This document shows, piece by piece, positions 1 to 64,000 of a stretch of 64,000 bases of DNA. A program made the translations under genes and the position numbers. The stretch covers positions 62,001 through 126,000 of the forward strand of contig BPGU01000005.1 of assembly GCA_026003195.1 (NCBI GenBank), in the 5' to 3' direction. The notes beneath the pieces were generated by a model. That model had not been told where the DNA came from. It did no database searches and saw only the letters and a list, made by a program, of their open reading frames with translations. Within the stretch, counting starts at the first letter, position 1. Every line of letters begins with the position of its first letter. Origin of the DNA: Armatimonadota bacterium (GTDB lineage Bacteria > Armatimonadota > HRBIN16).

Positions 1-128
1 TGCCGGTCTCTGGTGAGCACGGTTACCGTATCACCATCGTGCACACCGACAACGGTTCCTCTAATCTCCGAGTCGGCATAGGCGACAGAGACGATAAGAA
101 CCAGTAAGACCAGTATGCGAGATCTCAT
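1..128 (-). CDS. Thermonuclease-like (SNase fold) secreted protein, partial
   Basis: The gene is cut by the left edge of the window, so only the first 42 codons are visible. It starts at ATG 128-126 behind a GGAGGAGTT ribosome binding site. The protein begins with a hydrophobic signal-peptide-like segment (about residues 1-19, MRSRILVLLVLIVSVAYA). It then reads GTVVGVHDGDTVTVL, the usual opening strand of staphylococcal-nuclease-like enzymes with the DGDT motif that contributes a calcium-binding aspartate. The rest of the active site lies outside the window. A secreted or periplasmic nuclease is likely; an inactive SNase-fold protein cannot be excluded. It is the last visible gene of the leftward run. 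Confidence 0.7.
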   Translation of the reverse strand, partial: MRSRILVLLVLIVSVAYADSEIRGTVVGVHDGDTVTVLTRDR

Positions 129-145
129 CAGTCTAACTCCTCCAT

Positions 146-331
146 TCAATTCGGCAGGTTGCCGCTATGCTTCTCTGCAGCATAGATCAGGTAGCCCACG
201 AACATGATGATACCGAGCAGAGGTGAGAAGCTGGATAGTCCGATACACAGCAACAGCGTGCCGAGACAGCCCACACAGGTAACACAACCTTCGGCACATC
301 CCTGCTCCTGATTCTCAGTTCTGTCTTGCAT
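146..331 (-). CDS. Small cysteine-rich membrane protein (61 aa)
   Basis: I do not recognise a family. The start at 331 is well supported by TGGAGGTG eight bases upstream. The protein has a polar N-terminus, four closely spaced cysteines (GCAEGCVTCVGC, residues 11-22), then one long or two short hydrophobic segments (about residues 23-51), and a short charged tail. It is probably an inner-membrane protein. The cysteines could bind a metal or form disulfides. It lies 17 bp upstream of the thermonuclease-like gene on the same transcript. Confidence 0.65.
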   Translation of the reverse strand: MQDRTENQEQGCAEGCVTCVGCLGTLLLCIGLSSFSPLLGIIMFVGYLIYAAEKHSGNLPN

Positions 332-376
332 GGCAATACACCTCCAGAGATATTATGGCAGATAATGGCGTTTAAC

Positions 377-405
377 TGCAGGCGTGCCGTTCAGACACGC
401 CTGCA
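377..405. other. 10-bp perfect hairpin between Ro60 and the small membrane gene
   Basis: TGCAGGCGTG and CACGCCTGCA form a perfect 10-bp stem around a 9-base loop. No clear T-run follows on either strand, so a simple intrinsic terminator is not convincing. It lies in the 188-bp gene-free gap after the Ro60 gene, between the candidate RNA at 449-512 and the start of the small membrane gene. It could be a transcript 3' end, a processing site, or part of a larger structured RNA. Confidence 0.4.
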
Positions 406-448
406 TTCTACCTCAGGAGGAACGAGAATGAAGGAACGATTGCAGGGC

Positions 449-512
449 GGTGCGGTCAAGTTTCAGCCTGGAGTTTACCTTAGCAAGATAACCCAGGCAT
501 ACGTACCGCACC
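449..512 (-). ncRNA. Candidate structured RNA beside Ro60 (Y-RNA-like, unproven)
   Basis: Seven bases past the Ro60 stop codon lies a nested long-stem structure. The outer stem pairs GGTGCGGT (449-456) with ACCGCACC (505-512). A middle stem pairs GCCTGG (466-471) with CCAGGC (493-498). A further weak stem of about 5-8 bp lies inside. Read leftward, the 3' side of the outer stem is ACTTGACC, which resembles the ACUUGAC stretch on the 3' strand of vertebrate Y RNAs. Ro60 proteins bind Y RNAs through such an end-to-end stem with a bulge. Only the stems are seen; the Y-RNA assignment is inference. The alternative is a 3' UTR or attenuator structure of the Ro60 mRNA. Confidence 0.35.
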
Positions 513-519
513 GGAAACT

Positions 520-2148
520 CTAGAATTCGCCTCTCAGGAACGCAGATACCACCTGAGGCGTATCCGCGCTGAATCCCGCTATATCTAAACTTAGCATATC
601 GTCCGGATCGGCTAACTGCGCATGGTTCGCCGCCATGGCGCATACCACGTTCCGACAACCGGGATTGACTTGTTCACGATACCGGTTGAGCATCGTCACC
701 GGCTGGTCACTGCCTCGCCAGCTCTCCTCATCCGTATACATTACGATGCCGTCCACATCCATCCTGTTCTGGACGGCATACACGTAGGGCAGACTGCAAT
801 CGGTGCCCGCCATACGGGCTATCTCCCGTGCACGATTCAATACCTCGCCGAACCTCATGCTCCCCCAGTCCTCCTCAACAGTGATTGTCCTGTCGGAGAA
901 CAGGATTATTCTGGCATGAGACTCCGTGCGGAGCGTGATATACGCAATTGCTAACGCCGCCTCGAAGCAGTTCATACCGGTAATTGGTGAGTAATAGCCC
1001 ATAGATCCGCTGCAGTCTACGGCAATCAGCAGACGCCTGTTGATCGGCTCTACGTTCCTGAAACTCTGGTAGAACGCCTGTTCCAGAGCGTCTACTACAG
1101 ACTGCACCGGTATCCAGGTCTTGCTGGACTTTATGCCCTCCCCGCCTTTGTAAGTATACCACGCGGAGAGTATCTTCAACGGATGCACTCTGCTCCTGCG
1201 TATGTTCTCAGCATCTGTGATGTAGTTGCAGACATAGAGCACTATCTCATTCCTCTGGTCCATCAGTAATCCGGAGTCGCTCATGTTGCCCAGGTTCCTG
1301 ATGAGCGCTTCATACTTCAGGTTCGGTAGAAGCGCCTCCCAGACCCTGGCGTCCTTCAAGAACCTGGTAGGTAGATGCTCCCGCTCCAGCTCGTACTCCT
1401 TGATGATATGCACCAGATGCTCTGCATCCACAGCTTCGTGAGCGAGCTTCATCCCGTAGATGTAGCGCATCGCTCCCATATCATCGTCCGGTTCATACTT
1501 GCCTACAGCCCAGCGGAACAATCTATCATGCTCCGGCGTGGCTGGCTTGATGTGAATGGAACGCAACACATCGCGATGCGACCATCCGTCACGACTCTGA
1601 TACTTGGCAAGCTGGTATCCTAACCGCTCGGCGGGCTGGTTATACCAGCTGCCGATAGCCCTTCTCACCGCCCTGCCCCAGCCGCGCAGGTCATCTATCA
1701 TTGCCGCCAGGTGCAGGATGTGAGTGCCGGTACGGGCGACCTGCGTTACCGCTGCGGATGCTGCGCGTTTGGCTAAATCGTCACCGAAGGTGAGAGCCAG
1801 CGCGAGTACGAACAGCGCGGTATCGTTGCTCTTTGCCAGTCCCTGCCGGGATATAAGCACCGCCTGGTCGATAACCTCAACGGGATACTGCTTGAGTAGC
1901 TGGATGATGTTCTGCGCGTTCTCTACCGTGAGCTTCTGCTCGCTCACGTAGAACGTGCCTTTCTCACTGCCGGTGATGAGGAACCGCCTGAGTCTGTTCC
2001 ATGCATCGGCTTCATAAGCCCAACCACCGGCGTTGTTGGGCACCATGCCGGGCAGAGGATCCGGAGTGCCCGGTGCAGACCAGACATCAACGGTGTCTGC
2101 TTCTGACCGAGAGGTCAAGTGTGAGGTCAAGTGTTTTGCGTAGTTCAT
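520..2148 (-). CDS. rsr: Ro60 / TROVE-domain RNA-binding protein
   Basis: A 542-residue Ro 60-kDa family protein, a ring of HEAT-like repeats that binds Y RNAs and damaged structured RNAs. The N-terminal half has the family signature RFLITGSEKGTFYVSEQKLT (residues 55-74) followed by the helical TROVE region to about residue 350. The C-terminal vWA domain (about 372-542) keeps a metal-ion-dependent adhesion site: DCSGSM (D378, S380, S382), T449 and D473. Length matches bacterial Rsr proteins, so it looks intact. The start at 2148 follows GGGAGG. In bacteria, Rsr works with Y RNAs and exonucleases in RNA processing; in a phage it could steer host or phage RNA turnover (inference). The candidate RNA at 449-512 lies just downstream. 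Confidence 0.92.
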   Translation of the reverse strand: MNYAKHLTSHLTSRSEADTVDVWSAPGTPDPLPGMVPNNAGGWAYEADAWNRLRRFLITGSEKGTFYVSEQKLTVENAQNIIQLLKQYPVEVIDQAVLISRQGLAKSNDTALFVLALALTFGDDLAKRAASAAVTQVARTGTHILHLAAMIDDLRGWGRAVRRAIGSWYNQPAERLGYQLAKYQSRDGWSHRDVLRSIHIKPATPEHDRLFRWAVGKYEPDDDMGAMRYIYGMKLAHEAVDAEHLVHIIKEYELEREHLPTRFLKDARVWEALLPNLKYEALIRNLGNMSDSGLLMDQRNEIVLYVCNYITDAENIRRSRVHPLKILSAWYTYKGGEGIKSSKTWIPVQSVVDALEQAFYQSFRNVEPINRRLLIAVDCSGSMGYYSPITGMNCFEAALAIAYITLRTESHARIILFSDRTITVEEDWGSMRFGEVLNRAREIARMAGTDCSLPYVYAVQNRMDVDGIVMYTDEESWRGSDQPVTMLNRYREQVNPGCRNVVCAMAANHAQLADPDDMLSLDIAGFSADTPQVVSAFLRGEF

Positions 2149-2165
2149 AACGTACCTCCCTGATT

Positions 2166-2525
2166 CTATCTCCTGAGTGTTGCTACCAGTTTGGCGAACT
2201 TCAACGCCTCGTTGCTCGTACCGTTACCGAACCCTACCTTGTTCAGTAACCGGTAGAGTATGGATGCCTTGCGGACAGCATCCGCTATCTCCTGCGGATG
2301 GTTGAGAGTATTGACGTTCCTGATGGTATCCGATGCCGATGAACTCACATGCACCGATACCGTCTCGTCCGGATGACTGTCTCTCACATGCTCCAGAGCA
2401 TCGAGCGCAACCAGTATCTCACGATGCTCCGGTCTCAGACCGTCATCCCATACTCCATGCCAGTATCCGCAGGAACAGATGAACGCTCTACCACCATGAA
2501 CCGACGCCGTGTATACGTCCACCAC
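2166..2525 (-). CDS. Small protein, possible catalytically dead RNase H fold (119 aa)
   Basis: Not firmly recognised. The N-terminal half follows the RNase HI order of elements: a first strand VDVYTAS, a glycine-rich turn, the helix HREILVALDALEHV in place of the helix that carries the catalytic Glu, then a strand and helix VSVHVSSSASDTIRNV. The strand-1 and strand-4 aspartates of active RNase H are Ala/Ser here, so activity is unlikely if the fold call is right. A GTG start at 2525 follows GGAG. It sits between the 2540-2962 gene and Ro60 in a tightly spaced run, so a role with RNA is possible but inferred. Confidence 0.55.
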   Translation of the reverse strand: MVDVYTASVHGGRAFICSCGYWHGVWDDGLRPEHREILVALDALEHVRDSHPDETVSVHVSSSASDTIRNVNTLNHPQEIADAVRKASILYRLLNKVGFGNGTSNEALKFAKLVATLRR

Positions 2526-2539
2526 TCAAACACTCCGTA

Positions 2540-2962
2540 TTAACCTATTGGCAGACCGGTGTGTTTGATGATGGTATCTATCACATGAGCGTCCAGCAGT
2601 TGCACATCACGGTTCGGCATCAGATAGTATACTTCATACTCGCCGTCCCTGTCATGAACGAGCAGAACACAATGGATATCGTCTGCCAGGATGGAGAACG
2701 TGCCCCATAACAGGGCACAATCCTTTGAAGGTAGCGAGTTACCTCCAATCCGTAAGGTATCCGTATCAAGCAACTCGCTCATCCATAACGCCTGCCAATC
2801 GCCCAGTCCCATCTGGTAGAGTAACTCCGCCATTATGTTTGAAAGTCTCTCATCATAACGGGCGCAGGCAAGCTCCTTTATCTCCATCTTAGCACTGCGA
2901 ATCCGCTCCGCTTCCAGAACTACAGGTATCTCGTATTCCCCGTCTGTCGTCAGCGGGGCCAC
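2540..2962 (-). CDS. Hypothetical protein (140 aa)
   Basis: No family recognised. A longer reading starts at TTG 2989, but a perfect TAAGGAGG lies at 2978-2971 and places the start at GTG 2962 with 8-base spacing, just past the upstream gene's stop at 2976. The protein is acidic and mixed alpha/beta. It has a helical first half (EAERIRSAKMEIKELACA) and a C-terminal half with several predicted beta strands (CVLLVHDRDGEYEVYYLM). It is part of the leftward run ending in Ro60. Confidence 0.7.
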   Translation of the reverse strand: MAPLTTDGEYEIPVVLEAERIRSAKMEIKELACARYDERLSNIMAELLYQMGLGDWQALWMSELLDTDTLRIGGNSLPSKDCALLWGTFSILADDIHCVLLVHDRDGEYEVYYLMPNRDVQLLDAHVIDTIIKHTGLPIG

Positions 2963-2975
2963 TGTTGCTACCTCC

Positions 2976-3473
2976 TTACTCGCTTGCAAGACGCATCAGC
3001 CTCCTTACAGCAACGACCTGACCTCTCTCGTTGCGTATCGCAGTAGGACCCATGTCCGGAGCAACGAGATCCTTCCTGTGTATACCGGTAGCTGCCATCA
3101 CCTTCAGTACCGGTAGTGAGACTATAAATACAATCGGCACAAAGAAGGTGGTGCCGCACTTGCAAACACCTCCTTCGCCCGGTCGCCCGTGCTCAGGGCC
3201 ACTGCAGAAACACTCCTGTTTGTACTCGTACTCCGGTATCCACGAAGGGCTCGGGATGCCGGAAAGTGAGAACTTCTTCACTGCGAGAGGAACGGACTCT
3301 CCTGTCGAGTTGGGAATCTCATATTCCAGCACTTCTTCCGACACCTCCAGCTCATGCAGTCTCACAGGATCGTCACACTTCGGCAGTCGTAGCACTTCCT
3401 GGTCATCGCGAACGACCACCACTTCATGCGGTGTCCTGTTGACCAGGTGCACTGTAGTTCCATACACTTCCAT
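2976..3473 (-). CDS. Phage/bacterial 'NLTPHxV' family protein with a Cys-rich insert (165 aa)
   Basis: The start is placed at ATG 3473 (EVYGTTVHLVN) because AAGGAGG lies just upstream; a longer reading to 3509 lacks a good site. The N-terminus VHLVNRTPHEVVVV and the C-terminus VFIVSLPVLKVMAA...DLVAPDMGPTAIRNERGQVV match a small uncharacterised family common in phages and actinobacteria (N-L-T-P-H-x-V at the start, IVS-V and an R-G-x-I strand at the end). Unusually, the middle holds an insertion with CFCSG and CKCG that could bind zinc. Function is unknown. It is first in the transcript that runs to Ro60 and has a diverged copy of the repeated leader upstream. Confidence 0.7.
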   Translation of the reverse strand: MEVYGTTVHLVNRTPHEVVVVRDDQEVLRLPKCDDPVRLHELEVSEEVLEYEIPNSTGESVPLAVKKFSLSGIPSPSWIPEYEYKQECFCSGPEHGRPGEGGVCKCGTTFFVPIVFIVSLPVLKVMAATGIHRKDLVAPDMGPTAIRNERGQVVAVRRLMRLASE

Positions 3474-3481
3474 GATCGGTA

Positions 3482-3515
3482 CCTCCTTGCCAGAGTTTGT
3501 GGAATACATCCTTAT
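3482..3515 (-). promoter_or_regulatory. Repeated leader, copy L1 (diverged)
   Basis: Read leftward: AAGGATGTATTCCACAAACT, then a short spacer and AAGGAGGT before ATG 3473. It is the most diverged of seven copies of a leader found upstream of leftward genes (consensus TAGGTTATGTATCCCAAACT followed by TCAAGGAGG). It is either a promoter fused to a ribosome binding site or a conserved mRNA leader. Confidence 0.5.
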
Positions 3516-3565
3516 ATCGTTATCTTACCACTCTCTGCTACACTCTGTAGTATTGCCAGAAGCGG

Positions 3566-3690
3566 GGAAAGATAAGAGAGAGATAAGAGAGAGAGATAAA
3601 AGAGAGATAAAAGAGAGATAAAGGAGGGGGAGAGAGAACTACAAGAGAGTGACTGGAGAAGTGAGGAGAGGATAAAAGAGAGAGAGAAGC
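3566..3690. repeat. Purine-rich GA/GATAA tract
   Basis: About 125 bp of almost pure purine on the plus strand, made of imperfect repeats of AGATAAGAGAG and AGATAAAAGAG units. It fills most of the gene-free stretch 3516-3782 between the leader of the 2976-3473 gene and the terminator of the next transcript. No coding gene is supported in it. Such tracts can form triplex DNA, block polymerases, or act as unstructured spacers; no role is shown. Confidence 0.75.
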
Positions 3691-3782
3691 AAACAAGATG
3701 GCAATCTGTGCAGGTGAAGGAGATAAAGAGAAGGATTCAGTGGCGCCAGCCTCAAGATGCCGGAATCGAGAGGCTTGCCACC

Positions 3783-3814
3783 AAAAGACAAGGGGCCCGT
3801 CATGGGGCCCCCTT
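3783..3814 (-). terminator. Intrinsic terminator of the polymerase-like operon
   Basis: Read leftward: AAGGGGGCCC, short loop, GGGCCCCTT, then GTCTTTT. It is a strong GC hairpin with a T-rich tail, placed 5 bp after the stop of the small gene at 3819. It would end the transcript that begins at leader L3 and/or L2. Confidence 0.8.
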
Positions 3815-3818
3815 CGCA

Positions 3819-3983
3819 CTACTGCTCCTGCTTGTTCAGCTGGTCAAAGCAGGTCATCACCGCGTCCATCCAGCGCTGGAAATCATCCTGATCCATGTTG
3901 ATCTCGAGGCTGATCTTGCCGATCTTGATCTCCTTCTCGTCCAGCGGGATGCTGATGTTCTCTATCTCCAGCTTATGGCTCAT
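3819..3983 (-). CDS. Small acidic hypothetical protein (54 aa)
   Basis: ATG 3983 is preceded by GGAGGAGAACA. The reading frame runs 54 codons to TAG 3821-3819, and an intrinsic terminator follows directly. It begins MSHKLEIENISIPLDEKEIK and ends DQLNKQEQ; an amphipathic start is followed by an acidic helix. It overlaps the end of the 185-aa gene by 11 bp, which suggests translational coupling. No family is recognised. The good ribosome binding site, coupling and adjacent terminator make it a real gene. Confidence 0.75.
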   Translation of the reverse strand: MSHKLEIENISIPLDEKEIKIGKISLEINMDQDDFQRWMDAVMTCFDQLNKQEQ

Positions 3984-4530
3984 TGTTCTCCTCCTGAGGC
4001 TCGTCGTCCAGATTCACACCGACGCGGTTGACGGACGTCTTGCTGGCGCCGTTCAGCGAGTTCAGGAAATACACCATAGCATCCGCAGCCACGGGGTCCA
4101 GTCCGAATCCGTCGGGCACAAACCATCGTGCAGGCTGGTTCTGCCGAGCCTGCATATAATAGAACTGCGCACCGATAGCGGGCTGGATTCCGCCGTCCTC
4201 GCCACGAGTCACCCATACCAGCAAGGCGAGCGGCGAGGGCTCCTCGTTGCCCGGCACCTTGCGAGTGCCCCAGGCAAGCGCGCACTGCTTCAACGGCGCC
4301 TCGAACTGCCTGGTGCGAATCACGTCGGGCAGAGTGCGCCAGGTGTATCCCAGCGAGTCCTTCTGCTCAATCAATGCCTTGACCTCGGACAGCTTCTTGA
4401 TCTGCCAGTCATACAGCGGATCCTCAATCGGCGTGATGAGCCCATTCACGAGCTTCACCAGCACCTCCGCCAGGATCTTGTTACCGCCGGCACGCTCCAG
4501 TGCCTGTTCCATCAGCTGATTGATGTTCAT
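3973..4530 (-). CDS. Hypothetical protein (185 aa), downstream of the split polymerase pair
   Basis: No family recognised. Starts at ATG 4530 behind GGAGG. The N-terminal third is helical (MNINQLMEQALERAGGNKIL); the middle has a beta-rich region with LALLVWVTRGEDGGIQPAIG; the tail is acidic. It lies 36 bp after the beta-like polymerase gene, with a copy of the repeated leader in that gap, so it can be made separately or on the operon mRNA. An accessory subunit is conceivable only from position. Confidence 0.65.
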   Translation of the reverse strand: MNINQLMEQALERAGGNKILAEVLVKLVNGLITPIEDPLYDWQIKKLSEVKALIEQKDSLGYTWRTLPDVIRTRQFEAPLKQCALAWGTRKVPGNEEPSPLALLVWVTRGEDGGIQPAIGAQFYYMQARQNQPARWFVPDGFGLDPVAADAMVYFLNSLNGASKTSVNRVGVNLDDEPQEENNEP

Positions 4531-4534
4531 GGTC

Positions 4535-4570
4535 TACCTCCTTATTTGAGATTTGGAATACCTAACCTAC
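4535..4570 (-). promoter_or_regulatory. Repeated leader, copy L2
   Basis: Read leftward: GTAGGTTAGGTATTCCAAAT, then CTCAAATAAGGAGG before ATG 4530. It overlaps the stop codon of the upstream beta-like gene (4567). It gives the 185-aa and 54-aa genes their own leader inside the operon. Confidence 0.65.
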
Positions 4571-5763
4571 ATCAGTTTCCTGTCCAGTCTGGGCATATCC
4601 AGTCCGAGCTGGTGCGCCATGCGCCAGAGCGTATCCAGCTCCTGAACCAGCCCATCCTGGAGATGCTCCACCGGATCGATGCTATCTGCCAGTCCGGCAA
4701 ACAGTGCCGCCTCCGGACGCACGGAGACCACCTGCTCCCTGTGCATGGGAGTGCCGTGGTCGGTTGCGCCCACCCTGGTCCGATATGTCCAGAACGGGCT
4801 GTCGCCTTCCAGAAGCAAGTGTGCGCCCTTGCTTATCACCGAGCGCACATCTACCAGCAGGTCCACGTCTATGCCGTTAACCTGCACATCGTGGGGCAAC
4901 ATCGTGCACATGCCCTTGACGCCCTCCACGGTGACCAGCTTCACCAGCGTCTCAGGGCTGTACACGACGTGCCCCGTGATTGTCTGGCGTATCTGCTGCA
5001 CACGACCGCCGACGCGCTCCTCACGCTTCTCATAGCGCTCTGCATCCCTTACGAACCAGCGCACCTGATGCTCCTCGCCTTCAAAGCGCCTGATGAAGCG
5101 GAGTCTGCGTGCTCCTCTGGGAGTGGCATAGATGAGATCGGTGCGTTCCCCACGCATCGGCACAACGCCTATCGTGACGGTGCGCAGGATATCACCGAAC
5201 TCGCCGGGCTCGGGCTCCTCGAGAGGCAGTCCGTTCTTGAGCACCGACCTGAGCTCTCTAAAAGCCCGATGCACGCAGACACGCGTATAGTCCATGAGGC
5301 TGCCCGCAATATCCAGCACAGACGGCAGCCCCAGCGTTCGCAACGGATGGGACTTGCTGGTCCATTCCAGAACCAGCCCGAACTGCTGGGCTACGCGGGG
5401 GATATACTCCTTCTGCAGGTTGCGCGGGAGTATGTCCACTTCGTTTAGCTGGATCTCCAGGTTGTGCGGCTTGAACTGCTCCCATATCGGGAACAGCCCG
5501 AGTATCTTGCCGGCGCTCATCGCATCGTCTTCAGACTGGTTGTTTATCAGTCTGTTCAGACGATCGAGTCCGCTCAGCACCTCAAAGCCGTCACCGAACC
5601 GTATGGCGGGCTTGATGATCCTGAAGGCAGGATCGCCAAAGATGCGCATGCTGGCTACCACCAGTGCGCGTTTGCCCTGAATGCCAGCACCGCATTCATA
5701 AGCAACTGCGCCGGGCACAAACGCCCGGCGCGGATTGAACCGACTGAGAGAATCCTGTATCAT
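4567..5763 (-). CDS. RNA-polymerase beta-like double-psi barrel protein (398 aa)
   Basis: The key region is residues 273-312: LVKLVTVEGVKGM, then ILxDLLVD-type strands and SVISKGAHLLL. In bacterial RNA polymerase beta, the barrel reads DKMAGRHGNKGV, with two lysines eight residues apart that contact the growing RNA and NTP. Here K275 and K283 have the same spacing and the same G-x-K-G. The following text (G-x-x-VDLLV...S-x-x-SKG) parallels dGxPVDIVLNP...PSRMNxG of beta. The start is ATG 5763 behind AAGGAGG, which overlaps the stop of the beta'-like gene (14-bp gap). I infer one half of a split polymerase catalytic core. This rests on motif reading; a structure prediction would decide it. Confidence 0.5.
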   Translation of the reverse strand: MIQDSLSRFNPRRAFVPGAVAYECGAGIQGKRALVVASMRIFGDPAFRIIKPAIRFGDGFEVLSGLDRLNRLINNQSEDDAMSAGKILGLFPIWEQFKPHNLEIQLNEVDILPRNLQKEYIPRVAQQFGLVLEWTSKSHPLRTLGLPSVLDIAGSLMDYTRVCVHRAFRELRSVLKNGLPLEEPEPGEFGDILRTVTIGVVPMRGERTDLIYATPRGARRLRFIRRFEGEEHQVRWFVRDAERYEKREERVGGRVQQIRQTITGHVVYSPETLVKLVTVEGVKGMCTMLPHDVQVNGIDVDLLVDVRSVISKGAHLLLEGDSPFWTYRTRVGATDHGTPMHREQVVSVRPEAALFAGLADSIDPVEHLQDGLVQELDTLWRMAHQLGLDMPRLDRKLM

Positions 5764-5777
5764 CTCGCTCTGCCTCC

Positions 5778-6827
5778 TTAGAGATCTACTCCTTCCGGCG
5801 CCCAGCGCAGGGACCAGTAATCCCTTATCAGCCGACGCCAGTTGTGATTGAAATCCACAGCCCGACTCCTTGTGGCAACCATCTGCCTCACACCTGGCAA
5901 CGCCATGTTGATGAGCGTCACCAGGTTCGGCAAATCCTTGCCGAAGCCGAACTGCGATAGCGACACCGATTCACCGGTCTTCCTGCCATCCATCATCGCC
6001 TCTATGGCGGGCGTATATCTGTCATACGCCTCAGCCCAGGCGATATCGCCATACCGGTCATAGTCGTATCGGGCATGCACCCAGGTCCACCAGGTGGCTA
6101 TGCCGACCAGCGATTTGGCGGCATGACCGTTTGCCAGACTCTGCGGGTCCACCTGCTCCACAGAGTCCGGTATCTCCACATCAGATAACTCCAGAATACG
6201 GTCAAGCGATATCTCCATGTCCACATATTCCGCCGGCTTACCACCTGTCCAGACCACGAACAGTAGATCCCCGTCGCTATCGCCCTGCCTGTCCACCACC
6301 AGGTCGTGGTCGTTGACGAATATGCCGTATCGGTCACGTACCAGCTTTATTGTGCATTTTAGGGGATTGCTGGACGCGATGGGCCACCTGATGGCGAAGC
6401 CCTCGGAAGCGGGATGCACGTTCAGACCACGCATCCCGATCCATACCTCGCCCTGAGGCACGATGGGCAGCCCGATGGCATAGCTCATGACACCGGGCAT
6501 AGCCATCGCAGACGCCTGTAACAGCTTGCGTCTTGCGGCAGCCATGAGCCATGCCTCTATCTGTTTGACCACATTCTGGCGCTCCTGCTCAGAGGCTATC
6601 AGATAATCATTGAACAGCGACCATGGCGGACCCACAAGCAGCACCTTCATGCGAACACCGTCCACCATGATCTCCTTGACAGGCAGGTCCGGCTTCGGGA
6701 TGTCCACCAGTCTGTTACCAATCATTATCTGTGCCGGCTCGCCTGTCGCAAGCTCGTGCAGCACCGTGCGGGGATACGGCACTGCATAGATACCATTGAT
6801 CAGGTTCAGAGGAACGTTCACTATCAT
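5778..6827 (-). CDS. RNA-polymerase beta'-like double-psi barrel protein (349 aa)
   Basis: The start is placed at ATG 6827 (MIVNVPLNL) behind AGGAGGCGCAGAG; a longer reading to 6938 would cross the leader. Residues 182-187 are GDSDGD followed by LLFVVW. This is the D-x-D-G-D metal-binding motif of two-barrel polymerases (NADFDGD of beta'; SDLDGDLYFV-like in QDE-1 and eukaryotic RdRPs). Upstream is an R-W-P (147-149), comparable to the NRQPT region. Downstream, LVGIATWWTWV and MMDGRKTG resemble the LGIxxNxH and VDFxKTG blocks of the RdRP/YonO class. It is followed directly by the beta-like gene. Assignment is inference from motifs but several blocks agree in order. Confidence 0.55.
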   Translation of the reverse strand: MIVNVPLNLINGIYAVPYPRTVLHELATGEPAQIMIGNRLVDIPKPDLPVKEIMVDGVRMKVLLVGPPWSLFNDYLIASEQERQNVVKQIEAWLMAAARRKLLQASAMAMPGVMSYAIGLPIVPQGEVWIGMRGLNVHPASEGFAIRWPIASSNPLKCTIKLVRDRYGIFVNDHDLVVDRQGDSDGDLLFVVWTGGKPAEYVDMEISLDRILELSDVEIPDSVEQVDPQSLANGHAAKSLVGIATWWTWVHARYDYDRYGDIAWAEAYDRYTPAIEAMMDGRKTGESVSLSQFGFGKDLPNLVTLINMALPGVRQMVATRSRAVDFNHNWRRLIRDYWSLRWAPEGVDL

Positions 6828-6833
6828 CTCTGC

Positions 6834-6864
6834 GCCTCCTGAGTTTGGGATACATAACCTATAC
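6834..6864 (-). promoter_or_regulatory. Repeated leader, copy L3
   Basis: Read leftward: TATAGGTTATGTATCCCAAA, then CTCAGGAGGCGCA before ATG 6827. It heads the two-gene polymerase-like operon and matches the consensus at nearly every position. Confidence 0.7.
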
Positions 6865-6988
6865 TGCGTAGCGACAAGGGGATAAGGCGTAATATGCACA
6901 CACGGCAGAATTGATACAATACGGCAGAAGTGATACAAGGCGTCTAAACGCTACAGGATGCCTGTACACGCCACGAGATACGTGCAGA

Positions 6989-7120
6989 CGCCAAATATCT
7001 ACTCGCCAGATATCCACTCGCCAGATATCCACACACCAGAGGCGGTAAACAGAAGGGAACACCAACGCCAAACGGAACGCAGGCGCCAAACGGAACGCAG
7101 ACGCCAACAAACGGAACGCC
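6989..7120. repeat. Two short tandem repeat arrays in a gene-free spacer
   Basis: The gap between leader L3 and the terminator at 7131 holds no supported gene. It has three 15-bp units of the CGCCAGATATCCACT type at 6989-7033. It also has three 17-20-bp units containing CGCCAAACGGAACGCAG at 7065-7120. Copies differ by a few bases. They may be spacer expansions or binding sites. Confidence 0.75.
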
Positions 7121-7130
7121 ATATCCAGGC

Positions 7131-7159
7131 AAAACAGAAGGGCTCACAAAGGAGCCCTT
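7131..7159 (-). terminator. Intrinsic terminator of the 7165-7545 gene
   Basis: Read leftward: AAGGGCTC, loop CTTTGT, GAGCCCTT, then CTGTTTT. Perfect 8-bp stem with a T-rich tail, 5 bp after the stop codon at 7165. Confidence 0.85.
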
Positions 7160-7164
7160 ATCCG

Positions 7165-7545
7165 CTAATTCAGGCAGAATTCTGCGTCTATCGGACAGGA
7201 CTTCTCGAGCACCTTCACACCGTTCCTCCACAGCGTTTCACACTGCAGACGGACCCCATCTAAGCCCTCTATCTGCTCCAGTTTCCAGTATTCAACGTAG
7301 TCACAGTTGTCGCCAGTTGCAAATACGGGCTCTCGGTATACCACGGACAGCCTGTATTGGGGGAATTCTATGATGATGTAGTATACGGCAAACAGACTCT
7401 CGCCGATTTGCTCGTACCGTAGCTCTACGGCCCCGCCCGTCATGAGCCGGAGCATGTTCACATACTCGTCAAAGCTGAGAGTCCAGACCGGCACTGTGTT
7501 CAAACCAAGCGCCGTCGCCAAACGGTCCGTGAAATCTTGTCTCAT
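7165..7545 (-). CDS. Hypothetical protein (126 aa), single-gene cassette
   Basis: No family recognised. The start is placed at ATG 7545 (MRQDFTDRLATALGL), directly after leader L4 with AAGGAGGCGATAGAG; a longer reading to 7644 would run through the leader and the neighbouring terminator. A helical N-terminus is followed by a beta-rich middle (LFAVYYIIIEFPQYRLSVVY) and a C-terminal segment with two cysteines. It has its own leader and its own terminator, so it is a self-contained transcription unit. Confidence 0.7.
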   Translation of the reverse strand: MRQDFTDRLATALGLNTVPVWTLSFDEYVNMLRLMTGGAVELRYEQIGESLFAVYYIIIEFPQYRLSVVYREPVFATGDNCDYVEYWKLEQIEGLDGVRLQCETLWRNGVKVLEKSCPIDAEFCLN

Positions 7546-7552
7546 CTCTATC

Positions 7553-7583
7553 GCCTCCTTGAAGTTTGGGATACATAACCTAC
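7553..7583 (-). promoter_or_regulatory. Repeated leader, copy L4 (consensus copy)
   Basis: Read leftward: GTAGGTTATGTATCCCAAAC, then TTCAAGGAGGCGA before ATG 7545. It matches the consensus exactly over the core. Confidence 0.75.
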
Positions 7584-7623
7584 CTGGCAAGTAACCGGCA
7601 GAAGTACAGGAGAGTCGTGCCTC

Positions 7624-7654
7624 AAAAGGCAAGGGCGGGCACAAGGCCCGCCCT
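7624..7654 (-). terminator. Intrinsic terminator of the 7657-8452 gene pair
   Basis: Read leftward: AGGGCGGGC, loop CTTGT, GCCCGCCCT, then TGCCTTTT. Perfect 9-bp GC stem with a T-rich tail, 2 bp past the stop at 7657. Confidence 0.85.
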
Positions 7655-7656
7655 GT

Positions 7657-7914
7657 TCATTCAACACATATCTCCCACTTGTCGTTTAGACCTCGTATAG
7701 TTATGAACGCCGAGTTGTCGTTGAAGGATATCTCGGCGACGATACGAGCCGGGATCCTCAGTATCCGCTTCCACCATGGTCTGGTCTCCACAACATAGTG
7801 CTTGCCCATGTTGCGGAGAATCTTGTATCTCTGGTCGGAGCAATATGGTCGTTCGTACCTGCCTGGGTCGAACGCAATTGCGCCTCTCCGGGTGAATATG
7901 GTGATGATCTTCAT
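7657..7914 (-). CDS. Small basic hypothetical protein (85 aa)
   Basis: No family recognised. Starts at ATG 7914, one base after the stop of the 178-aa gene, with GGAGGATAG just upstream, so it is translationally coupled. The N-terminal half is basic (MKIITIFTRRGAIAF, KHYVVETRPWWKRILR) and the C-terminal half is predicted beta strand. It ends next to a strong terminator. Confidence 0.65.
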   Translation of the reverse strand: MKIITIFTRRGAIAFDPGRYERPYCSDQRYKILRNMGKHYVVETRPWWKRILRIPARIVAEISFNDNSAFITIRGLNDKWEICVE

Positions 7915-7915
7915 C

Positions 7916-8452
7916 CTATCCTCCTATGCACTTGATGAACTCGTCGATGTCCGCCTGAATGACTTCATCGTCATCCATTACTGCGTCACCAGGCAATGTT
8001 ATGCCGAGCCGATCGCAGTACTTGCTGAGTAGAATGAAGTCTTCATCGGTCATAGGTCTCATCACGTTCAGTTCAGCCGGCTCGCCACTCACTGCGCTAA
8101 TTGTGGCGTAGACGGCTTTGCCATTGAATGGCGTACAGCGGTAGAACTCTATGTAGATCTTCAATTCGGCGTTGATGCTACTCTGGAAGTAGCTTATCAA
8201 CGCGCTCATCTCTGAACGTTTGCCGAATCGGTCCCATGCCGATGCTCGGTAAACCCCTCTAGTGTACTGGAACACAGACATTCTCTGAGTATGGTGCGGG
8301 AGAGCCTGGAGTACAGACAGGAATTCGTCTGCGTCACCAGCGCTTGAGATTAGCCTCTGCACTATCCACTGGTCTATGCTTAATCCCAGCATCTTGACCA
8401 GCAGGACAGCCGACTGTGTTCGTTGACACTCCAGGTCAAGCAAGGTTACCAT
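7916..8452 (-). CDS. Hypothetical protein (178 aa)
   Basis: No family recognised. ATG 8452 follows leader L5 and AAGGAGGCGATAGAG. The protein is mixed alpha/beta with an acidic C-terminus (DDDEVIQADIDEFIK). It forms a two-gene unit with the 85-aa gene: leader L5, two coupled genes, terminator at 7624. Confidence 0.65.
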   Translation of the reverse strand: MVTLLDLECQRTQSAVLLVKMLGLSIDQWIVQRLISSAGDADEFLSVLQALPHHTQRMSVFQYTRGVYRASAWDRFGKRSEMSALISYFQSSINAELKIYIEFYRCTPFNGKAVYATISAVSGEPAELNVMRPMTDEDFILLSKYCDRLGITLPGDAVMDDDEVIQADIDEFIKCIGG

Positions 8453-8459
8453 CTCTATC

Positions 8460-8489
8460 GCCTCCTTGAGTTTGGGATACCTAACCTAC
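8460..8489 (-). promoter_or_regulatory. Repeated leader, copy L5
   Basis: Read leftward: GTAGGTTAGGTATCCCAAAC, then TCAAGGAGG before ATG 8452. One core difference (G for T in the TTATG block), shared with L2. Confidence 0.7.
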
Positions 8490-8563
8490 GTTCGTGGTTG
8501 GGGCACTACTAGGCTGTATTTGTGTCAGTTAAGCAAATAGATATAACAGGTTGTCTCCTGGGC

Positions 8564-8700
8564 GCCATTCTCTCCCATTTCACTGCCATTCCATCCTATT
8601 TCATTGCCCTTCCATCCCATTTCACTGCCATTCTCTCCCATTTCACTGCCGTTCTCTCCCATTTCATTGCCGTTCTGTCCCTTGGTTGCCGTTCTATCCC
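8564..8700. repeat. 21-bp tandem repeat array
   Basis: Five 21-bp units starting at 8564, 8585, 8606, 8627 and 8648, one 19-bp unit at 8669 and a 13-bp partial unit at 8688. The unit is like GCCATTCTCTCCCATTTCAC plus T. It is pyrimidine-rich on the plus strand. It fills the gene-free gap 8490-8752 between leader L5 and the next terminator. No spacers of the CRISPR type are present, and the plus-strand reading through it looks like repeat artefact, not a gene. Confidence 0.9.
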
Positions 8701-8720
8701 ATCATCTGCAGTGGTGATAT

Positions 8721-8745
8721 CAAAACGGAAGGCTTTGTGGCGGTG
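8721..8745. repeat. 25-bp dispersed repeat, copy 1
   Basis: CAAAACGGAAGGCTTTGTGG plus CGGTG. A near-identical copy lies at 9172-9196, with T/C and G/A differences. Both copies sit just beyond a terminator in the leftward direction. This suggests cassette duplication or a transcription-related site. Confidence 0.7.
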
Positions 8746-8752
8746 TAAGCAA

Positions 8753-8780
8753 AGGGGAGGGGGCTTATGGCCCCTCCCCT
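8753..8780 (-). terminator. Intrinsic terminator of the 8783-9130 gene
   Basis: Read leftward: AGGGGAGGGG, short loop, CCCCCTCCCCT, then TTGCTT. GC-rich stem 2 bp past the stop at 8783; the T-tail is weaker than in neighbouring terminators. Confidence 0.75.
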
Positions 8781-8782
8781 GG

Positions 8783-9130
8783 CTATTTGAGGTGATCAAT
8801 AGCTTCTTTCAATCTATTCTTTGAACGGATTATCTCTTGCAGGTCTACGTCTACCTTGCCCAGTATGTGATGGGCCTTCTGGGCAATGGAAGATATCTTT
8901 GGGTCCTTTGAGGCTACTGCGATGTCTATGAGCATAGCCTGGGCTTCCAGCACATTGTGGTATGCGTCATTGGCGTTCACTTCGATATCATAGACTGCCG
9001 CTTGTGCTTCTGTCTTTGGCGTCAGTGCGACCTGAGCCTGCTGTTGTTTCATTCGCTTCAAGTCACCGGCAATCCCGAGTGCGAGTGCGGCAATAAGCAC
9101 TAGCGCAAGCACGATTCGCCAGACGTTCAT
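8783..9130 (-). CDS. Single-pass membrane-anchored helical protein (115 aa)
   Basis: ATG 9130 follows leader L6 and AAAGGAGGCGATAACG. Residues 4-22 are strongly hydrophobic (WRIVLALVLIAALALGIAG), an uncleaved anchor or a signal peptide. The rest is polar and almost wholly helical, rich in Ala, Gln, Lys and Glu, fitting a coiled coil. A spanin-like or membrane-tethered role is possible, but no lipobox or partner gene is visible. Self-contained unit with leader and terminator. Confidence 0.65.
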   Translation of the reverse strand: MNVWRIVLALVLIAALALGIAGDLKRMKQQQAQVALTPKTEAQAAVYDIEVNANDAYHNVLEAQAMLIDIAVASKDPKISSIAQKAHHILGKVDVDLQEIIRSKNRLKEAIDHLK

Positions 9131-9137
9131 CGTTATC

Positions 9138-9167
9138 GCCTCCTTTGAGTTTGGGATACGGAACCTA
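9138..9167 (-). promoter_or_regulatory. Repeated leader, copy L6
   Basis: Read leftward: AGTAGGTTCCGTATCCCAAA, then CTCAAAGGAGGCGA before ATG 9130. Two core differences (CC for AT); the rest is consensus. Confidence 0.65.
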
Positions 9168-9171
9168 CTGG

Positions 9172-9196
9172 CAAAACGGAAGGCTCTGTAGCGGTG
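9172..9196. repeat. 25-bp dispersed repeat, copy 2
   Basis: CAAAACGGAAGGCTCTGTAG plus CGGTG, matching the copy at 8721-8745 with two differences. It lies between the terminator at 9200 and leader L6. Confidence 0.7.
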
Positions 9197-9199
9197 CTT

Positions 9200-9235
9200 C
9201 CAAAAGGGGAGGGGGCACGGGGGATCCCTCCCCCG
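9200..9235 (-). terminator. Intrinsic terminator of the 9245-9649 gene
   Basis: Read leftward: GGGGGAGGG, a loop of about 10 bases, CCCCCTCCCC, then TTTT. It lies about 10 bp after the stop of the upstream gene. Confidence 0.75.
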
Positions 9236-9244
9236 CGCCGCCCT

Positions 9245-9649
9245 CTACGCGAACGCGCCTCGGCGTCGGCTAGCCTGAGGCTGAGCATCCTGCTGGGGCT
9301 TCAGAAAGTCGGCGAGCTGGTCAATGCTCAGCACCTGCATGGCGCCGACGAGGCTGACATTGGCCTGCTGGAGAATGCTTATGGCTTGCTGGCGGGCCTG
9401 CTCCAGCTCGGCGTCTCCTTTGGGCACCTCGATGGCCCACACGGACGCTGGCACCTGGCCAGGCTGAGCCGGGCCAACCAACGCCAACTCGGTCATCCCA
9501 GCGGCAACCAGCTGCTGCATTAGCCGAGGCAGTGCAAGAATGGCATTGGCGAGCTGGCTGTCACGGTCGCCAGAGATTGGCACCGCCACCTGGCGGCCGG
9601 GCAGTCCGAGCATGAACAGCTCACGGGAAATTGCTAAAGTGACGCGCAT
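9245..9649 (-). CDS. Paralogue of 15850-16269, 'RRxGAFA' family (134 aa)
   Basis: The start is placed at ATG 9649 (MRVTLAISRELF) after leader L7; a longer reading to 9811 would run back into the giant gene. It is clearly related to the protein at 15850-16269. Shared blocks in the same order are AILALPRLMQQLVAAGMTELAL, LEQARQQAISILQQANVSL and the C-terminus RRRGAFA. No known family. The two paralogues flank the giant polymerase-like gene, which suggests a duplication and perhaps a linked role. Confidence 0.7.
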   Translation of the reverse strand: MRVTLAISRELFMLGLPGRQVAVPISGDRDSQLANAILALPRLMQQLVAAGMTELALVGPAQPGQVPASVWAIEVPKGDAELEQARQQAISILQQANVSLVGAMQVLSIDQLADFLKPQQDAQPQASRRRGAFA

Positions 9650-9655
9650 AGCTAT

Positions 9656-9687
9656 CGCCTCCTTGAAGTTTGCAATACATAACCTAC
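9656..9687 (-). promoter_or_regulatory. Repeated leader, copy L7
   Basis: Read leftward: GTAGGTTATGTATTGCAAAC, then TTCAAGGAGGCGATAG before ATG 9649. Two core differences (TG for CC). Confidence 0.7.
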
Positions 9688-9701
9688 GCCATACCGCCAG
9701 A

Positions 9702-9727
9702 CGCCGAAGGCGCAGCGCCGAAGGCGC
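9702..9727 (-). terminator. Two tandem small hairpins after the giant gene
   Basis: Between the stop of the giant gene (9741) and leader L7 are two hairpins, GCGCC-TTC-GGCGC and CGCC-TTC-GGCG, side by side. They have no T-run, so they may be a weak terminator or a 3'-end-protecting structure. Confidence 0.4.
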
Positions 9728-9740
9728 ATCAACATACACA

Positions 9741-12700
9741 TCAACGAGACACATGCCAATACCAGCCCTCGCCGGGCTTATATACCTTGCAGGGAACCTG
9801 GAAGTGCTCACATATCCGGATGGTCATCGCAGTGCCACCAACAAACTCGTCACCACGCCAGCGAGGTATAGCAAACACAATACACGTATACACATCCTCA
9901 CCGGCGTCCAGACGAGCCTGACGAACCTGCATCAAACGCTCCACCATCCGCAGGTTCCGCACATGTAACATCAACACCCTGTCGGTCAACGCATCAGGAT
10001 TGGGATGTAACCGCTTCACTAACTCCACATCCTCTGCAGTCACATCACCCATCAACTCAACGGAACCGACAGACACATCCTGATCCACCACAATGCTCAA
10101 AGCACTGCCACCAAGACCAACAGCATGGGAGACCGCTATGCTGTCTATACCGTCGGCGCCACCGCTCAATACGGTAACGCCATGTTCCACAGCAGCCTCC
10201 ACAACGAACTTGCAGGCGTCTACCTGCTCAGCATCGGGCTCACGAGTGCCGACTACCAGACACATGGCACCGGGAACAGGAGACACCACGTACCAGGTAC
10301 CGGCAGGCAGACTCCGCTCCAGAACAGACTTCACAACAGACCAGTCCAGTCTGCCCAAACCGCAACCGACACGAGGCATCACCGCAGCGGGAACGGGCAT
10401 CGTGCGGGCAGCAGAACGAATCAACTCCAGATCCGATGCCTCACGCCAGTGACGCTTGGTCGGGAATAATACCAGATGGAACTGCTCCAGATACACGCTC
10501 ATGCCACGCTCCAGCTCGGACAGATGCGCACGATACGCATCCAGTAGACCCGGATAACGCTCCGCAGCCTGCTTCGCTACACCGGCACCCATCACACCAA
10601 CACAGTTGACAGGCACCACCGCAGGCAATCCGGTACGCTCTGCCCAATCCCAGAGATCACCATGAACCTCGGTCAATTGAACCATAGCAGACTCCTGTTG
10701 ATCTTGCTCCTGTTGATCCTGTTCCTCCTGTTGATCCTGCAACAGGTCGCCCAACTCGACGGTCTCAACAGACTCATCAGTCTCCATAGACTCATCAGTC
10801 TCCATAGACTGCTCATCGGCTAATAGACCGCCGAGTTGGGACAGATCAACCAGCTCCGTACCTTCCGGAACCTCCAGCTCGGGCACATCGATATCCCATT
10901 CCGGACCGTCAGGACCGGGCTCGGGATCATCGCCACCGAACAGAGCGTCCACATCAAAGCGCGGATACTCCTGGAAGCTGAAGCCCAGCACGAACCAGAG
11001 CGCCTGACTCAACTCCAGAGCACGCGCAATCTTGATGTGACGACGACTATACGGCACACCGAACTGCAGACCGGAATATAACACGGTGCCGTTGAATCCG
11101 GCCTCGTCCGGATCATCATCGCGCACGGTGGTATCGTCAATGAACACCATGTTCACGATACCCACAAACGCATCGCCGAGATGCACACGACGACCGTTCA
11201 CTACGCGATACAACGGAACGGACCGGATGACAACACCGAGCTCCTGAGCCTTCTGGAGCGCAGCACGCATCGCCTCGGTCTCTATCGCACCGGCTGTCAA
11301 TACCTCATAGTCGGCACGATGAGACTCTATCACGCGACGATACTCCGCCCAGATGTCGTCAATCAAGTGCGCTTTGCCCTGCATGCGTGCCGCACCGTTA
11401 ATCAGGATACCCCACGCCTGCTTCTTACGCGCGGAGATACCACTGAACACGGCATCCACACGCAACCCGTCGCCGGTCACTATCTCGTCACCAACGACGG
11501 TGGCAAATGACTTGATCATACCGTCCAGCACAACTACCTTGGCACCTACCGGACGGGAACGAGACACAGCCCAGAACTGAACGCTGGTCTCCACCGCATC
11601 GCTCGTGATGGACGCCTCATAAATCCGATACTCTACACCGAGCTCGTCAAAGTCCACCACGTCCGACGCCAGCACATCGTCTATCTTGACGAGTCCGCTC
11701 ACACCGCGCAGATACTCAAAACCATGAGCCTTGAGATCGCGCAGACGCTCGCGAATCAAATCGCCAAGATACGCACCCTCCGGTAGATGCACCAGCTGGG
11801 AACGCTCCTGCTCCACATAGTCCAGCGCACCGGCAGCAAGATAAGCGGTCTCACTGCTACCGTCGGCGGGCTGGATGAGACCAGGCGCATCCACCAGCGC
11901 AATAACCATCGGATGCACCACGCCATGCACACCGCGCACGGACGCCTCTACACTCATCAAGCCAGGAGTCTCACGCACGAAGCGATACCACTCCTGACCA
12001 CCAAACGCGAGCAGGTCGCGCCAGTGCTCGGCATTGGCGATATCCAGAGCAATCAGACGGTTCTGACCGCCCTTGCGAGGATACCAGCGCACCGTCTCAC
12101 CATACAGACGACGCACTACCTCGCTCACCAGACGGTCGAACCGATACAGAGCCACGTCCGGATCCGGTGCGATATCGGCATACACCAGACCCGCACGTAA
12201 CAGATCGCCATACACCGTGATGTGACGGGCAGTAGCCACAGATAACTCATGACGCAGACGCAACGCCTGGCTCTCGAACCGACGCACCACAGCACGCACG
12301 GCACGAACCAGACGAGACGCATCGTCCACGCCAATCGGATGGGACTTTCCACCCGCCAGCAACTGAGCCATCGCAGACGATACCTTGCAATGCACGCCCA
12401 GCAAGCCGAACAACAGACCGTTCAGCAAGCCGGACAACAACAACACCTGCGGGCTCAGATAACGAGCACCGATCTCTATACGGTCGCCAACACCCAGAAC
12501 CACAGCATCGAACCGACCGGGCAACCACTCCATGCTGCGGTCCTGAATGATGATGCAACCGCTCACAAATTCCTCCGGCTCGGCGAGGAACCATGCGGTC
12601 GCATACAGACTGACCAGACGATACTCATGAGCGACAAACGAGATACCGCTCATGGTCTCGCCAGCCTGCTTGTCGGCAACCAGCATCAGAAGGTGCCAGC

Positions 12701-14744
12701 GATACAACTTCTGACCGTCCACCTCACGGCAACCAAGACCGATGCGGAACAACTGGACGCTATCCAGAACAGCATCGGGAGCCACCTTGCGAGAGAGGTC
12801 AACGGTAACAACCTGCCCGTCGTCCTTGACAGGCACCTCGTCAAATACCATCACCTTCTCGCCAGACTCCAGCATCACAGGCTCAATCTGGTTGCCAAAC
12901 CGGTCAACCAGAACGCCCTCGGACACCACTATACCGCGATTGGACCAGGCGAACACATGCTCGCTCCAGTCCTCAGGGAACAGAACAGGCAGGAACTCGC
13001 GGTTCTCAAACGACTCGGCGTCACGCGCGTTCTTGGGAGCCTGCTGCTCCAGCCGAAGCAGAGTGAGCACGGGCAGATGCTCCGCCATACGGTGCAGAGC
13101 ACGCACCACACGACGGTGCAGACCGCCGTGCTCGTCACGCACGAGCTGTAACTGCACGCCGGTATACGCCATGCCACCAACATAATGCATCAGGTCACGG
13201 TCGTCCAGCGTGCACCACTTCGGCAAGGACAACAACTCCATCTCGGCGCCGAGACCCAATTCGCTGCGCTTGCCAACCAGCGCGGGACGCTCCACCACAC
13301 GATGGAGAGAACCGTGCATCGGAGCACGAGCACTGGTAGAAGCGGCAAGATGCAGATCGGTCACGGAAATGCTCTCGGCAGACGCGATCTCCAGATCCAG
13401 ATCCTCGCCGACACTATCCAGCACCGCAACCGCACCGGCAACAAGCTCACCGGTCTTGCGGGCATCCTCGTCGGCGTCCTGTAACAACTGCTCCGCCAAC
13501 CATCCCAGCTCGTCACGCACCTGGGACAGACGAGACATGCGGATGGCACGCAGAATGGCACGAGTATACGGCAAACTGAACGCAGGCACAGGCTCACCGG
13601 TCAACTCGTCCACCTGATTGCTGGCACCGGAGACCAGACGCTTGCGGGCGTCAAACAACGGCTCCAGCACCCGCATCAGATAGGAACTGACCAGACCGGC
13701 TTCCTTCTGGTAACCGGCACGGTCCAACGCACTGGCGATACGATACACCAGCGCGAACAGAGGACCGACACCCTGAGTGGCCAGAACACCGGCAAGCGCA
13801 GCGGCACCGTGCAGTCCGCTCATCTTGACCTGACCGGCAACGTCGCTCAACCAGGCGGGAGCCATCACGTTACCGGTCCAGAACGCCTCGAGCGGACGAG
13901 GCGCCAGCAACTGAGCCAGCTTCGGATCCAGCTCGGTCACCAGATCCCTCGCCATGGCGATATCCACATAATAACGGTCACCGTCCTCATCGCCATACAA
14001 CTGCAAGGCGATATCCGGAGGCAACCAGACCATATCGCCATGACAACCGACGGTGCTGACGTCAATCAGCACCGGCAGCGCGATGATGAAACCGGTCATG
14101 GGATCGGTCAACGGCATGCGACGCAGAATGAGCAGCAACTTACCGACACGGGCAGAAGCCGCTACCAGCATCGCAGCACGCACCGGATCGTCTACATCGA
14201 TGCCGATGTTCCCGGCGATACGAGCCGCCATGTCAACGGTGATACCCACCTCGGACACGAGCGGCTTCACACCGAACGCCGCGCTCATGGCACGGATATA
14301 ACGATGAGCAGGACCGCCCTTCACAAACTCGGGATAGTGCTCATCGTCGCCGCGCCAGAACGCCAACGGTAACGAACCACCAGGACCATACACGCCGTCT
14401 ATCTCGAACTGGCGCATGGTCTTGGCGGTCGCGGTGGATCGCAACGCCAACTCCACATCGGCGCGAGTCTTACCGGCACCGAGTTGAGCACGCCAGGCGA
14501 GCTCGAACAAGCCCTGCGGTTTCACCATGACGGTGCCGTCGGTGAGAGGATAGACGCGCACCGCACGACGGGATACCGGCAACGACACGCGCTTACCATC
14601 ATGAGTGAACTCCCACAAGGCGATGCCCACTCGTGGAAGCTCCTTGACGAGCTTGCGGGCAACAGCCTCGGGGAGAATCAGAGAGGAACCGCGCACGGTA
14701 ATCATAGCGGCACCTCCTCGCATAGAATCAAACTCGCGCATCAT
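9741..14744 (-). CDS. Giant fused two-barrel polymerase-like protein with macro and SLOG/DprA-like domains
   Basis: About 1,667 residues from ATG 14744 (after GGAGG at the upstream gene's stop); ATG 14705 also has a good GGAGG site. Numbering below counts from a GTG at 14753. Residues 254-259 are GDEDGD followed by RYYVDI, a beta'-like D-x-D-G-D motif preceded by an R-x-P. Residues 1071-1110 (GAKVVVLDGMIKSFA...GDGLRVDAVFSGIS) resemble the beta barrel with lysines K1072 and K1081. An acidic, Q/E-rich linker (about 1310-1356) follows. Next is a macro domain (1357-1495: VHGDLWDW, VNCVGVMGAGVAKQAAERYP, RVGCGLGRLDW), then a SLOG/DprA-like Rossmann domain (1496-1670: VVGTRE, SGGADGID). A paralogous fused version of the split pair at 4567-6827 is inferred. 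An internal ATG at 10685 with AGGAG six bases upstream could yield the last 314 residues alone. Confidence 0.6.
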   Translation of the reverse strand: MMREFDSMRGGAAMITVRGSSLILPEAVARKLVKELPRVGIALWEFTHDGKRVSLPVSRRAVRVYPLTDGTVMVKPQGLFELAWRAQLGAGKTRADVELALRSTATAKTMRQFEIDGVYGPGGSLPLAFWRGDDEHYPEFVKGGPAHRYIRAMSAAFGVKPLVSEVGITVDMAARIAGNIGIDVDDPVRAAMLVAASARVGKLLLILRRMPLTDPMTGFIIALPVLIDVSTVGCHGDMVWLPPDIALQLYGDEDGDRYYVDIAMARDLVTELDPKLAQLLAPRPLEAFWTGNVMAPAWLSDVAGQVKMSGLHGAAALAGVLATQGVGPLFALVYRIASALDRAGYQKEAGLVSSYLMRVLEPLFDARKRLVSGASNQVDELTGEPVPAFSLPYTRAILRAIRMSRLSQVRDELGWLAEQLLQDADEDARKTGELVAGAVAVLDSVGEDLDLEIASAESISVTDLHLAASTSARAPMHGSLHRVVERPALVGKRSELGLGAEMELLSLPKWCTLDDRDLMHYVGGMAYTGVQLQLVRDEHGGLHRRVVRALHRMAEHLPVLTLLRLEQQAPKNARDAESFENREFLPVLFPEDWSEHVFAWSNRGIVVSEGVLVDRFGNQIEPVMLESGEKVMVFDEVPVKDDGQVVTVDLSRKVAPDAVLDSVQLFRIGLGCREVDGQKLYRWHLLMLVADKQAGETMSGISFVAHEYRLVSLYATAWFLAEPEEFVSGCIIIQDRSMEWLPGRFDAVVLGVGDRIEIGARYLSPQVLLLSGLLNGLLFGLLGVHCKVSSAMAQLLAGGKSHPIGVDDASRLVRAVRAVVRRFESQALRLRHELSVATARHITVYGDLLRAGLVYADIAPDPDVALYRFDRLVSEVVRRLYGETVRWYPRKGGQNRLIALDIANAEHWRDLLAFGGQEWYRFVRETPGLMSVEASVRGVHGVVHPMVIALVDAPGLIQPADGSSETAYLAAGALDYVEQERSQLVHLPEGAYLGDLIRERLRDLKAHGFEYLRGVSGLVKIDDVLASDVVDFDELGVEYRIYEASITSDAVETSVQFWAVSRSRPVGAKVVVLDGMIKSFATVVGDEIVTGDGLRVDAVFSGISARKKQAWGILINGAARMQGKAHLIDDIWAEYRRVIESHRADYEVLTAGAIETEAMRAALQKAQELGVVIRSVPLYRVVNGRRVHLGDAFVGIVNMVFIDDTTVRDDDPDEAGFNGTVLYSGLQFGVPYSRRHIKIARALELSQALWFVLGFSFQEYPRFDVDALFGGDDPEPGPDGPEWDIDVPELEVPEGTELVDLSQLGGLLADEQSMETDESMETDESVETVELGDLLQDQQEEQDQQEQDQQESAMVQLTEVHGDLWDWAERTGLPAVVPVNCVGVMGAGVAKQAAERYPGLLDAYRAHLSELERGMSVYLEQFHLVLFPTKRHWREASDLELIRSAARTMPVPAAVMPRVGCGLGRLDWSVVKSVLERSLPAGTWYVVSPVPGAMCLVVGTREPDAEQVDACKFVVEAAVEHGVTVLSGGADGIDSIAVSHAVGLGGSALSIVVDQDVSVGSVELMGDVTAEDVELVKRLHPNPDALTDRVLMLHVRNLRMVERLMQVRQARLDAGEDVYTCIVFAIPRWRGDEFVGGTAMTIRICEHFQVPCKVYKPGEGWYWHVSR

Positions 14745-14749
14745 CTCTA

Positions 14750-15748
14750 TCACCTCCGCGGTCGGAAGCCCGCAAGACGGCGCTCAACTCCAGGATAATC
14801 CAGCCCGGAGCCCTTAGCGCCGGCAGGCTCCACAACGACAGGGGATGCAATCAAAACATCCCCGGCGGGCTGAACAACCGGCTGATGAACAGCCGGCTGA
14901 TGATCCTGAGCCTGAACAGACCGATGAGCCTGAACAGGCTCAGGAACAGGAGCAGACTCAGGCTCAGGAACAGGAGCGGGAACAGGAGCGGGAACAGGAG
15001 CGGGAACAGACTGCGGTTGCTCCTCAACCTCCTGGCGCCGTGAACGACGACGCTCTATCCTGGAGCGGCGCTTCTCCTCCCGCCGCTTCTCCGCCTCGAG
15101 CATCTCCAGTAACTTCTGCTCGAGGCGCTTCCGCCAGGCCAGACCACGCACCGGGAGCCCCTGATGGGACTCCGCAGGCTGATCGTCACAAGCCGGTCGG
15201 GAGGGAACGACCGGCTTGCCGAACACCGACACATACTCCTCGCCAGAAGCCCGTAAGGCTCTGGCGATATCAAGGGCGGTCATCTCACGCAAGACCGCCC
15301 GGGCATGACGGAGCCAGGCTGCCACGCGCCGACGGTACGATTTGACCTCGGCGCCGGCACGGTAGGCTCCGGCAGAACGGAAGGAGGACAACACAGGTTT
15401 GATGTGCGATTCATAGAACCGCACGGTGTCCTCCTTCCCAAAGACATAAACGGACGCCTGATACCAGGCGTCCAGCAATTCCTCAGCCAGCTCGAGGCTG
15501 GGCTCAGCCTCGAACTGGCGAATCGCCTCATGGAGGCGCTCCCAGCGGCGACGGAATGCGTCACCGCTGGCAATCCCATAGTGCCGGGGCAAGCGCGGGC
15601 GACGTCGCCCCGACACAGCCTCATAAACACGGAGGGCGGACTCTGCCACCTCTCCGGATACCTGAACACGAGTGCCCGGCTTGCCAGGCAAACCGGGCAC
15701 ATAAACGAACGGCTCCGCATCGCGGAGCCAAAGGGCAAATCTTAGCAT
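14750..15748 (-). CDS. Hypothetical protein with basic coiled coil and Pro-Ala-Val repeats (332 aa)
   Basis: No family recognised. ATG 15748 follows GGAGGGATCGAC. The first 170 residues are helical and basic. About residues 210-245 are a very charged helix (KRREEKRRSRIERRRSRRQ) that may bind nucleic acid. About 250-275 repeat PAPVPAPVPAPVPEPE. The tail is Q/H/P-rich and disordered. Its stop overlaps the start region of the giant polymerase-like gene, so the two are coupled and may form a complex. Base composition of the repeat is low-complexity. Confidence 0.65.
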   Translation of the reverse strand: MLRFALWLRDAEPFVYVPGLPGKPGTRVQVSGEVAESALRVYEAVSGRRRPRLPRHYGIASGDAFRRRWERLHEAIRQFEAEPSLELAEELLDAWYQASVYVFGKEDTVRFYESHIKPVLSSFRSAGAYRAGAEVKSYRRRVAAWLRHARAVLREMTALDIARALRASGEEYVSVFGKPVVPSRPACDDQPAESHQGLPVRGLAWRKRLEQKLLEMLEAEKRREEKRRSRIERRRSRRQEVEEQPQSVPAPVPAPVPAPVPEPESAPVPEPVQAHRSVQAQDHQPAVHQPVVQPAGDVLIASPVVVEPAGAKGSGLDYPGVERRLAGFRPRR

Positions 15749-15768
15749 GTCGATCCCTCCTTCTTTCA

Positions 15769-15842
15769 GCCTGCTTCTTCAGTGCGTGGTCGGCCAGGCC
15801 ACGCAGACGGGCTGGCTAAACAGCCAGCCCGTTTCAGCTTGT
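15769..15842. repeat. Double-hairpin repeat, copy 1
   Basis: A 74-bp element repeated at 16354-16429 with only a few changes. It contains GCGTGG...CCACGC and ACGGGCTGGCT...AGCCAGCCCGT hairpins. It lies just past the stop of the 15850 gene. There is no T-run, so it is not a standard terminator. Confidence 0.8.
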
Positions 15843-15849
15843 GATATTG

Positions 15850-16269
15850 TTATGCAAAAGCACCACCCGAGCGGCGAGACTTATCGCCGCCCTGACCGGC
15901 CTGGCGGATAATGTCCGCCAGGCTCGAGTCACCGAGCTCAACCTCTTTCACGGCTGGCTCGGCGACTTTGACGCCAGCCTGGGAGAGGATCTCCAAGGCC
16001 CTCTGACGGGCCTGAAGGAGGTCCTCATTAGCCAGACGACCGTGGAAGAGCCACTCAGCGTGGCTGAGTCGGCCGTCGTTCCCAGGCTTGAAGGCGATCT
16101 CCTTCACGCCTGCCTGGACGAGCACCTGGGCGAGGTCGGGCAAAGCGAGGAGCGCGGCAGACAGCGGCTTCTGGTTCTGCTCGCGCTTGACGGAAATACG
16201 CACGGGACGGGAAGGAGTGTGCACCACGAAGGCGCACATAGCGTACAGGAACTCGAGGACGATCTTCAT
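15850..16269 (-). CDS. Paralogue of 9245-9649, 'RRxGAFA' family (139 aa)
   Basis: The start is placed at ATG 16269 (MKIVLEFLYAM) behind GGAGGTAACAAA. Blocks ALLALPDLAQVLVQAGVKEIAF and LLQARQRALEILSQAGVKV and the end RRSGGAFA match the 9245-9649 protein in order. Helical protein of unknown role. It has a hairpin leader upstream and a double-hairpin element downstream, the same arrangement as the 16447-16830 gene. Confidence 0.7.
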   Translation of the reverse strand: MKIVLEFLYAMCAFVVHTPSRPVRISVKREQNQKPLSAALLALPDLAQVLVQAGVKEIAFKPGNDGRLSHAEWLFHGRLANEDLLQARQRALEILSQAGVKVAEPAVKEVELGDSSLADIIRQAGQGGDKSRRSGGAFA

Positions 16270-16291
16270 TTTGTTACCTCCAGGAGTCCCA

Positions 16292-16338
16292 CACCCCAAC
16301 AGCGTGCTCAACCTGAACAGGGAGCTTCTGTTGAGGTG
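16292..16338 (-). promoter_or_regulatory. Hairpin leader, class 2, copy 1
   Basis: CACCCCAACAG (16292-16302) pairs with CTGTTGAGGTG (16328-16338) at 10 of 11 positions, about 22 bases upstream of ATG 16269. The shared loop has CGTGCTCAACC. It is homologous to 16850-16898, where an A-T pair is replaced by G-C. That is evidence for a selected RNA fold. Confidence 0.6.
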
Positions 16339-16353
16339 CAGGAGAATTGAATG

Positions 16354-16429
16354 GCCTGCTTCATCAGTGCGTGGTCGGCCAGGCCACGCAGACGGGCTGG
16401 CTACAAAGAGCCAGCCTGTTTCAGCTTGT
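16354..16429. repeat. Double-hairpin repeat, copy 2
   Basis: Copy of the element at 15769-15842, lying 17 bp past the stop of the 16447 gene. The second hairpin's loop is ACAAAG instead of AAAC. Same two stems. Confidence 0.8.
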
Positions 16430-16446
16430 TGTTGTATCTGTTGTAT

Positions 16447-16830
16447 CTAACGGCGGGCGACGTACCGATGGTACGGTAATCGCGCCGAACGCGCAGCGAG
16501 GTAATCCGCCGGCGGTTCGTCCAACGCGGACCAGGTTGCATGTTCCAGAACCTGGTACCGCAAGGTCAGCGCAAGCTGAAGGAGGACAGCCGACACGACC
16601 TCATGCAGGCGGCCGTCCTCCTTAAGGGAGTACTGGGCCACGGAGGCCCTGTGAGCCTCCGCAGCCGCCTCCTTCAACCGCTCGACTGCGCGCCACAGCG
16701 CGCACTCGTCGCGGTTTAAGAAGGAGAGATCAACATCGGTCGCCAGGCGACCGCAAACTTCACGGAGCGCGGGATCCACATCTGGATCCCAAGAGATCTT
16801 ATTGAGGACGTCGCACAACCAGAACAACAT
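16447..16830 (-). CDS. Hypothetical helical protein (127 aa)
   Basis: The start is placed at ATG 16830 (MLFWLCDVLNKISWD) behind GGAGGTGCAAA; a longer reading to 16875 would run through the leader hairpin. No family recognised. Almost entirely helical, with a hydrophobic N-terminus and a basic C-terminus (YHRYVARR). Confidence 0.65.
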   Translation of the reverse strand: MLFWLCDVLNKISWDPDVDPALREVCGRLATDVDLSFLNRDECALWRAVERLKEAAAEAHRASVAQYSLKEDGRLHEVVSAVLLQLALTLRYQVLEHATWSALDEPPADYLAARSARLPYHRYVARR

Positions 16831-16849
16831 TTTGCACCTCCAGGAACCC

Positions 16850-16898
16850 TGCACCCCGACAGCGTGCTCAACCAAACGGGAGCTTCTGTCGGGGTGCA
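16850..16898 (-). promoter_or_regulatory. Hairpin leader, class 2, copy 2
   Basis: TGCACCCCGACAG (16850-16862) pairs perfectly over 13 bp with CTGTCGGGGTGCA (16886-16898). In the leftward transcript the stem ends 20 bases before ATG 16830, with the GGAGG site between. A CTCCT just 5' of the stem could pair with the AGGAG-like site, so an attenuating switch is possible. Confidence 0.65.
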
Positions 16899-16988
16899 GG
16901 AGAATTTGAGAAGTGTATGAAACGCCGTTCCATTACTGCGCCACGACACGGCACTCACATCGTGACGCAGAGCTACCGAGACAGGTAA

Positions 16989-17225
16989 CTACCTCGGTAG
17001 CGAACGCGCGAAGTTCCGGAGGTACTGGAGTGAAACCAGTACCTCCGGATCCTTGTCCGTCCTCAGCCACAAAAGTGCTGGAACATAGTATTCCAGCACT
17101 ATCCTCAGGTCCCGATCGTCCATGAACGGGACCTGAGCCACCAGCAGACCTAACTCGGACATCGAGTCCGGTCTGCAGTGGTGACCGAGGACGGACAAGT
17201 GACGGATCAAATCCAATCGACTCAT
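16989..17225 (-). CDS. Small helical hypothetical protein (78 aa)
   Basis: ATG 17225 follows AAGGAGGTGCCAGAGG. The protein is helical (MSRLDLIRHLSVLGHH, DRDLRIVLEYYVPALLWL). It is the first gene of the leftward side, facing the divergent control region. Two hairpins (16936-16969 and 16973-16999) lie around and beyond its stop. No family recognised. Another leftward frame over the same DNA (16933-17253) lacks this site and is rejected. Confidence 0.65.
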   Translation of the reverse strand: MSRLDLIRHLSVLGHHCRPDSMSELGLLVAQVPFMDDRDLRIVLEYYVPALLWLRTDKDPEVLVSLQYLRNFARSLPR

Positions 17226-17408
17226 CCTCTGGCACCTCCTTGTTGATTACCACCAGAGAATCAATCAGTAGTGATAATCACTACCGCGTTTCCCTGGCGG
17301 CATATCCCCCGTCCAAACGATCCCTCTGAGGGCCGACACTGCAAATCAAACCAGACCGCGTTTCCTGTAAGGGGAGGTGCCAATAAGTTCTTATGGAGGT
17401 GTATGACT
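17226..17408. promoter_or_regulatory. Divergent control region with palindrome and direct repeat
   Basis: The only point where transcription diverges. It has a perfect 17-bp palindrome at 17268-17284 (GTAGTGAT-A-ATCACTAC), fitting a dimeric repressor site. It also has an 11-bp direct repeat ACCGCGTTTCC at 17283-17293 and 17355-17365, and a small ATAAG/CTTAT hairpin just before the rightward ribosome binding site. No convincing sigma-70 boxes were found. Confidence 0.65.
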
Positions 17409-17963
17409 ATGCAACAAATCACTTCACTCTTCAATCTGGACACCGAGGTCTTTAAGGAGTGGGTGCTGGCGGAGAAGCGCAGGTTGCCCGGTAGTTCTGA
17501 AGGGTTCGCCATGTTCCTTGCGTCCCTGCGCATGTTGCGTCCTGCTCAGGTGGTATGGATCTCGGACGGTCTGGAGCCTCAAACTTGCGGTTACGATTCC
17601 TCGTCCGTTGCCCGTTTAGTTACTGAGGTGCTCCCTGTAGGTTCTCAGCTGATTTGGGCAAAGACAGGTGATACTAAATCCACCGAATTCTCCTATCTAT
17701 CTGGATTGGTAGGGGAAACTGGAGGCATTCCAGCCGCCATCATCTGTTTACCAGACGGTTATGAAGTCAGCGTTCACACAGGCAGCGGTATCCTGCGTGG
17801 TTTGCAGGTATCGCGTCGTGTAGACGGCTGGCAGGTATCGTTGGCGGAGTACGTTCCTGATAGTTCAGGCGAGTCCTCTCAGGATAGTAAGTGGGGCGAG
17901 TCCTCTCAGGTGGTTGAGGAGGTTTCTGATGAGCAGCCGAAGCGTCGTCGGAGCAGACGCTAG
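17409..17963 (+). CDS. Hypothetical protein (184 aa), first rightward gene
   Basis: No family recognised. ATG 17409 follows TATGGAGG with 9-base spacing; a nearer ATG at 17403 is only three bases from GGAGG. Mixed alpha/beta, with a serine-rich linker (SSGESSQDSKWGESSQ) and a basic tail KRRRSRR that may bind nucleic acid or a partner. Its end overlaps the thymidylate kinase gene by 35 bp. Confidence 0.65.
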   Translation: MQQITSLFNLDTEVFKEWVLAEKRRLPGSSEGFAMFLASLRMLRPAQVVWISDGLEPQTCGYDSSSVARLVTEVLPVGSQLIWAKTGDTKSTEFSYLSGLVGETGGIPAAIICLPDGYEVSVHTGSGILRGLQVSRRVDGWQVSLAEYVPDSSGESSQDSKWGESSQVVEEVSDEQPKRRRSRR

Positions 17964-18567
17964 GTTCATCGTGCTGGAGGGTATTGACGGTTGCGGGAAG
18001 ACGTCTGTGGCGTTACGGTTACAGGACGCGCTGTCGGTGGTTCTTCCCCGCCGTCCCTTCTACACTCGTGAGCCCAGCGATGAGGTCATTCGTCGCATGT
18101 TATTGCATGAGGACGACCATCGTGCCCGGTTACTGTTGTTCATGTTGGACCGTGTATCTCATGCCAGGCGCATTCGTCAGGCGTTAGATGATGGGCACTG
18201 GGTGTTATGTGACCGTTACTTACACAGCACGTTAGTTTACAATCCGGTGCCTGTGTTAGATGGTCTCTTAGGGGACGATGGTTTCTATCGGCTGGTGCGG
18301 TGGTTTAGTGGCGATTTATATCCCGACCTGGTGTTATGGTTGGACTGTGATGTGGAGTTAGCGTTATCCCGGATAAGGGAGCGCGGTTTAAGGGAGCCGA
18401 TGGATGATATCGGGTTATTGAGCGAGGCGCGTCGTCGTTACAGTGAGTTACAGGGTCGGTTACCTGGCATTGTGCGGGTAGACGCTTCTGGCAGTCTGGA
18501 CGAGGTGGTGAGTATCTGTTTAGAGACCATATACGAGCGGTTTGGTAGTGGTGATGGGGTTCAGTGA
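17929..18567 (+). CDS. tmk: Thymidylate kinase (dTMP kinase)
   Basis: 212 residues from ATG 17929 behind GAGGAGG. Phosphorylates dTMP to dTDP with ATP for phage DNA synthesis. The P-loop is FIVLEGIDGCGKTS (GIDGCGKT at about 18-25). The substrate-binding DR-Y motif appears as VLCDRYLHSTLVYN. LVLWLDCDVELALSRIRERG is the strand and lid region typical of Tmk. Length is normal for the family. It overlaps both neighbours, as expected in one operon. Confidence 0.88.
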   Translation: MSSRSVVGADARFIVLEGIDGCGKTSVALRLQDALSVVLPRRPFYTREPSDEVIRRMLLHEDDHRARLLLFMLDRVSHARRIRQALDDGHWVLCDRYLHSTLVYNPVPVLDGLLGDDGFYRLVRWFSGDLYPDLVLWLDCDVELALSRIRERGLREPMDDIGLLSEARRRYSELQGRLPGIVRVDASGSLDEVVSICLETIYERFGSGDGVQ

Positions 18568-20845
18568 TACTGTCAACTGGTTTATGGGCAGTTCACCGCG
18601 TTATGCGGGTGAGGATGGTTTGAGGCTTCTACGTGGTGACATGGCGTTGAGGGCTCTGGCTCTTAACGCCATGTTCCGGTTTGGCGGGTATCGTGATGGC
18701 GGGGAGTTGTTCTGGTGTTATGCGGATGTGACCAGGCTGGTGCGGTTATCCGGTTCCGGTGCGGTTGTGCGAGATATCCATTTGAAGGACCTGTATTTAC
18801 CGTATCGGGACACAAGGGATGGCAGTGTAAGGAACTGGCCTTCGCATGGTCGGTATGAGTGGGACTATCTGTTCTGGGAGGATGCGGTATCGTTAGAGTT
18901 AGCGGACTGGATGGGTGATGATGTGGTGTTGATGGATCCTGTTCCGTTAGATGGGATGTGTATGGAGCAGGACTGGAAGCTTGTTTATGTGGATGTAGAT
19001 GCGATAGAGGTGGATGCGGAGGATTTGCTGGTATTCCCGGAGCCTCAGCGTGGTTCCAGGTGGTGGTGTTATGATATCTCAGTGCGTCAGTCCGCCCCGC
19101 GTTTGTTAAGCAGAGCATGGCGCAAGATATATGAGAGGTATCGTCACGACAGGGAGTTACTCTCGCTGATATACCATGATAGTCTCTGGTATCATACGGG
19201 CAGGCATCTGCACTTTGTGATCTATGGGCACTGGCGTGAGCAGCAATCGATGGAGTGGTTGCACCGGTGGCGGGGCAGGCTGGAAGCGGATATGCAGCAG
19301 CAGATTCATCCCCGCATGAAGGTGCGGTTGGCGGGCACTATCAATCCCCGTAACGGGCAGCTGGCGTTAGGTTACATGCATCCGTTCGCCCTGCCGTATA
19401 TCTATCCATACTCTCGTTCTGAGATGGCGAAGCACTTTGCGAACGTGCTGGACCAGAGAGGTATCTATCGTGCGGATATGGATATCTGGAGACCGGATGC
19501 GCCGGAGCCGGTGAGCGAACAGGAGTTGAACCAATCTTATCCAGATTCCCGATTCCGCATGACCAGTCCGGTCAACGTGCAATGGTTCCAGAAGGCACGT
19601 GAGAAGCAGTGCTCGTTACCGCTGGATGCCACATCCGCCGATGCCTACAACAGGTTGCAGGAGCGGGAAGGTAAATCTGTCCAAAGGACAGAGATGGTCT
19701 CGCTCTGGAAGTGGACCATCCTGTTTCAGGCGGCGCCTTATGGGATGGAGCGGGCTAAGAAGCTCGGAGCCAAATACACGATGCTCCTTCAGGACAGGCT
19801 GGAAGCGAGTGAGATATATACGGAACAACCACCATCGTGGGCGAAGGGCGGTAAGAGCTATTATCAGCGCGATTTCAGAGCCTTTGTGGTCAAGGTGTGC
19901 AGGGTTGAGGTTCCCAAATGGGGACAGAGGAACCTCAGAGCGCGTGATGAAGTGGAGGACGTGCTGGGAATATCGGTACTGGTAGAGCTGGAATGGGGCG
20001 TGTTGCGTCAACTGCGGTCGGCGAACCGCATGGCAGACGCGCTGGCTTTTATCTGGTTGAATCACCTCAAACGTATCCGTTACCAGCATGGTGTGATACC
20101 GCATGATGAAGCCGTCTCCTACCTGACTCAACATCCCGGATGGTCGCAGTCCAACGCCAGGATGAGACTGCGCAGACTGGTCAAACTCGGATGGTTGTCT
20201 GAGGTACGAAGCGGATACGTGGTGCATAGCTGGGCATATATCGCCCGTATCATGCATATCGCCTGCGAGCGACTGTATATGGTGAGCGGGAACGAGTTGA
20301 AGGATGTGAAGTCGCTCAAGAGCGTGATGGCAAGTATACCGGGCACGCATCGCGAGCCTGAGATAAAGTATGAGATAGGCAAACAACTCGGTATCCATGC
20401 CAGTACGGTCAAAAGGAACCGTAAGGGCAGATTGAGAGAATGGTATCGTGTGTACTTTGTAGACAGGTATAGCAGTCGTGAGGAGGCGGAACATTCACGC
20501 CTGTATCAAAAGCATCCGGTGCATCTCTGGCCCCTGATGTTGTGCGGATACCGAATGTATCCGCAGAAGCTGGGAAGGAAATGGGCGCTGGCCAGAAGCA
20601 GCGCAGCCTCTGTGCTGGACCTGGTGATTATTCAACGCTGTGGTAAAGGCAAACGCTTGAGAAGGTCAACAAACCGCCTCGCAGTAACGGGGAGCGGGGC
20701 AGGTTTGCATACCTTTGAGCGTGATGACCAGCAAAGATACTGTAATTTCCCCAAAGGCAATAACATTTACAGCAGGATGAGTGGTATGATGATATCGGAG
20801 AGAATCGGTTCGTCAACAGGGAGAGCGTGTTCTTTGGGGGATTGA
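18554..20845 (+). CDS. Replication-initiator or primase-like protein with HTH regions (763 aa)
   Basis: Not firmly assigned. It starts at ATG 18554 inside the thymidylate kinase end. Around residues 142-270 the protein reads LVYVDVDAIEV, TGRHLHFVIYG and RLAGTINPRNG. This order fits an archaeo-eukaryotic primase (D-x-D, S-G-x-x-H, lRlxGSxHxKtG). HLHFVI also fits the H-hydrophobic-H motif of HUH replication initiators. The C-terminal third has winged-helix-like SQSNARMRLRRLVKLGWL and a helix-turn-helix-like IGKQLGIHASTVKRNRKG. A DNA-replication role is likely; which enzyme class is open. Next to Tmk, which agrees. Confidence 0.45.
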   Translation: MGFSDTVNWFMGSSPRYAGEDGLRLLRGDMALRALALNAMFRFGGYRDGGELFWCYADVTRLVRLSGSGAVVRDIHLKDLYLPYRDTRDGSVRNWPSHGRYEWDYLFWEDAVSLELADWMGDDVVLMDPVPLDGMCMEQDWKLVYVDVDAIEVDAEDLLVFPEPQRGSRWWCYDISVRQSAPRLLSRAWRKIYERYRHDRELLSLIYHDSLWYHTGRHLHFVIYGHWREQQSMEWLHRWRGRLEADMQQQIHPRMKVRLAGTINPRNGQLALGYMHPFALPYIYPYSRSEMAKHFANVLDQRGIYRADMDIWRPDAPEPVSEQELNQSYPDSRFRMTSPVNVQWFQKAREKQCSLPLDATSADAYNRLQEREGKSVQRTEMVSLWKWTILFQAAPYGMERAKKLGAKYTMLLQDRLEASEIYTEQPPSWAKGGKSYYQRDFRAFVVKVCRVEVPKWGQRNLRARDEVEDVLGISVLVELEWGVLRQLRSANRMADALAFIWLNHLKRIRYQHGVIPHDEAVSYLTQHPGWSQSNARMRLRRLVKLGWLSEVRSGYVVHSWAYIARIMHIACERLYMVSGNELKDVKSLKSVMASIPGTHREPEIKYEIGKQLGIHASTVKRNRKGRLREWYRVYFVDRYSSREEAEHSRLYQKHPVHLWPLMLCGYRMYPQKLGRKWALARSSAASVLDLVIIQRCGKGKRLRRSTNRLAVTGSGAGLHTFERDDQQRYCNFPKGNNIYSRMSGMMISERIGSSTGRACSLGD

Positions 20846-20848
20846 TTA

Positions 20849-20983
20849 ATGTTGATACCACAGATAAAGGGGATTGGTGGCGCTGAGGGATCAGGTAAGC
20901 CGACTACTATGCCGGCGCGGATTCAGTTTTATGCGAATTACTGTCAGTATGTGGAGGTATCCTATGCGGGACAGTTCTCGTGA
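20849..20983 (+). CDS. Very small ORF (44 aa) with a P-loop-like stretch
   Basis: ATG 20849 follows GGGGG by 8 bases and is 3 bp after the previous stop. It begins MLIPQIKGIGGAEGSGKPTT; GGAEGSGKPT resembles a Walker A motif but has Pro after Lys. It overlaps the next gene by 20 bp. It may be a true small gene or a fragment of a lost ATPase. Confidence 0.4.
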   Translation: MLIPQIKGIGGAEGSGKPTTMPARIQFYANYCQYVEVSYAGQFS

Positions 20984-21416
20984 AGTCAGTCGTCCCTTTG
21001 TGGAGTTACGTGGTCATTATGGCATGTTTGCCGCAAAGAACGGCTGGTTCAACCTGTATTATGCAGATGGTTCCAGGCCGGATTGGATGGATGTAGGTGA
21101 GTTATTGAGTGTGTACATCATCGGTCCGAACGGTGGTTTATTACAGTTCAGCGATCCGGGCGAGCGTTCTGCCGGTGAAGAGACGTATGTTGGTGAGGTT
21201 ATCAGTGTAGAGCGGTTGCGTTTAGTGGATCTGGAGAATCGGCATTTGATGGACGGTGTTCCTTCCTGTTCCAGCAGGAGGGCGGTGTTATCTTTATTGC
21301 GCAAGCGTGGTGGTTATTTACTTCCTCAGGATCCGATTGAGGTTGTGCGTGTGCGTCGTGTCTCCTATGCGGTAAAGGATCTGGTAGGTCCTTTATCATC
21401 CATCAAGGAGCGGTAG
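20964..21416 (+). CDS. Hypothetical protein (150 aa)
   Basis: No family recognised. ATG 20964 follows TGGAGGTATCCT, preferred over a reading from 20874 without a site. Beta-rich (GWFNLYYADGS, LLSVYIIGPNGGLLQF) with a basic C-terminus. It lies directly before the terminase-small-subunit candidate, stop to start 1 bp apart. Confidence 0.6.
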   Translation: MRDSSREVSRPFVELRGHYGMFAAKNGWFNLYYADGSRPDWMDVGELLSVYIIGPNGGLLQFSDPGERSAGEETYVGEVISVERLRLVDLENRHLMDGVPSCSSRRAVLSLLRKRGGYLLPQDPIEVVRVRRVSYAVKDLVGPLSSIKER

Positions 21417-21417
21417 C

Positions 21418-22071
21418 ATGTGGGATTTAGAGTACAGTGTTTTACTGGACGAGTTAAAGAACAGGAATCCCCTGTTTGCGGTGGATGAGCGTGCGCGTCA
21501 GGCTCGCGAGTTAGTGTCCACCATTTATGAATCGCTTCCGATGGAGTGCAGTGGCAGTGCCTGTCCTATTGCATCGCGTTGTCCTGTCTCGCATCGTCTG
21601 GACATTCTCGGCACTCGTTGTCTGTTAGAGGTGCGTGAGATCACGGAGCGTCTGGCTCATTATTTGAAGGATATCGGTCTGGACAACATCACTTACACGG
21701 ACATTCAGGTAGCGGCTCAGTTGACTCGTACGGACGTGTTGATCTGGCGGATTGAGCAGTTATTATCCGTTCAGGGTCTGGTGGTTGAGGAGACCGTTGT
21801 TTCTGGTGGGAAGCAGGTGATCAGGAAGGTTTCCAATCCGTTGATGGCGGAGTTACGGTCGTTGATGAAGGAGCAGCGCGCTTTAATGGACGAGTTGATG
21901 ACTTCGCGGCGTGCGCGGTTAGAGCGCATGGAGCGTGAGGGCAGGATGGAGCGTGATTTTGTGCGCATGCTTCAGCAGATGTCGGAGCGTGCGAAGGGTT
22001 CTGTGGTTATAGGGGAGGTAGCGTTACCGGAATCTTCCGAACCAAATCCTTTAGATGGAGGTCAAGAATGA
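21418..22071 (+). CDS. Candidate terminase small subunit, cysteine cluster (217 aa)
   Basis: Begins at ATG 21418, one base after the previous stop. The N-terminal third has CSGSACPIASRCP and then GTRCLLEVREI, a four-cysteine cluster that could hold zinc. A helical middle ends in KVSNPLMAELRSLMKEQRAL and a long charged helix (RRARLERMEREGRMERDF). This pattern (Cys-x4-CP..., then E-x-NP before a K/E helix) is seen in DNA-recognition subunits of some large-phage terminases. The position upstream of the large subunit agrees, though three genes intervene. Moderate confidence in function. Confidence 0.5.
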   Translation: MWDLEYSVLLDELKNRNPLFAVDERARQARELVSTIYESLPMECSGSACPIASRCPVSHRLDILGTRCLLEVREITERLAHYLKDIGLDNITYTDIQVAAQLTRTDVLIWRIEQLLSVQGLVVEETVVSGGKQVIRKVSNPLMAELRSLMKEQRALMDELMTSRRARLERMEREGRMERDFVRMLQQMSERAKGSVVIGEVALPESSEPNPLDGGQE

Positions 22072-22493
22072 GGTTCAACGCTATTGGCATTGCCTGCGTG
22101 TTGTTGTTTGCCGTTGCGATGACCGGTGGTGCGCAGAAGGCGAGCAACGCGCAGCAGAATCCGTTGTCGGTATCTATTGAGGTATCGGTGCCTTCGCCTT
22201 TGCGTCCTGGTTCGAGCGGTGCGGTCATCGCCCGCATTCGCAACGTGTTGACGCCGAGGCAGCCTGTCAAGTTACAGGCTACTGCCACTTACGAGTATGC
22301 CGGTCAGACCTACACGGCGGTCAGCAACGAGGTGACCATCCAGGTGGTGCAGCCGGTTGATGTGAAGCAGGTGAATTTGCAGTTACCGCCCGGTGTGATT
22401 CTGGGCACAGGTATTACTCTACCTATAAACGTCAACGTTACGTTGATGGAGGGTCAGGAGCAGCAGATCCAGATACCGATAGTTATCAATTAA
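22068..22493 (+). CDS. Exported beta-rich protein (141 aa)
   Basis: Starts with an ATGA overlap on the preceding stop. Residues 1-22 form a signal peptide (FNAIGIACVLLFAVAMTGGA). The rest is beta-strand-rich with Ig-like spacing (PLRPGSSGAVIARIRNVL, VTIQVVQPVDVKQVNLQLP). Likely a secreted or envelope protein, or a virion-surface Ig-like domain. No family firmly recognised. Confidence 0.65.
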   Translation: MRFNAIGIACVLLFAVAMTGGAQKASNAQQNPLSVSIEVSVPSPLRPGSSGAVIARIRNVLTPRQPVKLQATATYEYAGQTYTAVSNEVTIQVVQPVDVKQVNLQLPPGVILGTGITLPINVNVTLMEGQEQQIQIPIVIN

Positions 22494-22508
22494 TTGGAGG
22501 TGTTCAGA

Positions 22509-22673
22509 TTGAAGAAGTTCTCTATTCCAGGCGTGCCGAACATTCCGTTCCGCATCATCGGGCCAAAGAAGGTGCAGCCTCCTGTGCCTCCTGTGGGACC
22601 AAAGGGCGAGCCGCTGGAGCCGGCGAAGCGCGGTTTACCGAAGCCTCCGCCTTCTGGCAAACCAGGCAAGTAG
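22509..22673 (+). CDS. Small proline/lysine-rich protein with TTG start (54 aa)
   Basis: TTG 22509-22511 lies 8 bases after GGAGG (22496-22500). The frame is open for 54 codons to TAG at 22671. It starts KKFSIPGVPNIPFRIIG and ends KPPPSGKPGK, a basic and proline-rich, likely unfolded protein. It fills the gap between the exported protein and the 148-aa gene. The strong ribosome binding site supports it. Confidence 0.65.
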   Translation: MKKFSIPGVPNIPFRIIGPKKVQPPVPPVGPKGEPLEPAKRGLPKPPPSGKPGK

Positions 22674-22687
22674 CGGGGTGATGTGCA

Positions 22688-23134
22688 TTGCTGGGCAACA
22701 ATCCGTGGCTAGCGTATTTGCAGATGGGCGTCCAGACCTACATGGCTCTGGACGCCCAGGCTCAGCTTGCCAGTCAGCGTGCAGCGATGGAGGGCAGGGA
22801 TCCGGAGCGTGCCTATCGTCGCGCGATGCAGCTGGGTGTTGGCAAGATAGTGAGTCTGGCGCTGTTACCGCGTCACGTGTTTGGTACCTCGCCGATGGGT
22901 CTATTTGCCACCGGTCTATTCAACTGGGCGGTGCATGGTGGGGTATCCAACACGCTCAGTCACTGGCGTCGGATGACTGCGGAGTACAGGGCTTCTGTGA
23001 TCCCGATGATGCATTCTTATGAGCACACGGAGCGTTCTTATCAGGCGATGCAGCACGGCATGAGTGCCATTCAGGGCTATCGGAGCGTTATCGGCAGTGA
23101 GGCGGCGGTGATGGCTTCCAGATATGGCAGGTGA
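22688..23134 (+). CDS. Hypothetical protein (148 aa), possibly related to the Gly-rich hairpin family
   Basis: Starts at TTG 22688. Helical with one or two moderately hydrophobic stretches (VGKIVSLALLPRHVF, SPMGLFATGLFNWAV). Methionine- and alanine-rich C-terminus. Its layout recalls the small proteins at 32132-36703 but without their LANLRRGRYG signature. It directly precedes the large terminase gene. Confidence 0.6.
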   Translation: MLGNNPWLAYLQMGVQTYMALDAQAQLASQRAAMEGRDPERAYRRAMQLGVGKIVSLALLPRHVFGTSPMGLFATGLFNWAVHGGVSNTLSHWRRMTAEYRASVIPMMHSYEHTERSYQAMQHGMSAIQGYRSVIGSEAAVMASRYGR

Positions 23135-23140
23135 TGTGGT

Positions 23141-24697
23141 TTGTTATCCTCCGATGTTTTGCAGAAGGTCATCCACGACCCTCTGGTGTTTGCGGAATCT
23201 CTGTTGATTGAGCCTCTCACGGAATCTCCATTCAAGGCGAACTACGTGCAGCGTCAGATACTGTCTGCGGTGACTCAGCACAAGCGGATCGCTGTGCGTG
23301 TATCGCGTCAGACGGGCAAGACCTATGCGTTGACGGTGCTCTGTCTGTGGGCGGTTGTTACCAGGAGCAAACGCAAGGTGTTGATTATCACGCCGGACAA
23401 AGCCAAGGCGGACGTTATCTTCAAGAACATAGACCTGTTCTTGCAGTCCAATCCGGCGATTGGCAGCACGCTTGTGCGTTCCTATTCCGGTAACCCGTAT
23501 ATCGGGCGTGAGTTCAGCAACGGTTCCGCCATTTATGGTTTCACCGCCGGTTCCACGTCCAAACGCAAGGCGAGTTCGGTGCGCGGTCAGGGCGGCGATA
23601 TTATCCTGATAGATGAGGCGGCTTATCTAAACGATGAGGACTGGGTGGCGATTGAGCCTATCATTCAGGGCGGTTTGTACAGACCGGAGGCGTTGACGGT
23701 TGTCTCCTCCACGCCGAACCCGGATATGCACGGTGGTGTGTTCTACGATATATTCACGCGCCCTCAGATGGCGGAGGTATGGTATCGCATCCATGTGCCC
23801 ATCACGGCGAACCCCGACTTTGCCGGTAAGGTGGACCGGTATCGTGCAGCCTGTCCGAGCGAGTTGTTATGGACGACGGAGTATCTTGCGGACTTCCCTG
23901 ACCAGGCAGCTCAGTCGCTGATGCGTCGTTCTCAGGTGGAGTCGGCTGGCAGGGATTATCAGTACAGTTTGCATCAGGTCTCCAACGGTCCCCGTGCTAT
24001 CGGTGTGGACTGGGACAAGTATGAGGCTGGAGTGAACCTGGTGGTCGTTCGTTATGACCCGCAGGGCGAGTATTATCAGGTGATATATCGTGAGGAGTTA
24101 CCGACGGATGATATGCTGTTGATGCGCGGTGTAAGGCGCGTGCTGGAGATCCAGGAGATTGTGGGTGCGGATTATGTGGTGGTGGACCGCGGCTTCGGTG
24201 AGATGCAGCTGGAGGTATTGCGCACCGAGGCGGCGACCAGAAGCATGGAGCTCGCCAATAGGATTATAGGTTATTCGTTCAGTGAACTGGTGGACTTCTC
24301 CACGGAGCATGATATGCATGCCAAACGCATCCGGTTGAAGGATGCGGCTTATCAGTGGATGTCGTTCCTGGTGGAGAAGGGTCGGTTAGTGATACCTTCA
24401 TGGGATGAGGATTTGAAGCGTCAGATGCTCGGTATCCGTGTGGTATCCACCGATGCGTATGGGATGAAGTTCAAGGTGGCGAAGGACCATGCGGTCTCCG
24501 CGCTGGCGCTGGCGTTATGGCAGTTAAGGGACGTCGCGCCGTTCTGGAGCAGGCCTTCTCAGGTGTTAGAGGCGCCGGTGGTACTGGACGTGCCCGGTCG
24601 TTCTATCGGTCCCAGAATGGCGGTGTATGAGCCGGAAGAGCGGCGCATTTTGCGTTCCTTCACCGGCGGTTCGTTCCGGCGTGACTGGAGGCGTTAG
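23141..24697 (+). CDS. Terminase large subunit (TerL)
   Basis: 518 residues from TTG 23141. The packaging motor and DNA-cutting enzyme. ATPase domain: Walker A RVSRQTGKT (54-62), Walker B ILIDEA (D158, E159), coupling motif SSTPN (189-193). RNase H-like nuclease domain: GVDWDKYEAG (D290), YVVVDRGFGE (D349) and KDHAVSAL (D449), three acidic residues as expected for metal binding. Length is normal. Upstream of the portal region, the usual order. Confidence 0.93.
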   Translation: MLSSDVLQKVIHDPLVFAESLLIEPLTESPFKANYVQRQILSAVTQHKRIAVRVSRQTGKTYALTVLCLWAVVTRSKRKVLIITPDKAKADVIFKNIDLFLQSNPAIGSTLVRSYSGNPYIGREFSNGSAIYGFTAGSTSKRKASSVRGQGGDIILIDEAAYLNDEDWVAIEPIIQGGLYRPEALTVVSSTPNPDMHGGVFYDIFTRPQMAEVWYRIHVPITANPDFAGKVDRYRAACPSELLWTTEYLADFPDQAAQSLMRRSQVESAGRDYQYSLHQVSNGPRAIGVDWDKYEAGVNLVVVRYDPQGEYYQVIYREELPTDDMLLMRGVRRVLEIQEIVGADYVVVDRGFGEMQLEVLRTEAATRSMELANRIIGYSFSELVDFSTEHDMHAKRIRLKDAAYQWMSFLVEKGRLVIPSWDEDLKRQMLGIRVVSTDAYGMKFKVAKDHAVSALALALWQLRDVAPFWSRPSQVLEAPVVLDVPGRSIGPRMAVYEPEERRILRSFTGGSFRRDWRR

Positions 24698-24699
24698 GT

Positions 24700-25893
24700 T
24701 TGGACCTGGAGCGCTGGATAGTGGAGCCTCGTGTTGGCGAGGTGGAGTCTGAGTCGCCCAGACCGCTCAGCGAGACCGTGCAGGCTGTGGTGGACGGTTC
24801 GGTATCGGCAGGTGGGGAGCCGGACGAGTTCTCTCGCATGGTAGACGGGTTACTGGAGCTGGTACCTTATGCCAGACCGGATTTCCACGAACCGCTGGGC
24901 GATGATGTTTGGGACGACCTGTTCGAGTCTCTGGTGGATGCGGACACCTTGAGTGATGAGCAGTATCAGCGGTACAGGGAGTTTGTGCGGCGTGAGTTCT
25001 CCTCTGCGGTGCTCCGTTCGTTTGTGAGGCAGTATGGGAATCTGACCGGTCTGGACTATGTGCCGCCCGGCAAGCAGACCGCCGAGATGGTGAGGCTGGC
25101 GGTATCGGATTTTGTGGGCAGGTCACGTCGCGCCTTTGACGATATCGGTTCCGAGACGTTGAAGGGCATGGTGTTTGAGTTCATGTCCTCCGGTTATCTG
25201 TCCATGTATCGTGCATGGACGGAGCTGGAGAAGGAGTTCAGCGATTCCGGTTTACCTTCTGATGCCAGGGAGAGGCAGCTGGAGCTTGCCGTTCGCGATC
25301 TGGAGAGCAGCATCGGGCAGCGGTTAGACAGGGCTTATCGGGCGGGCAGGGCTGTGGCTTCTCTCAGTGTGGAGGGGGCTCGCGAGATGTTGTCTGTTGT
25401 CCATTCCCTGCTGGAGTTGATTCGTCTGGTGATGAACGGACTGGATTTGACGCTGGCGATGCTGGCGGTTCGGGTGCGTGTGGACTTTAAACGCTGGGAG
25501 TCGATTGTGCGTGCGCAGATAGAGGACCTGTTCAAGCGCGAGCTGGCGCAGGTGATGCGCGTGTTAGGTGCGCAGGTACTGATGCCCCTGATGGGTCAGG
25601 TCAACCGGATAAGGACGTATATGCACGTCATTGAGCGGTTGACCGGTGATTTGAAGGAGCTGGACCTGCTGGGCGATGCGCTGGATGAGGTGGAGGAGTG
25701 GAAGCGTCGCTATTATGCCTGGATAGACTCGCTCAGGGGCGGTGTACGCGAGAGCGCGTCTGTGTGTTTCAACGTATCCGTTCAGGTTCAGCGTTATGAT
25801 CGGTTATGGCGTCGGCGCAGGTTGTGCGTTCAGTTGAAGCGTGTTCTGGAGTCGTTCCGCAAAGGCATTCAGGACGGTCTGAGTTCACCATGA
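24700..25893 (+). CDS. Helical protein between terminase and portal (397 aa)
   Basis: No family recognised. TTG 24700 is 3 bp after the terminase stop. An acidic, partly disordered N-terminus (to about 60) is followed by nearly continuous helix, many heptad-like, with several long amphipathic stretches. The place between TerL and portal is often held by head-assembly or portal-associated proteins, but this is position only. Confidence 0.6.
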   Translation: MDLERWIVEPRVGEVESESPRPLSETVQAVVDGSVSAGGEPDEFSRMVDGLLELVPYARPDFHEPLGDDVWDDLFESLVDADTLSDEQYQRYREFVRREFSSAVLRSFVRQYGNLTGLDYVPPGKQTAEMVRLAVSDFVGRSRRAFDDIGSETLKGMVFEFMSSGYLSMYRAWTELEKEFSDSGLPSDARERQLELAVRDLESSIGQRLDRAYRAGRAVASLSVEGAREMLSVVHSLLELIRLVMNGLDLTLAMLAVRVRVDFKRWESIVRAQIEDLFKRELAQVMRVLGAQVLMPLMGQVNRIRTYMHVIERLTGDLKELDLLGDALDEVEEWKRRYYAWIDSLRGGVRESASVCFNVSVQVQRYDRLWRRRRLCVQLKRVLESFRKGIQDGLSSP

Positions 25894-26219
25894 TATGGAG
25901 ATTGTTTCTGAGGCTATTCAAGCCTTCCGGTCGTCTGATGGCGATGCACGCGCTGGTGGTTCAGCGGTTCCCCAACACGCCGTGGGTTTATGGTGGTGCA
26001 TGGAGCTGGTTCTCTGATCGGTTCCGCCTTCTGCCTGATGTGGTGGTGTATCCTTATCTACCGTTGGTACTGATAGATAAGGAACGCATAACGGTGGACC
26101 GGTTGCGTGAGGTTTATGAAGCCTGCGGTCGTTACGGTGTGCGTTGTGTAGATGTCGGTGATGGTGAGAGCAGGTTGATGTCGGTGCTGGACGAGCTGGA
26201 GGAGAGTGCTGGTGGCTAA
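25890..26219 (+). CDS. Hypothetical protein (109 aa)
   Basis: ATG 25890 overlaps the previous stop (ATGA). N-terminus basic and hydrophobic (MIWRLFLRLFKPSGRL), then mixed alpha/beta with an acidic end. Overlaps the portal start by 14 bp. No family recognised. Confidence 0.6.
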   Translation: MIWRLFLRLFKPSGRLMAMHALVVQRFPNTPWVYGGAWSWFSDRFRLLPDVVVYPYLPLVLIDKERITVDRLREVYEACGRYGVRCVDVGDGESRLMSVLDELEESAGG

Positions 26220-27672
26220 TTTTGAGGCGGCACGTGTTCCCGCTGTATATTCTACGGACAACAGGTTGACCGGTTTACCGGCTCTGGATATGGTATCGAC
26301 GCGTCGCAGGGACCGTTCCGGCTGGGGAGTGTACAGTTTAGGGGATTCCCCGTATGCGGCGCGTGGTGTGCGCACCTATCGGTTCAAGCCGGAGATGGAC
26401 CTGAGCGATCTGTGGAAGGCTTATCTCGCCGATGGGTATATCCAGCGCACGGTGGACCTGATTGTTGCGATGATTTACCATACCGGCATCCGATGGGTAA
26501 CGGAGTCACCGGTGCTGGACAACTACCTGCGTGCGCGGTTTGAGATATCTGATCGCATTAACGGTTACGGTTGGGACAGGCTGATCCGCACGGTGCTCTT
26601 TGATTTTGTGCTGTATGGCAATGCGTTCCTCGTCACTTCCACCACGTCCCGTTTGAACACGTTGTATGGTCGTCCGGTACGTTCTCCTGCCGTTGCCGCG
26701 TGGTATCCCGTGCCTGCGCGTTGCATGTTCCCCGTTGTGAGTCGTGATGGTACATCACTGGAGGGCTGGATATTGCGTGTCAAACCGCTCTCTCAGGCCG
26801 GTATGTATGTGGAGCGGTATTTCCCGCTGGACAGGGTGGTGCATTTAGCGAACCGCAAGCCGGTGGATAGCGCCTATGGCGTGCCGGTGTTGTTGGGTGC
26901 GGTTGAGGACATTCGCGGGTTGAGACAGATTGAGGAAGAGGTATTGCGCATGATACATCGTTTTGTCAATCCGCGATTGCATATCTCCACGCCGGACATT
27001 ACCGGCACCGGTGCCGGTGTGAGACCGGACATGCAGCAGATAGTGGAAGCGATTAACCAGATGTCCAGCGATGCGGTACTGGTAACTATGCCCGGTCAAG
27101 AGGTGCGTGTTATCGGGGCGGAGAGTTTTGCTTTGAGAGCCGAGCCCTATCTGGAGTACTTCTCCAAACGCGCGATAGCCGGTCTGGGCATGAACGATGT
27201 GACCATCGGTCACAAGCAGCCGGACCCGGACATGGACACTCTGGACCTGTCGCTGAGGATGATGGTGCGTTCGCTCCAGCGCGAGTTCGGCGACCAGTTA
27301 TTGATGCACCTGATAGGTCCCTTACTGGACGAGGCGGACTGGAGTCGCGTGAGCGTATCGTTAGAGTTCGGCGAGCCGGACACCAGGCACGTGTTGCGTC
27401 TGTTCACGGTTATCAGCAACCTGTATTCGCAGAGTGTTATCACGCTCAGCGAGGCTCGGCGCATGATGAACATGTCGCCTGAAGTGGATGAGAAGGACAT
27501 GTATCTCTGGCGGGTTCAATTGCCGCGGGTGCTGGAGCCGTTGAAGTTGCAGGCGGAGCTCGGTCTGAGCGGTCGTGTGTCTGCGCCTTCCGCGCCGAGC
27601 GATGACAAACGGGCTCGTGGCAGACCTCCGAAGGATGATCCGGCTGTAATCAGGAAGCGCGATTTGAGTTGA
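26206..27672 (+). CDS. Portal protein
   Basis: 488 residues from GTG 26206. It forms the dodecameric vertex through which DNA is packaged. Recognised from FVLYGNAFLV, a wing/clip region, IAGLGMNDVTIG, and the C-terminal SVITLSEARRMMNMSPEVD, a characteristic portal segment. The tail ends with RARGRPPK. Gene order (terminase, portal, protease, capsid) is as expected. Confidence 0.9.
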   Translation: MLVANFEAARVPAVYSTDNRLTGLPALDMVSTRRRDRSGWGVYSLGDSPYAARGVRTYRFKPEMDLSDLWKAYLADGYIQRTVDLIVAMIYHTGIRWVTESPVLDNYLRARFEISDRINGYGWDRLIRTVLFDFVLYGNAFLVTSTTSRLNTLYGRPVRSPAVAAWYPVPARCMFPVVSRDGTSLEGWILRVKPLSQAGMYVERYFPLDRVVHLANRKPVDSAYGVPVLLGAVEDIRGLRQIEEEVLRMIHRFVNPRLHISTPDITGTGAGVRPDMQQIVEAINQMSSDAVLVTMPGQEVRVIGAESFALRAEPYLEYFSKRAIAGLGMNDVTIGHKQPDPDMDTLDLSLRMMVRSLQREFGDQLLMHLIGPLLDEADWSRVSVSLEFGEPDTRHVLRLFTVISNLYSQSVITLSEARRMMNMSPEVDEKDMYLWRVQLPRVLEPLKLQAELGLSGRVSAPSAPSDDKRARGRPPKDDPAVIRKRDLS

Positions 27673-27685
27673 GAGGGGTGTTCTC

Positions 27686-29473
27686 ATGCTATATCGCGAA
27701 CAGATGCTGTTGAGTCTGGACGACTTCAGCGCGGTGAGGAAGGAGTACAACAGGGTAGTCACCGAGGCGGCGTCGGACTCACTTGCCCCGGCTTTGCGCG
27801 TGAGGCTCAGGGCGATTACAGCGAACAAAGTCACGCGCAACAGGACCTTCTATCCGCTGGAGGAGCTGGAGGGCGACGGCGTATCCAAGGGGTACATCAC
27901 CGTCCTGAAGCCTTATCCCATTCCCATCATGCTGGACCACCGCATTACCGGCAACGCTCTCAACTCTGCGGACATGCCTGTTCCAGTCGGTCGCGCTGTG
28001 GACGCGCGTGTGGTGCGCAAGGGTCGCGGTCGTCGTGAGGGATATCTGGAGGTAGATGCCGTCATCTACGATCGTCGGGTGATCGAGATGGTGCTGGACG
28101 GTCGGTTCATGACGGTCTCCATTGGTCAGATACCGGAGCGTGTGGAGTGTTCCGTTTGCGGAACGCAGGTGGAGGGTTATGCCTGTCCGAACGGGCATGA
28201 GCGCGGTGGTACGTATGAGTGGCAGGGTGAGCTCAGGAGTTGTTACCACATCATGCGCGGTCTGGAGCTGATTGAGATCTCGTTTGTCAATGTGCCTTCG
28301 GACAGCGATGCGGTAGTGCTCTCCAAGGCTCTGGACAGCGGTACTTTAACGATGGGAGGTTTAGAGATGGCAGACATCGATTCTTTGAAGGATGTCGTGG
28401 TGCATGAGAGCGTTGGCGAGCAGTCCGACGACAGATTCGATGTGGTAGACGAGTCTGTGGAGGACGTGGAGCCACGGTCTGAGGGTGAAGGCGAGGATCA
28501 GGAGGAGGTATCGCCTGAGGAGTTGTATCTCATTGACGGCGAGCTTCCTTATCCTGAGGCGAAGCTGACCGCCGCTCAGCGCAAGCGTCTCCCCGACTCT
28601 GCGTTCTGCGGACCGAACCGCTCTTTCCCTGCCCACGACCGCCCGCATGTGCTTGCTGGCTTGAGGTTGCTCGGACGTGCAAAGCTCAGTCCTGCTCAGA
28701 AGGCTCGTGTACGTGCCTGTCTGTTGCGCAAGGCACGCCAGCTGGGCATGAAGACCGGTCAGGACGACGATGGCGAGAGCGCTGTGGTGTTCTGGCTGGT
28801 TCCTGAGCATGGTGAGGGCTTTGCCGAGTACGAGTGGCACCAGTTACCGCATAACGTGGACCAGTCTGCGAAGGTGGTCATGGCGTACGGCGGTACTGTA
28901 TTGCTGGAAATCTCGGACGATCAGTTCGCTCAGCTGGAGTCCAGTGCCCCTGCATCCAGCACTGAGTCCGTTTATGACGAGGCTGCCGAGTTACGTGCTA
29001 CGGTAGCCGAACTGGAGGTCCAGTTGAGGGAGTGGATGGACCGTGCGCAGAAGGCTGAGCAGGAGGCTCAGCAGGCGCGACACGAGATGCTCGTGATGCG
29101 TGCTGTGAGCGCCGCTCTGTCGGCGGGTTATCCGCCTGCGCGTGGCAGGTCCACCGCCGAGCTGTACGAGATGTTCCGCAACCGTTCTGAAGAGTTCCTG
29201 AACACTCTGCTTCAGGACCTTGGGGACGGCGACTCGTTGCAGACGATAGTGAACGGTCTGGACGATGTGCAGAACCCTCTGCAAGGTCTGGAAGCCGGTG
29301 GTGCCGAGGGCATGCCTGATGAGCATGTGCAGGAGCCTGAGGAAGGGCGTTCTGACCAGGCGCATCGTTACAGTGCTGTGGACGAGTTGCTTCATGCTCT
29401 GAAGTCCGGCAAGTTGAGTGTTCAGGAGGAGAGTGCTGGCGAGGAAGACATTGTGCGTCTGTTCTATCGCTAG
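27686..29473 (+). CDS. Prohead protease fused to a scaffold-like region (595 aa)
   Basis: The N-terminal 220 residues are a herpes-type prohead protease: PIMLDHR (His) and FMTVSIG (Ser) are the likely catalytic pair, and ELIEISFVNVPSDSDA the closing strand. A zinc ribbon CSVCGTQVEGYACPNGHE is inserted. An acidic linker follows. Next comes a domain common in phage protease genes (AKLTAAQRKRLPDSAFCGPN, then RKARQLGMK), then a coiled coil (ELRATVAELEVQLREW) as in a capsid scaffold. The scaffold would be cut after assembly. Starts at ATG 27686. Confidence 0.82.
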   Translation: MLYREQMLLSLDDFSAVRKEYNRVVTEAASDSLAPALRVRLRAITANKVTRNRTFYPLEELEGDGVSKGYITVLKPYPIPIMLDHRITGNALNSADMPVPVGRAVDARVVRKGRGRREGYLEVDAVIYDRRVIEMVLDGRFMTVSIGQIPERVECSVCGTQVEGYACPNGHERGGTYEWQGELRSCYHIMRGLELIEISFVNVPSDSDAVVLSKALDSGTLTMGGLEMADIDSLKDVVVHESVGEQSDDRFDVVDESVEDVEPRSEGEGEDQEEVSPEELYLIDGELPYPEAKLTAAQRKRLPDSAFCGPNRSFPAHDRPHVLAGLRLLGRAKLSPAQKARVRACLLRKARQLGMKTGQDDDGESAVVFWLVPEHGEGFAEYEWHQLPHNVDQSAKVVMAYGGTVLLEISDDQFAQLESSAPASSTESVYDEAAELRATVAELEVQLREWMDRAQKAEQEAQQARHEMLVMRAVSAALSAGYPPARGRSTAELYEMFRNRSEEFLNTLLQDLGDGDSLQTIVNGLDDVQNPLQGLEAGGAEGMPDEHVQEPEEGRSDQAHRYSAVDELLHALKSGKLSVQEESAGEEDIVRLFYR

Positions 29474-29503
29474 CTATGTTGTCTCAAATCATGAGGCTTA
29501 AGA

Positions 29504-29542
29504 GGAGGTGAATGGCAGGCATCTTGCCTGCGTCATCGTATG
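29504..29542 (+). promoter_or_regulatory. Ribosome binding site with hairpin spacer, before 29540
   Basis: GGAGGTG (29504-29510), four bases, a 7-bp hairpin GCAGGCA-TCT-TGCCTGC (29515-29531), eight bases, ATG 29540. The hairpin would bring a distant site close to the start. The same layout precedes the major capsid and sheath genes. Confidence 0.65.
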
Positions 29543-30817
29543 CCTAACTTCGGTGTTCAACCATTACAGGGTCGACGTTGGCCGACTCAAATCAAGTTGA
29601 GTGGCATCAATGCGCCTGCGGAGCAGTTCATCGTGGACCCGTCCCTGCCCCCGTTGGGAACGGATCCCCGGTATCCGACTCTGGACCAGATTGTGATCCC
29701 CCGCGGACGCATCCTGGCTGTTCGCCCCGATCCGTACAACTATGGTGATTACACCATTCTGACCATGGCGGACGGTGTGAACAACAAGCCTATCGGTTAC
29801 ACGCAGACCAACATCCTGCGCCAGCATCAGCAGACCATTCAGTGGCCTCCGGTGGTTGTGAAGCAGGAGTTCATCGAGCTCCCCTACATTACCACTGTGA
29901 ACGACGTGTATGGTCAGCTCAGGGCTGGTGACCGTGTGACCGCCTACTTCGGTTCGATGACCTCTACCACGCCTAACCCGATGGATCGTGGTCGCATCGT
30001 GAAGTGGGTTCCCAAGCAGACTCACTTCTATGCCGGTTCGTCTGCCGGTTCTACTCACAACCTGCCCGCAGCGGTGTATCCTGCGTTCCAGCCCCGCGTG
30101 CTTGCCGTTTATGACGGCAGCGGCGCTCTGTTGCCTGGTTTGACCGCTTCCTACGCATGGGATGCGGTGAGCGGAAACTGGCAGGTGACGTTTAGCGGAT
30201 CCGGTGCATCCAACGCGCAGCATGTGCTGTATGAGTTCGGTCAGGATGCGGACCAGATTGTGGGCGAGGTAGTGCGCATCCAGCGCATTGACCAGGCTCA
30301 CCTGATGCAGGGTTGGCTGGAATGGGTCACCGACAACTTCGCTCAGTGGGACTATCCGCCGCTGGCAATCCGAGTGCCTACCAGCGATGTGACCAACGAG
30401 ACTCCGGCGGTTGTTGTTGCCGGCTCGCAGTATCGTCTGGCAAGCAGACCGGTCGCGTTCTGGAAGCCCATCAAGGTCGAGATTCAGGGCTCCTATGTGA
30501 ACGAGGACGGTCAGACCATCAGCAGCGGTGCCGGCTGGCTGGAGATGCCTCTGGGCAGCGAGTGGGTTGCCAACTGGGCCATTGGTAAGTATCACAGCAT
30601 CGATCCCTGGACCGGTATGCTGTACTTCTCCGCGAACGTGACCGTCACTGCGGTGCGTGTCTCGTACTCCTACGAGACCAGCTATCGCGATGGTCGTTTG
30701 TGGGCATCCGGTCAGATCGGTCTGACCGATGGCTCCGGCGGTAGTGGCATCGTGGGTATGCCCCCGCATCTGGACGTGCCCAACGTTGCGGGCGCTATGC
30801 GCGTGATCATCTACTAA
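29540..30817 (+). CDS. Head protein, possibly capsid decoration (425 aa)
   Basis: No family firmly recognised. Beta-strand-rich with many Gly, Thr, Val and aromatic residues. Its place just before the major capsid gene and its shared hairpin-spaced ribosome binding site suggest an abundant virion protein, such as a decoration or minor capsid protein. Starts at ATG 29540 (MPNFGVQPLQGRRW). Confidence 0.6.
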   Translation: MPNFGVQPLQGRRWPTQIKLSGINAPAEQFIVDPSLPPLGTDPRYPTLDQIVIPRGRILAVRPDPYNYGDYTILTMADGVNNKPIGYTQTNILRQHQQTIQWPPVVVKQEFIELPYITTVNDVYGQLRAGDRVTAYFGSMTSTTPNPMDRGRIVKWVPKQTHFYAGSSAGSTHNLPAAVYPAFQPRVLAVYDGSGALLPGLTASYAWDAVSGNWQVTFSGSGASNAQHVLYEFGQDADQIVGEVVRIQRIDQAHLMQGWLEWVTDNFAQWDYPPLAIRVPTSDVTNETPAVVVAGSQYRLASRPVAFWKPIKVEIQGSYVNEDGQTISSGAGWLEMPLGSEWVANWAIGKYHSIDPWTGMLYFSANVTVTAVRVSYSYETSYRDGRLWASGQIGLTDGSGGSGIVGMPPHLDVPNVAGAMRVIIY

Positions 30818-30820
30818 GGA

Positions 30821-30863
30821 GGAGGTGTCCGTCGCAGGTCTTATCTCCTGCGAGAGAGGTATG
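30821..30863 (+). promoter_or_regulatory. Ribosome binding site with hairpin spacer, before 30861
   Basis: GGAGGTG (30821-30827), five bases, hairpin CGCAGG...CCTGCG (30833-30852), eight bases, ATG 30861. A GTG at 30825 overlaps the GGAGG and is less likely. Confidence 0.65.
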
Positions 30864-32066
30864 AGGACATTTGAACAGATAGTTCAGGAGAGTCATGAAC
30901 GCTACGTGCAGAACCTGGCTCGCGAGCTCAAGATCGAGTTGAGTGAGCAGTCGGTGAAACACTACCAGAAGCAGGTTGAGTTGCTCAAGACGCTTCTGGA
31001 GCATGGGTATCGCGCTGCGGAGGCGCCTCGCATCACTATCTCTGAGGCGTTGCAATCTGCGGACGCTTCCATCCTGTTCCCCCGCGCTATAGCGGATACG
31101 CTGATGCGAGGGCGCGAGCCCATGATGATTGGTCAGACTGTTCTGGCCAAGACCATTCAGGTGGACAACGTTCGGTCGTTTGAGTTCCCTGTGGTCGGCG
31201 CCCTGCGTGCGTTTGACATCGGGGAGACTCAGGAGTATCCCGAGCAGAGTCCCGCATTCAGCCGCAACTTCATCGAGATAAAGGTCACCAAATCGGGTCT
31301 GGCCTTCGCTATCAGCGAGGAGATCATCAAAGACTCGATGTGGGACGTTCTCGGTTACATGATAGAGGCGGCTGGTTATGCGCTGATGCGCCATAAGGAG
31401 CAGAAGATCTTCAACGAGGCGATTGACAAGGCGCATCCCGTGTATGATAACTCGGTGAACGACATCAACTTCTGGACGCACGGTATGGGTGCGGACGGCA
31501 AGTACAACTACACGGTGCATTTTGACGACCTGATTGACGCGCTCGGAGCGCTGGTCGCTCACGAGTATGTGCCTACCGATATCGTCATGCATCCGCTATC
31601 CTGGGTTGTGCTTGCCAAGGATCCCATCCTGCGCGCCCAGTTCCTGCATGGTGGTCAGATTGGTCAGACCGTATGGCGCAACATGCCTACCTTTGACCAG
31701 TCGGCAAACCTGCCCTGGGCGATCAACTACGTGGTCACGCCGTTCATGCCTCTGAGGTTGCGCACCAAGCTGCAGGGTCACTCTGGTTCCGGCACTGCAT
31801 GGCCGAACCCTAACTCGTTGCCCGATGCCAACATCAGTGACATCCTGATAGTGGATCGGAACAACGGTATCCTTATCCTGCAGCGCGAGCCGATGAGCAT
31901 GGACGACTTTGAGGACTGGCGCCGTGACGCTACCATGATGAAGTTCAAGGAGCGCTACGGTGTAGCCGCCCTCAACCAGGGTCGCGGTATGACTGTTATC
32001 AAGAACGTGCGTCTGGATACCAACTACGCTCCTGTCGTTACCATCCGACAGATAACGCCTCCTTAA
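30861..32066 (+). CDS. Major capsid protein (HK97-like)
   Basis: 401 residues from ATG 30861 (MRTFEQIVQESHERY). Helical N-terminus (N-arm), then FPRAIADTLMRGREP, an E-loop-like stretch, IKVTKSGLAFAISEEIIKDS, and a late strand region ILIVDRNNGILILQREPM. This resembles large-phage capsid proteins of the HK97 fold. It follows the protease/scaffold and decoration genes. Strong hairpin after the stop. Confidence 0.8.
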   Translation: MRTFEQIVQESHERYVQNLARELKIELSEQSVKHYQKQVELLKTLLEHGYRAAEAPRITISEALQSADASILFPRAIADTLMRGREPMMIGQTVLAKTIQVDNVRSFEFPVVGALRAFDIGETQEYPEQSPAFSRNFIEIKVTKSGLAFAISEEIIKDSMWDVLGYMIEAAGYALMRHKEQKIFNEAIDKAHPVYDNSVNDINFWTHGMGADGKYNYTVHFDDLIDALGALVAHEYVPTDIVMHPLSWVVLAKDPILRAQFLHGGQIGQTVWRNMPTFDQSANLPWAINYVVTPFMPLRLRTKLQGHSGSGTAWPNPNSLPDANISDILIVDRNNGILILQREPMSMDDFEDWRRDATMMKFKERYGVAALNQGRGMTVIKNVRLDTNYAPVVTIRQITPP

Positions 32067-32072
32067 TGGTCT

Positions 32073-32095
32073 GCAGGGCCCTTCAAGGGCCCTGC
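32073..32095 (+). terminator. Near-perfect palindromic hairpin after the capsid gene
   Basis: GCAGGGCCCTT-C-AAGGGCCCTGC, 11 bp each side. A very stable stem but with no T-run, so it may be an mRNA 3'-end barrier instead of a classic terminator. Confidence 0.6.
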
Positions 32096-32131
32096 CTCCC
32101 ACAAAAGTCTTAATGATGGGATGTGATTCTG

Positions 32132-32578
32132 ATGGACTTTGGCAGGATGTGGAGAGGCGTTAGAGGCGCTGCCTCGTCCTCCTGGGGAGGCTATCGTGTT
32201 GGCGTCAACGCCGCTTTGACTGCGTTTCCATACAACGTTGGATTAGCCTGGCGTCAGGGCGGACTGCGACGCATGCCCTCTGTCTTTGGCATGACCTACG
32301 ACAGTTTTGTCCGTAGAATGCCAAGAGATGACGGGTTCGCCACATTCGGCTACTTTAGTGGTATGGCGTCGCCTATCCTGGCCGGAGCTGCGGCGTATAG
32401 CGGTTTGGCTAATCTCCGGCGCGGTCGTTATGGCAGGGCTCTGATGTTGCTCGGAGCCGGAGCCGGGTTGACCGGGTTGATGGGATATTCGTCTTTGCTC
32501 AACTGGCGTGACGCGCGGACTGAGAGGATGTGGAACCAGTACGAGGAATTCAGAAGGCAAGCGGACTTTGATTTGTAA
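32132..32578 (+). CDS. Gly-rich membrane-hairpin protein, paralogue 1 (148 aa)
   Basis: Contains AAAYSGLANLRRGRYGRALM and flanking hydrophobic, glycine-rich segments that could form a transmembrane hairpin. The same LANLRRGRYG block recurs in the proteins at 34249 and 34837. Likely virion or membrane protein of unknown role. Confidence 0.6.
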   Translation: MDFGRMWRGVRGAASSSWGGYRVGVNAALTAFPYNVGLAWRQGGLRRMPSVFGMTYDSFVRRMPRDDGFATFGYFSGMASPILAGAAAYSGLANLRRGRYGRALMLLGAGAGLTGLMGYSSLLNWRDARTERMWNQYEEFRRQADFDL

Positions 32579-32633
32579 CGCCGTCCCGTTCCGATCGGAT
32601 TCCTGAAATCCGTCTCTACTGGTGGCGATTTAT

Positions 32634-34214
32634 ATGGATCTGTCTAAGTATTTACCTTCACTGGTTTCATCTACTCCGACGGATGGAGCTAAGGATGTGC
32701 CGTTGAACCAGGTGTTTGAACTCAAGTTCAGCGTGCCGCTCCATCCGTCTATTATCACATCGGCTGATCTGGACAGGTACATCATCATCTCCGATGAGCA
32801 GACCGACACGGCGGTTCATCTGCAGTTAGTTTATCCGACCGCTCCCATACAGACCGATGTGGTTCGGTTTATCCTGCCAGGTTTACAGCCTGGCAGGAAC
32901 TATATCATGACCATTCTGCCCGACCTGCCCGCTTTTACCGGCAGGAAGTCCGGCACGCGCGTTACGCTCCGGTTCTCCACGATCTCCGCCGCGAACATTG
33001 TGCCTACTCCCGTGTTGCTTGAGCCTCTGGACAACACGCAGCATACGGATCCGCTGGAGTTGAAGTGGCAGGCTGTAGTGGGTCCCGGCACCTATCAGTA
33101 TGAGGTGCAGGTCAGTCGCGACCTAGGTTTTGACACCGGTATTGTCTGGACCACATCCGGTTCCGCCACTCAAGTAACCGTTCCCGCTTCCGCTTTGACC
33201 AGTCGTGAGTTCTACTACTGGCGTGTTCGTGCTTTGAACGTGGCGAACACTCCGCCTGACGTGAGCGACTGGTCTGAGGTATGGGGGTTCTACTATGTAG
33301 CGCCTCAGGATATTCCGAACGAGACGTTGATAGTCTCTCAGCTGATTGCCGAGTCTCAGGGTTCGGATTTCATCATCCGGAGTTCGCTGGACGAGTATGA
33401 AGAGAACATGATGAACTCGTGGTTCCCTCTGCAGTTTATCGGGGATATCGTTCCGTCCAGCGTTCAGGTGGAGTTTGACCGCCGTCAGGTTGATGGCTTC
33501 CCGTCCTGGCAGAGGCACAACGTTCCCTTTACCATATACACGTCCACCGATCCGGATACCGGTAAGGTAGTGCTTACCATCACTCCGTCCGAGCCGTTCA
33601 TGGCGAACAGTCTTTACAGGATATCCATCAAGCAGGGCAAGCAGAGGTATTATCGGGAGTTTGTGAGTTTTTATGATCCGTTCTATGCCAGTCCTGATTC
33701 CGTGCTCGTGTTAACGCAGGGATTGCTGGGCGATAGCATCTCCATGCATGATGTGAACTTCCTGATATACAGGCGTTCGCTGGATGCGAACCGTCACTAC
33801 ATCAAGTGGTTTCCGCCGACCAGCTGGGGCATGGCAGGTCCGCAGGACAGCACGGTGCGCAGTATGAGGATAGGTCACTTCTACGCGGTTCCGCGCTGGG
33901 TAGAGTTAATAGTTGCTTGCGACCTTTTGAGGCGTCGTTTGATGGACCTGTCCGGTCTGGCCGGTCAGAACCGCAGACTGGGTGACTATTCGGAGACCAA
34001 TGAAGGTTACGCTATCGGTCAGATTCGCGCCCTGTTGAAGGATCTGCAGGGTCAGGCGGAGTTATGGTTGGCAGAGTTCTCCAAGATGCGTGGTGTGATT
34101 GAAACGGGCAACATCGGCAGGAACGCCATACCGCATGAGGCGTTGCGTCGTATTGGGGAACGCAATATCGCGTCGCGCGACTGGAGAGACGATGGCAAGA
34201 ACAGGCGGTACTGA
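32634..34214 (+). CDS. Ig-like / fibronectin-like virion protein (526 aa)
   Basis: The N-terminal region (PTDGAKDVPLNQVFELKFSV) matches a bacterial Ig-like domain of the SbsA type. It is followed by a fibronectin-III-like domain (LKWQAVVGPGTYQYEVQVS, YYWRVRALN). The second half is a mixed region ending in helices. Such domains usually decorate capsids or tails and bind cell surfaces. A GTG start at 32622 is also possible. Confidence 0.6.
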   Translation: MDLSKYLPSLVSSTPTDGAKDVPLNQVFELKFSVPLHPSIITSADLDRYIIISDEQTDTAVHLQLVYPTAPIQTDVVRFILPGLQPGRNYIMTILPDLPAFTGRKSGTRVTLRFSTISAANIVPTPVLLEPLDNTQHTDPLELKWQAVVGPGTYQYEVQVSRDLGFDTGIVWTTSGSATQVTVPASALTSREFYYWRVRALNVANTPPDVSDWSEVWGFYYVAPQDIPNETLIVSQLIAESQGSDFIIRSSLDEYEENMMNSWFPLQFIGDIVPSSVQVEFDRRQVDGFPSWQRHNVPFTIYTSTDPDTGKVVLTITPSEPFMANSLYRISIKQGKQRYYREFVSFYDPFYASPDSVLVLTQGLLGDSISMHDVNFLIYRRSLDANRHYIKWFPPTSWGMAGPQDSTVRSMRIGHFYAVPRWVELIVACDLLRRRLMDLSGLAGQNRRLGDYSETNEGYAIGQIRALLKDLQGQAELWLAEFSKMRGVIETGNIGRNAIPHEALRRIGERNIASRDWRDDGKNRRY

Positions 34215-34248
34215 TATGTCTGGAACCGGTTTATAGAGGTGTCTGGTG

Positions 34249-34788
34249 ATGCCTGACTTCCTTCAATCTCCGTTTGTCGGTGGTTTCATAGCCGGTGCTC
34301 GTATGACCGGACCGATGAGTCTGTTCGGTCGTCACGTGCAGAGCGGTATATCCGATCTGATGGCAAAGTCGAAGCCTCTGAACAGGGCCAATTTAGGTGC
34401 CGTGTTCAGCTCAGCCTATACATCGGCAAGGAAGGATTTGCTTGATGCCTGGAACTATGTTCACTCCGGTCCTCAGGCGATACCTGGGTTCGGCACTGCT
34501 ATTGGTGGCGCTGCCCTGGCAGGATGGGCTACTTACAGCGGGCTGGCTAATTTGAGGCGTGGTCGTTATGCTCAGGCGCTTGCTTATCTGCTTGGTGGCG
34601 GTGCGTTATCGCTTGGTATGTCTTATATGGCGAGACAGCCTTTACCGCCTATTCAGGCTCGTGCACCAAAGGCTCAGGAGCCCAGAGCCGTGAGGACTTA
34701 CGTGCCTGGAACATCTGCGTACGACCCTTATGGTAATCCATTAGACGATTTAATCGATGCTGTGATTGCGTTTGATAGCCTGTGGTAG
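34249..34788 (+). CDS. Gly-rich membrane-hairpin protein, paralogue 2 (179 aa)
   Basis: Core GFGTAIGGAALAGWATYSG followed by LANLRRGRYAQALAYLL matches paralogues 1 and 3. A GTG/ATG pair at 34246/34249 follows TAGAGGTG. C-terminal proline-rich tail. Confidence 0.6.
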   Translation: MPDFLQSPFVGGFIAGARMTGPMSLFGRHVQSGISDLMAKSKPLNRANLGAVFSSAYTSARKDLLDAWNYVHSGPQAIPGFGTAIGGAALAGWATYSGLANLRRGRYAQALAYLLGGGALSLGMSYMARQPLPPIQARAPKAQEPRAVRTYVPGTSAYDPYGNPLDDLIDAVIAFDSLW

Positions 34789-34836
34789 ATTATCCGTTTG
34801 TATGAGTGGTGACTTATTGCTGGAGGTATCTGATTG

Positions 34837-35646
34837 ATGGACTTGTTTAGCACTCCATTTGCAAGAGGGTTCGGTGCCCTGGGCGATCTCATGAGAGTGA
34901 TGGGGCGCTATCCATTCGCCGGTGAAGGCAGGGGCGCCCTGAGGCAGGAGGCTCTGGATATTCTGGGCGGTCTCCGTTCGGATCCTATGGCGATGGTCGG
35001 TTTTGGTTCGGCTATAGGTGGTGCTCTCCTTGCAGGTCCGGCTATCTATAGTGGTATCGCCAATTTGAGGAGAGGTCGCTATGGTCGTGGCCTTGCTTAT
35101 CTGATTGGTGGCGCTGCACTGGCCGGCGGTCTGGCTTATGGTGGTCTGAACGTTCCCGGTCAGATACACTCATTCCGTGATGATTTCCAGTGGAGCGATA
35201 TGCCTGGTGTGTCGTGGCGTAAGCCGAATCGGGATCGTCCTGCTCCACCACCGCTCGTTACTCCACCGCCAGCTGATCCATCGCCAGCTGCTCCACCGAT
35301 AGTTACTCCACCGCCGGCTGAGCCTCTCACGGATACTGCCGCCGTTGGCGATACGCCAGGTGTGAACTTGAGTCGTCCGGCGAGAGCTTCATGGATTCCT
35401 AACACGTGGAATCGCTTGAGAGACACGATGTCTTACTTCATGGTGAACGAGGCGAACAAGGTGGGTGCCCAGTACGGAGATCAGCTCATCCTGAACTTCC
35501 ATGAGAACATGTTCGCCGGTGCTTCGGCTCGCGTGGGGGGCATGGTTTCCGCTCTACGCGGTGTGTTTAGTGGATACAGGAACAGGTTCCATGATTACGT
35601 CCGACGCGGGATACTACCTGAAGGTCAGATGAGGCTGCCTTTGTAA
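34837..35646 (+). CDS. Gly-rich membrane-hairpin protein, paralogue 3 (269 aa)
   Basis: Core GFGSAIGGALLAGPAIYSG then IANLRRGRYGRGLAYLIGG. Longer than its relatives: a proline repeat (PPPLVTPPPADPSPAAPPIV) leads to a helical C-terminal domain. Start after TGGAGG; TTG 34834 is an alternative. Confidence 0.6.
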   Translation: MDLFSTPFARGFGALGDLMRVMGRYPFAGEGRGALRQEALDILGGLRSDPMAMVGFGSAIGGALLAGPAIYSGIANLRRGRYGRGLAYLIGGAALAGGLAYGGLNVPGQIHSFRDDFQWSDMPGVSWRKPNRDRPAPPPLVTPPPADPSPAAPPIVTPPPAEPLTDTAAVGDTPGVNLSRPARASWIPNTWNRLRDTMSYFMVNEANKVGAQYGDQLILNFHENMFAGASARVGGMVSALRGVFSGYRNRFHDYVRRGILPEGQMRLPL

Positions 35647-35665
35647 GGGAAGGCGGGATTATGGG

Positions 35666-36130
35666 ATGCAAGGTGGCAGGTTAGGTTTTGAGGACAGTTT
35701 TGCCGTTGGCTTCGGCATGGGTTCGGAGCTGTTCTTTCATCCGGCGTTTCATGTATGGGGCGCCGGTAAAAGGGCTTATGGTCAACATGCCAACGACGGG
35801 TTCCCAAAGGCTATGGCTTATGCCACCGCTGCTTCTCTGGGTTCCATACCTGGAGCTGTACTGGGCACTTTGAGAAGGTTCGGGTTTTACAACAGGGCTG
35901 CGTTCAGCGAGATGTCTCCGGCGCCTACCTATTTTGGGATGGGCATGGCAGGTCTTAACCTTGCGGTCGGTGTAGGCATGACGCGCGGTGGTATAAATCG
36001 TCTGTCCAGAAAGCGATGGCTGACCGGCGGCTTAATGCTCGGGTTCGGTTTATACAGTCTGTACTCTGGATATCGGGCTGGGTTGTATACTTATGATATC
36101 ATCAACAAAAGGTTTGGTGGCAATGGTTAG
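35666..36130 (+). CDS. Gly-rich membrane-hairpin protein, paralogue 4 (154 aa)
   Basis: DGFPKAMAYATAASLGSIPGA matches DGLPRAIAYASVASFRSIPGA of the next gene, and a hydrophobic RWLTGGLMLGFGLYSLYSGY end matches the family pattern in a diverged form. ATG 35666. Confidence 0.6.
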   Translation: MQGGRLGFEDSFAVGFGMGSELFFHPAFHVWGAGKRAYGQHANDGFPKAMAYATAASLGSIPGAVLGTLRRFGFYNRAAFSEMSPAPTYFGMGMAGLNLAVGVGMTRGGINRLSRKRWLTGGLMLGFGLYSLYSGYRAGLYTYDIINKRFGGNG

Positions 36131-36160
36131 TCGAGACTGAGTACAGGTTGGTGATAGAAG

Positions 36161-36703
36161 GTGCAACAACAAAGAGGTCCATTTGTAGATGCTGATGATA
36201 GAACGTCAGTGTTGCTTGGTAGCACGATAGTTGGTTTTATGTCCGCCGCTCATGTGATGTCTGAGCCGGGTGCACAGTTCTGGAACACGGTGATGAGCAC
36301 TTACAGTAAGCATCGGCAAAGTGACGGACTTCCACGCGCTATAGCTTATGCTTCTGTCGCATCGTTCCGTTCTATTCCTGGTGCTCTGCGCAGTTCTTTT
36401 AACATGGCGAGGCAATACCATGGCCTGTTCGGTGGCGAGGTAAACTTACCGGCCGCTTATGCCGGTAGCGCCATTTATCTGGGCAGTTGGGCGCTTGGTG
36501 GTTATGCCACGTATGCCGGTATACGTGACCTGTTCAGGCGTAGATGGCTGAGAGGCGCCTTATCTCTCGGTGTAGGTGTAGCCAACCTTTATGCCATGGG
36601 AAGGGCTACAATGTTCAGTCGCTCCACGTTAGAGGATGCCGGCTTTCCAGGCAACCCGTTCAGACGAAGGACGAACGCTTTCAGCGAGGATGAAGAGGAT
36701 TAA
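36161..36703 (+). CDS. Gly-rich membrane-hairpin protein, paralogue 5 (180 aa)
   Basis: GTG start at 36161. Closest to paralogue 4 in the N-terminal half; the C-terminal YATYAGIRDLFRRRWLRGAL keeps the family's turn. Acidic end. Overlaps the next gene by 14 bp. Confidence 0.6.
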   Translation: MQQQRGPFVDADDRTSVLLGSTIVGFMSAAHVMSEPGAQFWNTVMSTYSKHRQSDGLPRAIAYASVASFRSIPGALRSSFNMARQYHGLFGGEVNLPAAYAGSAIYLGSWALGGYATYAGIRDLFRRRWLRGALSLGVGVANLYAMGRATMFSRSTLEDAGFPGNPFRRRTNAFSEDEED

Positions 36704-37202
36704 GTTCAACATAGAGAAGTTCATCCTGAAGGAGCCTCACTGGTTCTTGCTGGTGAGGCGGTTACCCAACACCAGGTGTTCCTGTTACGATCGGTATGAC
36801 AGGACGTCCTCGTACTGGTGTCCGTTGTGCTTTGGTACAGGTAGCAGTGTACAGCTGGAGAAGGTTCCAGTACGTCGTTCTGCCGGTTACCGTGAGGAAG
36901 TGGACCTGGTGCAGATAGGTTACGTTTCCCAGACTCATCCTGTGATTTACACTCCTTACTGGTTGCATCCGAACGACCTGGACCTCTTTGCAGAGGTCAA
37001 GCAGTGGTATGGTTTGAAGCCTGTCGGCGTGTTCCGTATCTATCGCATCATGATTGCGCTTCCTGTGCGTCAATCTGAGGTGAGTTATTATGCCTGCGGT
37101 TGTGATCCTGCCGATTTTGATAAGTCCCGGTTCGAGGAAGCGATGCTGGATAAGACCATACTCCTTCACGATAAAGATGGCGCTGTTAAGATTTACCGCT
37201 AG
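36690..37202 (+). CDS. Zinc-ribbon protein, probable head-tail or virion component (170 aa)
   Basis: The start is placed at ATG 36690 (MKRIKFNIEKF). CSC and CPLCFGTG form a likely zinc-binding knuckle, followed by a beta-rich domain and a later CGC. Small proteins with this CPxCxGTG motif occur in the head-tail gene block of large myophages. Function is not established. Confidence 0.55.
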   Translation: MKRIKFNIEKFILKEPHWFLLVRRLPNTRCSCYDRYDRTSSYWCPLCFGTGSSVQLEKVPVRRSAGYREEVDLVQIGYVSQTHPVIYTPYWLHPNDLDLFAEVKQWYGLKPVGVFRIYRIMIALPVRQSEVSYYACGCDPADFDKSRFEEAMLDKTILLHDKDGAVKIYR

Positions 37203-37234
37203 CGTTCTTCCGATTATCCTTCTGGAGGTGCTGT

Positions 37235-38269
37235 ATGCCTGGCGTTGGTGGTGGTGGTGGCGGCGTTTTGCCTCCGTTGATAACGATCAACAACTTCGCC
37301 GTTGTTACCGGCGGTAGTTTGAATATATCCGCAGGAGAGACAGTATATCTGCCCTTCTATTCCTATTATGGGGGCAGCATGACCGATGCGGAGTTGTTCA
37401 TACTCAGCACAACCGCTACAAGCATAGACTGGGCGGTGATGGACCATGACGCTTCCGGTGCTCCAGGCAATGTGCTGGCTTCCGGTACGTGGTCCAGTCC
37501 GACGACGGGGTGGGCCGTTGCCGGTTTGACCGCTTCTCTTGACGCCAATCAGTATTATCTGTTCCGCTTGACGGTCAACGGCGGCTCGCTCACACTGATG
37601 TCGCCACAACAGACCTCGTTGATATACAACATGTATGCCCACCCCAGACCTATCCTGAAGTACACCACTTTATGGAGTTTGTACAATACCTATGGTTACA
37701 GGTTATGGGCTTTCATGTACAGGATAGGTGGAACCTGGTATGGGAATCCTTTGACGCATTCAAATAGCGGTTCGCCGCTCGCCGCTCCTCAGTACGGTTT
37801 ATCCTTTATCCTTCCCTATAATGTTCGCGTGGTGGGGGCGTATGTGCCGTCTACCAGCACCACAGGTGGGACCACGGTATCTCTCTACGCCTGTGACAGT
37901 ATGTTCTTACCGACCGGTTCACCGATTAAGACAGTCAGTGTAAAGAACAGTATAGGGCTTGCCGGTTACGCGCTGGTGTTCTTTGACGAGCCGGTGAGCA
38001 TCCAGCGGTTCTCCATTATCGTCTCTTCCGGTGCTGCCGCCTCGCCCGGGTATGCGTATGATAACGGAACCGCTTATGATGTGCGTTTGGATCGAGTTTA
38101 TTCGTTTGTGCGGTCTGTGAAGTATACAGGTTCTTCCTGGCAGGTGGTAGTCACTTCGAACAGTTCGGTTATCGCCACTCAGTTCAGTCCCATCATTGAT
38201 TACCACGATGCTGGAAGTTCCGTTCCGTCTCTTGTACCTTCTGTGTTCAGGGGTGTTGAGCGATGGTAG
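37235..38269 (+). CDS. Adhesin-like beta-rich virion protein (344 aa)
   Basis: Begins MPGVGGGGGGVLPPLITINN after GGAGG. A long beta-strand-rich protein, with Gly, Ser, Thr and Tyr throughout, of the type that forms fibre or receptor-binding jelly rolls. Similar in style to the protein at 40717 (YYLFRLTVNGG compared with TYDVVLGVNG), so the two may be related. Confidence 0.5.
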   Translation: MPGVGGGGGGVLPPLITINNFAVVTGGSLNISAGETVYLPFYSYYGGSMTDAELFILSTTATSIDWAVMDHDASGAPGNVLASGTWSSPTTGWAVAGLTASLDANQYYLFRLTVNGGSLTLMSPQQTSLIYNMYAHPRPILKYTTLWSLYNTYGYRLWAFMYRIGGTWYGNPLTHSNSGSPLAAPQYGLSFILPYNVRVVGAYVPSTSTTGGTTVSLYACDSMFLPTGSPIKTVSVKNSIGLAGYALVFFDEPVSIQRFSIIVSSGAAASPGYAYDNGTAYDVRLDRVYSFVRSVKYTGSSWQVVVTSNSSVIATQFSPIIDYHDAGSSVPSLVPSVFRGVERW

Positions 38270-38862
38270 TTCGTCAGAATGTTGCCGGTTCCATAGAGTT
38301 CTTCCTGCCTGATGAGACCGATGTATGGAGCGGTCTGTCTGGTGTGGACACAAGCCTCATCACCGTCCAGTATCTCCGGAGCGTGGATAGTTCCTTCCAG
38401 AGCGATCTCACGCCAACTATTACTGAGCTGGGATCCGGATGGTATCGCTACAGTTATCCGGTGGCTGTGGTCTCTCAGCCCGGCACGTTGATATTGAGGT
38501 TCACCGCGCCCGGTGCAAAGACCCAGCAGGTGATTTTACAGGTTGTGGCTTACAATCCGTATGATGCCGCCGCTCTCGGTTTGTCCAATCTGGATGCGAG
38601 CGTATCCAGCAGGGCTCAGGCGGGGGATGCGATGACGTTGACCTCTTCCGAGCGGAACAGCATTGCTTCGGCGGTATGGAGTTATGTGATTGAAGGCACT
38701 CATACCGCCTTGAAGTTCATGCAGTGGATGGGTGCGGTGTTGTTTGGCAAGCGTACCGTATCCGGTACCGGGCGCACCTACTATGGTATGGACGATACCA
38801 CGGTGCGCGTGGACGGCACGGTAGATAGCACCGGTAACAGGAATATCACTTCCAGGAGCTAG
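38263..38862 (+). CDS. Virion protein with phage Ig-like and helical modules (199 aa)
   Basis: An N-terminal beta domain (GTLILRFTAPGAKTQQVIL) is followed by LSNLDASVSSRAQ...LTSSERNSIASAVWS, a module seen in many phage tail and fibre proteins. Overlaps the previous gene by 7 bp. The gene at 40138-40705 has the same arrangement. Confidence 0.55.
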   Translation: MVVRQNVAGSIEFFLPDETDVWSGLSGVDTSLITVQYLRSVDSSFQSDLTPTITELGSGWYRYSYPVAVVSQPGTLILRFTAPGAKTQQVILQVVAYNPYDAAALGLSNLDASVSSRAQAGDAMTLTSSERNSIASAVWSYVIEGTHTALKFMQWMGAVLFGKRTVSGTGRTYYGMDDTTVRVDGTVDSTGNRNITSRS

Positions 38863-38864
38863 AT

Positions 38865-39929
38865 ATGGCGGACTATTCACCGGTTTGGCACATGGACTGG
38901 CTGGATGACTGGTATGATGGAGACCCCGGCGGTGGCGGATCCGGTGGTGGCGGATCAGGTGGTGGCGGATCAGGTGGTTCCGCCTCCTGCGTTTATGGCG
39001 CATTCACCGTCCCTTCATCCGTTGTACCTTACGACTACGCCCATCGTTTTGTGCCGTTCCTGGACCTGGAGGTTCCTCTGTATGTGGTGGGCTGGAGTTA
39101 CGATGGTCCCTGTGCAAAATCGGTGATGGTGCGTAGCCTGGATGATGTCTATTCTATCTTTGGTGGCAGGATGTTGCATGTAGTCAACCTGTCGCCAGGG
39201 CAGACGTCTTTTACTGTGCCTTTAAGGATCGCTCCTGACGGCTGGGATGTGCGCGTGGTTTCCGGTGGTTACCAGCTGAACAACGTGAGGATTACCGGTA
39301 CCGGTTCCTACATCAAGACGGTGCAGTTCGATGCTGTTCCCGCTTCAGGGACTGTGGAGTTCAGGTATCATCCGGCGTCGGTATGGGATGATGATATCGC
39401 TTATCTACCGGCGCTGTTGAGGTCTGCTTTGATGCTCGGTGCCGGCACGGTGATAGGCGTGCGTGTACCCGGTGGTGCTCGTGCTGCCGGCACGTGGACC
39501 ACCTGGAGTGTGGTTGCACGCAACGAGGGTGCGATATATAACGGCACGAGGGTTCGCGTGTTCAACGATTATGTGAGCGTGCAGGTGCCCAATCGTGCTG
39601 TGAGAACGTATGCCAGGACATCGGATATGTACTCGATGTTCGCTTCCATTGAGGAGGTGCAGTTCATTCCGCCTGCAACTCCGACATGGCCTTCAGGGCT
39701 GGATGTGACTTTGAGTGGAGGCAGGACTGTTCCCTTTACCGGCGCCTCGTTGCTGGCGCTGGGTAACCAGTGGACGCCGGAGTTACCGGGTGTGGTGCTG
39801 GTTCCTGCGATGGGTGTATCCGATGCATGTTACACTGTGGCGTCTGCGTTTGCTGTGGCGATGGAAGCTTACAGGTGTGCCGTGGTGTACTGTACCTCTG
39901 TGGGCAACATTACTGGAGTAACGGGGTGA
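38865..39929 (+). CDS. Sheath-like protein with natural Gly4Ser linker (354 aa)
   Basis: After a short acidic start comes three copies of GGGGS (residues about 21-36), identical to an engineered flexible linker. The body has VPLYVVGWSYDGPCAKS, LPALLRSALMLGAGTVIGVR and NEGAIYNGTRVRV. These match, in order, SLLIIGTALDGP, LVEAIERALAAGCNNIVAVR and GDVYNNVVLTL of the tail sheath at 44349. Likely a shortened sheath paralogue, such as a sheath cap or neck ring. Start ATG 38865 after AGGAG. Confidence 0.55.
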   Translation: MADYSPVWHMDWLDDWYDGDPGGGGSGGGGSGGGGSGGSASCVYGAFTVPSSVVPYDYAHRFVPFLDLEVPLYVVGWSYDGPCAKSVMVRSLDDVYSIFGGRMLHVVNLSPGQTSFTVPLRIAPDGWDVRVVSGGYQLNNVRITGTGSYIKTVQFDAVPASGTVEFRYHPASVWDDDIAYLPALLRSALMLGAGTVIGVRVPGGARAAGTWTTWSVVARNEGAIYNGTRVRVFNDYVSVQVPNRAVRTYARTSDMYSMFASIEEVQFIPPATPTWPSGLDVTLSGGRTVPFTGASLLALGNQWTPELPGVVLVPAMGVSDACYTVASAFAVAMEAYRCAVVYCTSVGNITGVTG

Positions 39930-40108
39930 TGATGATGCTGGATCGTCTGTTGAAGGGCATGTTTATCAAGTGGTTAAGGGAGCGGGCGCTGGTTATCCCT
40001 TATGCGAAGCGTGTGGAGATAGCGAAGCGTTTGAAGGTTGACCAGGAGATTGTGGATTCGGTGCTGTTTGAGTTAAGGGATCACATTCTGCGCGAACTGG
40101 AGAAGTAG
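39929..40108 (+). CDS. Small helical protein (59 aa)
   Basis: Three ATGs in a row (39929, 39932, 39935); the first overlaps the previous stop. Helical and basic, with KRVEIAKRLKVDQEIVDSVL resembling a small helix-turn-helix. No family recognised. Confidence 0.55.
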   Translation: MMMLDRLLKGMFIKWLRERALVIPYAKRVEIAKRLKVDQEIVDSVLFELRDHILRELEK

Positions 40109-40137
40109 GCGCCAATATTCATTGGTGGTGATGTCTG

Positions 40138-40705
40138 GTGGCGCTTTATGGTGAATCCATAACTGTGCAGTATTACTGCTGGAACAAGGACAAACGGTGC
40201 TCCTGTCACGGGTGATGTGAGCAACCATACGGTGCGAATCATCCGTGACGGTTCGGTTTATACTCCGACGAACTCGCCTCAGGAGATTAACGCCACCGAA
40301 TCGCCTGGCTGGTACAGGATAGTGCTTACCGGCTCTGAGATGCAGGGTGATGTGATATCGATAGAGGCCCGTTCCTCAACGGCGAACGTGTTATGCTCCA
40401 AGATAACCTTTGTGACGGAGAAGGGCAGACTGGACCAGAAGGTCAGTGATCCCAAGACTTTGACGGCTGCGGAGCGTCAGAACATAGCCCAGGTTGTATT
40501 GACCACTCCGTTGAGCGATGTGGAGGCATCCACTGCCCAAAAGACTCTGGCGTGGTTGATTGCCAGGTTCTTTAACAGGGTGGCGCTGGTATCCAACAAG
40601 TTAAGGACTTACAAGTCCGACAGGTCTACGACCTATTTTGAGCAGAACATTGTTACCGGCTCGCCTCAGCCACTGGTTGAGGTGGACGACACGTCTCAGT
40701 CGTAG
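40138..40705 (+). pseudogene. Virion protein gene interrupted by a +1 frameshift
   Basis: From GTG 40138 the protein reads VALYGESITVQYYCW, then the frame is lost. Skipping one base at 40183 restores TRTNGAPVTGD and then the long frame from 40217 (VSNHTVRIIRDGS) to 40705. The joined text matches the 'tvqyy-W-d...G-P-vTGD' opening of phage virion domains like that at 38263. It is a real disruption, a programmed shift, or a sequence error. The C-terminal 163 residues could still be made from GTG 40217. Confidence 0.6.
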
Positions 40706-40716
40706 GTGGTGCTGGT

Positions 40717-41658
40717 ATGGCCGTTGTTCCTTCCAGATTCGGGTATGTGCTCGCCGCCTCCACCGGTTTTGCCGGTTCTGTATCCTGGGCAAACAACTCC
40801 GCAGCCAGGTTGTTCTTCAGGATCGTTCCGCGTTACAGCTTGCCCCTGTTCGGTGTAGCCATCTACGCGACGGCGGTTCCCACGGGTCAGGCAGATGCCT
40901 ATCTTTACCATGATATAGGCGGTATTTTGTGGGATTCCGGTAACTATGCGAATTACCTGTTAAGCGGTTATGGTGTTAACAGGGTGAACTATCCGGCTTC
41001 TACCGGCAGGTTCGTCCTGTCCGGACTGAACTTCCAGCTGGCAGCTGGATCCGGCTACTGGGTAGGCATAAGGAATGGGTCCATTGGTACGTTGTCCGTA
41101 TTCCCTGGGTTTGACCGTCGTGTCTCCGACTGGTCTCGGACGCTGTTTCTGGACTACTCTAGCAGGTTCTATTCAGGAAGTTTCACGGATTTCCCATCTC
41201 AGTTCAACGCCCAGATACTCTACCGTATGCCTGATGGTACGATTAAGTGGTTTGAACCCCTTTTGACCGGAGGTTATAACGACGAGTATACCACTTCAAA
41301 CCTTGCCGTGAGGTTCACGGTACCGGAAGGTCTCAATCTGAACGTTCGTGGATTCACCTTCGGTCATTTCACCAAACAGGGCAGTCCAGGCGGTCTATAT
41401 ATTACCTTGAAGCAGGGCAACACAACGATTGCCCAGTCGGATCCTTTAACCACGCTGTTCACGCCGCCGTCAACAACCGCAGGATTGTCGTTCTATATTC
41501 CTTTATTGAACAGTCCCGTTCTCTTATCCGGTGGTGTGACTTACGATGTGGTGCTTGGAGTGAACGGTACCCATGATACCTCTAACAGGTTTGCCATGAA
41601 GGTGTGTAGGTGTAGATACTTCGGCGATCCCATCCTGGTGGACTTATCCGGATGGTGA
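40717..41658 (+). CDS. Adhesin-like beta-rich virion protein (313 aa)
   Basis: ATG 40717 after a GGTGG-type site. Two similar beta-sandwich halves are suggested by LNFQLAAGSGYWVGI and PVLLSGGVTYDVVLGVNG. Probably a carbohydrate- or surface-binding virion protein. The broken region that follows looks like a decayed relative. Confidence 0.5.
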   Translation: MAVVPSRFGYVLAASTGFAGSVSWANNSAARLFFRIVPRYSLPLFGVAIYATAVPTGQADAYLYHDIGGILWDSGNYANYLLSGYGVNRVNYPASTGRFVLSGLNFQLAAGSGYWVGIRNGSIGTLSVFPGFDRRVSDWSRTLFLDYSSRFYSGSFTDFPSQFNAQILYRMPDGTIKWFEPLLTGGYNDEYTTSNLAVRFTVPEGLNLNVRGFTFGHFTKQGSPGGLYITLKQGNTTIAQSDPLTTLFTPPSTTAGLSFYIPLLNSPVLLSGGVTYDVVLGVNGTHDTSNRFAMKVCRCRYFGDPILVDLSGW

Positions 41659-42836
41659 TCGGTGGTGCACTGAGCACTGGGGCATGCTGTGCCGACGATG
41701 TTCCTGGTCGCGCTTTAGATCGACAACAGTCCTTTTGGCTAGAGTGTGAGTTCCATGTTTCCGGCCGGCACGAGGATTGGTTACTCCGATCTGCAACCGA
41801 GAGGCTACCGACAGGCGGACAGCTTTCGGGCTTGCGTTTCACTGAACTACGATTCTGGACAACGTGTTCATGTGCCCGGTACAGTGCGCCGCTCAGTCCA
41901 CGAAGGTGGCGTTCTGGGTCAGGGCTATATCGTCAGGCACGCCTCACAGACGTTCCCATTTCACGCTCACTCTTTACCAGGACGGTGCGGATTTCCATCC
42001 CCAACCCGGGCACGCTGTTCTGGAGTCCATCTCTGGTGGTACAGGTTCGATATCGGCGTCAGGCAGGTTAGAGTTCAGCGGTTTCAGTGCGAACCTGGTT
42101 GCCGGTCAGTCGGTATCGGTTGCGCCTGACCACATCCAACAATGTGGATGCAACAACTATCCTGAGATATCCTGCTCGGTCAGCCTATCGATACGTGGGG
42201 ATTTTAACGAGTCTATTTAGTTCTGTTATGACTCTGATGTCTGTGCCGGTGGTCCGGCAGCTGTCACCATTACTACAACGCGGGCGAACATGCAGGTGTT
42301 CCAGTCCGTCGGCGGTCGAGGATGTGAGTGATGATGTCTTACTGACCGATGCTGCGTGGGTTATATTCCTTCCTCATCAAGGCATCGGTGTGCGGTTTAC
42401 AGCCCCGCACTGGTCCGACCTCTGCGTTATCTTGGACTTGTAGTGAACCGAATCCTCTGTCCACAGACGCTTCTGCGGCTCGATGCGGTTACTGGTACGT
42501 CAAGAAGGGCAGCGACATCGTCGGTGTCACCGCTGCATTCCCTGGTTTCACTCAGCACTTCCGTACCCGACAGTAATCCTCGCCGACGTGGGGTTTGTGG
42601 CTTGTATCAGGTTCACCAGACCGCTTAGAGCTCGAGGGCGGTCAGACTTACGACTTCATCTTCAGTGATATCGCTGGTCTCGCATGACTCGTCCATACTA
42701 CGCCATCTTTCCTAGCGTTCTGGTATAGATCCCAGCCTATGTTCCTGCCTGGATGCAGCGTTACGTGTTGTTAACAGGGTTCACGTCCTGACACGCCTGT
42801 GAACCAACAGGGTGCTGCCCACCTTCTTCCTGGTGC
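41659..42836 (+). pseudogene. Degraded adhesin-like gene with many frameshifts
   Basis: Nearly 1.2 kb with no long open frame, between tightly packed intact genes. Protein-like stretches appear in alternating frames: STKVAFWVRAISSGTP, HFTLTLYQDGAD, GSISASGRLEFSGFSANLVA, LTTSNNVDATTILRYP and LEGGQTYDFIFSD. The last resembles LLSGGVTYDVVLG of the 40717 protein. Many single-base shifts in this short span imply a decayed gene or a poor-quality stretch of sequence. No alternative gene is supported here. Confidence 0.6.
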
Positions 42837-43457
42837 ATGGATGATGCTCAGCCGCTGCCGGATTCGCGTCCGGCATTATTCAATCCTTACGTCATGATGC
42901 CGGTAGGCTTAAGGGCTATGGCCGTTCTGTTCCGTGCTCCAGGTACATATTGGGCGTGCGGCTCCATAGCCGATAGCTGGCATGGGGTTCCGGTGCGCGT
43001 GCCTGTCGGTCTGGTCCGTGCCGTCGGGCTGGCTCGTGGAGGCAGCTTCTTGATGGAGGACCCTGAAGGTCGGATAGAGACCGTCTCAGGATCTACGCTC
43101 ACTCATGCCCTGCAGTATCGCATGTTCTGTTTGAGGCGCGGTGTAGACGGTTCGCGTTGCGGTTTTGCGGACTTTGCGGACAGCATCGGTTCCCGTTCCG
43201 TTGAGGTCGGGTTGAGGTTGAACATCCTGCTGGGTTCTTATTTGAGTGACCTGTTCGGATCCAGTGAAGGTTCTATTTCAGGCAGGGAGAGCGAGATCCT
43301 GTTCGCTTCCATGTTGCTGGCGTCTTCCGTGCGTGGTGTGGTTCCGTTGCGGGCTTCCCTTTTGACTGCTGACGGCGAGCTTCTGGTTCGGATGACGGTG
43401 CGTTTGCGGGGTGTGTTGCAGGAAATCGATGTGACGGTAGGTGCTTTGAATGGCTGA
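42837..43457 (+). CDS. Hypothetical virion-region protein (206 aa)
   Basis: Starts at ATG 42837. Mixed alpha/beta, with a compact C-terminal half rich in hydrophobic helices and strands. Overlaps the next gene's start. By position (before the tail terminator candidate and sheath) a tail or neck role is possible. No family recognised. Confidence 0.55.
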   Translation: MDDAQPLPDSRPALFNPYVMMPVGLRAMAVLFRAPGTYWACGSIADSWHGVPVRVPVGLVRAVGLARGGSFLMEDPEGRIETVSGSTLTHALQYRMFCLRRGVDGSRCGFADFADSIGSRSVEVGLRLNILLGSYLSDLFGSSEGSISGRESEILFASMLLASSVRGVVPLRASLLTADGELLVRMTVRLRGVLQEIDVTVGALNG

Positions 43458-44307
43458 CCAGTTCCATCCCATACCGCCTACTCCCACCGAGTTGCCGAAG
43501 GTCATCTGGCGGCTGATTCAGCCGGTATTTGACCGGTATGGAGTGACCTTCCAGCGTGCGTTTGCCGCCGCTCAGGCTAAGGGTCCGATGATCATCTGCT
43601 GGCTCACTTCCAGAACGCCTGGAGGCAAGACCGGTGAGGTGTACAAGCCGCGTTTGAGGGCCACCACCGTCTCTTCAGACGGCAACCATATTGTGGAATA
43701 CTGGGGTCGCGGTTTCACCTGCACCTATCAGTTTGAGGTGGTCAGTCACATCGCGGACGAGGCTGACCGGTTGGCGGACAATCTGGAGGAGATGCTGGAG
43801 GTCATCACGCCGGACCTGCAGCGTCTTGGTGTTCAGGAATGGTATTTCCTGGACCAGTCCGGTCCGCGAATCATCGAGTCCACGCGCGAGCAGTTGTACG
43901 TTCACAGTTTCACCTACCAGGCGATTATGGACCGTGTTACTCGCAAGGTTCTGCCCATGATACATTCTGTGGATGTGAAGCTGGGCACTTCGGACAGAAT
44001 AATCGCCGATGTTCCCATCACCAGAGGTAACGGTAGGGAGGACTTACTGGTAGACAGCAGCGGTAACCCTATCCGCAACGTGTTGAAGGTGATTTATGCT
44101 TCGGACGAGACCGGACTCTGGAACAAGTATGGTGGCAGGGACGGTACTGATATACCTCTGGAAGCCCGTATCTATGTGCCCGGTGTGGACTTCGTGCCGG
44201 ACTTCCGGGACGGTCTGCAAAACACGGTACTGATATGGACGGATGTAGGGAGAAGTCCTGCAACGGGCTCAGTGTATTACGTGACGCTTAGCGTTTTGAA
44301 CGCCTGA
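43450..44307 (+). CDS. Candidate tail-terminator or neck protein (285 aa)
   Basis: Starts at ATG 43450. The first half (IWRLIQPVFDRYGVTFQRAF, then beta strands with GFTCTYQFEVVSHIADEADRLADNLEEML) has the alpha/beta layout of tail-terminator proteins, which cap the tail. It directly precedes the tail sheath, the normal place for such a gene. Assignment is by context and general pattern. Confidence 0.45.
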   Translation: MADQFHPIPPTPTELPKVIWRLIQPVFDRYGVTFQRAFAAAQAKGPMIICWLTSRTPGGKTGEVYKPRLRATTVSSDGNHIVEYWGRGFTCTYQFEVVSHIADEADRLADNLEEMLEVITPDLQRLGVQEWYFLDQSGPRIIESTREQLYVHSFTYQAIMDRVTRKVLPMIHSVDVKLGTSDRIIADVPITRGNGREDLLVDSSGNPIRNVLKVIYASDETGLWNKYGGRDGTDIPLEARIYVPGVDFVPDFRDGLQNTVLIWTDVGRSPATGSVYYVTLSVLNA

Positions 44308-44312
44308 TGTGA

Positions 44313-44351
44313 GGAGGTGAGTGAGGGAGTTATTCCCTCGCGTTGACTATG
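44313..44351 (+). promoter_or_regulatory. Ribosome binding site with hairpin spacer, before the sheath gene
   Basis: GGAGGTG (44313-44319), three bases, hairpin GAGGGA...TCCCTC (44323-44339), nine bases, ATG 44349. TTG 44343 is an alternative start three bases past the stem. Same design as at 29504 and 30821. Confidence 0.65.
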
Positions 44352-46064
44352 GCTAGCGTTCCTGGCTATTCATTCACGCTCAGGGAAGGCATGCTGGTGC
44401 CCGTGTTGAACACCACGGTCACCGACAGCCTGTTGATCATCGGCACCGCGCTGGACGGTCCGACCAACACGCCGGTTGTGTTGTCTGACCTGAGCACGGC
44501 TATCAGCACCTTTGGACCGATGGTATTTGAGCGGGAGTATCTGAACCCCGGTACCGGTTTGGCTGACGGTGTCCGGTCCAACAACGACCTGGTGGAGGCG
44601 ATTGAGCGCGCTCTTGCCGCCGGGTGCAACAACATCGTTGCCGTTCGCGTGCCTGGCGAGCGTGCTTCGGCGAACATCTCCACTACCGGAGGTTCTCCCA
44701 CCAACGTGTTGATCATGCGCGGTCTGTTTGACGGCGACGTGTACAACAACGTGGTGTTGACTCTGACTTCCGGTTCGCCTAACCACTCGTGGCAGCTCCA
44801 GCAGCCTGCCGAGCGTGGAGGTACCATCAGCGGTACCCTGCCGGCTTCGGCTACGCTGGGCGACCTGGTGAACGCCGTCAACGGTCATGCAAGCAACGGC
44901 ACGGTGCGTCTGGCGGTTCACCCATCACAAACCAACCCGTCGGCGGTACTGGCGCAGCCGCTTACCGACGTGCTGGATTCCTCGCCGCGTAACTTTACCA
45001 CTTCCGGTGGTGCAGCCGGTACCCGTGACCAGCGGTTCTCTGCGGCGAACGGTTACAAGGCGATTCTGGACCTGTTGACCGCGCCCAACACCGGCACCTT
45101 TGCGTTGTTGTCCGAGGCTGATGCCGACGTGGTGTATCTGTCCTGTCTGTATGCCGACGACCGCGTGGGTACCGCCGCAACGGACGGCGTGATTGTGCCG
45201 TTCGCCAAATTTGTGCATGAGCTGTCCGCGCAGCGTTCCTGCCATGGCGTGCTCGGCGCACGACCGTATGTGGCTCCGGATATGGCTTCACTGGCGAGCT
45301 ACTACCAGACGGCTTATCTGGACAACACTTCCGGCGTCGTCGATGCCGCAACCGGGCGTATCAAGATCGGTTACTTCCTGGCAAAGCATCCTGATATGGT
45401 CAAAGAGGTAGACGGTGTAGAGATCGACTTCGGTCGCTACCTGTCCATCGTTATCGGTATGCCTTGTCAGTTCCGGTCCTGGCAGCTAGGTGACTATGTG
45501 GAGAACGCGGCCGCTTCGTTCGCCGGCATGTTGACCACGCTCTCGCCTGCGGAGATCTCCGCGTTCCGTACTCCGCGCGGTGTGCGTGACGTGGTTGGGG
45601 CTCGCATTCCCAAGGCGACCTTTGAGGCGTTGATGGCCGGTGTTCCCACCGCCGACGGCGGGAACGGCGGTAGCTACGTCGTGATTCGTCCTCCGATGGT
45701 GCCAGGCGCCACGCCCGTTGTCGCCAACGATATCACTGCGGCTCAGTCCACCTCGGTGTTCCATTACCAGAGCAACGTGCGCATCGCCAACGCGGCTTCC
45801 AAGTATCTGCGGTTGGCGCTCATCCCGTTCCTGGGACGTCCGAACACTCAGGAGACTTTGACCGCGATGGCCACTGCGGTGCGCGGTGTTCTGAACCGAC
45901 TGGTGGAGATCGGCGCTCTGCTTGGCGGCGAGGGCATCGGTTACCGCTTCTCGCTGGAGCCGACCGCAATCGGTATGCAGACCATCGAGGTTCGCTGCGT
46001 TGCGGAGTTACGTCCCGCCAGCTTCATCCGAGCTATCACTGTGGATCTCACGGTGACGTTATAA
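44349..46064 (+). CDS. Tail sheath protein
   Basis: 571 residues from ATG 44349. The contractile outer tail cylinder. The N-terminus SLLIIGTALDGPTNTPVVL and FGPMVFE, and the repeated G-rich domains to the C-terminal FIRAITVDLTV, match phage tail sheath proteins. The C-terminal 130 residues (RGVLNRLVEIGALLGGEGIGY, EVRCVAELRPASFI) are the conserved sheath arm. It shows that the phage has a contractile tail. Confidence 0.92.
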   Translation: MASVPGYSFTLREGMLVPVLNTTVTDSLLIIGTALDGPTNTPVVLSDLSTAISTFGPMVFEREYLNPGTGLADGVRSNNDLVEAIERALAAGCNNIVAVRVPGERASANISTTGGSPTNVLIMRGLFDGDVYNNVVLTLTSGSPNHSWQLQQPAERGGTISGTLPASATLGDLVNAVNGHASNGTVRLAVHPSQTNPSAVLAQPLTDVLDSSPRNFTTSGGAAGTRDQRFSAANGYKAILDLLTAPNTGTFALLSEADADVVYLSCLYADDRVGTAATDGVIVPFAKFVHELSAQRSCHGVLGARPYVAPDMASLASYYQTAYLDNTSGVVDAATGRIKIGYFLAKHPDMVKEVDGVEIDFGRYLSIVIGMPCQFRSWQLGDYVENAAASFAGMLTTLSPAEISAFRTPRGVRDVVGARIPKATFEALMAGVPTADGGNGGSYVVIRPPMVPGATPVVANDITAAQSTSVFHYQSNVRIANAASKYLRLALIPFLGRPNTQETLTAMATAVRGVLNRLVEIGALLGGEGIGYRFSLEPTAIGMQTIEVRCVAELRPASFIRAITVDLTVTL

Positions 46065-46081
46065 GGTGAGGTGATAGTTAG

Positions 46082-46831
46082 ATGCCTTCTCAACTGGATA
46101 ACATGCAGTTGTTCCTGGAGGCGATGGATAACTACCGTCCATCCAACCAGGTAGACGAACCGGACCGTTATTCGTATAAGTGGGCGTTCTCCGGTGCGGA
46201 CATCCATGCGTACATCGGTAACCGCAAGGTGGCGAACCTGGTGGCGCTGAGTGTGTCTATCAACCGCGAGATCGCTCCCATCTATACCTTTGGGGATCCC
46301 TCGCCCCGAACGTTCGTGAAGGGCAAGCGCGGTATCGCCGGTACGATGACCTTCACGCAGTTCGACAAGCACGCGCTGATTGAGAGCGTGTTCAACGTGG
46401 GCGAGCAGATCAAGGATCTCTGGGAACACATAGACCGATTCTACGGTCACATGGCGGACCAGCAGTTCAAGGATCGTGTGGAGCGACTGCGTCAGTATGC
46501 GAACCTGAGCGACCAGCAGTTGCAGGCGCTTACCGCCGAGCAGTATGTGGTTGCCAGTGCGGCTCGCATCGTTGCGCAGCGTCGCATCCAGTATGTGGAC
46601 CAGCTACCTCCGTTCGACCTGACGCTGGTGTTCATCAACGAGAACGGCGCGTTCGCCTACATGGCGTTGCTGGGCGTGCAGTTCGCGAACGAAGGTTACG
46701 GTTACACGCTGGATGACCTGAGCTCCGCGACCGCCGTGACCTATGTGGCGACCGGCGTGCGACCGCTCACGAACAAACTGCAGTCGCTGGACCAGTCGTT
46801 CTCCGGCGCCGGCTCGCGCATGAACGTGTAG
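46082..46831 (+). CDS. Tail tube protein
   Basis: 249 residues from ATG 46082 behind AGGTGAGGTGAT. ADIHAYIGNRKVANLVALSVSI, then PIYTFGDPSPRTF and KGKRGIAGTMTFTQF, match the tube family of large myophages. Placed directly after the sheath, as expected. Two further genes downstream share parts of this pattern. Confidence 0.8.
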   Translation: MPSQLDNMQLFLEAMDNYRPSNQVDEPDRYSYKWAFSGADIHAYIGNRKVANLVALSVSINREIAPIYTFGDPSPRTFVKGKRGIAGTMTFTQFDKHALIESVFNVGEQIKDLWEHIDRFYGHMADQQFKDRVERLRQYANLSDQQLQALTAEQYVVASAARIVAQRRIQYVDQLPPFDLTLVFINENGAFAYMALLGVQFANEGYGYTLDDLSSATAVTYVATGVRPLTNKLQSLDQSFSGAGSRMNV

Positions 46832-46848
46832 TCTCTACTGTACCTTAA

Positions 46849-46870
46849 GCGGGGGCTTCACAGCCCCCGC
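46849..46870 (+). terminator. Hairpin after the tail tube gene
   Basis: GCGGGGGCT-TCAC-AGCCCCCGC, a perfect 9-bp stem. No T-run follows, so it may be a partial terminator or 3'-end block separating sheath/tube from later tail genes. Confidence 0.55.
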
Positions 46871-46890
46871 ATCCTCTGGTGTTATGTGAT

Positions 46891-47742
46891 ATGTCTGCGA
46901 ATCTCCCTGTCAAACAGAATGTGGATTCCGGGTCTTTGCCTCCGACGTACAGGTTACCTGCTTATGCGTCGGACGACACCGATTTCCAGATATCTTTTGC
47001 CCCCAGCGACTGCCATGCCTTTGTGATGCTTCCCGTCTATGACGGCACGCGCATGGTCACTCGTATCACGGAGCGACTGGGCGAGGTGGTGCTGTTCAGT
47101 CTCAGCTCGCACCGTGACAAGTTCCCTGTGAGTCGTCTGGGCAGGATGTTACCTATTGGTTTCACCGCCGGTCGCAGAACCGTTGCCGGCACCATCGGGC
47201 TGGTGATGTGGCAGAGGAACGCGCTGAGGCGTATCTCGGAGCGACTTTACAGGGCGTTCCCGCAGTTCATCGGCACGCCGCACGCGGACGAGTTCCCGCC
47301 GCTGGATATCCTGCTGGTGTTTGTGAACGAGACCGGCGCCACGGTGAGCGTGACTCTGTACGGTGCTACCATTCTGGATGAGGGCATGACCTTGCAAACG
47401 GACGATGTGCGCACGGTGGTCACGCTCTCCTACATGGCTGTGGACTACGAGATTAACACCAGCCCTATCCAGAGCAAACGCGATACCGGCCATGCCGTGC
47501 CGTCCGGTAACACCAGACCTGCCAAACCGGCTTTGCAATCGGTGCGTGTGAACCGGTACGAACTGAGCGCATCCGGCAAGAAGGTGGACGAGCTGGTTTT
47601 GAACTCGGTGTCCGGTAACGCTGATGAACGGGCTGTCGCTACGGTACGTGAGCATTCTATCGGCTCTTCCGAACTCACGATGGACCTGTTTGGCAGATGG
47701 GTAGAGGTTCCTCTACCGGACGGGATGATGGTGTTGCGATGA
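46891..47742 (+). CDS. Tube-like tail or baseplate protein (283 aa)
   Basis: The start is placed at ATG 46891 (MSANLPVKQN). FPVSRLGRMLPIGFTAGRRT followed by VAGTIGLVMW parallels the F-G/K-G-K-R-x-I-A-G-T block of the tail tube, and LDILLVFVNETGATV parallels FDLTLVFINENGAFAYM. A second tube-fold protein, likely at the baseplate or tail end. Confidence 0.6.
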   Translation: MSANLPVKQNVDSGSLPPTYRLPAYASDDTDFQISFAPSDCHAFVMLPVYDGTRMVTRITERLGEVVLFSLSSHRDKFPVSRLGRMLPIGFTAGRRTVAGTIGLVMWQRNALRRISERLYRAFPQFIGTPHADEFPPLDILLVFVNETGATVSVTLYGATILDEGMTLQTDDVRTVVTLSYMAVDYEINTSPIQSKRDTGHAVPSGNTRPAKPALQSVRVNRYELSASGKKVDELVLNSVSGNADERAVATVREHSIGSSELTMDLFGRWVEVPLPDGMMVLR

Positions 47743-48149
47743 GCACGTTCCGCGATGTGGTGCAGTCCTATGTGAAGGCGCTCTACCAGCGCCAGTTCGG
47801 TCTGTATGGGGACCAGTTGCCGTCCCTTTATGTCCTGACCTATGGCATGTTGCGTTACATGGCGGCGAACGGCACGTATGCACCGGACACGGAGGTGCAG
47901 GTGAGGGATGTGGAACCGTTCAGCTTTATGGACGCCTTCGCCTGTCGTGCCGTGTTTGCCAGACTGGCGAACCAGGCTATCGGTCAGGTGTCTCTGGACT
48001 ATAACGCTCCGGACCTGATGAGCGATGCGGATCCGGCGCAGTACAGTGTTGCAGCAGGCGATATACTGCCTCCGCCACCAGAATACAGTCGCCTGTTGAC
48101 CGTTCCAGTTTACTGGGTGACGGTGAACCTGCCACTGGGTGATGTGTGA
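47739..48149 (+). CDS. Hypothetical tail-region protein (136 aa)
   Basis: ATG 47739 overlaps the previous stop. Helical N-terminal half with aromatic residues (VQSYVKALYQRQFGLYGDQL), acidic middle. No family recognised. Located between two tube-like proteins. Confidence 0.6.
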   Translation: MSTFRDVVQSYVKALYQRQFGLYGDQLPSLYVLTYGMLRYMAANGTYAPDTEVQVRDVEPFSFMDAFACRAVFARLANQAIGQVSLDYNAPDLMSDADPAQYSVAAGDILPPPPEYSRLLTVPVYWVTVNLPLGDV

Positions 48150-48934
48150 TGAGAAGGAGCGCTGTCAGTCTTGACCAGTGGCGTGTAGTGGACCGGTTTG
48201 ACACGTCCTACTATAACGGTCTGGACGTGCGTGTGATGCTGGGCGATTTTGTGCTCTCCGAAGTGGTGGGCATGTCCTACGAGTTGATGGAACAGGCGAT
48301 GCCGCTCTATGGATACTCTTCATACACGTATGACCGTATCGTGCGCGGCACACGCATCATACGAGGTCAGTTCACCATCAACTTCAAGCAGAGCGGGTAT
48401 ATCGTCTGGCTTGTGCAGCGTTACATGATGTCCTTCTCCGGCGAGGCGTTCGGTCAGCGCCGGTTGAATACCGCCATCTCGGGATTGCGCAACGGTGAGA
48501 GCAACCTGCCGGCGTTGCGCGAGGATATACGACGCGCCGTGCAGCGTCAGGTGCGTGGCGAGTCGCGCGAGCTGGCGGATGTTGTTCAGGCGATACGAAC
48601 TCACTTCTGGGGCGAGCCTTCTGCAGATGATGACCTGTCCACATCGAACAGACCGCTGTTCGTGCGTGGTAATGTTCCGTTGCGTCTGTTCATCGCTTAT
48701 GGGGATCCGCAACTCAAGGATTCGCGCGGTGTGTTCCTGCAGAGACCGGTGGACACGGTGGACGGCACGCCGGTGATGAACGTGCCGGTCACGCAACGCG
48801 CCGAACTCTTTCAGGCTGAGGAACTGGTGGACGTGCAGATCCTCGGTTACAGCAAGGCGATAGACGATAGCGGACGGAACCTGCTGGAGCAGTATCAGTT
48901 CATGGCCCGCGATATCCTGTTCTGGCAGCGCTAG
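48149..48934 (+). CDS. Third tube-like tail or baseplate protein (261 aa)
   Basis: YYNGLDVRVMLGDFVLSEVVG, then MPLYGYSSYTYDRIVRGTRI and RGQFTINFKQSGYI, follow the same order as tube proteins (ligand strand, P-x-Y-G/F, K/R-G-x-R-x-x-x-G-x-F). It could be a baseplate hub or tube-initiator. ATG 48149 overlaps the previous stop (TGATG). Confidence 0.6.
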   Translation: MRRSAVSLDQWRVVDRFDTSYYNGLDVRVMLGDFVLSEVVGMSYELMEQAMPLYGYSSYTYDRIVRGTRIIRGQFTINFKQSGYIVWLVQRYMMSFSGEAFGQRRLNTAISGLRNGESNLPALREDIRRAVQRQVRGESRELADVVQAIRTHFWGEPSADDDLSTSNRPLFVRGNVPLRLFIAYGDPQLKDSRGVFLQRPVDTVDGTPVMNVPVTQRAELFQAEELVDVQILGYSKAIDDSGRNLLEQYQFMARDILFWQR

Positions 48935-48969
48935 CGCACCTGCCAATATTGTTCTCTGGAGGTGGAACC

Positions 48970-49617
48970 ATGCGTACCAATGAAGTCACCCAACAACACA
49001 TCGAGACCTGGAAGCGTTTGTACGGCGCTGTCTACAAGGTGAAGATCGCCGGGCAGGAGTTTTACTTCCGTCCTATCATGCGTCATGAGATGTTGCAGAT
49101 CCAGGAGTGGTTGCGCAACAATCCGGACGCCACCGTTGGGCAGATGGACGAGAAGGTAGTGGACTACTGTCTGCTCGCGCCGGACTGGAAGGTATCCGAT
49201 TTCCTGGCGATGCCCGCCGGTGTGCTCTCCACGCTCAGTCGGCGCATTCAGGAGCGTTCGGGCTTTGAGGATGATCCTCCGACGGACGAGCTGTTCAACA
49301 ACATCGTCATCCCGCCGCTGGAGCCAGATAAGATAGATGAGTTCAAGAAGTCCTATCCCCGATTCTGTATCGTCACCATGCGCGGGTTGAAGTTCGCGGT
49401 ACGCGCCATCAACCGTGTGGAGTGGGACAGGATACAGCGACACCTGGCGAGTCATCCCGAGCTGGATGCGGATGCGGAGATAGCGAAGCTCGCCCTGTTG
49501 CATCCTGATGCGCAGATGCTGGACTCGTTGCCCGCCGGATACGTGCTGGCGATATCGGCAGCCGCTCTGCGTGTGAGCGGGTTCAACGAGGAGCCTGAAG
49601 TGGAGGAGGTACTCTAA
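48970..49617 (+). CDS. Tail assembly chaperone-like protein (215 aa)
   Basis: The start is placed at ATG 48970 behind GGAGGTGGAACC. Two similar halves (YKVKIAGQEFYFRPIMRHEML with VVDYCLLAP; VTMRGLKFAVRAINRVEWDRI with LALLHPDA) show the 'strand, R-x-l, E-y' layout of tail chaperones. Positioned before the giant tail protein, the normal place for such genes. Confidence 0.5.
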   Translation: MRTNEVTQQHIETWKRLYGAVYKVKIAGQEFYFRPIMRHEMLQIQEWLRNNPDATVGQMDEKVVDYCLLAPDWKVSDFLAMPAGVLSTLSRRIQERSGFEDDPPTDELFNNIVIPPLEPDKIDEFKKSYPRFCIVTMRGLKFAVRAINRVEWDRIQRHLASHPELDADAEIAKLALLHPDAQMLDSLPAGYVLAISAAALRVSGFNEEPEVEEVL

Positions 49618-49622
49618 TTGCC

Positions 49623-50258
49623 TTGTCTCATCCCCATCCCCGTTTAGGGTTCGACCCACGACGCTATCGGGTGCGGTTGCCCAGAATCGCGCCTGACCAG
49701 GTGTTCGTGGTTCGACAGCTCCGTCGGTTCGAGTGGATGACGCTCCAGCAACTGGATATGCCCCGTTATGAGCTGGAGCGTCTTTTGCTTCAGCTCGCCC
49801 TGATCTCACCGGCTATCCATGTGGTGGACTCGCTGTTTGCCGGTGTGGCTTCCGTGCTCGCGCAGGTTATCCTGCGCGTGAGCTACATCGATTCCGAGCG
49901 GACTCAGATGGCTTTGCATCAATGGGCGGAGGGTCAGTTCCAGTCGGTGGAGCTGCGCATGGAGCTGATTGCCTGTACTGTACTGAACGGATTGAGTCTG
50001 GAGCAGTTGTGGAGCATGCCTCCGGAGGAATGGTATTTGCATGTGCACGCCGGTATCCATGCAGCCACGCTGAGCGGCATCCCCACCGCGGAGTACCTGC
50101 AGGGCGGTATCTCCGCTCTGGTGGAGGCGCTGTCGCAATCCTGGCATGGCAGAGCGCCGAGCGCTCCTCAGGGCGGTGGTCGCTCCGGCGTGATGGAGGA
50201 GTATGCGTTCCACTGGCGCAAGGGCTCTGAGCCTGTCATACGCGGTGGTGTTCGTTAG
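49623..50258 (+). CDS. Tail assembly chaperone-like protein 2 (211 aa)
   Basis: TTG 49623 start. QVFVVRQLRRFEWMTLQQL with LLLQLALISPAIHVVDSLFAG matches the second half of the preceding gene (LALLHPDAQMLDSLPAG). They look like a duplicated chaperone pair. Ends on the start of the giant gene (TAGTG). Confidence 0.5.
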   Translation: MSHPHPRLGFDPRRYRVRLPRIAPDQVFVVRQLRRFEWMTLQQLDMPRYELERLLLQLALISPAIHVVDSLFAGVASVLAQVILRVSYIDSERTQMALHQWAEGQFQSVELRMELIACTVLNGLSLEQLWSMPPEEWYLHVHAGIHAATLSGIPTAEYLQGGISALVEALSQSWHGRAPSAPQGGGRSGVMEEYAFHWRKGSEPVIRGGVR

Positions 50259-53200
50259 TGCTGTTCTTCCGTTCCCCGTATAGAGACCTCTTGCGTTCCG
50301 AACGGGCTCGTCAGGAGGGGTTCGGTCGCCCCTACCGCAGGACGCCTCTGTTCACCAGGGCGTTGCGACTCGGTGCGCTCGGTCTAATCGGATACCATGC
50401 ACTGAGAACTCCTGCAGGTCAACGGTTTATCGGAGGTATCCGTGCCAGGTATCCCGCCCCGTTCGAGCGCGTGGATGCCTGGCTGGGCAGGTCTATAGAG
50501 CGACTTGCCGAGCGCTCGTTACAGGCGGCGATGGAGAACCCCGGTATGCAGAGGGACCGTCCACTGCTGAACGCGGCGCTTGGTGTCCATGATGCGCAGT
50601 ATGCCATGACGGAGAGTCTGCGTGCCCACTACGTGCAACGTCAGATACCGTTCAACCTCACCAACTACACCGCACAGATGGCGGATATCCTCGGCACGGA
50701 CGAGTCCGGCGCGATGGAGTTCATTGCGAACCTGCAGCAGGGCAGGTTCTTTGAGCAGTTCTTTGCCACGCGCACAAGGCGACGGCAACTGCTCTCTCAG
50801 GACTGGCTGAGCGGCGCGGCCACCGACCGTGTGGAGGACCTGTTGAGAGGCTCCAGAGCGTTCCTGTTCTATCGCCGACACCTGCAGGGGCTCGGACTGA
50901 ACGAGCAACAGATTGAGCGGTTGACCGTTGAAGTGTTCACTCCGGCCATCACCGAGGCGGCGACGAACGCCACGTTGAACTCGGTCATCGACCTGTCCGA
51001 ACTGAACAACGAGTTGCGCAGGCGATACAACGTGGCGCTGGAGCGCGGCGAGATTGAGAACATCCCACTGGCGGAAGTGCTCCGCAAACGCGGATATCGT
51101 GGCGTATCGCTCTTTGAGGCGCTCGGCTTCGGTTACACGGTGAACGATCCAGAGCTGGCGCTGGCGTTCAGCAAGGTCAGACCGGAGTATTACGGGCATC
51201 TGGATATCACCATCGGTATCGAGTCTCTGCCTGAGGAGGTTCGCGAGGCATACTACAGATACGGATTCCTGCATGACCAGACCGCCACCCATGCGGACGA
51301 GGCGGTGCGCAGGCGTATGCGTGAGGAACTGCAGCGTCGTGCGGACGAGGATCCCATGCTGGCGCTGGGCAGGTTCCTGTATCTGCGTGAGCGACACCGC
51401 AGGAACATCATATACCGCGCGTTTGACCTTGCCGGTGAGCCTCGACCGGACTCGCCTGAGGTGCGCGAGGATCCCGGTTTAATGGAAACATACGGCATGG
51501 GCGAGCAGTTCCAGCTGTTCGAGTTCGAGCCCAACCTCAGGGTGGAAGGCGAGCCCATGATCGCCAGCGTGAACCTGCCGGACTTCCTGGTAGCGAAGCT
51601 CAAGTCCATCCATACCGCCAGTATCATGTACAATCCAGAAGGCAAGGCGATTGACCTGACCTATATCCCATCCGCGATGGAGCACGGATTGCGGGATATC
51701 AGCGTGTTCGGGATACCGCTGGCGCCTGGTGTGTTCTCCCTGCAACCGTTCCGCATGTTCCCCTGGTTCCGACCGTCGGATTCATGGTTCACACATGTAG
51801 ACTCAACTTCCCATCAGCCTATTCTGTCCCGCGTGTTAGGCAGGCGTTCGGACGAGCCGGTAGGTAGCGACCTGTTCATTCTGGGCGACACCATGATACG
51901 TGTGGATCCCGTGTTGTTCAATCCCGTCACCATGGCGCGTGAGGACCGTGTACCTCCACCGCCAGGGCATGTGTATGCACCGCAGACGATGGGCGGCGTG
52001 ACGGTGAATTTCACTCCCGTAGAGGGCGAGTGGGCGGTGCATCGTGTGCGCGGTATGACTATGCGCGGGATGATGCAGTCTTTGATGGACAGTGCGGATG
52101 AGGGCGAGTATAGGGGCTGGCTCGGGCGACTGTTGCGGTTAGGTGATCAGGGCGAGTCGTCATGGTTCGGCAAGTTCAGACGCTCCTTCTTTGGTCCGTT
52201 TGATGAGGAAGATCCAAGAAGCGTATGGCGATGGTTCCGGGGCCATATCGATCCGAACACGCGCATCACGGATCCCGAGATGGTCTCCCGTCTGTCGCAG
52301 TTGATGACCACCGTTGCCTACCAGACCGATTTTGATACTCTGGAGTTCATTCGGGCTTATGCGAGGGCGCTGCACCAGGCGGGATTCCGGGACGAGGAAC
52401 AACATCCGAACTACGCTAACGACTGGGCTGGTATCTTTGAGATACTCGGTGAGGCAAAGACCTACGAGGAAGCTCTGGATATCCTTATCCGCGACCAGCG
52501 GTTAAGTAAGTTCCGTGCGGCGTTGCTTGCGGTGGCACAGCCCTGGTCGGCGAGTGATCATGGTGTGGCGTTCGCCGAGCGGTTAGGGCTGCTGGCGCCT
52601 TATGCGATAGGTAACGAGCGGGACGCATTGCATACCTACATGGTCAACGTCCGTTCCGCCGCGTTCCAGAACCTGATATCCATGGGCGCCGGCATGTTCG
52701 CCTATCTTGGCGAGCCCTATACGCCGGACAGACCGGAACACCTGTTTGATCCCGTACCTGGCACCATATTTGGGCTGCCGGAATCCAGACTGCGCGTGGA
52801 CGAGTTCCTCAAGGCGCTGGTGCTGGAGCACATGATGCAGACCGGCTGGCGGTTCATGGATCCGGAGCCCGCTCTGGCGCCATTTATGAGCGCTGTAAGG
52901 AGCATTGGAGACGATAATGCCGCTGCCTGGTTGATGGCGTCACTGGTTCGCGAGGCTGCGGATTCGTCCAGAGACAGGTTCGGTGTCTACTACGACCTGA
53001 GCAACCTCGCATCGTATATCGCCTTCTCAGAACGCGAGTCCGGTCTGCCCAGCCTGAGGTTCGGCTTCGAAGCGCTGTCCCGTCGCATGGGACAGATATT
53101 CAGCCCGTTCAACGTGATACCTGAACTGGACGACGATGTGGATGTGCGTTCCTCCATCTTTGTGATGCGCAAGGGGGCGCCGTTCGGCTCCAGACAGTGG

Positions 53201-56200
53201 TTCACCGACTACTTCACCAGATGGAACCGCATAGAGACGGAGAGCGACCTCTACCGGTATTTTGTGGGCTGGCGTTTGAACGAGATGCTCAAGCCTTATG
53301 GGTTGGGGCTCGGCCCAGAATCGATGCGCACGCCCGGCACGATATTCACAGACCTGGCCATGCGCAGGTTACTGCCCGCGCTCGGTGGCTATATGGCGTG
53401 GCGATACCTCAATACCGAGATGCGCTTCACGTTCGGTTATTCACCTGCCGACCTGATAGCCGATGTCGGTCGCATGGCCCAGTATGGCGCCACCGCGATG
53501 ATGGACGTGACCGGTATCACCGGGCTGAAGAAGCGTATTGTGTCCGAGATACCGGGACTGGACGTGTATTTCCAGCCTCGTGATCTGGACGAGTTGCAGT
53601 TCTATCACAGGTACGGTTTAGCCGCCGTACGGTACGGACGCGGATGGTTGAGCGGCTCCCGTTCGGCGCTTGTCGGTGAAGGTGTGTATGCGAACGTGCC
53701 GCCCTGGTACAGGGGCATGCGGTCCTTCTGGCAGGCGGCACGTAACGCGGACATTGCGACTCTCCAGGCGCATACCAGAGGCGATATCCCGCTGCCGACA
53801 CCGCGCAATCCGCTCGCTCCGGTGTTCTACGTCGTGCGCAAGGCGACCGGTATAGCGGACCGCGAATGGGCGGAACGACACCGCAGAGACCGTCCCTATC
53901 CTGTAGCTTATGTGAGGTCCCGCGACTTCTCCCCGTTCTCCATCGCCGGTGTGCGGGCTGAAGCGGACCTGGTAAGGGCGGGCAATCTGGAGCCGTTACT
54001 GATGCGGGATTCTGTGGAGATGCCCGCCGTGCCCAGGCGCAACTACAGGAGTTTCATGCTCGCGGTGGGCATGTCGCCCAGACTGCGTGAGGAGCTGTTG
54101 ACACCGCCCGGTGCGGAGCCGGCTCCGTACGAGTTGCCGCCAGTGCAGATGTCCTCTCCCATTGTGGAGCGGACACGGTTCACGTTGCGCGAGTTGTTCC
54201 ACCGCATCTCGGAGATACAGGGTCTTTATGGATGGTTGCAGAGACTCGGACTGGACGCGCTGATTGCACGTGAGAACCCCGTGTTGTCCGATTCGCCGGG
54301 CTGGGCGTACTCCTTCTCCAGACGGTTCTGGGAGTCTCTGTACGGTGGTCTGGATATCCTGCCGTGGCATAACGAGTTGAACGAGTTGTTACGTCGTTTT
54401 GTGCCCAAACGCCGCCCGACGGAGTTCGTCTACTATAACCCCATCCCGAACGATATGCCGTACTGGATACCGGAGCGGTTACGGTACGGCGATCCCTACA
54501 TCCGCATCCATGCGGGCGAGTTGAGGTTGCCTGGCGAGGCGTACCGGTGGGCGAACCCGTATCGGTTCGGTCTGGATAGACCGGGCCCGCACGATATCCG
54601 CCAGACGAACCTGTTGACTCTATCTGCGGAATACATCGGAGCCTCCAGAGAGCATCAGTTCGCGGCGCTTACCGGTCTGCAACGCGCTGCCGGTCTGTAT
54701 GAGGAGTTGCCCGATGAGGTATTGAAGCGCGTGATGCGTCGGTACGCCGAGCGGTTACCTGAGGATACACCGATCGCCGCCAACGTGTTGACGGTCGACC
54801 CCGAGCTTCGCATATCGGCATATACCATGATGGTTACCGGCGCGGGGCGTGGCGCGGAGGCGGTGCATGCCGTGCCCGCTTCCGTAGATGCAGATCAGGC
54901 TCGCATTGCGATGATGGAGCGGTTGAGACAGCTCGGTATCCGGCGTGGTCGGTTGTTGTTTGTGGAGGACGAGCGCACAGGCGCTTACCGGGAGGAGGTT
55001 GTTCGGTATGACAGGAGCGCGCTGGAGCCGTATCTGCGCAGGTGGCGTGAGCATCGCGAGCAGTTGATGTCGCTTATAGAGTCCGGCGAGGTGAACGAGG
55101 GTCTGTTCTATTCGCCCCTGCAGAGGCTGGAGATACTGGCGGATGTGGCGCCAAAGAGTCCGGAGTTCAGGAGGTTGAGGTCCTGGCTGTCTGCGCACCA
55201 GAGCAGGTTAACGGAGGAGGAACGCAAGCGGTTCCAGTATGCGCTGGAGATAGCGGAACGCACCGGCGAGCGGTATCATCTCTATCCGTATCGCAATATC
55301 CAGCTGGAGAGCATGACAGGCAGGGCTGCCGGTTTTGACGATAGAGGTCGTCTGGTGGTTGAGGGACAGGAGCAACCGGTGCAGCTGGCAGGTATCCGGT
55401 TGAGGATCGGTGAGATCAAACGCCGTTACGGGTTGCCCAGAACGGCGAGCGCAGAGGAAGCTTACGCCAGACTGGCGGATGAGTTCGGACTGCGTGGAGC
55501 GGAGGTGGAGTTGCAATACGGTGGTGGGCGCGGCATCATGCACGCGCTTGTTCGCGCTCGTGGCAGGGATATCAACCGCGAGCTGGTGAGGCTCGGGCTG
55601 GCCGTGCCGGATGAGACGGACCGGTCGCTGGCGGCGCGTCGGATGAGGCAGGGCAGGTTGCGCAGGCTCTGGAACTGGCTGGTGGACACTCTCACGCACA
55701 TGGACACGCCCCTGCATACCAAGTTCCTGCGTGTGAGGTCGCCGCTGGAGGAATGGGAACGCGGGCATGTGTTCGGTACGCGCTCCGGTAGCTGGGAGAG
55801 CCCGTTCAGCACCTACATTATGCCTACTGTCACATCCATTGTGAACAAGGGTCCGATATCCGCGGCGATTGGCGGTGCGGTTCTCGGTTCTCTGTTCGGT
55901 TACACCACCGAGGCTAAACGCACGATGGCCGCTTATGGCGCCATGATAGGTGCCGGTCTATCGCTTGCGCGTACCCTGATATTCCCGCGCGGTTACATAC
56001 CTGCCAGAACGCGCAGGCGGTGGGAGATAGACGAGTATATCGATGCCCTGCAGTATGCGAAGTATATGCGACTGTATCGTCAGGAGGCGGAGCTGGCGAA
56101 GGAGCGCGAGGGTATCGATGTGGAGCAGTGGATAGCCGATCAATCCGAACAGGTGGAGCGTCGTCGGAGCGAGATTCGGCAACGTATCCGGTCGGTTCAG

Positions 56201-57055
56201 GCGAGTCTTGCACGGCGTGACGACGGTCGGCTCCGTGAGGAGCTGGAGCGGTTACAGGCAGAGCTGGCAGATATGGAGGAGCGCGAGGGTGAGATACGTC
56301 GCGAGGGTCGCAGAAGGCGAGGTATCCGTGAGCGACTGGCGTCCATGTATGAGCGTCTTGTGCGTCGTCTGGGCAGGCGCAAGATTCGGATGGACGAAGG
56401 AGCCATGTCTATCCCGCAAGGCGAGCATGCGCAACGCGCGTTGCTGTACAGGGCGCTGGCGGAGCAGACGGCGATGGGTACCGGTGTGGCGCGAACTCCA
56501 GGCGAGGCGCTCCGTACGGTCAGACCTTACGTGAAGGATATCTATCGCCAGATCATAGAGACCGGCACGCCACGTGAGAAGCGCAGGTTCTACGACCTGT
56601 TACCGGACTATCAGAAGCTGGTGTTCCATGATCTGTTAGCGCCGGACAGACCTTTGCCGAAGCCTCCGGATCCGACGAGACTGTTCCATAAGTTCGGTCT
56701 GCCCGGTCCGTCCTGGCGGGGCTGGGATCCGGACGTGGACCTGGAGCTGTTGAGAGCGCAGCTGGTGGAGTCGCGTGGTCTGGACCCGGTAGACGCCGGT
56801 GTTTATCCGACGGAACGCGCTGTGTCTCGCGTGGTGTTCGAGGAAATCGGTATGCCCCTGCCAATAAGTTCGACGAGAGATGTTCAGGCGAGAATGCAGT
56901 CTCTGTTCGGTTCCGGTGGATGGAGAAGTATCGCCGGTGCCACAGTGCAATCGAGAGTCGGTGGCAATTACTACATGTATGTAGACTACTATGATCGGGA
57001 GTATGAACGCAATGTCTACAGACACTACTTGCGGGCTTTATCCGCCGTCGGTTGA
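50258..57055 (+). CDS. Giant tail or ejection protein, tape-measure position (2,265 aa)
   Basis: GTG 50258. Its place after chaperone-like genes is that of a tape measure, but the text is not a plain coiled coil. It has a small hydrophobic N-terminal segment (ALRLGALGLIGYHAL) and long helical regions. A degenerate SNase-like domain lies at about residues 1690-1790 (PVQLAGIRLRIGE, RGRDINRELVRLGLAV) without the catalytic acids. A hydrophobic hairpin near 1865-1915 (SAAIGGAVLGSLFGY, AMIGAGLSLA) and a charged coiled coil near 1930-2050 follow. An internal virion protein delivered with the DNA is also possible. Confidence 0.6.
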   Translation: MLFFRSPYRDLLRSERARQEGFGRPYRRTPLFTRALRLGALGLIGYHALRTPAGQRFIGGIRARYPAPFERVDAWLGRSIERLAERSLQAAMENPGMQRDRPLLNAALGVHDAQYAMTESLRAHYVQRQIPFNLTNYTAQMADILGTDESGAMEFIANLQQGRFFEQFFATRTRRRQLLSQDWLSGAATDRVEDLLRGSRAFLFYRRHLQGLGLNEQQIERLTVEVFTPAITEAATNATLNSVIDLSELNNELRRRYNVALERGEIENIPLAEVLRKRGYRGVSLFEALGFGYTVNDPELALAFSKVRPEYYGHLDITIGIESLPEEVREAYYRYGFLHDQTATHADEAVRRRMREELQRRADEDPMLALGRFLYLRERHRRNIIYRAFDLAGEPRPDSPEVREDPGLMETYGMGEQFQLFEFEPNLRVEGEPMIASVNLPDFLVAKLKSIHTASIMYNPEGKAIDLTYIPSAMEHGLRDISVFGIPLAPGVFSLQPFRMFPWFRPSDSWFTHVDSTSHQPILSRVLGRRSDEPVGSDLFILGDTMIRVDPVLFNPVTMAREDRVPPPPGHVYAPQTMGGVTVNFTPVEGEWAVHRVRGMTMRGMMQSLMDSADEGEYRGWLGRLLRLGDQGESSWFGKFRRSFFGPFDEEDPRSVWRWFRGHIDPNTRITDPEMVSRLSQLMTTVAYQTDFDTLEFIRAYARALHQAGFRDEEQHPNYANDWAGIFEILGEAKTYEEALDILIRDQRLSKFRAALLAVAQPWSASDHGVAFAERLGLLAPYAIGNERDALHTYMVNVRSAAFQNLISMGAGMFAYLGEPYTPDRPEHLFDPVPGTIFGLPESRLRVDEFLKALVLEHMMQTGWRFMDPEPALAPFMSAVRSIGDDNAAAWLMASLVREAADSSRDRFGVYYDLSNLASYIAFSERESGLPSLRFGFEALSRRMGQIFSPFNVIPELDDDVDVRSSIFVMRKGAPFGSRQWFTDYFTRWNRIETESDLYRYFVGWRLNEMLKPYGLGLGPESMRTPGTIFTDLAMRRLLPALGGYMAWRYLNTEMRFTFGYSPADLIADVGRMAQYGATAMMDVTGITGLKKRIVSEIPGLDVYFQPRDLDELQFYHRYGLAAVRYGRGWLSGSRSALVGEGVYANVPPWYRGMRSFWQAARNADIATLQAHTRGDIPLPTPRNPLAPVFYVVRKATGIADREWAERHRRDRPYPVAYVRSRDFSPFSIAGVRAEADLVRAGNLEPLLMRDSVEMPAVPRRNYRSFMLAVGMSPRLREELLTPPGAEPAPYELPPVQMSSPIVERTRFTLRELFHRISEIQGLYGWLQRLGLDALIARENPVLSDSPGWAYSFSRRFWESLYGGLDILPWHNELNELLRRFVPKRRPTEFVYYNPIPNDMPYWIPERLRYGDPYIRIHAGELRLPGEAYRWANPYRFGLDRPGPHDIRQTNLLTLSAEYIGASREHQFAALTGLQRAAGLYEELPDEVLKRVMRRYAERLPEDTPIAANVLTVDPELRISAYTMMVTGAGRGAEAVHAVPASVDADQARIAMMERLRQLGIRRGRLLFVEDERTGAYREEVVRYDRSALEPYLRRWREHREQLMSLIESGEVNEGLFYSPLQRLEILADVAPKSPEFRRLRSWLSAHQSRLTEEERKRFQYALEIAERTGERYHLYPYRNIQLESMTGRAAGFDDRGRLVVEGQEQPVQLAGIRLRIGEIKRRYGLPRTASAEEAYARLADEFGLRGAEVELQYGGGRGIMHALVRARGRDINRELVRLGLAVPDETDRSLAARRMRQGRLRRLWNWLVDTLTHMDTPLHTKFLRVRSPLEEWERGHVFGTRSGSWESPFSTYIMPTVTSIVNKGPISAAIGGAVLGSLFGYTTEAKRTMAAYGAMIGAGLSLARTLIFPRGYIPARTRRRWEIDEYIDALQYAKYMRLYRQEAELAKEREGIDVEQWIADQSEQVERRRSEIRQRIRSVQASLARRDDGRLREELERLQAELADMEEREGEIRREGRRRRGIRERLASMYERLVRRLGRRKIRMDEGAMSIPQGEHAQRALLYRALAEQTAMGTGVARTPGEALRTVRPYVKDIYRQIIETGTPREKRRFYDLLPDYQKLVFHDLLAPDRPLPKPPDPTRLFHKFGLPGPSWRGWDPDVDLELLRAQLVESRGLDPVDAGVYPTERAVSRVVFEEIGMPLPISSTRDVQARMQSLFGSGGWRSIAGATVQSRVGGNYYMYVDYYDREYERNVYRHYLRALSAVG

Positions 57056-58226
57056 TTTGAGCGACCTGGACATACGGTTCCTGTCGCTCTATGCAGCCGG
57101 TGCCTCGCTGGAGAAGCTGGGGCGCGATGTATTAGGTGTAGAAGGCACTTATATGTCCGTTTGTGGTAAGGCGTTCCGTTATCGCAACAGTCTGTTGATG
57201 CGGTTAGGTCTGGACCCGACTTTACCGCATCGCGTTGTGCGCAGCAAGTTGAACCAGATGCTCTCTGCGATCTCCGCGAGTTTTGAGGACGGTATCACCG
57301 CCAGGGATCTGTTCCGCGCTTCGTTTGAGGAACAGGTAAAGTATATGCAGACCGAGATAGGTTTGCCGGACAGGTCCCCCACCCCACCGCCACCAGCAGG
57401 TAGTTCCGACGAGATGAAGATCCTCGTGCTCAGTGACCTGCATGTGCCGTTCCACAACGTGGAGTTATTGACCAGCGCCATTCGGGAGCATAGTGATGCG
57501 CATACGGTGGTATTGCTCGGGGACTTCCTGGACATGTACAGTGCCTCCCGGTTCTCCCGTTCCAGACACATCTCCATCGAGGAGGAGTTGCGTCAGGCGG
57601 CGGCTATTCTGGAGGTTCTATCATCCACTTTCCAGCGCGTGATAGTGCTGGAGGGCAACCACGACACCAGAGCACAGCGATGGCTTCAGACCAACCGACC
57701 GGAGATAGGACCCTTGTTGCTCCATCCGTTTGAGTATATCCGATACCGATGGAGTGAGGAAGGTGTCACTGCGCGTTACCAGAATGTGGAGTTCCACTGC
57801 AGTCATGTGCAGACGAGCGGACCGGAATCGCCGGTGGCGCTCCGGCATTTTATCCTTATCGGCGATGCGTTGCTCGGACACTTTGAACGCAGTCTGAAGG
57901 GCAACGCCAGGACGGTGCAGACGCTGGCGCTGGAGTGGTTACCGCAATGGGAAGGTTATCTGTTCGGTGTCGGTCAGGTTCGTGTGGTGGTGCAGGCGCA
58001 TGTGCATCGACTCTCCAAAGTGCAGTGGGGTCGGTACACGCTGTTCGAGTGCGGTTGTATCGCCGATGTGATGAAGTATGCGCTGGTTGATCCGAAGTTC
58101 GGCGCACCGCAACCGGGCTATGTGGTGCTGTATCAGCGTAACGGGGTGACTGATGTGAATAAGTCTCAGTATATCTCTTACAACATCTATGACAGAGGCA
58201 GGAGCTATGGGACGCAAGCATCGTAA
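57012..58226 (+). CDS. Calcineurin-like metallophosphoesterase with N-terminal helical domain (404 aa)
   Basis: All metal-site motifs are present in order: D-x-H in LVLSDLHVPFHN, G-D-x-x-D in LLGDFLDMY, GNHD in VLEGNHDTR, and H-x-H in VVQAHVHR. The first 125 residues are a separate helical region joined by a proline run. Acts on a phosphodiester or phosphomonoester, substrate unknown. It overlaps the giant gene's end; ATG 57003 is an alternative start. Confidence 0.85.
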   Translation: MSTDTTCGLYPPSVDLSDLDIRFLSLYAAGASLEKLGRDVLGVEGTYMSVCGKAFRYRNSLLMRLGLDPTLPHRVVRSKLNQMLSAISASFEDGITARDLFRASFEEQVKYMQTEIGLPDRSPTPPPPAGSSDEMKILVLSDLHVPFHNVELLTSAIREHSDAHTVVLLGDFLDMYSASRFSRSRHISIEEELRQAAAILEVLSSTFQRVIVLEGNHDTRAQRWLQTNRPEIGPLLLHPFEYIRYRWSEEGVTARYQNVEFHCSHVQTSGPESPVALRHFILIGDALLGHFERSLKGNARTVQTLALEWLPQWEGYLFGVGQVRVVVQAHVHRLSKVQWGRYTLFECGCIADVMKYALVDPKFGAPQPGYVVLYQRNGVTDVNKSQYISYNIYDRGRSYGTQAS

Positions 58227-59052
58227 CGCATCTGATCGGGACCACTCTAAACTCTCCCTGCGTGGTGTAAAGACCAGATATAACCGCATGCCGGATGTGG
58301 CGCTGGACACCTCCGGACTGGCGCCATGGCAACATGCCGTTGCTCTTGCAGCCGCCATCCGTTGCAGACACCGTTACTCCCGTTCTGTTGCCGTCAGCGA
58401 TGATCCTTATGGAGTCTGGCAGAGTTGTCTGTTCGTGGTGAGTGTAAAGAACAGCCCGATAAAGCTTGACTTCAGTGACGGTGTGGTGAACAGGGTGCTC
58501 TCCGGTCTGCGTGAGGGCGCCGCCATGATAGGCAGGGAGCGCGGTCTGTCCGATGGCATGATACGTCAGATGCAGTTGGAGATAAACAGTGTTCCCTATG
58601 TGCTCGCCTGCTACTGGAGGACCGTTGAGTTGATAGTGGGTTCGGCTTCGGCTATCCTGAGGGATATGGTGCTGTATACCGGTGACGCCCGCCCCACATG
58701 GCTGGTTCCGCACAAGGTGATGCGTTCCCTGCGGGATGGTTTACCTGAGGAGTATGTGCTGGTCGAGCAGGGGATTGAGCAGAGCCTGGTGGACACGATA
58801 GACCTGCCCGTTGTGCGTTGCTCTGCCGGTTCGCCTCACCAGTTTGTCTGTATGGCTTCAGCCAGGGGTTGCAGGGCGGTGGTTGCCCGTTCGCGGGACG
58901 GTCTGGTGCTCGGCTGGGCGGCGAACGACAGGTGTTTCCAGGTTGTGTATCCCGGTACCGCCGGTATGGATATCCTGATGCACGAGCTGTTGCAGGTCAA
59001 GATCGGCACTGATGGCACTCTGGGTCTACCTCCTGGTTGGTGCAACTGGTAA
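58189..59052 (+). CDS. Hypothetical protein (287 aa)
   Basis: No family recognised. The first 40 residues are basic; the rest is mixed alpha/beta with paired strands (PVVRCSAGSPHQFVCMASAR, GCRAVVARSRDGLVLGWAAN). Starts at ATG 58189, or ATG 58207. It is followed by a strong terminator, so it ends the unit that includes the giant gene and the phosphoesterase. Confidence 0.6.
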   Translation: MTEAGAMGRKHRNASDRDHSKLSLRGVKTRYNRMPDVALDTSGLAPWQHAVALAAAIRCRHRYSRSVAVSDDPYGVWQSCLFVVSVKNSPIKLDFSDGVVNRVLSGLREGAAMIGRERGLSDGMIRQMQLEINSVPYVLACYWRTVELIVGSASAILRDMVLYTGDARPTWLVPHKVMRSLRDGLPEEYVLVEQGIEQSLVDTIDLPVVRCSAGSPHQFVCMASARGCRAVVARSRDGLVLGWAANDRCFQVVYPGTAGMDILMHELLQVKIGTDGTLGLPPGWCNW

Positions 59053-59076
59053 GTCCCTCCTTGCGGTACTGTTATT

Positions 59077-59105
59077 GGCGGAGCCAAAAGCTCCGCCACT
59101 TTTTT
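59077..59105 (+). terminator. Intrinsic terminator
   Basis: GGCGGAGC-CAAAA-GCTCCGCC followed by A-C and TTTTTT. Perfect 8-bp GC stem and a six-T tail; the clearest rightward terminator in the window. Confidence 0.9.
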
Positions 59106-59120
59106 ATGCCCTGATGTGAT

Positions 59121-62100
59121 ATGAATCCTCCAAACTCCCCGCAAGTAAGGATATCTGATGTGCTCCGGCAGTTCAGCAAGCTGGTGGTATCTGTGAATCT
59201 GCCGGCGGCTGAACGCGCCAGGAACCCCTATGTGTTCCTGCCCGAGCAGATTCATTCCGGTCGGACTCCTCATGGCAGGATAGAGGCTCTGCGCAGTTCG
59301 CCCGAGCGCGGTGTCGTGCAGTCGGTGGATATCAACCCGGCGTTACTGGTGGACTTCCAGCGCGTGATGGGCGTGATGATCAACGCCATGCGCGATATGG
59401 CTAACCGGCGTGGTGTTTCCATACCGGAGCTGGAACGACTGATACAGCGTTTTGAGAACGAGCGACTGCCAGGCAGATCGGTGATCCTGTCTCCTGAGTT
59501 CGCCAGAGAGCTGGAGCTGGTTCTGTCCAATCCCGTTGTGCGTTCCATGCTGCCGGAGGTGGAACGACTCGCCGCGCAGAGACAACCGGAGCTGTATCGT
59601 CGTATCCAGTGGAGTTGTTCTGAACAGTCCCGTTCCGAGGAACGACTGTTCACGCTGGAAGTGCATCATTATGTGCTGAACCAGTATACCGGTCGGTCCG
59701 TTGTCCGTGCCACACACGACCAGTTTGTGGAATCCCCGCCACCTGTAGAGGGCAAGCAGGCTCTACAGGTTTATGCTGCCGGTAGAAGGGTTATCGAGCA
59801 GATGGAGCGACAGCGCAACACCACGATGCGCAACCTGCTCCATCGTGTGAGAGAGGGCAATACCGCACGCAACATGCTGCGCGATGACGCCAGACGAGTG
59901 CTTCGCCGCAGTGTCTACGAACAGACGCTGAGTCGGATTCAGGAGCAGTTCCATTACGACAGTCGCGTGCTGGAGGATGTTCTTGCCACGGAGGCGACGG
60001 TTCAGTTCACGGGAGGCGAACCTGAAGTACCTCGTGTTCCAGATTATCTGCCAGGACGTCTGGAGATTCTGAACCAGGCGCTTGCTGAGACTGGACTGAA
60101 CGTACATCAGGTGCTGGCGGTGGAGCGCGTGATGCGCACCGCCGCCGCTTACGAGGCGATAACTCCGGAGCTGATCCAGGAGATGCTGGCGACCGAGCTC
60201 GGTATAGATACACGTGGCGACTGGTATCGTCAATACGCAAGCACTATCTACGAGCATTTGAGAGACCTGGACGATATGCAGTCTATTTATCAACTGCTCA
60301 CCTCTGCCGGCGAATCGGCAAGTAATCTGGCTGAGGCCGTTATGTCCTCTCCTTACCATCCGGTGAACATCGCAATCGGTTTATTCCATCATGGCGAGGT
60401 GGCTCCCCATACTGCGGCGATGGTGAACCGATTGATAGGCGCCGAGCGTTCTGCTGCTCTTGCCAGACAGAGGATGCAACGTGTGTCGGAGCTGCTGGAG
60501 CCCCGCAGGTTCGGTGATGTTTCCTATCACAGGGGCGTTGTGATGGAACCGGAGGGCGGACCTGAGGAGCTGGCTGAGTTAGAGCGTTTGGTACACGAGC
60601 GACTCAGCGTGCCTGGAACGCTGGATCCGCACAGCGGCAGGTATCAGGCTGCCATCTACGCCCGTTCCACCGGCATCAGATGGACCGCATCGGACAGGGA
60701 AGAGATATTGCGGATGACAGGTGTCACGCCGCATTTTGTCTCATCCCTGTTCGGTTCCATCTCGGTGATAGACTACGCTTTCCGCGATGTGGTCACGGGG
60801 GATGTGTCGCTGGGCGAGCTCTCTCTGGCGATGGACAGGGCTTTGCTGGAGTTGACGTTGATGTGGCGCGAGGGCGATGTGTCTGAGGAGATGGTGCGTG
60901 CCAGTATCCAGCGCAACCTGCAGAGGTTCGGTCTGGAGATAGACGTGCCGGAGCGTGCTCCGCTCTTTGGCAGGATGCTGGAGCTCGCCAGACGTGCTGC
61001 TGAAGGTGAGTACAGTCCGACCATAGAGCACCGGATGTATAAAGGGATGAATGTGCCCTGGTCTGTGGCGATGGAGAGCATAGGCGGTCTGTTAAGGTTT
61101 GATGCGCGTGATACCGCGCTGGACCTGGCGCTCTCTGCGTTGCGGGGATGGACCGGTGAGAGTCAGGCGGATTTGATAGCTCAACGGTTCCCGTTCCATG
61201 AGGAGGTAGGCAGGAGGATAGCCGGCGCACTGGAGAGCAGTGTGCAGGAGTTGTCCGATCCTTCTGAAGTGCTCGGTCACGTGTTGCACTACTCCGATCT
61301 GGACCTGGCGTGGAATACACGTATCGCCTATGAGCTGGCTTTGCAGGCTGGTATCACCGTCCCTGAGAGTATCGCCAGAGCGGTTCAGTCCTGGCAGAAC
61401 GATGCCCCCGGCGGTTATACCGGTAACGTGTTGATACTTCTACCTGCCGGTGATGAGACCGGTGAGAACGTGGGCGCCGGCATCCGGTTCTACAGGGCGC
61501 GTGTAGAGAACATGCCGTTGCCGGAATTGCCGTTTGAGTTATTCCCCGAGCGTGAGCCTTTACATCCCACGGAGGGAGTAATCGCCCAGGGCGACAGGTT
61601 CCTGCAGTTGATAGCCTATGTGAACCAGGGCAATGCGGTGGTATTGCCCGAGCGCGAGTTCCACCGTGCGTTCCATGCTGCGCTCCAGTCCGCCAGGGCT
61701 GCAGGAGGTATCCAGGCTCAGTCTCAGATTCAGACGACGGTGACCGGTTCATACGCTGCCGGTCGGCATGCCGTGAGCAGTGAGTTGTTGGATATAGGGC
61801 GGAGCAGGCTGGAGTTCCTGTTTGAGGGCATGGAGATGGACGAGTCCGACGTGGAGGAGGAGTATCCCTATGATGCCCCGCCGGATATCGTGGCGAGCTG
61901 GCGCGGTGATGATATTAACGATTATGTGGTCTACCGCAGACGTATCGGTAGAGGTCGTTCGGAGAAGGTGTTGCGCGGGCGTGGCGCAGGCAGACGCGAT
62001 GTGGTTCCGGAGTCGGAGATCGAGTATTTAGGTGGTCAGGCTGCTGCACGCGCCAGAGCGTTGCAGGCTGCGATGGAGCGTTTGGCTGCGCGTGGTGAGT

Positions 62101-64000
62101 ACACTGCGGTCGGTCCTGGTGGCAGACTGGTACAGGTTCAGGAGGTAGATGAACAGGGCAACCTGGTGGTTCGGGACTGGACTTTGCACGAGTTCCTGCG
62201 GGAGACTATGGGCGAGGATTACAGACTGAGCCCGTTGCCTGTATCCGCATTAGCTCCTCCTGAGGAGGAAGATATAGATGATTGGACTGTGGGCGGCTCC
62301 AGGTTCAGGGCAGATTTGATCAGAACCATTGCCGGTCGTGCCAGATATAGCGCTTTGTATGGTGATCGGGCGGAGACGTTTGCGCCTCTGTTCTGGCGCA
62401 TCGGTTTGTCTGTAGAGGAGACTTTGAGGGAATATCAGGATATCGAGCATGTTCTGAGAGATCCGAGCTCTTTCATTGCATCTGCCGTCGAAGCCGAGTC
62501 TGTCGAGATGGACTTCGCGCGTTTGTATCAGTCCATGATGATGTACCGAGACATGGTGCCTCAGGGCAGGCTGGAAAGGTATCTTCAAACCGCACGGAGA
62601 GTTTATCAGTTTGAACAGAGTTTGCGTGAACGCCTGATGGGCGAGGTCTCCGAGTTCATCGGTGAGGAAGAGGTGCCGTACCTGTTAAGGCAGGTCATTC
62701 GTCGCGTTCCAGACTACTACGACGATAGTATACGCGCTAATGAGGAAGTGTTCCGGCGCTTTATCTACGGTTTTACCATACGTTATGCGGAGAGACAGCA
62801 GGTACTGGAGGGACTGTTTGAGCAGGCGTTCGCTCAGTACATCTCACAATCTGTTTCACCTTCCGTTCGTTTCCGAAGCGCTATCTCCACGATAGCCAAT
62901 CAGCTCCGGTTGCCATTGCAAGACAGACGTATGATGCAGATTGTAGGTAGAGCATTCTATGAGTACCTTGTGCAGTCCGGAGTGGATCCTGGTCTATCTG
63001 AGCAGGTGCTGTCGCGAGTGACAGGCATGACCAGGACGGAGTTGATGCATCATATCCAGCCTGCGGAATCGGCACAGCTTCTTGAGCAGGAAAGTGCTGA
63101 TGCTGGGCAGGCGAGTGCTGGTGCTCAGCAAGAACTGGTTAATGCTGGTCAGGAGAGTGCTTATACTGAGCAGGAAAGTGCTCAAGTTGCCTCTATGGAG
63201 ACTGCTGCACCTTCCTACTGGCGCGGTTCAGACGAGATGCTGGAAGCGCTCGGTTTCAGCGCGCCCGCCGGTTTCCTGTACGGTGCCGCCAGACGCAGGT
63301 ATATGACCGTGTTCGGATGGCGGGATGAGATGGAGTCGGTGAACCGCGAGATGACGGACGAGCAGAGGCGAGAGCTTGACAGGCTGCTCGCGCAGGCGTT
63401 CTCAGGCGAGTTGAGTCGCTCGGATCTGTCCAGACTGGCTGCGCTGGCCGATATGGCAGGTCGTTACGCCGACCAGCAATACTTTGATATCATCGACGAC
63501 CGCGTGGTTCATGATCCCAGCTACTATCCGGTAACCAGGGCTCTGTATCATCTTATCACCTATGACCCCAACAGCAGGTTATCTGTGGCTTTGAGGCGTG
63601 CCTATCTCGGCACTGCAGGCGCACAGGCTTCCGGTCTGGAGACGTTGCAGGATCTGGGCGCTTCTGCGTTTGCGTTCGCTGCGGAGTTCGTGCGCACGAC
63701 ACCGCCTGGTGCCAGGATACCGGAGCTCGGTGGTGCGATAATGCCTTCTGATCCCGACGAGGTTGCCGAGTTCCTGCGTGAGAACCTGCTCCGCTTGATG
63801 ATAGCCAGAGCGTTGCGCAGTACCGACTGGGAGACGGCACGCTCCGAGATGATCATGGGTAGCATCTACGAGTCCGGCATGGTGGACGATGAAGGTCTTA
63901 CCGTTGAGGAGCGTGTATCCAGGTCCATTTATGGTCGCGTGGAGCCATACACCAGACCGGAGCAAGTTGTGGAAAGCGAGCCTGATGAGCCCGCTCCTGC
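59121..64000 (+). CDS. Second giant protein, partial (first 1,626 aa)
   Basis: ATG 59121 follows a GATGTGAT site 15 bp past the terminator. The frame is open to the window's end. Mostly helical, Arg/Glu-rich, with many amphipathic segments and no recognised enzyme motif. Near residues 1321-1357 is a low-complexity stretch of EQESA/AGQES-type repeats, then AASMETA-like text and another helical region. It is a candidate virion, tape-measure or ejection protein, by size and by position after the tail genes. The end is outside the window. Confidence 0.7.
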   Translation, partial: MNPPNSPQVRISDVLRQFSKLVVSVNLPAAERARNPYVFLPEQIHSGRTPHGRIEALRSSPERGVVQSVDINPALLVDFQRVMGVMINAMRDMANRRGVSIPELERLIQRFENERLPGRSVILSPEFARELELVLSNPVVRSMLPEVERLAAQRQPELYRRIQWSCSEQSRSEERLFTLEVHHYVLNQYTGRSVVRATHDQFVESPPPVEGKQALQVYAAGRRVIEQMERQRNTTMRNLLHRVREGNTARNMLRDDARRVLRRSVYEQTLSRIQEQFHYDSRVLEDVLATEATVQFTGGEPEVPRVPDYLPGRLEILNQALAETGLNVHQVLAVERVMRTAAAYEAITPELIQEMLATELGIDTRGDWYRQYASTIYEHLRDLDDMQSIYQLLTSAGESASNLAEAVMSSPYHPVNIAIGLFHHGEVAPHTAAMVNRLIGAERSAALARQRMQRVSELLEPRRFGDVSYHRGVVMEPEGGPEELAELERLVHERLSVPGTLDPHSGRYQAAIYARSTGIRWTASDREEILRMTGVTPHFVSSLFGSISVIDYAFRDVVTGDVSLGELSLAMDRALLELTLMWREGDVSEEMVRASIQRNLQRFGLEIDVPERAPLFGRMLELARRAAEGEYSPTIEHRMYKGMNVPWSVAMESIGGLLRFDARDTALDLALSALRGWTGESQADLIAQRFPFHEEVGRRIAGALESSVQELSDPSEVLGHVLHYSDLDLAWNTRIAYELALQAGITVPESIARAVQSWQNDAPGGYTGNVLILLPAGDETGENVGAGIRFYRARVENMPLPELPFELFPEREPLHPTEGVIAQGDRFLQLIAYVNQGNAVVLPEREFHRAFHAALQSARAAGGIQAQSQIQTTVTGSYAAGRHAVSSELLDIGRSRLEFLFEGMEMDESDVEEEYPYDAPPDIVASWRGDDINDYVVYRRRIGRGRSEKVLRGRGAGRRDVVPESEIEYLGGQAAARARALQAAMERLAARGEYTAVGPGGRLVQVQEVDEQGNLVVRDWTLHEFLRETMGEDYRLSPLPVSALAPPEEEDIDDWTVGGSRFRADLIRTIAGRARYSALYGDRAETFAPLFWRIGLSVEETLREYQDIEHVLRDPSSFIASAVEAESVEMDFARLYQSMMMYRDMVPQGRLERYLQTARRVYQFEQSLRERLMGEVSEFIGEEEVPYLLRQVIRRVPDYYDDSIRANEEVFRRFIYGFTIRYAERQQVLEGLFEQAFAQYISQSVSPSVRFRSAISTIANQLRLPLQDRRMMQIVGRAFYEYLVQSGVDPGLSEQVLSRVTGMTRTELMHHIQPAESAQLLEQESADAGQASAGAQQELVNAGQESAYTEQESAQVASMETAAPSYWRGSDEMLEALGFSAPAGFLYGAARRRYMTVFGWRDEMESVNREMTDEQRRELDRLLAQAFSGELSRSDLSRLAALADMAGRYADQQYFDIIDDRVVHDPSYYPVTRALYHLITYDPNSRLSVALRRAYLGTAGAQASGLETLQDLGASAFAFAAEFVRTTPPGARIPELGGAIMPSDPDEVAEFLRENLLRLMIARALRSTDWETARSEMIMGSIYESGMVDDEGLTVEERVSRSIYGRVEPYTRPEQVVESEPDEPAP

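Follow-up and report, generated by a model that had tools for sequence, protein, structure and literature searches.

A candidate two-barrel RNA polymerase with a fused macro-SLOG module and its split paralogue in a large phage from an Armatimonadota assembly

The window, that is the whole stretch of 64,000 nucleotides analysed, spans positions 62001-126000 of the 202-kb contig C5 in a bacterial assembly of 4.58 Mb whose host organism is, at a guess, a thermophile. The contig carries a large contractile-tailed phage: the plus strand of the window encodes its terminase, portal, major head protein and tail sheath, and DNA polymerase A, a helicase and a ribonucleotide reductase are encoded elsewhere. 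A B12-dependent ribonucleotide reductase with an intein splicing domain inside is encoded on the minus strand of C5 (L009:5136-7937). The window also holds a minus-strand gene for a 542-aa Ro60/TROVE-vWA protein (520-2148; phrog_850, E 1e-56) and purine-rich GAGAGATAA repeats (3556-3698). Co-directed on the minus strand, in a leftward non-structural arm before the terminase and outside the structural module, lie the gene for a giant protein and a pair of smaller genes (Table 1).

Table 1. Positions of the giant gene, the split pair, their motifs and domains, and their orthologues in the second phage (L011, contig C7)
Feature	Position	Strand	Remarks
Giant protein (G5), 1670 aa	9741..14753	minus	intact ORF from GTG
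Gene of 332 aa, upstream neighbour	14750..15748	minus	overlaps GTG start of giant by 4 bp
R212-x-P214, strand before catalytic loop of putative beta'-like barrel (DPBB-A)	14112..14120	minus	invariant in orthologue
GDEDGD 254-259, putative DPBB-A metal-binding loop	13977..13994	minus	profile register to gp96 DFDGD and host rpoC NADFDGD
FDARK 367-371 (D-x-R-K block, 368-371), after putative bridge helix region	13641..13655	minus	
GAKVVVLDGMIKSF 1070-1083 (K1072, K1081), putative lysine loop of beta-like barrel (DPBB-B)	11505..11546	minus	
GLRVDAV 1096-1102, strand after lysine loop	11448..11468	minus	aligned to host rpoB 781-815
DarG/TARG1-type macro domain, ~1358-1490	10284..10682	minus	catalytic Lys1433 in FPTKRHW; Asn1383 in VPVNCVG
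DprA-like SLOG domain, ~1491-1657	9783..10283	minus	Pfam PF02481 E 4.8e-9; phrog_768 E 5.6e-13
21-bp motif ATAGGTTATGTATCCCAAACT before A5	6842..6862	minus	
A5, putative beta'-like half, 349 aa from second start	5778..6827	minus	RWP 147-149, GDSDGD 182-187, MDGRK 279-283
B5, putative beta-like half, 398 aa	4567..5763	minus	K275, K283, VDLLV 300-304
Giant orthologue, 2049 aa	L011:10472-16621	minus	contig C7
A7, orthologue of A5, 423-aa DxDGD protein	L011:5019-6290		E 2e-30
B7, orthologue of B5, 417 aa	L011:3902-5155		E 6e-15

Residues of the giant are counted from GTG 14753; alternative starts are ATG 14744, chosen by the first-pass annotation and preceded by a better ribosome site (GGAGGTGATAGAGATG) than the GTG, or 14705. 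That annotation had placed GDEDGD near residue 255 and a second motif near 1071, with R-x-P before and D-x-R-K after the former as in the smaller system, and all of these are found, both motifs in one intact reading frame and the flanking blocks in the giant and A5 alike. The DxDGD metal motif with its upstream R-x-P strand is present in the giant and in the split A proteins, and conserved VG...D-x-R-K blocks and predicted long helices follow the putative DPBB-A region as a candidate bridge helix/trigger loop zone. The D-x-R-K block also occurs in gp64 of phage P23-45 (IQVAVDRQK). The putative barrel region extends over at most residues ~1-1200. The 332-aa upstream neighbour has an orthologue (587 aa; BLAST E 8e-8) that likewise precedes the giant of a second phage, described below. 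A block with hairpin-like sequence (55 nt, 95%; 15769-15842 and 16354-16429) is duplicated nearly identically ahead of both the giant's operon and the gene next to it.

The two smaller genes follow one another in the order A then B, 14 bp apart. The 21-bp motif before A5 is one of six minus-strand copies of GTAGGTTATGTATCCCAAACT (4550-4570, 6842-6862, 7563-7583, 8469-8489, 9148-9168 and 9667-9687), which directly precede the ribosome sites of the 349-aa gene, first of the split pair, and of five small neighbours in the left arm. Position-weight-matrix scores of the copies are 29.6-34.6, against 14.5 for the best shuffled sequence, and nothing comparable was scored elsewhere in C5, the giant's operon included. 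The motif may serve as a phage promoter or leader element; the second phage has a different repeated leader, GATAACC..GCTCTGGAATACTATACAAGGAG.

This second phage, on contig C7 of the same assembly, was found by searching the assembly with the N-terminus of the giant, and it encodes orthologues of all three proteins, with the split genes in the same order. Identity between the two phages is 42% for the large terminase subunit (TerL), 38% for portal and ~24% for the polymerase parts of the giants (23-25%; BLAST E ~1e-8). Because orthologues of both systems occur in two phages so diverged, both systems are older than the split of these phages and have since been retained, and the giant and the split pair, kept together in both, do not stem from a recent local duplication. 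The A-like and B-like genes of the C7 phage (L011:3902-6290) share 137 nt that are read in different frames, and a frameshift fusion of their products is conceivable. C7 and the 922-kb contig C3 share an exact overlap, in reverse orientation, between the first 8290 bp of C7 and the beginning of C3, and C3 runs on into a bacterial-type gene (GH5 cellulase); on the strength of this overlap the C7 phage probably adjoins the chromosome, that is, it is a prophage.

The first-pass annotation had proposed that the two small proteins be aligned to the giant, and had named a failure of significant alignment as counting against kinship. Plain pairwise BLAST indeed gave no significant match (best E 0.18), but profile comparisons do link the systems. 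With two-sequence alignments on each side, the B half matched the giant at ~1067-1149 (E 3.5e-4), K...K and VD being in register, and the A half matched it at the D-x-R-K block (E 8.9e-4), each value being that of one single comparison. Rankings were run against 348 phage and host proteins, which leaves 347 other targets after the query itself. The profile of the giant's C-terminal part ranked B7 first of 347 (score 35.5, with 25.5 for the runner-up), and in the opposite direction the B profile ranked the giant first after B's own family. That of the N-terminal part ranked P23-45 gp96 first, A7 second and A5 fourth of 347; the link is weaker on the A side than on the B side, since the A profile puts the giant just eighth outside its family. 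All these profiles were built on two or three sequences and hhalign probabilities were low, and support is taken from rank and register. The pattern R.P-x(28,50)-D.DGD-x(80,125)-D..K matched five of 1310 ORFs from four phages and none in 30 composition-preserving shuffles, the five being both giants, A5 and A7 with their DxDGD, and P23-45 gp64, which is proven to be an RNA polymerase; because the pattern was composed after the sequences had been seen, these matches are support rather than proof. Together the comparisons support, at the level of sequence, a paralogous relationship between the giant and the split pair, both with signatures of two-barrel (double-psi beta-barrel, DPBB) RNA polymerases.

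Combined profiles of the two systems point in the same direction. The DPBB-A profile placed gp96 first and gp64 eighth of 345 proteins outside the family, with the DxDGD loops superposed, and GDxDGD fell, weakly and in the correct register, on NADFDGD of host rpoC. The DPBB-B profile placed host rpoB third outside the family, with the lysine loop and the VD strand in register with GNKG...DGTPVDI. At the level of motifs, two basic residues in the rpoB register mark the second barrel, K1072/K1081 in the giant and K275/K283 in B5, and both are kept in the giant's orthologue too; in B7 the second lysine is replaced by glutamine. Sequence and profile searches of Pfam, PHROG, NCBIfam and PDB matched neither the giant nor the split pair to any RNA polymerase, and searches of the genome with PF00562 and PF00623 found host rpoB and rpoC alone. 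AlphaFold models, made at shallow sequence depth, were too poor for barrels to be recognised (pLDDT 31.6 for residues 1-1200 of the giant, 43.0 for the A5 core), and Foldseek with the better of them, itself of low pLDDT, returned no meaningful match and none to a barrel. The separate DNA polymerase A of the same phage counts in favour of an RNA polymerase. On this motif and profile evidence, homology of the giant and the split system to polymerases is quite probable.

Given such homology, the barrels are likely to stand in reversed order. In the giant DxDGD (residue 255) precedes the lysine loop (1072), and in the split system the A gene likewise precedes the B gene, whereas the lysine barrel precedes the metal barrel in P23-45, QDE-1, phi14:2 and Thermus RNA polymerase (PMC10770324), as also described for QDE-1 (PMC1750930) and PolD (PMC4996933); the DPBB-B-before-DPBB-A arrangement of P23-45-like and QDE-1-like single-chain enzymes is not encountered here. 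The metal-barrel-first order, which the first-pass annotation did not mention, is thus opposite to that of the two-barrel polymerases compared. As the cyclic order of the parts is preserved, the arrangement could be accounted for by fusion or fission at the usual connector; a literature search on circular permutation of double-psi RNA polymerases turned up no such enzyme. The order might instead be conventional, with a lysine barrel in residues 1-160, ahead of DxDGD, and K1072/K1081 a chance match. Such a reading would agree with every published two-barrel chain compared (PMC10770324, PMC1750930, PMC4996933) and with the N-terminal ~160 residues of the giant, which are partly strand-rich by prediction and have no assigned domain, and the structural models lend no proof of a C-terminal barrel. 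It is unlikely, however, in that the lysine region gives the strongest profile match between the two systems and falls on rpoB in register, that in the split system this region has a gene of its own downstream of the DxDGD gene, and that the 349-aa protein has only ~180 residues ahead of DSDGD, little above what one barrel needs.

The title of the first-pass annotation, both polymerase barrels in one chain, holds for the motifs and is incomplete for the protein, whose last ~310 residues, left out of that account, are a macro domain and a DprA/SLOG domain (residues ~1358-1657). The macro domain matches PADLOC DarG (E 6e-20) and solved macro domains; FPTK-HW aligns to DarG structures, and the catalytic lysine and the ADP-ribose-binding asparagine are retained. 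To full-length DarG the macro part alone matches, with 66 of the 250 bits required. In the C7 orthologue macro, NADAR (E 8e-24) and SLOG domains all stand at the N-terminus, so that module order differs between the two giants. The corresponding lysine of Thermus DarG, K80, is essential (PMC5179494). DarT ADP-ribosylates phage DNA and blocks its replication and RNA synthesis, its thymine marks being reversed by macro-type DarG and its guanine marks by NADAR (PMC11543638), and SLOG-Macro-NADAR combinations are known in phages (PMC9503650). The giant thus shares with DarG/NADAR systems the macro family, the catalytic FPTK lysine and the VN asparagine (PMC5179494, PMC11543638, PMC9503650), but in known phages such domains mostly stand alone or are joined among themselves, whereas here their partner is a polymerase-like protein; no fusion of macro, NADAR or SLOG to a polymerase was found in the literature and records searched.

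The reading we favour, with moderate confidence, is that the giant is a non-virion two-barrel phage RNA polymerase with a terminal DNA de-ADP-ribosylation module and that the split pair makes up another polymerase, smaller and with its barrels in the same order. The motifs might instead be a coincidence in a structural or NAD/ADP-ribose-processing protein devoid of polymerase activity, as would suit curated models that recognise macro, NADAR and SLOG only, but several ordered motifs are conserved between orthologues of 24% identity and common to the split pair and gp64, with no match among the shuffles, which makes coincidence improbable. There is likewise a small chance that the two-barrel enzyme is something other than a promoter-driven DNA-dependent RNA polymerase, either an RNA-templated polymerase of the QDE-1 kind or a nucleotidyltransferase, for RNA repair or terminal addition, that works with the ADP-ribose domains. 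The D-x-R-K block common to the giant and gp64 recalls a motif of QDE-1-like enzymes and is counted for this alternative, as is the Ro60-like RNA-binding protein of the same phage. Phage NAD/ADP-ribose and RNA-repair modules also contain macro, NADAR and SLOG domains (PMC9503650). Against this alternative, the presence of two complete sets in each phage is more in keeping with a transcription programme, and the closest phage relatives by profile, gp96 and gp64, both transcribe DNA.

P23-45 likewise encodes two diverged two-barrel RNA polymerases, non-virion gp64 and virion gp96, the latter fused to the tape-measure protein (PMC10770324), and gp64 resembles the present proteins in its R-x-P/DxDGD/DxxK signature and its place in a leftward arm before the terminase module. 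The P23-45 enzymes are single chains of 616 and 5002 aa with barrels B then A and have no macro/NADAR/SLOG fusion, whereas the C5 phage has a 349 + 398-aa split system and a 1670-aa giant with barrels A then B and no tape-measure fusion. Jumbo phages of the phiKZ/AR9 type also carry two paralogous polymerases, virion and non-virion, with beta'- and beta-like parts on separate genes (PMC7598289, PMC7824862), but these are nearer to the cellular multisubunit type and comprise four or more polypeptides, and the C5 systems have no recognisable cellular similarity beyond motifs. QDE-1, YonO and phi14:2 gp66 are, like the giant in our reading, single chains with two barrels and a DxDxD-type metal motif (PMC1750930, PMC5467207, PMC10770324); by their published descriptions they are set apart from it by the reversed chain order. 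Of the first-pass claim of two polymerases of one new type, the paralogy of the systems stands, and possession of two per phage was already known from phiKZ and P23-45; new, as far as compared, and absent from that annotation, are the reversed order and the DarG-macro/NADAR/SLOG fusion. It also suggested that one enzyme might be packaged in the virion. A virion reading, in which the giant would be ejected with the DNA to transcribe the first genes and the split pair would act later, as with gp96 and gp64, draws on the usual pairing of one virion and one non-virion enzyme per phage (PMC7598289, PMC10770324) and on gp96 as best profile match outside the family, but it finds no support in a gene that lies with the split pair in the non-structural arm, like gp64, and lacks a tape-measure fusion, and has little probability. 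Virion packaging was rejected as the main reading on genome position; DxDGD and DxDID motifs are absent from the eight large proteins of the right arm, which gives no pointer to a virion enzyme there, either way.

Relatives are few. None turned up in viral contigs, for which the giant, its alignment and its core as well as the A half served as queries, nor in GTDB contigs searched with the giant and TerL or in phage records searched with the A half; phage records searched with the giant gave, among the matches listed, macro and DprA only. Among species of the same phylum the split pair was found in only one further genome, of the same genus. Relatives of TerL were short viral contigs without the polymerase genes. 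By terminase the annotated phage closest to this one is Moorella phage MTATph1, in which macro and DprA are standalone genes and a polymerase of this type is absent.

In the enzyme as we picture it, a beta'-like barrel with DxDGD and its metals would be followed along the giant chain by intervening domains and a beta-like barrel with two lysines, and the 349-aa and 398-aa genes would form an operon encoding the halves of the smaller polymerase. The barrels would pack face to face, three aspartates binding two metal ions and the lysines holding the RNA end, and the enzyme would transcribe phage DNA. Tethered macro and NADAR domains could then strip the ADP-ribose set by host DarT-type toxins on thymine or guanine of the template, after which transcription of marked phage DNA could go on. 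A polymerase with attached template-cleaning enzymes is the simplest functional reading, the one basis for the link being the fusion; as an alternative, the domains may act on small ADP-ribose signals and be merely attached. More tentatively, and as a possibility only, the two phages may represent a circularly permuted lineage of two-barrel RNA polymerases, each phage having a split enzyme of minimal size (~750 aa over both halves) and a giant whose own DNA de-ADP-ribosylation enzymes erase DarT marks from the template being transcribed. If true, the split enzyme of 349 + 398 aa would be very small for a two-barrel polymerase (gp64 of P23-45 has 616 aa), and a lineage with the barrels the other way round would be relevant to the way in which they were first joined or split. 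The fusion of a polymerase to a DNA ADP-ribosyl hydrolase, if real, would be a direct counter to DarT-type defence, which marks the template and stops phage transcription.

Follow-up and report, generated by a model that had tools for sequence, protein, structure and literature searches.

Why should a bacteriophage carry an ADP-ribose-binding macro domain and a SLOG domain at the end of a very long protein that resembles an RNA polymerase, and on what substrate could such domains act? Large phages often carry macro, NADAR and SLOG domains, and it is debated whether the substrates of these are soluble signals or nucleic acids that have been ADP-ribosylated. Our reading, to which we would give a probability of roughly 0.45, is that the C-terminal 314 residues of the protein form an ADP-ribosyl-hydrolase module, which sits on an acidic linker, is tethered to a phage RNA-polymerase-like protein and would erase DarT-made ADP-ribose from single-stranded DNA (ssDNA). 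How this reading can be reached, and what speaks for other ones, is described below.

The locus

The stretch of DNA analysed here (the window, 64,000 nucleotides) corresponds to bases 62001-126000 of contig C5 (202,060 bp), which belongs to an assembly of 4.58 Mb in 29 contigs. It encodes a terminase, a portal, a major head protein and a tail sheath, namely genes of a large myophage. Because the assembly has 4.8% contamination, phage contigs may be co-binned with it, and the link between the phage and its host is therefore uncertain. Another contig of the same assembly, C7 (35,164 bp), represents part of a jumbo-type phage that is distantly related to this one. The C5 phage also encodes a Ro60-like TROVE/vWA protein at 520-2148 (-) of the window. 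Features of the long gene and its surroundings are as follows.

14750..15748 (-): upstream gene of 332 aa, with a 4-nt overlap with the GTG start of 9741..14753
9741..14753 (-): whole reading frame, a single open frame of 1670 codons counted from GTG
14705 (-): ATG, residue 17 (M17), the probable true start, with AGGAGG and a 7-nt spacer
11064..14705 (-): polymerase-like region, residues 17-1230, ~25% identical to the C7 orthologue
13977..13991 (-): DEDGD motif, residues 255-259; DFDGD in the C7 counterpart
10686..11063 (-): linker of ~126 residues, 34 acidic and 5 basic
10762..10810 (-): tandem repeat of an 18-bp unit, encoding SMETDE
10692..10740 (-): tandem repeat of 9/18-bp units, encoding QDQQE and containing AGGAG three times
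10692..10696 (-): AGGAG, 6-nt spacer to ATG 10685-10683, expected from the coding sequence
10275..10685 (-): DarG-like macro domain, residues 1357-1493; codon 10455-10457 for the catalytic-type lysine K1433
9744..10265 (-): DprA-type SLOG domain, residues 1497-1670

Judged from the sequence, ATG 14705 is the more probable start of this frame than the GTG.

The macro domain and the SLOG domain

A preliminary description of the locus had recognized a macro domain followed by a SLOG domain in the last 314 residues, and this assignment holds: 9741-10685 (-) is open and in frame with the 1670-aa ORF. The Pfam Macro match is slightly below its 22-bit cut-off (20.1 bits, E 7e-4), while the same region matches PHROG 335 with an E of 2e-24 and, partially, the NCBIfam DarG model with an E of 3e-19. 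Both NCBIfam and PADLOC assign DarG to it, and a sequence search of the PDB gave DarG as the top match (E 4e-12) together with a DarTG fusion. A structure model built using 35 viral macro relatives has a pLDDT of ~97 and, among solved structures, is most similar to DarG macrodomains (5m3e; Z 18.5, rmsd 2.1, 134 residues), with TARG1 coming next. The conserved ligand-pocket and catalytic residues are in place (N1383, GxG, K1433 and GCGLG), so that the macro domain, at least, escapes the refutation that the preliminary description had named, namely pockets lacking ligand-binding residues. The domain thus has the features of the DarG/TARG1 class, that is, a conserved Asn, a GxG loop, an FPTK-type lysine and a GxG catalytic loop on a macro fold. 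The position of the TARG1 catalytic-loop aspartate is occupied by Gly, as in DarG. K1433 lies in FPTKRHW and aligns with the lysine in FPTKKHW of DarG, which we take to be DarG K80. DarG K80 has been reported to be critical to catalysis (PMC11543638). The FPTK lysine is conserved in 35/35 aligned viral relatives, and so are module positions G33, G35, P75, G107 and G111.

It is to be noted that the resemblance to DarG covers one part of the latter. The match to NF048014 (DarG) spans positions 17-135 of 338 and gives 69.6 bits against a cut-off of 250, and in this comparison the C-terminal DarT-binding region of DarG is absent from the window protein. No DarT gene adjoins the macro module, nor does PF14487 match anywhere in the genome of the window. 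In a macro tree whose deep nodes are weak, the C5/C7 pair groups with stand-alone phage macro domains, apart from full-length DarG. Recent capture of a host DarG was considered as well, and is unsupported by this tree with its weak deep nodes.

As for the second domain, Pfam DNA_processg_A (PF02481) matches above its cut-off (E 6e-10; 39 bits against 29.6) and PHROG 768 matches with an E of 3e-14, while the equivalog-level match to bacterial DprA is not reached (TIGR00732, 28.7 bits against 191). Its structure model is of moderate quality (pLDDT 71), and the top matches, ShosA and DprA, are both weak. SLOG domains are known binders of nucleotide ligands, and the one in the window is nearest to DprA rather than to the Thoeris-type SLOG. 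Some DprA/SLOG proteins of jumbo phages have been proposed to bind ssDNA (PMC7824862).

Is the module made as a free protein?

The preliminary description had pointed out that ATG 10685-10683 is preceded by AGGAG (10696-10692) with a spacer of 6 nt, so that a free module could be produced, and it had warned that AGGAG may have arisen by chance because it also encodes the QQE repeat. The sequence is as described, and the warning turned out to be right: AGGAG occurs three times inside the QDQQE tandem repeat at 10692-10740. Functional use of this start, on the other hand, found no support. If synonymous codons are shuffled over the gene and shuffles retaining the Shine-Dalgarno (SD) sequence are counted, it is retained in 82% of shuffles at ATG 10685 versus 5% at M17 (14705), and there is thus no sign of codon selection for the SD. 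In-frame internal ATG codons with an SD are scarce in these phages, amounting to 0.47 per 1000 codons or 2.3% of internal ATGs. The C7 protein has ATG codons with SD-like sequences at the borders of its macro, SLOG and polymerase parts (residues 122, 433 and 745), for which shuffle retention is 79%, 72% and 32%, respectively. Most of these border SDs are explained by the E/Q-rich nature of the linkers. From the sequences of C5 and C7, it is possible that such sites are fossil starts of once-separate genes, or weak working starts.

The polymerase-like protein and its relatives

What, then, is the protein to which the module is fused? Two-barrel RNA polymerases have DxDxD (DFDGD in P23-45) as their metal-binding signature, beyond which the viral members have little sequence in common (PMC10770324). 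The window protein has GDEDGD in the motif region LPPDIALQLYGDEDGDRYY, and the C7 counterpart has GDFDGD in LPPDVAKEFYGDFDGDLYF, the surrounding context being conserved. Pfam and PDB sequence searches gave no match of the large protein to a known polymerase. A second protein with a conserved motif, GDSDGD, is encoded at 5778-6938 (-) of the window and by its C7 orthologue (L014:5019-6290 (-), ~30% identical), and its sequence suggests that it is possibly another RNA-polymerase-like subunit. Since either of the two chains with DxDGD-type motifs could be catalytic, the large protein, whose identity is argued from one motif, is called polymerase-like here.

The fusion itself, which the preliminary description had noticed in the window, recurs in C7. 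About 15 genes are in the same order in C5 and C7, including those for the terminase (42%), the portal (37%) and the protein directly upstream of the polymerase-like gene (the C7 homologue of the 14750-15748 product has 587 aa and is encoded likewise directly upstream), and from this shared order the two long genes are regarded as syntenic orthologues. The C7 protein (2049 aa, L014:10472-16621 (-)) consists of a ~120-residue N-terminal domain, macro, NADAR, SLOG, an acidic linker of ~130 residues and the polymerase-like region with DFDGD, in this order. The stretch ahead of the macro domain (L014:16258-16621 (-)) has no Pfam match. Between the two phages, macro domains are 62% identical, SLOG domains 32-38%, and the polymerase-like parts ~25%, with two significant stretches (E 4e-9 and 5e-6). 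The NADAR domain of C7 is clear (PF08719, E 8e-24, 85 bits against a cut-off of 35.1), and its E298 and K305 are seven residues apart, the same spacing as that of the reported catalytic E88 and K95. NADAR is absent from the C5 module, and the one in C7 is the sole example in the assembly.

The module is thus C-terminal in C5 but N-terminal in C7. Such opposite positions in syntenic orthologues mean that the association either survived domain rearrangement or re-arose through it. This suggests that these phages keep their polymerase-like protein coupled to a tool that could clear DNA of a mark set by bacterial defence.

How widespread is this linkage? A third and distant phage contig, from another genome of the phylum (G209:C6, 194,812 bp; loci L117-L121), encodes a syntenic DYDGD protein of 1463 aa, in which macro, SLOG and NADAR are all absent and whose sequence resembles that of the window polymerase nowhere but in the motif. 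A search with the macro domain of the module gave 80 viral loci, where every macro ORF is shorter than 440 aa and none is fused to a long protein. In IMG/VR, no relatives of the polymerase-like protein were found (single proteins; alignments A4 and A5). Relatives of the terminase were found on short contigs without a polymerase gene, and none among the genome contigs searched. Moorella phage MTATph1 has a macro gene and, ~3 kb from it, a separate DprA-like gene. Another viral contig has a macro gene directly abutted by a NADAR gene (L044:9980-10963 (+)).

Possible targets of the module

DarT2 ADP-ribosylates thymidine in ssDNA and the macrodomain of DarG reverses this, while DarT1 modifies guanosine and NADAR reverses it (PMC11125620; PMC11543638). 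In vitro, the RNA polymerase of M. tuberculosis is inhibited when the non-template strand carries DarT adducts (PMC12170906). Such systems are found in the host genus. In one genome (G006), lon and an RND transporter gene flank DarT and DarG, and at the same lon/RND locus the genome of the window and G005 each have an orphan DarG without DarT (DarTG and orphan DarG loci L132:4989-6026, L133:5485-6522 and L134:5527-7275). Many of the top cellular macro matches in the phylum also adjoin DarT.

If the module is an eraser, its macro domain would most likely remove ADP-ribose from thymidine, and the NADAR domain of C7 from guanosine, in ssDNA modified by DarT-type toxins of the host, while the SLOG domain would most likely help to hold ssDNA or sense a nucleotide ligand. 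Through the tether, the eraser would be at hand wherever the polymerase unwinds DNA, and the phage could be transcribed or replicated without a block. Here, enzymatic activity, a DNA substrate, the anti-DarT purpose and polymerase activity are what we infer from sequences and their contexts. One may go further and imagine a polymerase with a built-in lesion eraser, by which DNA de-ADP-ribosylation is coupled to transcription or replication and DarT-type defences are passed just where DarT meets ssDNA, but we regard this extension as rather doubtful. The linkage to a polymerase-like protein in two divergent phages, at opposite ends, points to a nucleic-acid substrate, and makes the question of the substrate directly testable by DarT assays. 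Counted against the anti-DarT reading are the missing DarT-binding region, the macro tree, the absence of DarT from the genome of the window and of NADAR from C5, the single motif by which the polymerase is identified, the uncertain link between phage and host, and a published contextual analysis in which soluble derivatives of ADP-ribose are the preferred targets for most macro and NADAR domains of phages (PMC9503650).

This last point leads to another explanation, close to the preliminary description, in which the module had been supposed to meet NAD-derived signals of systems such as Thoeris. The SLOG domain may bind, and the macro domain hydrolyse or sequester, soluble immune signals such as cADPR isomers, ADPR and ADPR-phosphates, with the polymerase being regulated by the signal or serving as a mere carrier. 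SLOG domains do bind nucleotide ligands in general. Phage combinations of SLOG, macro and NADAR have been so interpreted (PMC9503650; PMC7824862). What stood of the preliminary description is the macro domain with its pocket residues, the SLOG-type Rossmann domain and the fusion to a polymerase-like protein. Thoeris as the target, however, became less likely, since TIR_2 (PF13676) and ThsB_TIR (PF08937), the two TIR models searched, have no match in 10 genomes of the genus, while the macro domain is nearest to DarG/TARG1, the orthologue carries NADAR, the genus has DarTG and orphan DarG, and the SLOG domain is nearest to DprA instead of the Thoeris type. In addition, an enzyme for soluble signals does not need to be fused to a nucleic-acid enzyme. 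We consider this explanation rather unlikely. Or, once-separate neighbours might have been joined by loss of stop codons. In that case the module would be an ADP-ribose enzyme of general use, free or loosely attached, whose internal starts are fossil or weak and which has nothing in particular to do with the polymerase. In keeping with such a history, the macro domain begins at an ATG with an SD in C5 as well as in C7, as do the SLOG domain and the polymerase-like region of C7, and the genes are separate in MTATph1 and abutting in L044. But 72-82% of shuffles retain the SDs of the macro start in C5 and of the macro and SLOG starts in C7, so that E/Q-rich coding explains them, and two arrangements of one association in orthologues suggest selection for linkage and not accident, which makes this history quite improbable. 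About as hard to favour is the idea that the polymerase itself, or the ends of RNA, are what the module frees of ADP-ribose, for self-protection or RNA repair. NADARs can act on RNA guanosine (PMC11833690) and the Ro60/TROVE gene is nearby (520-2148), whereas the Gly at the TARG1 aspartate position, shared with DarG, speaks against it. RNA repair linked to KptA was also considered and dropped, as KptA was not found in the assembly.

Relation to known systems

The co-occurrence of macro, NADAR and SLOG in phages is already known, and the architectures described by Iyer and colleagues combine the same three families in large phages (PMC7824862; PMC9503650). No fusion to an RNA-polymerase-like protein is described in the passages compared, while here the module lies at opposite ends of syntenic orthologues. 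Neither in the literature searched nor in the other viral loci compared was an example found of these domains on a polymerase-like protein. To our knowledge, no other polymerase carries an ADP-ribose eraser. With the macrodomain of DarG, the antitoxin of DarTG2, and with TARG1/C6orf130, the window protein shares the macro fold and pocket, the FPTKxHW lysine and the GCGxG loop, but unlike DarG it has neither a DarT-binding C-terminal region nor an adjacent DarT, and its macro domain precedes a SLOG domain within a polymerase-like chain. Stand-alone macro and DprA-like genes of phages such as MTATph1 belong to the same PHROG families and lie near each other, yet they are separate there and fused here. 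Two-barrel phage RNA polymerases, P23-45 gp64/gp96 and relatives, are alike in having DxDGD in a giant chain, and domain fusions are known among them, as in a vRNAP fused to a tape-measure protein (PMC10770324). In contrast to gp64/gp96, with which no sequence match is detectable, the window protein has its motif ~255 residues from the N-terminus and an ADP-ribose module fused to it. Finally, the phage anti-DarT factors AdfA and AdfB are comparable in proposed purpose, which is the escape of phage DNA from DarT. AdfB is an antitoxin mimic that binds DarT (PMC11481870), whereas the module in the window would be a putative eraser fused to a polymerase-like protein.
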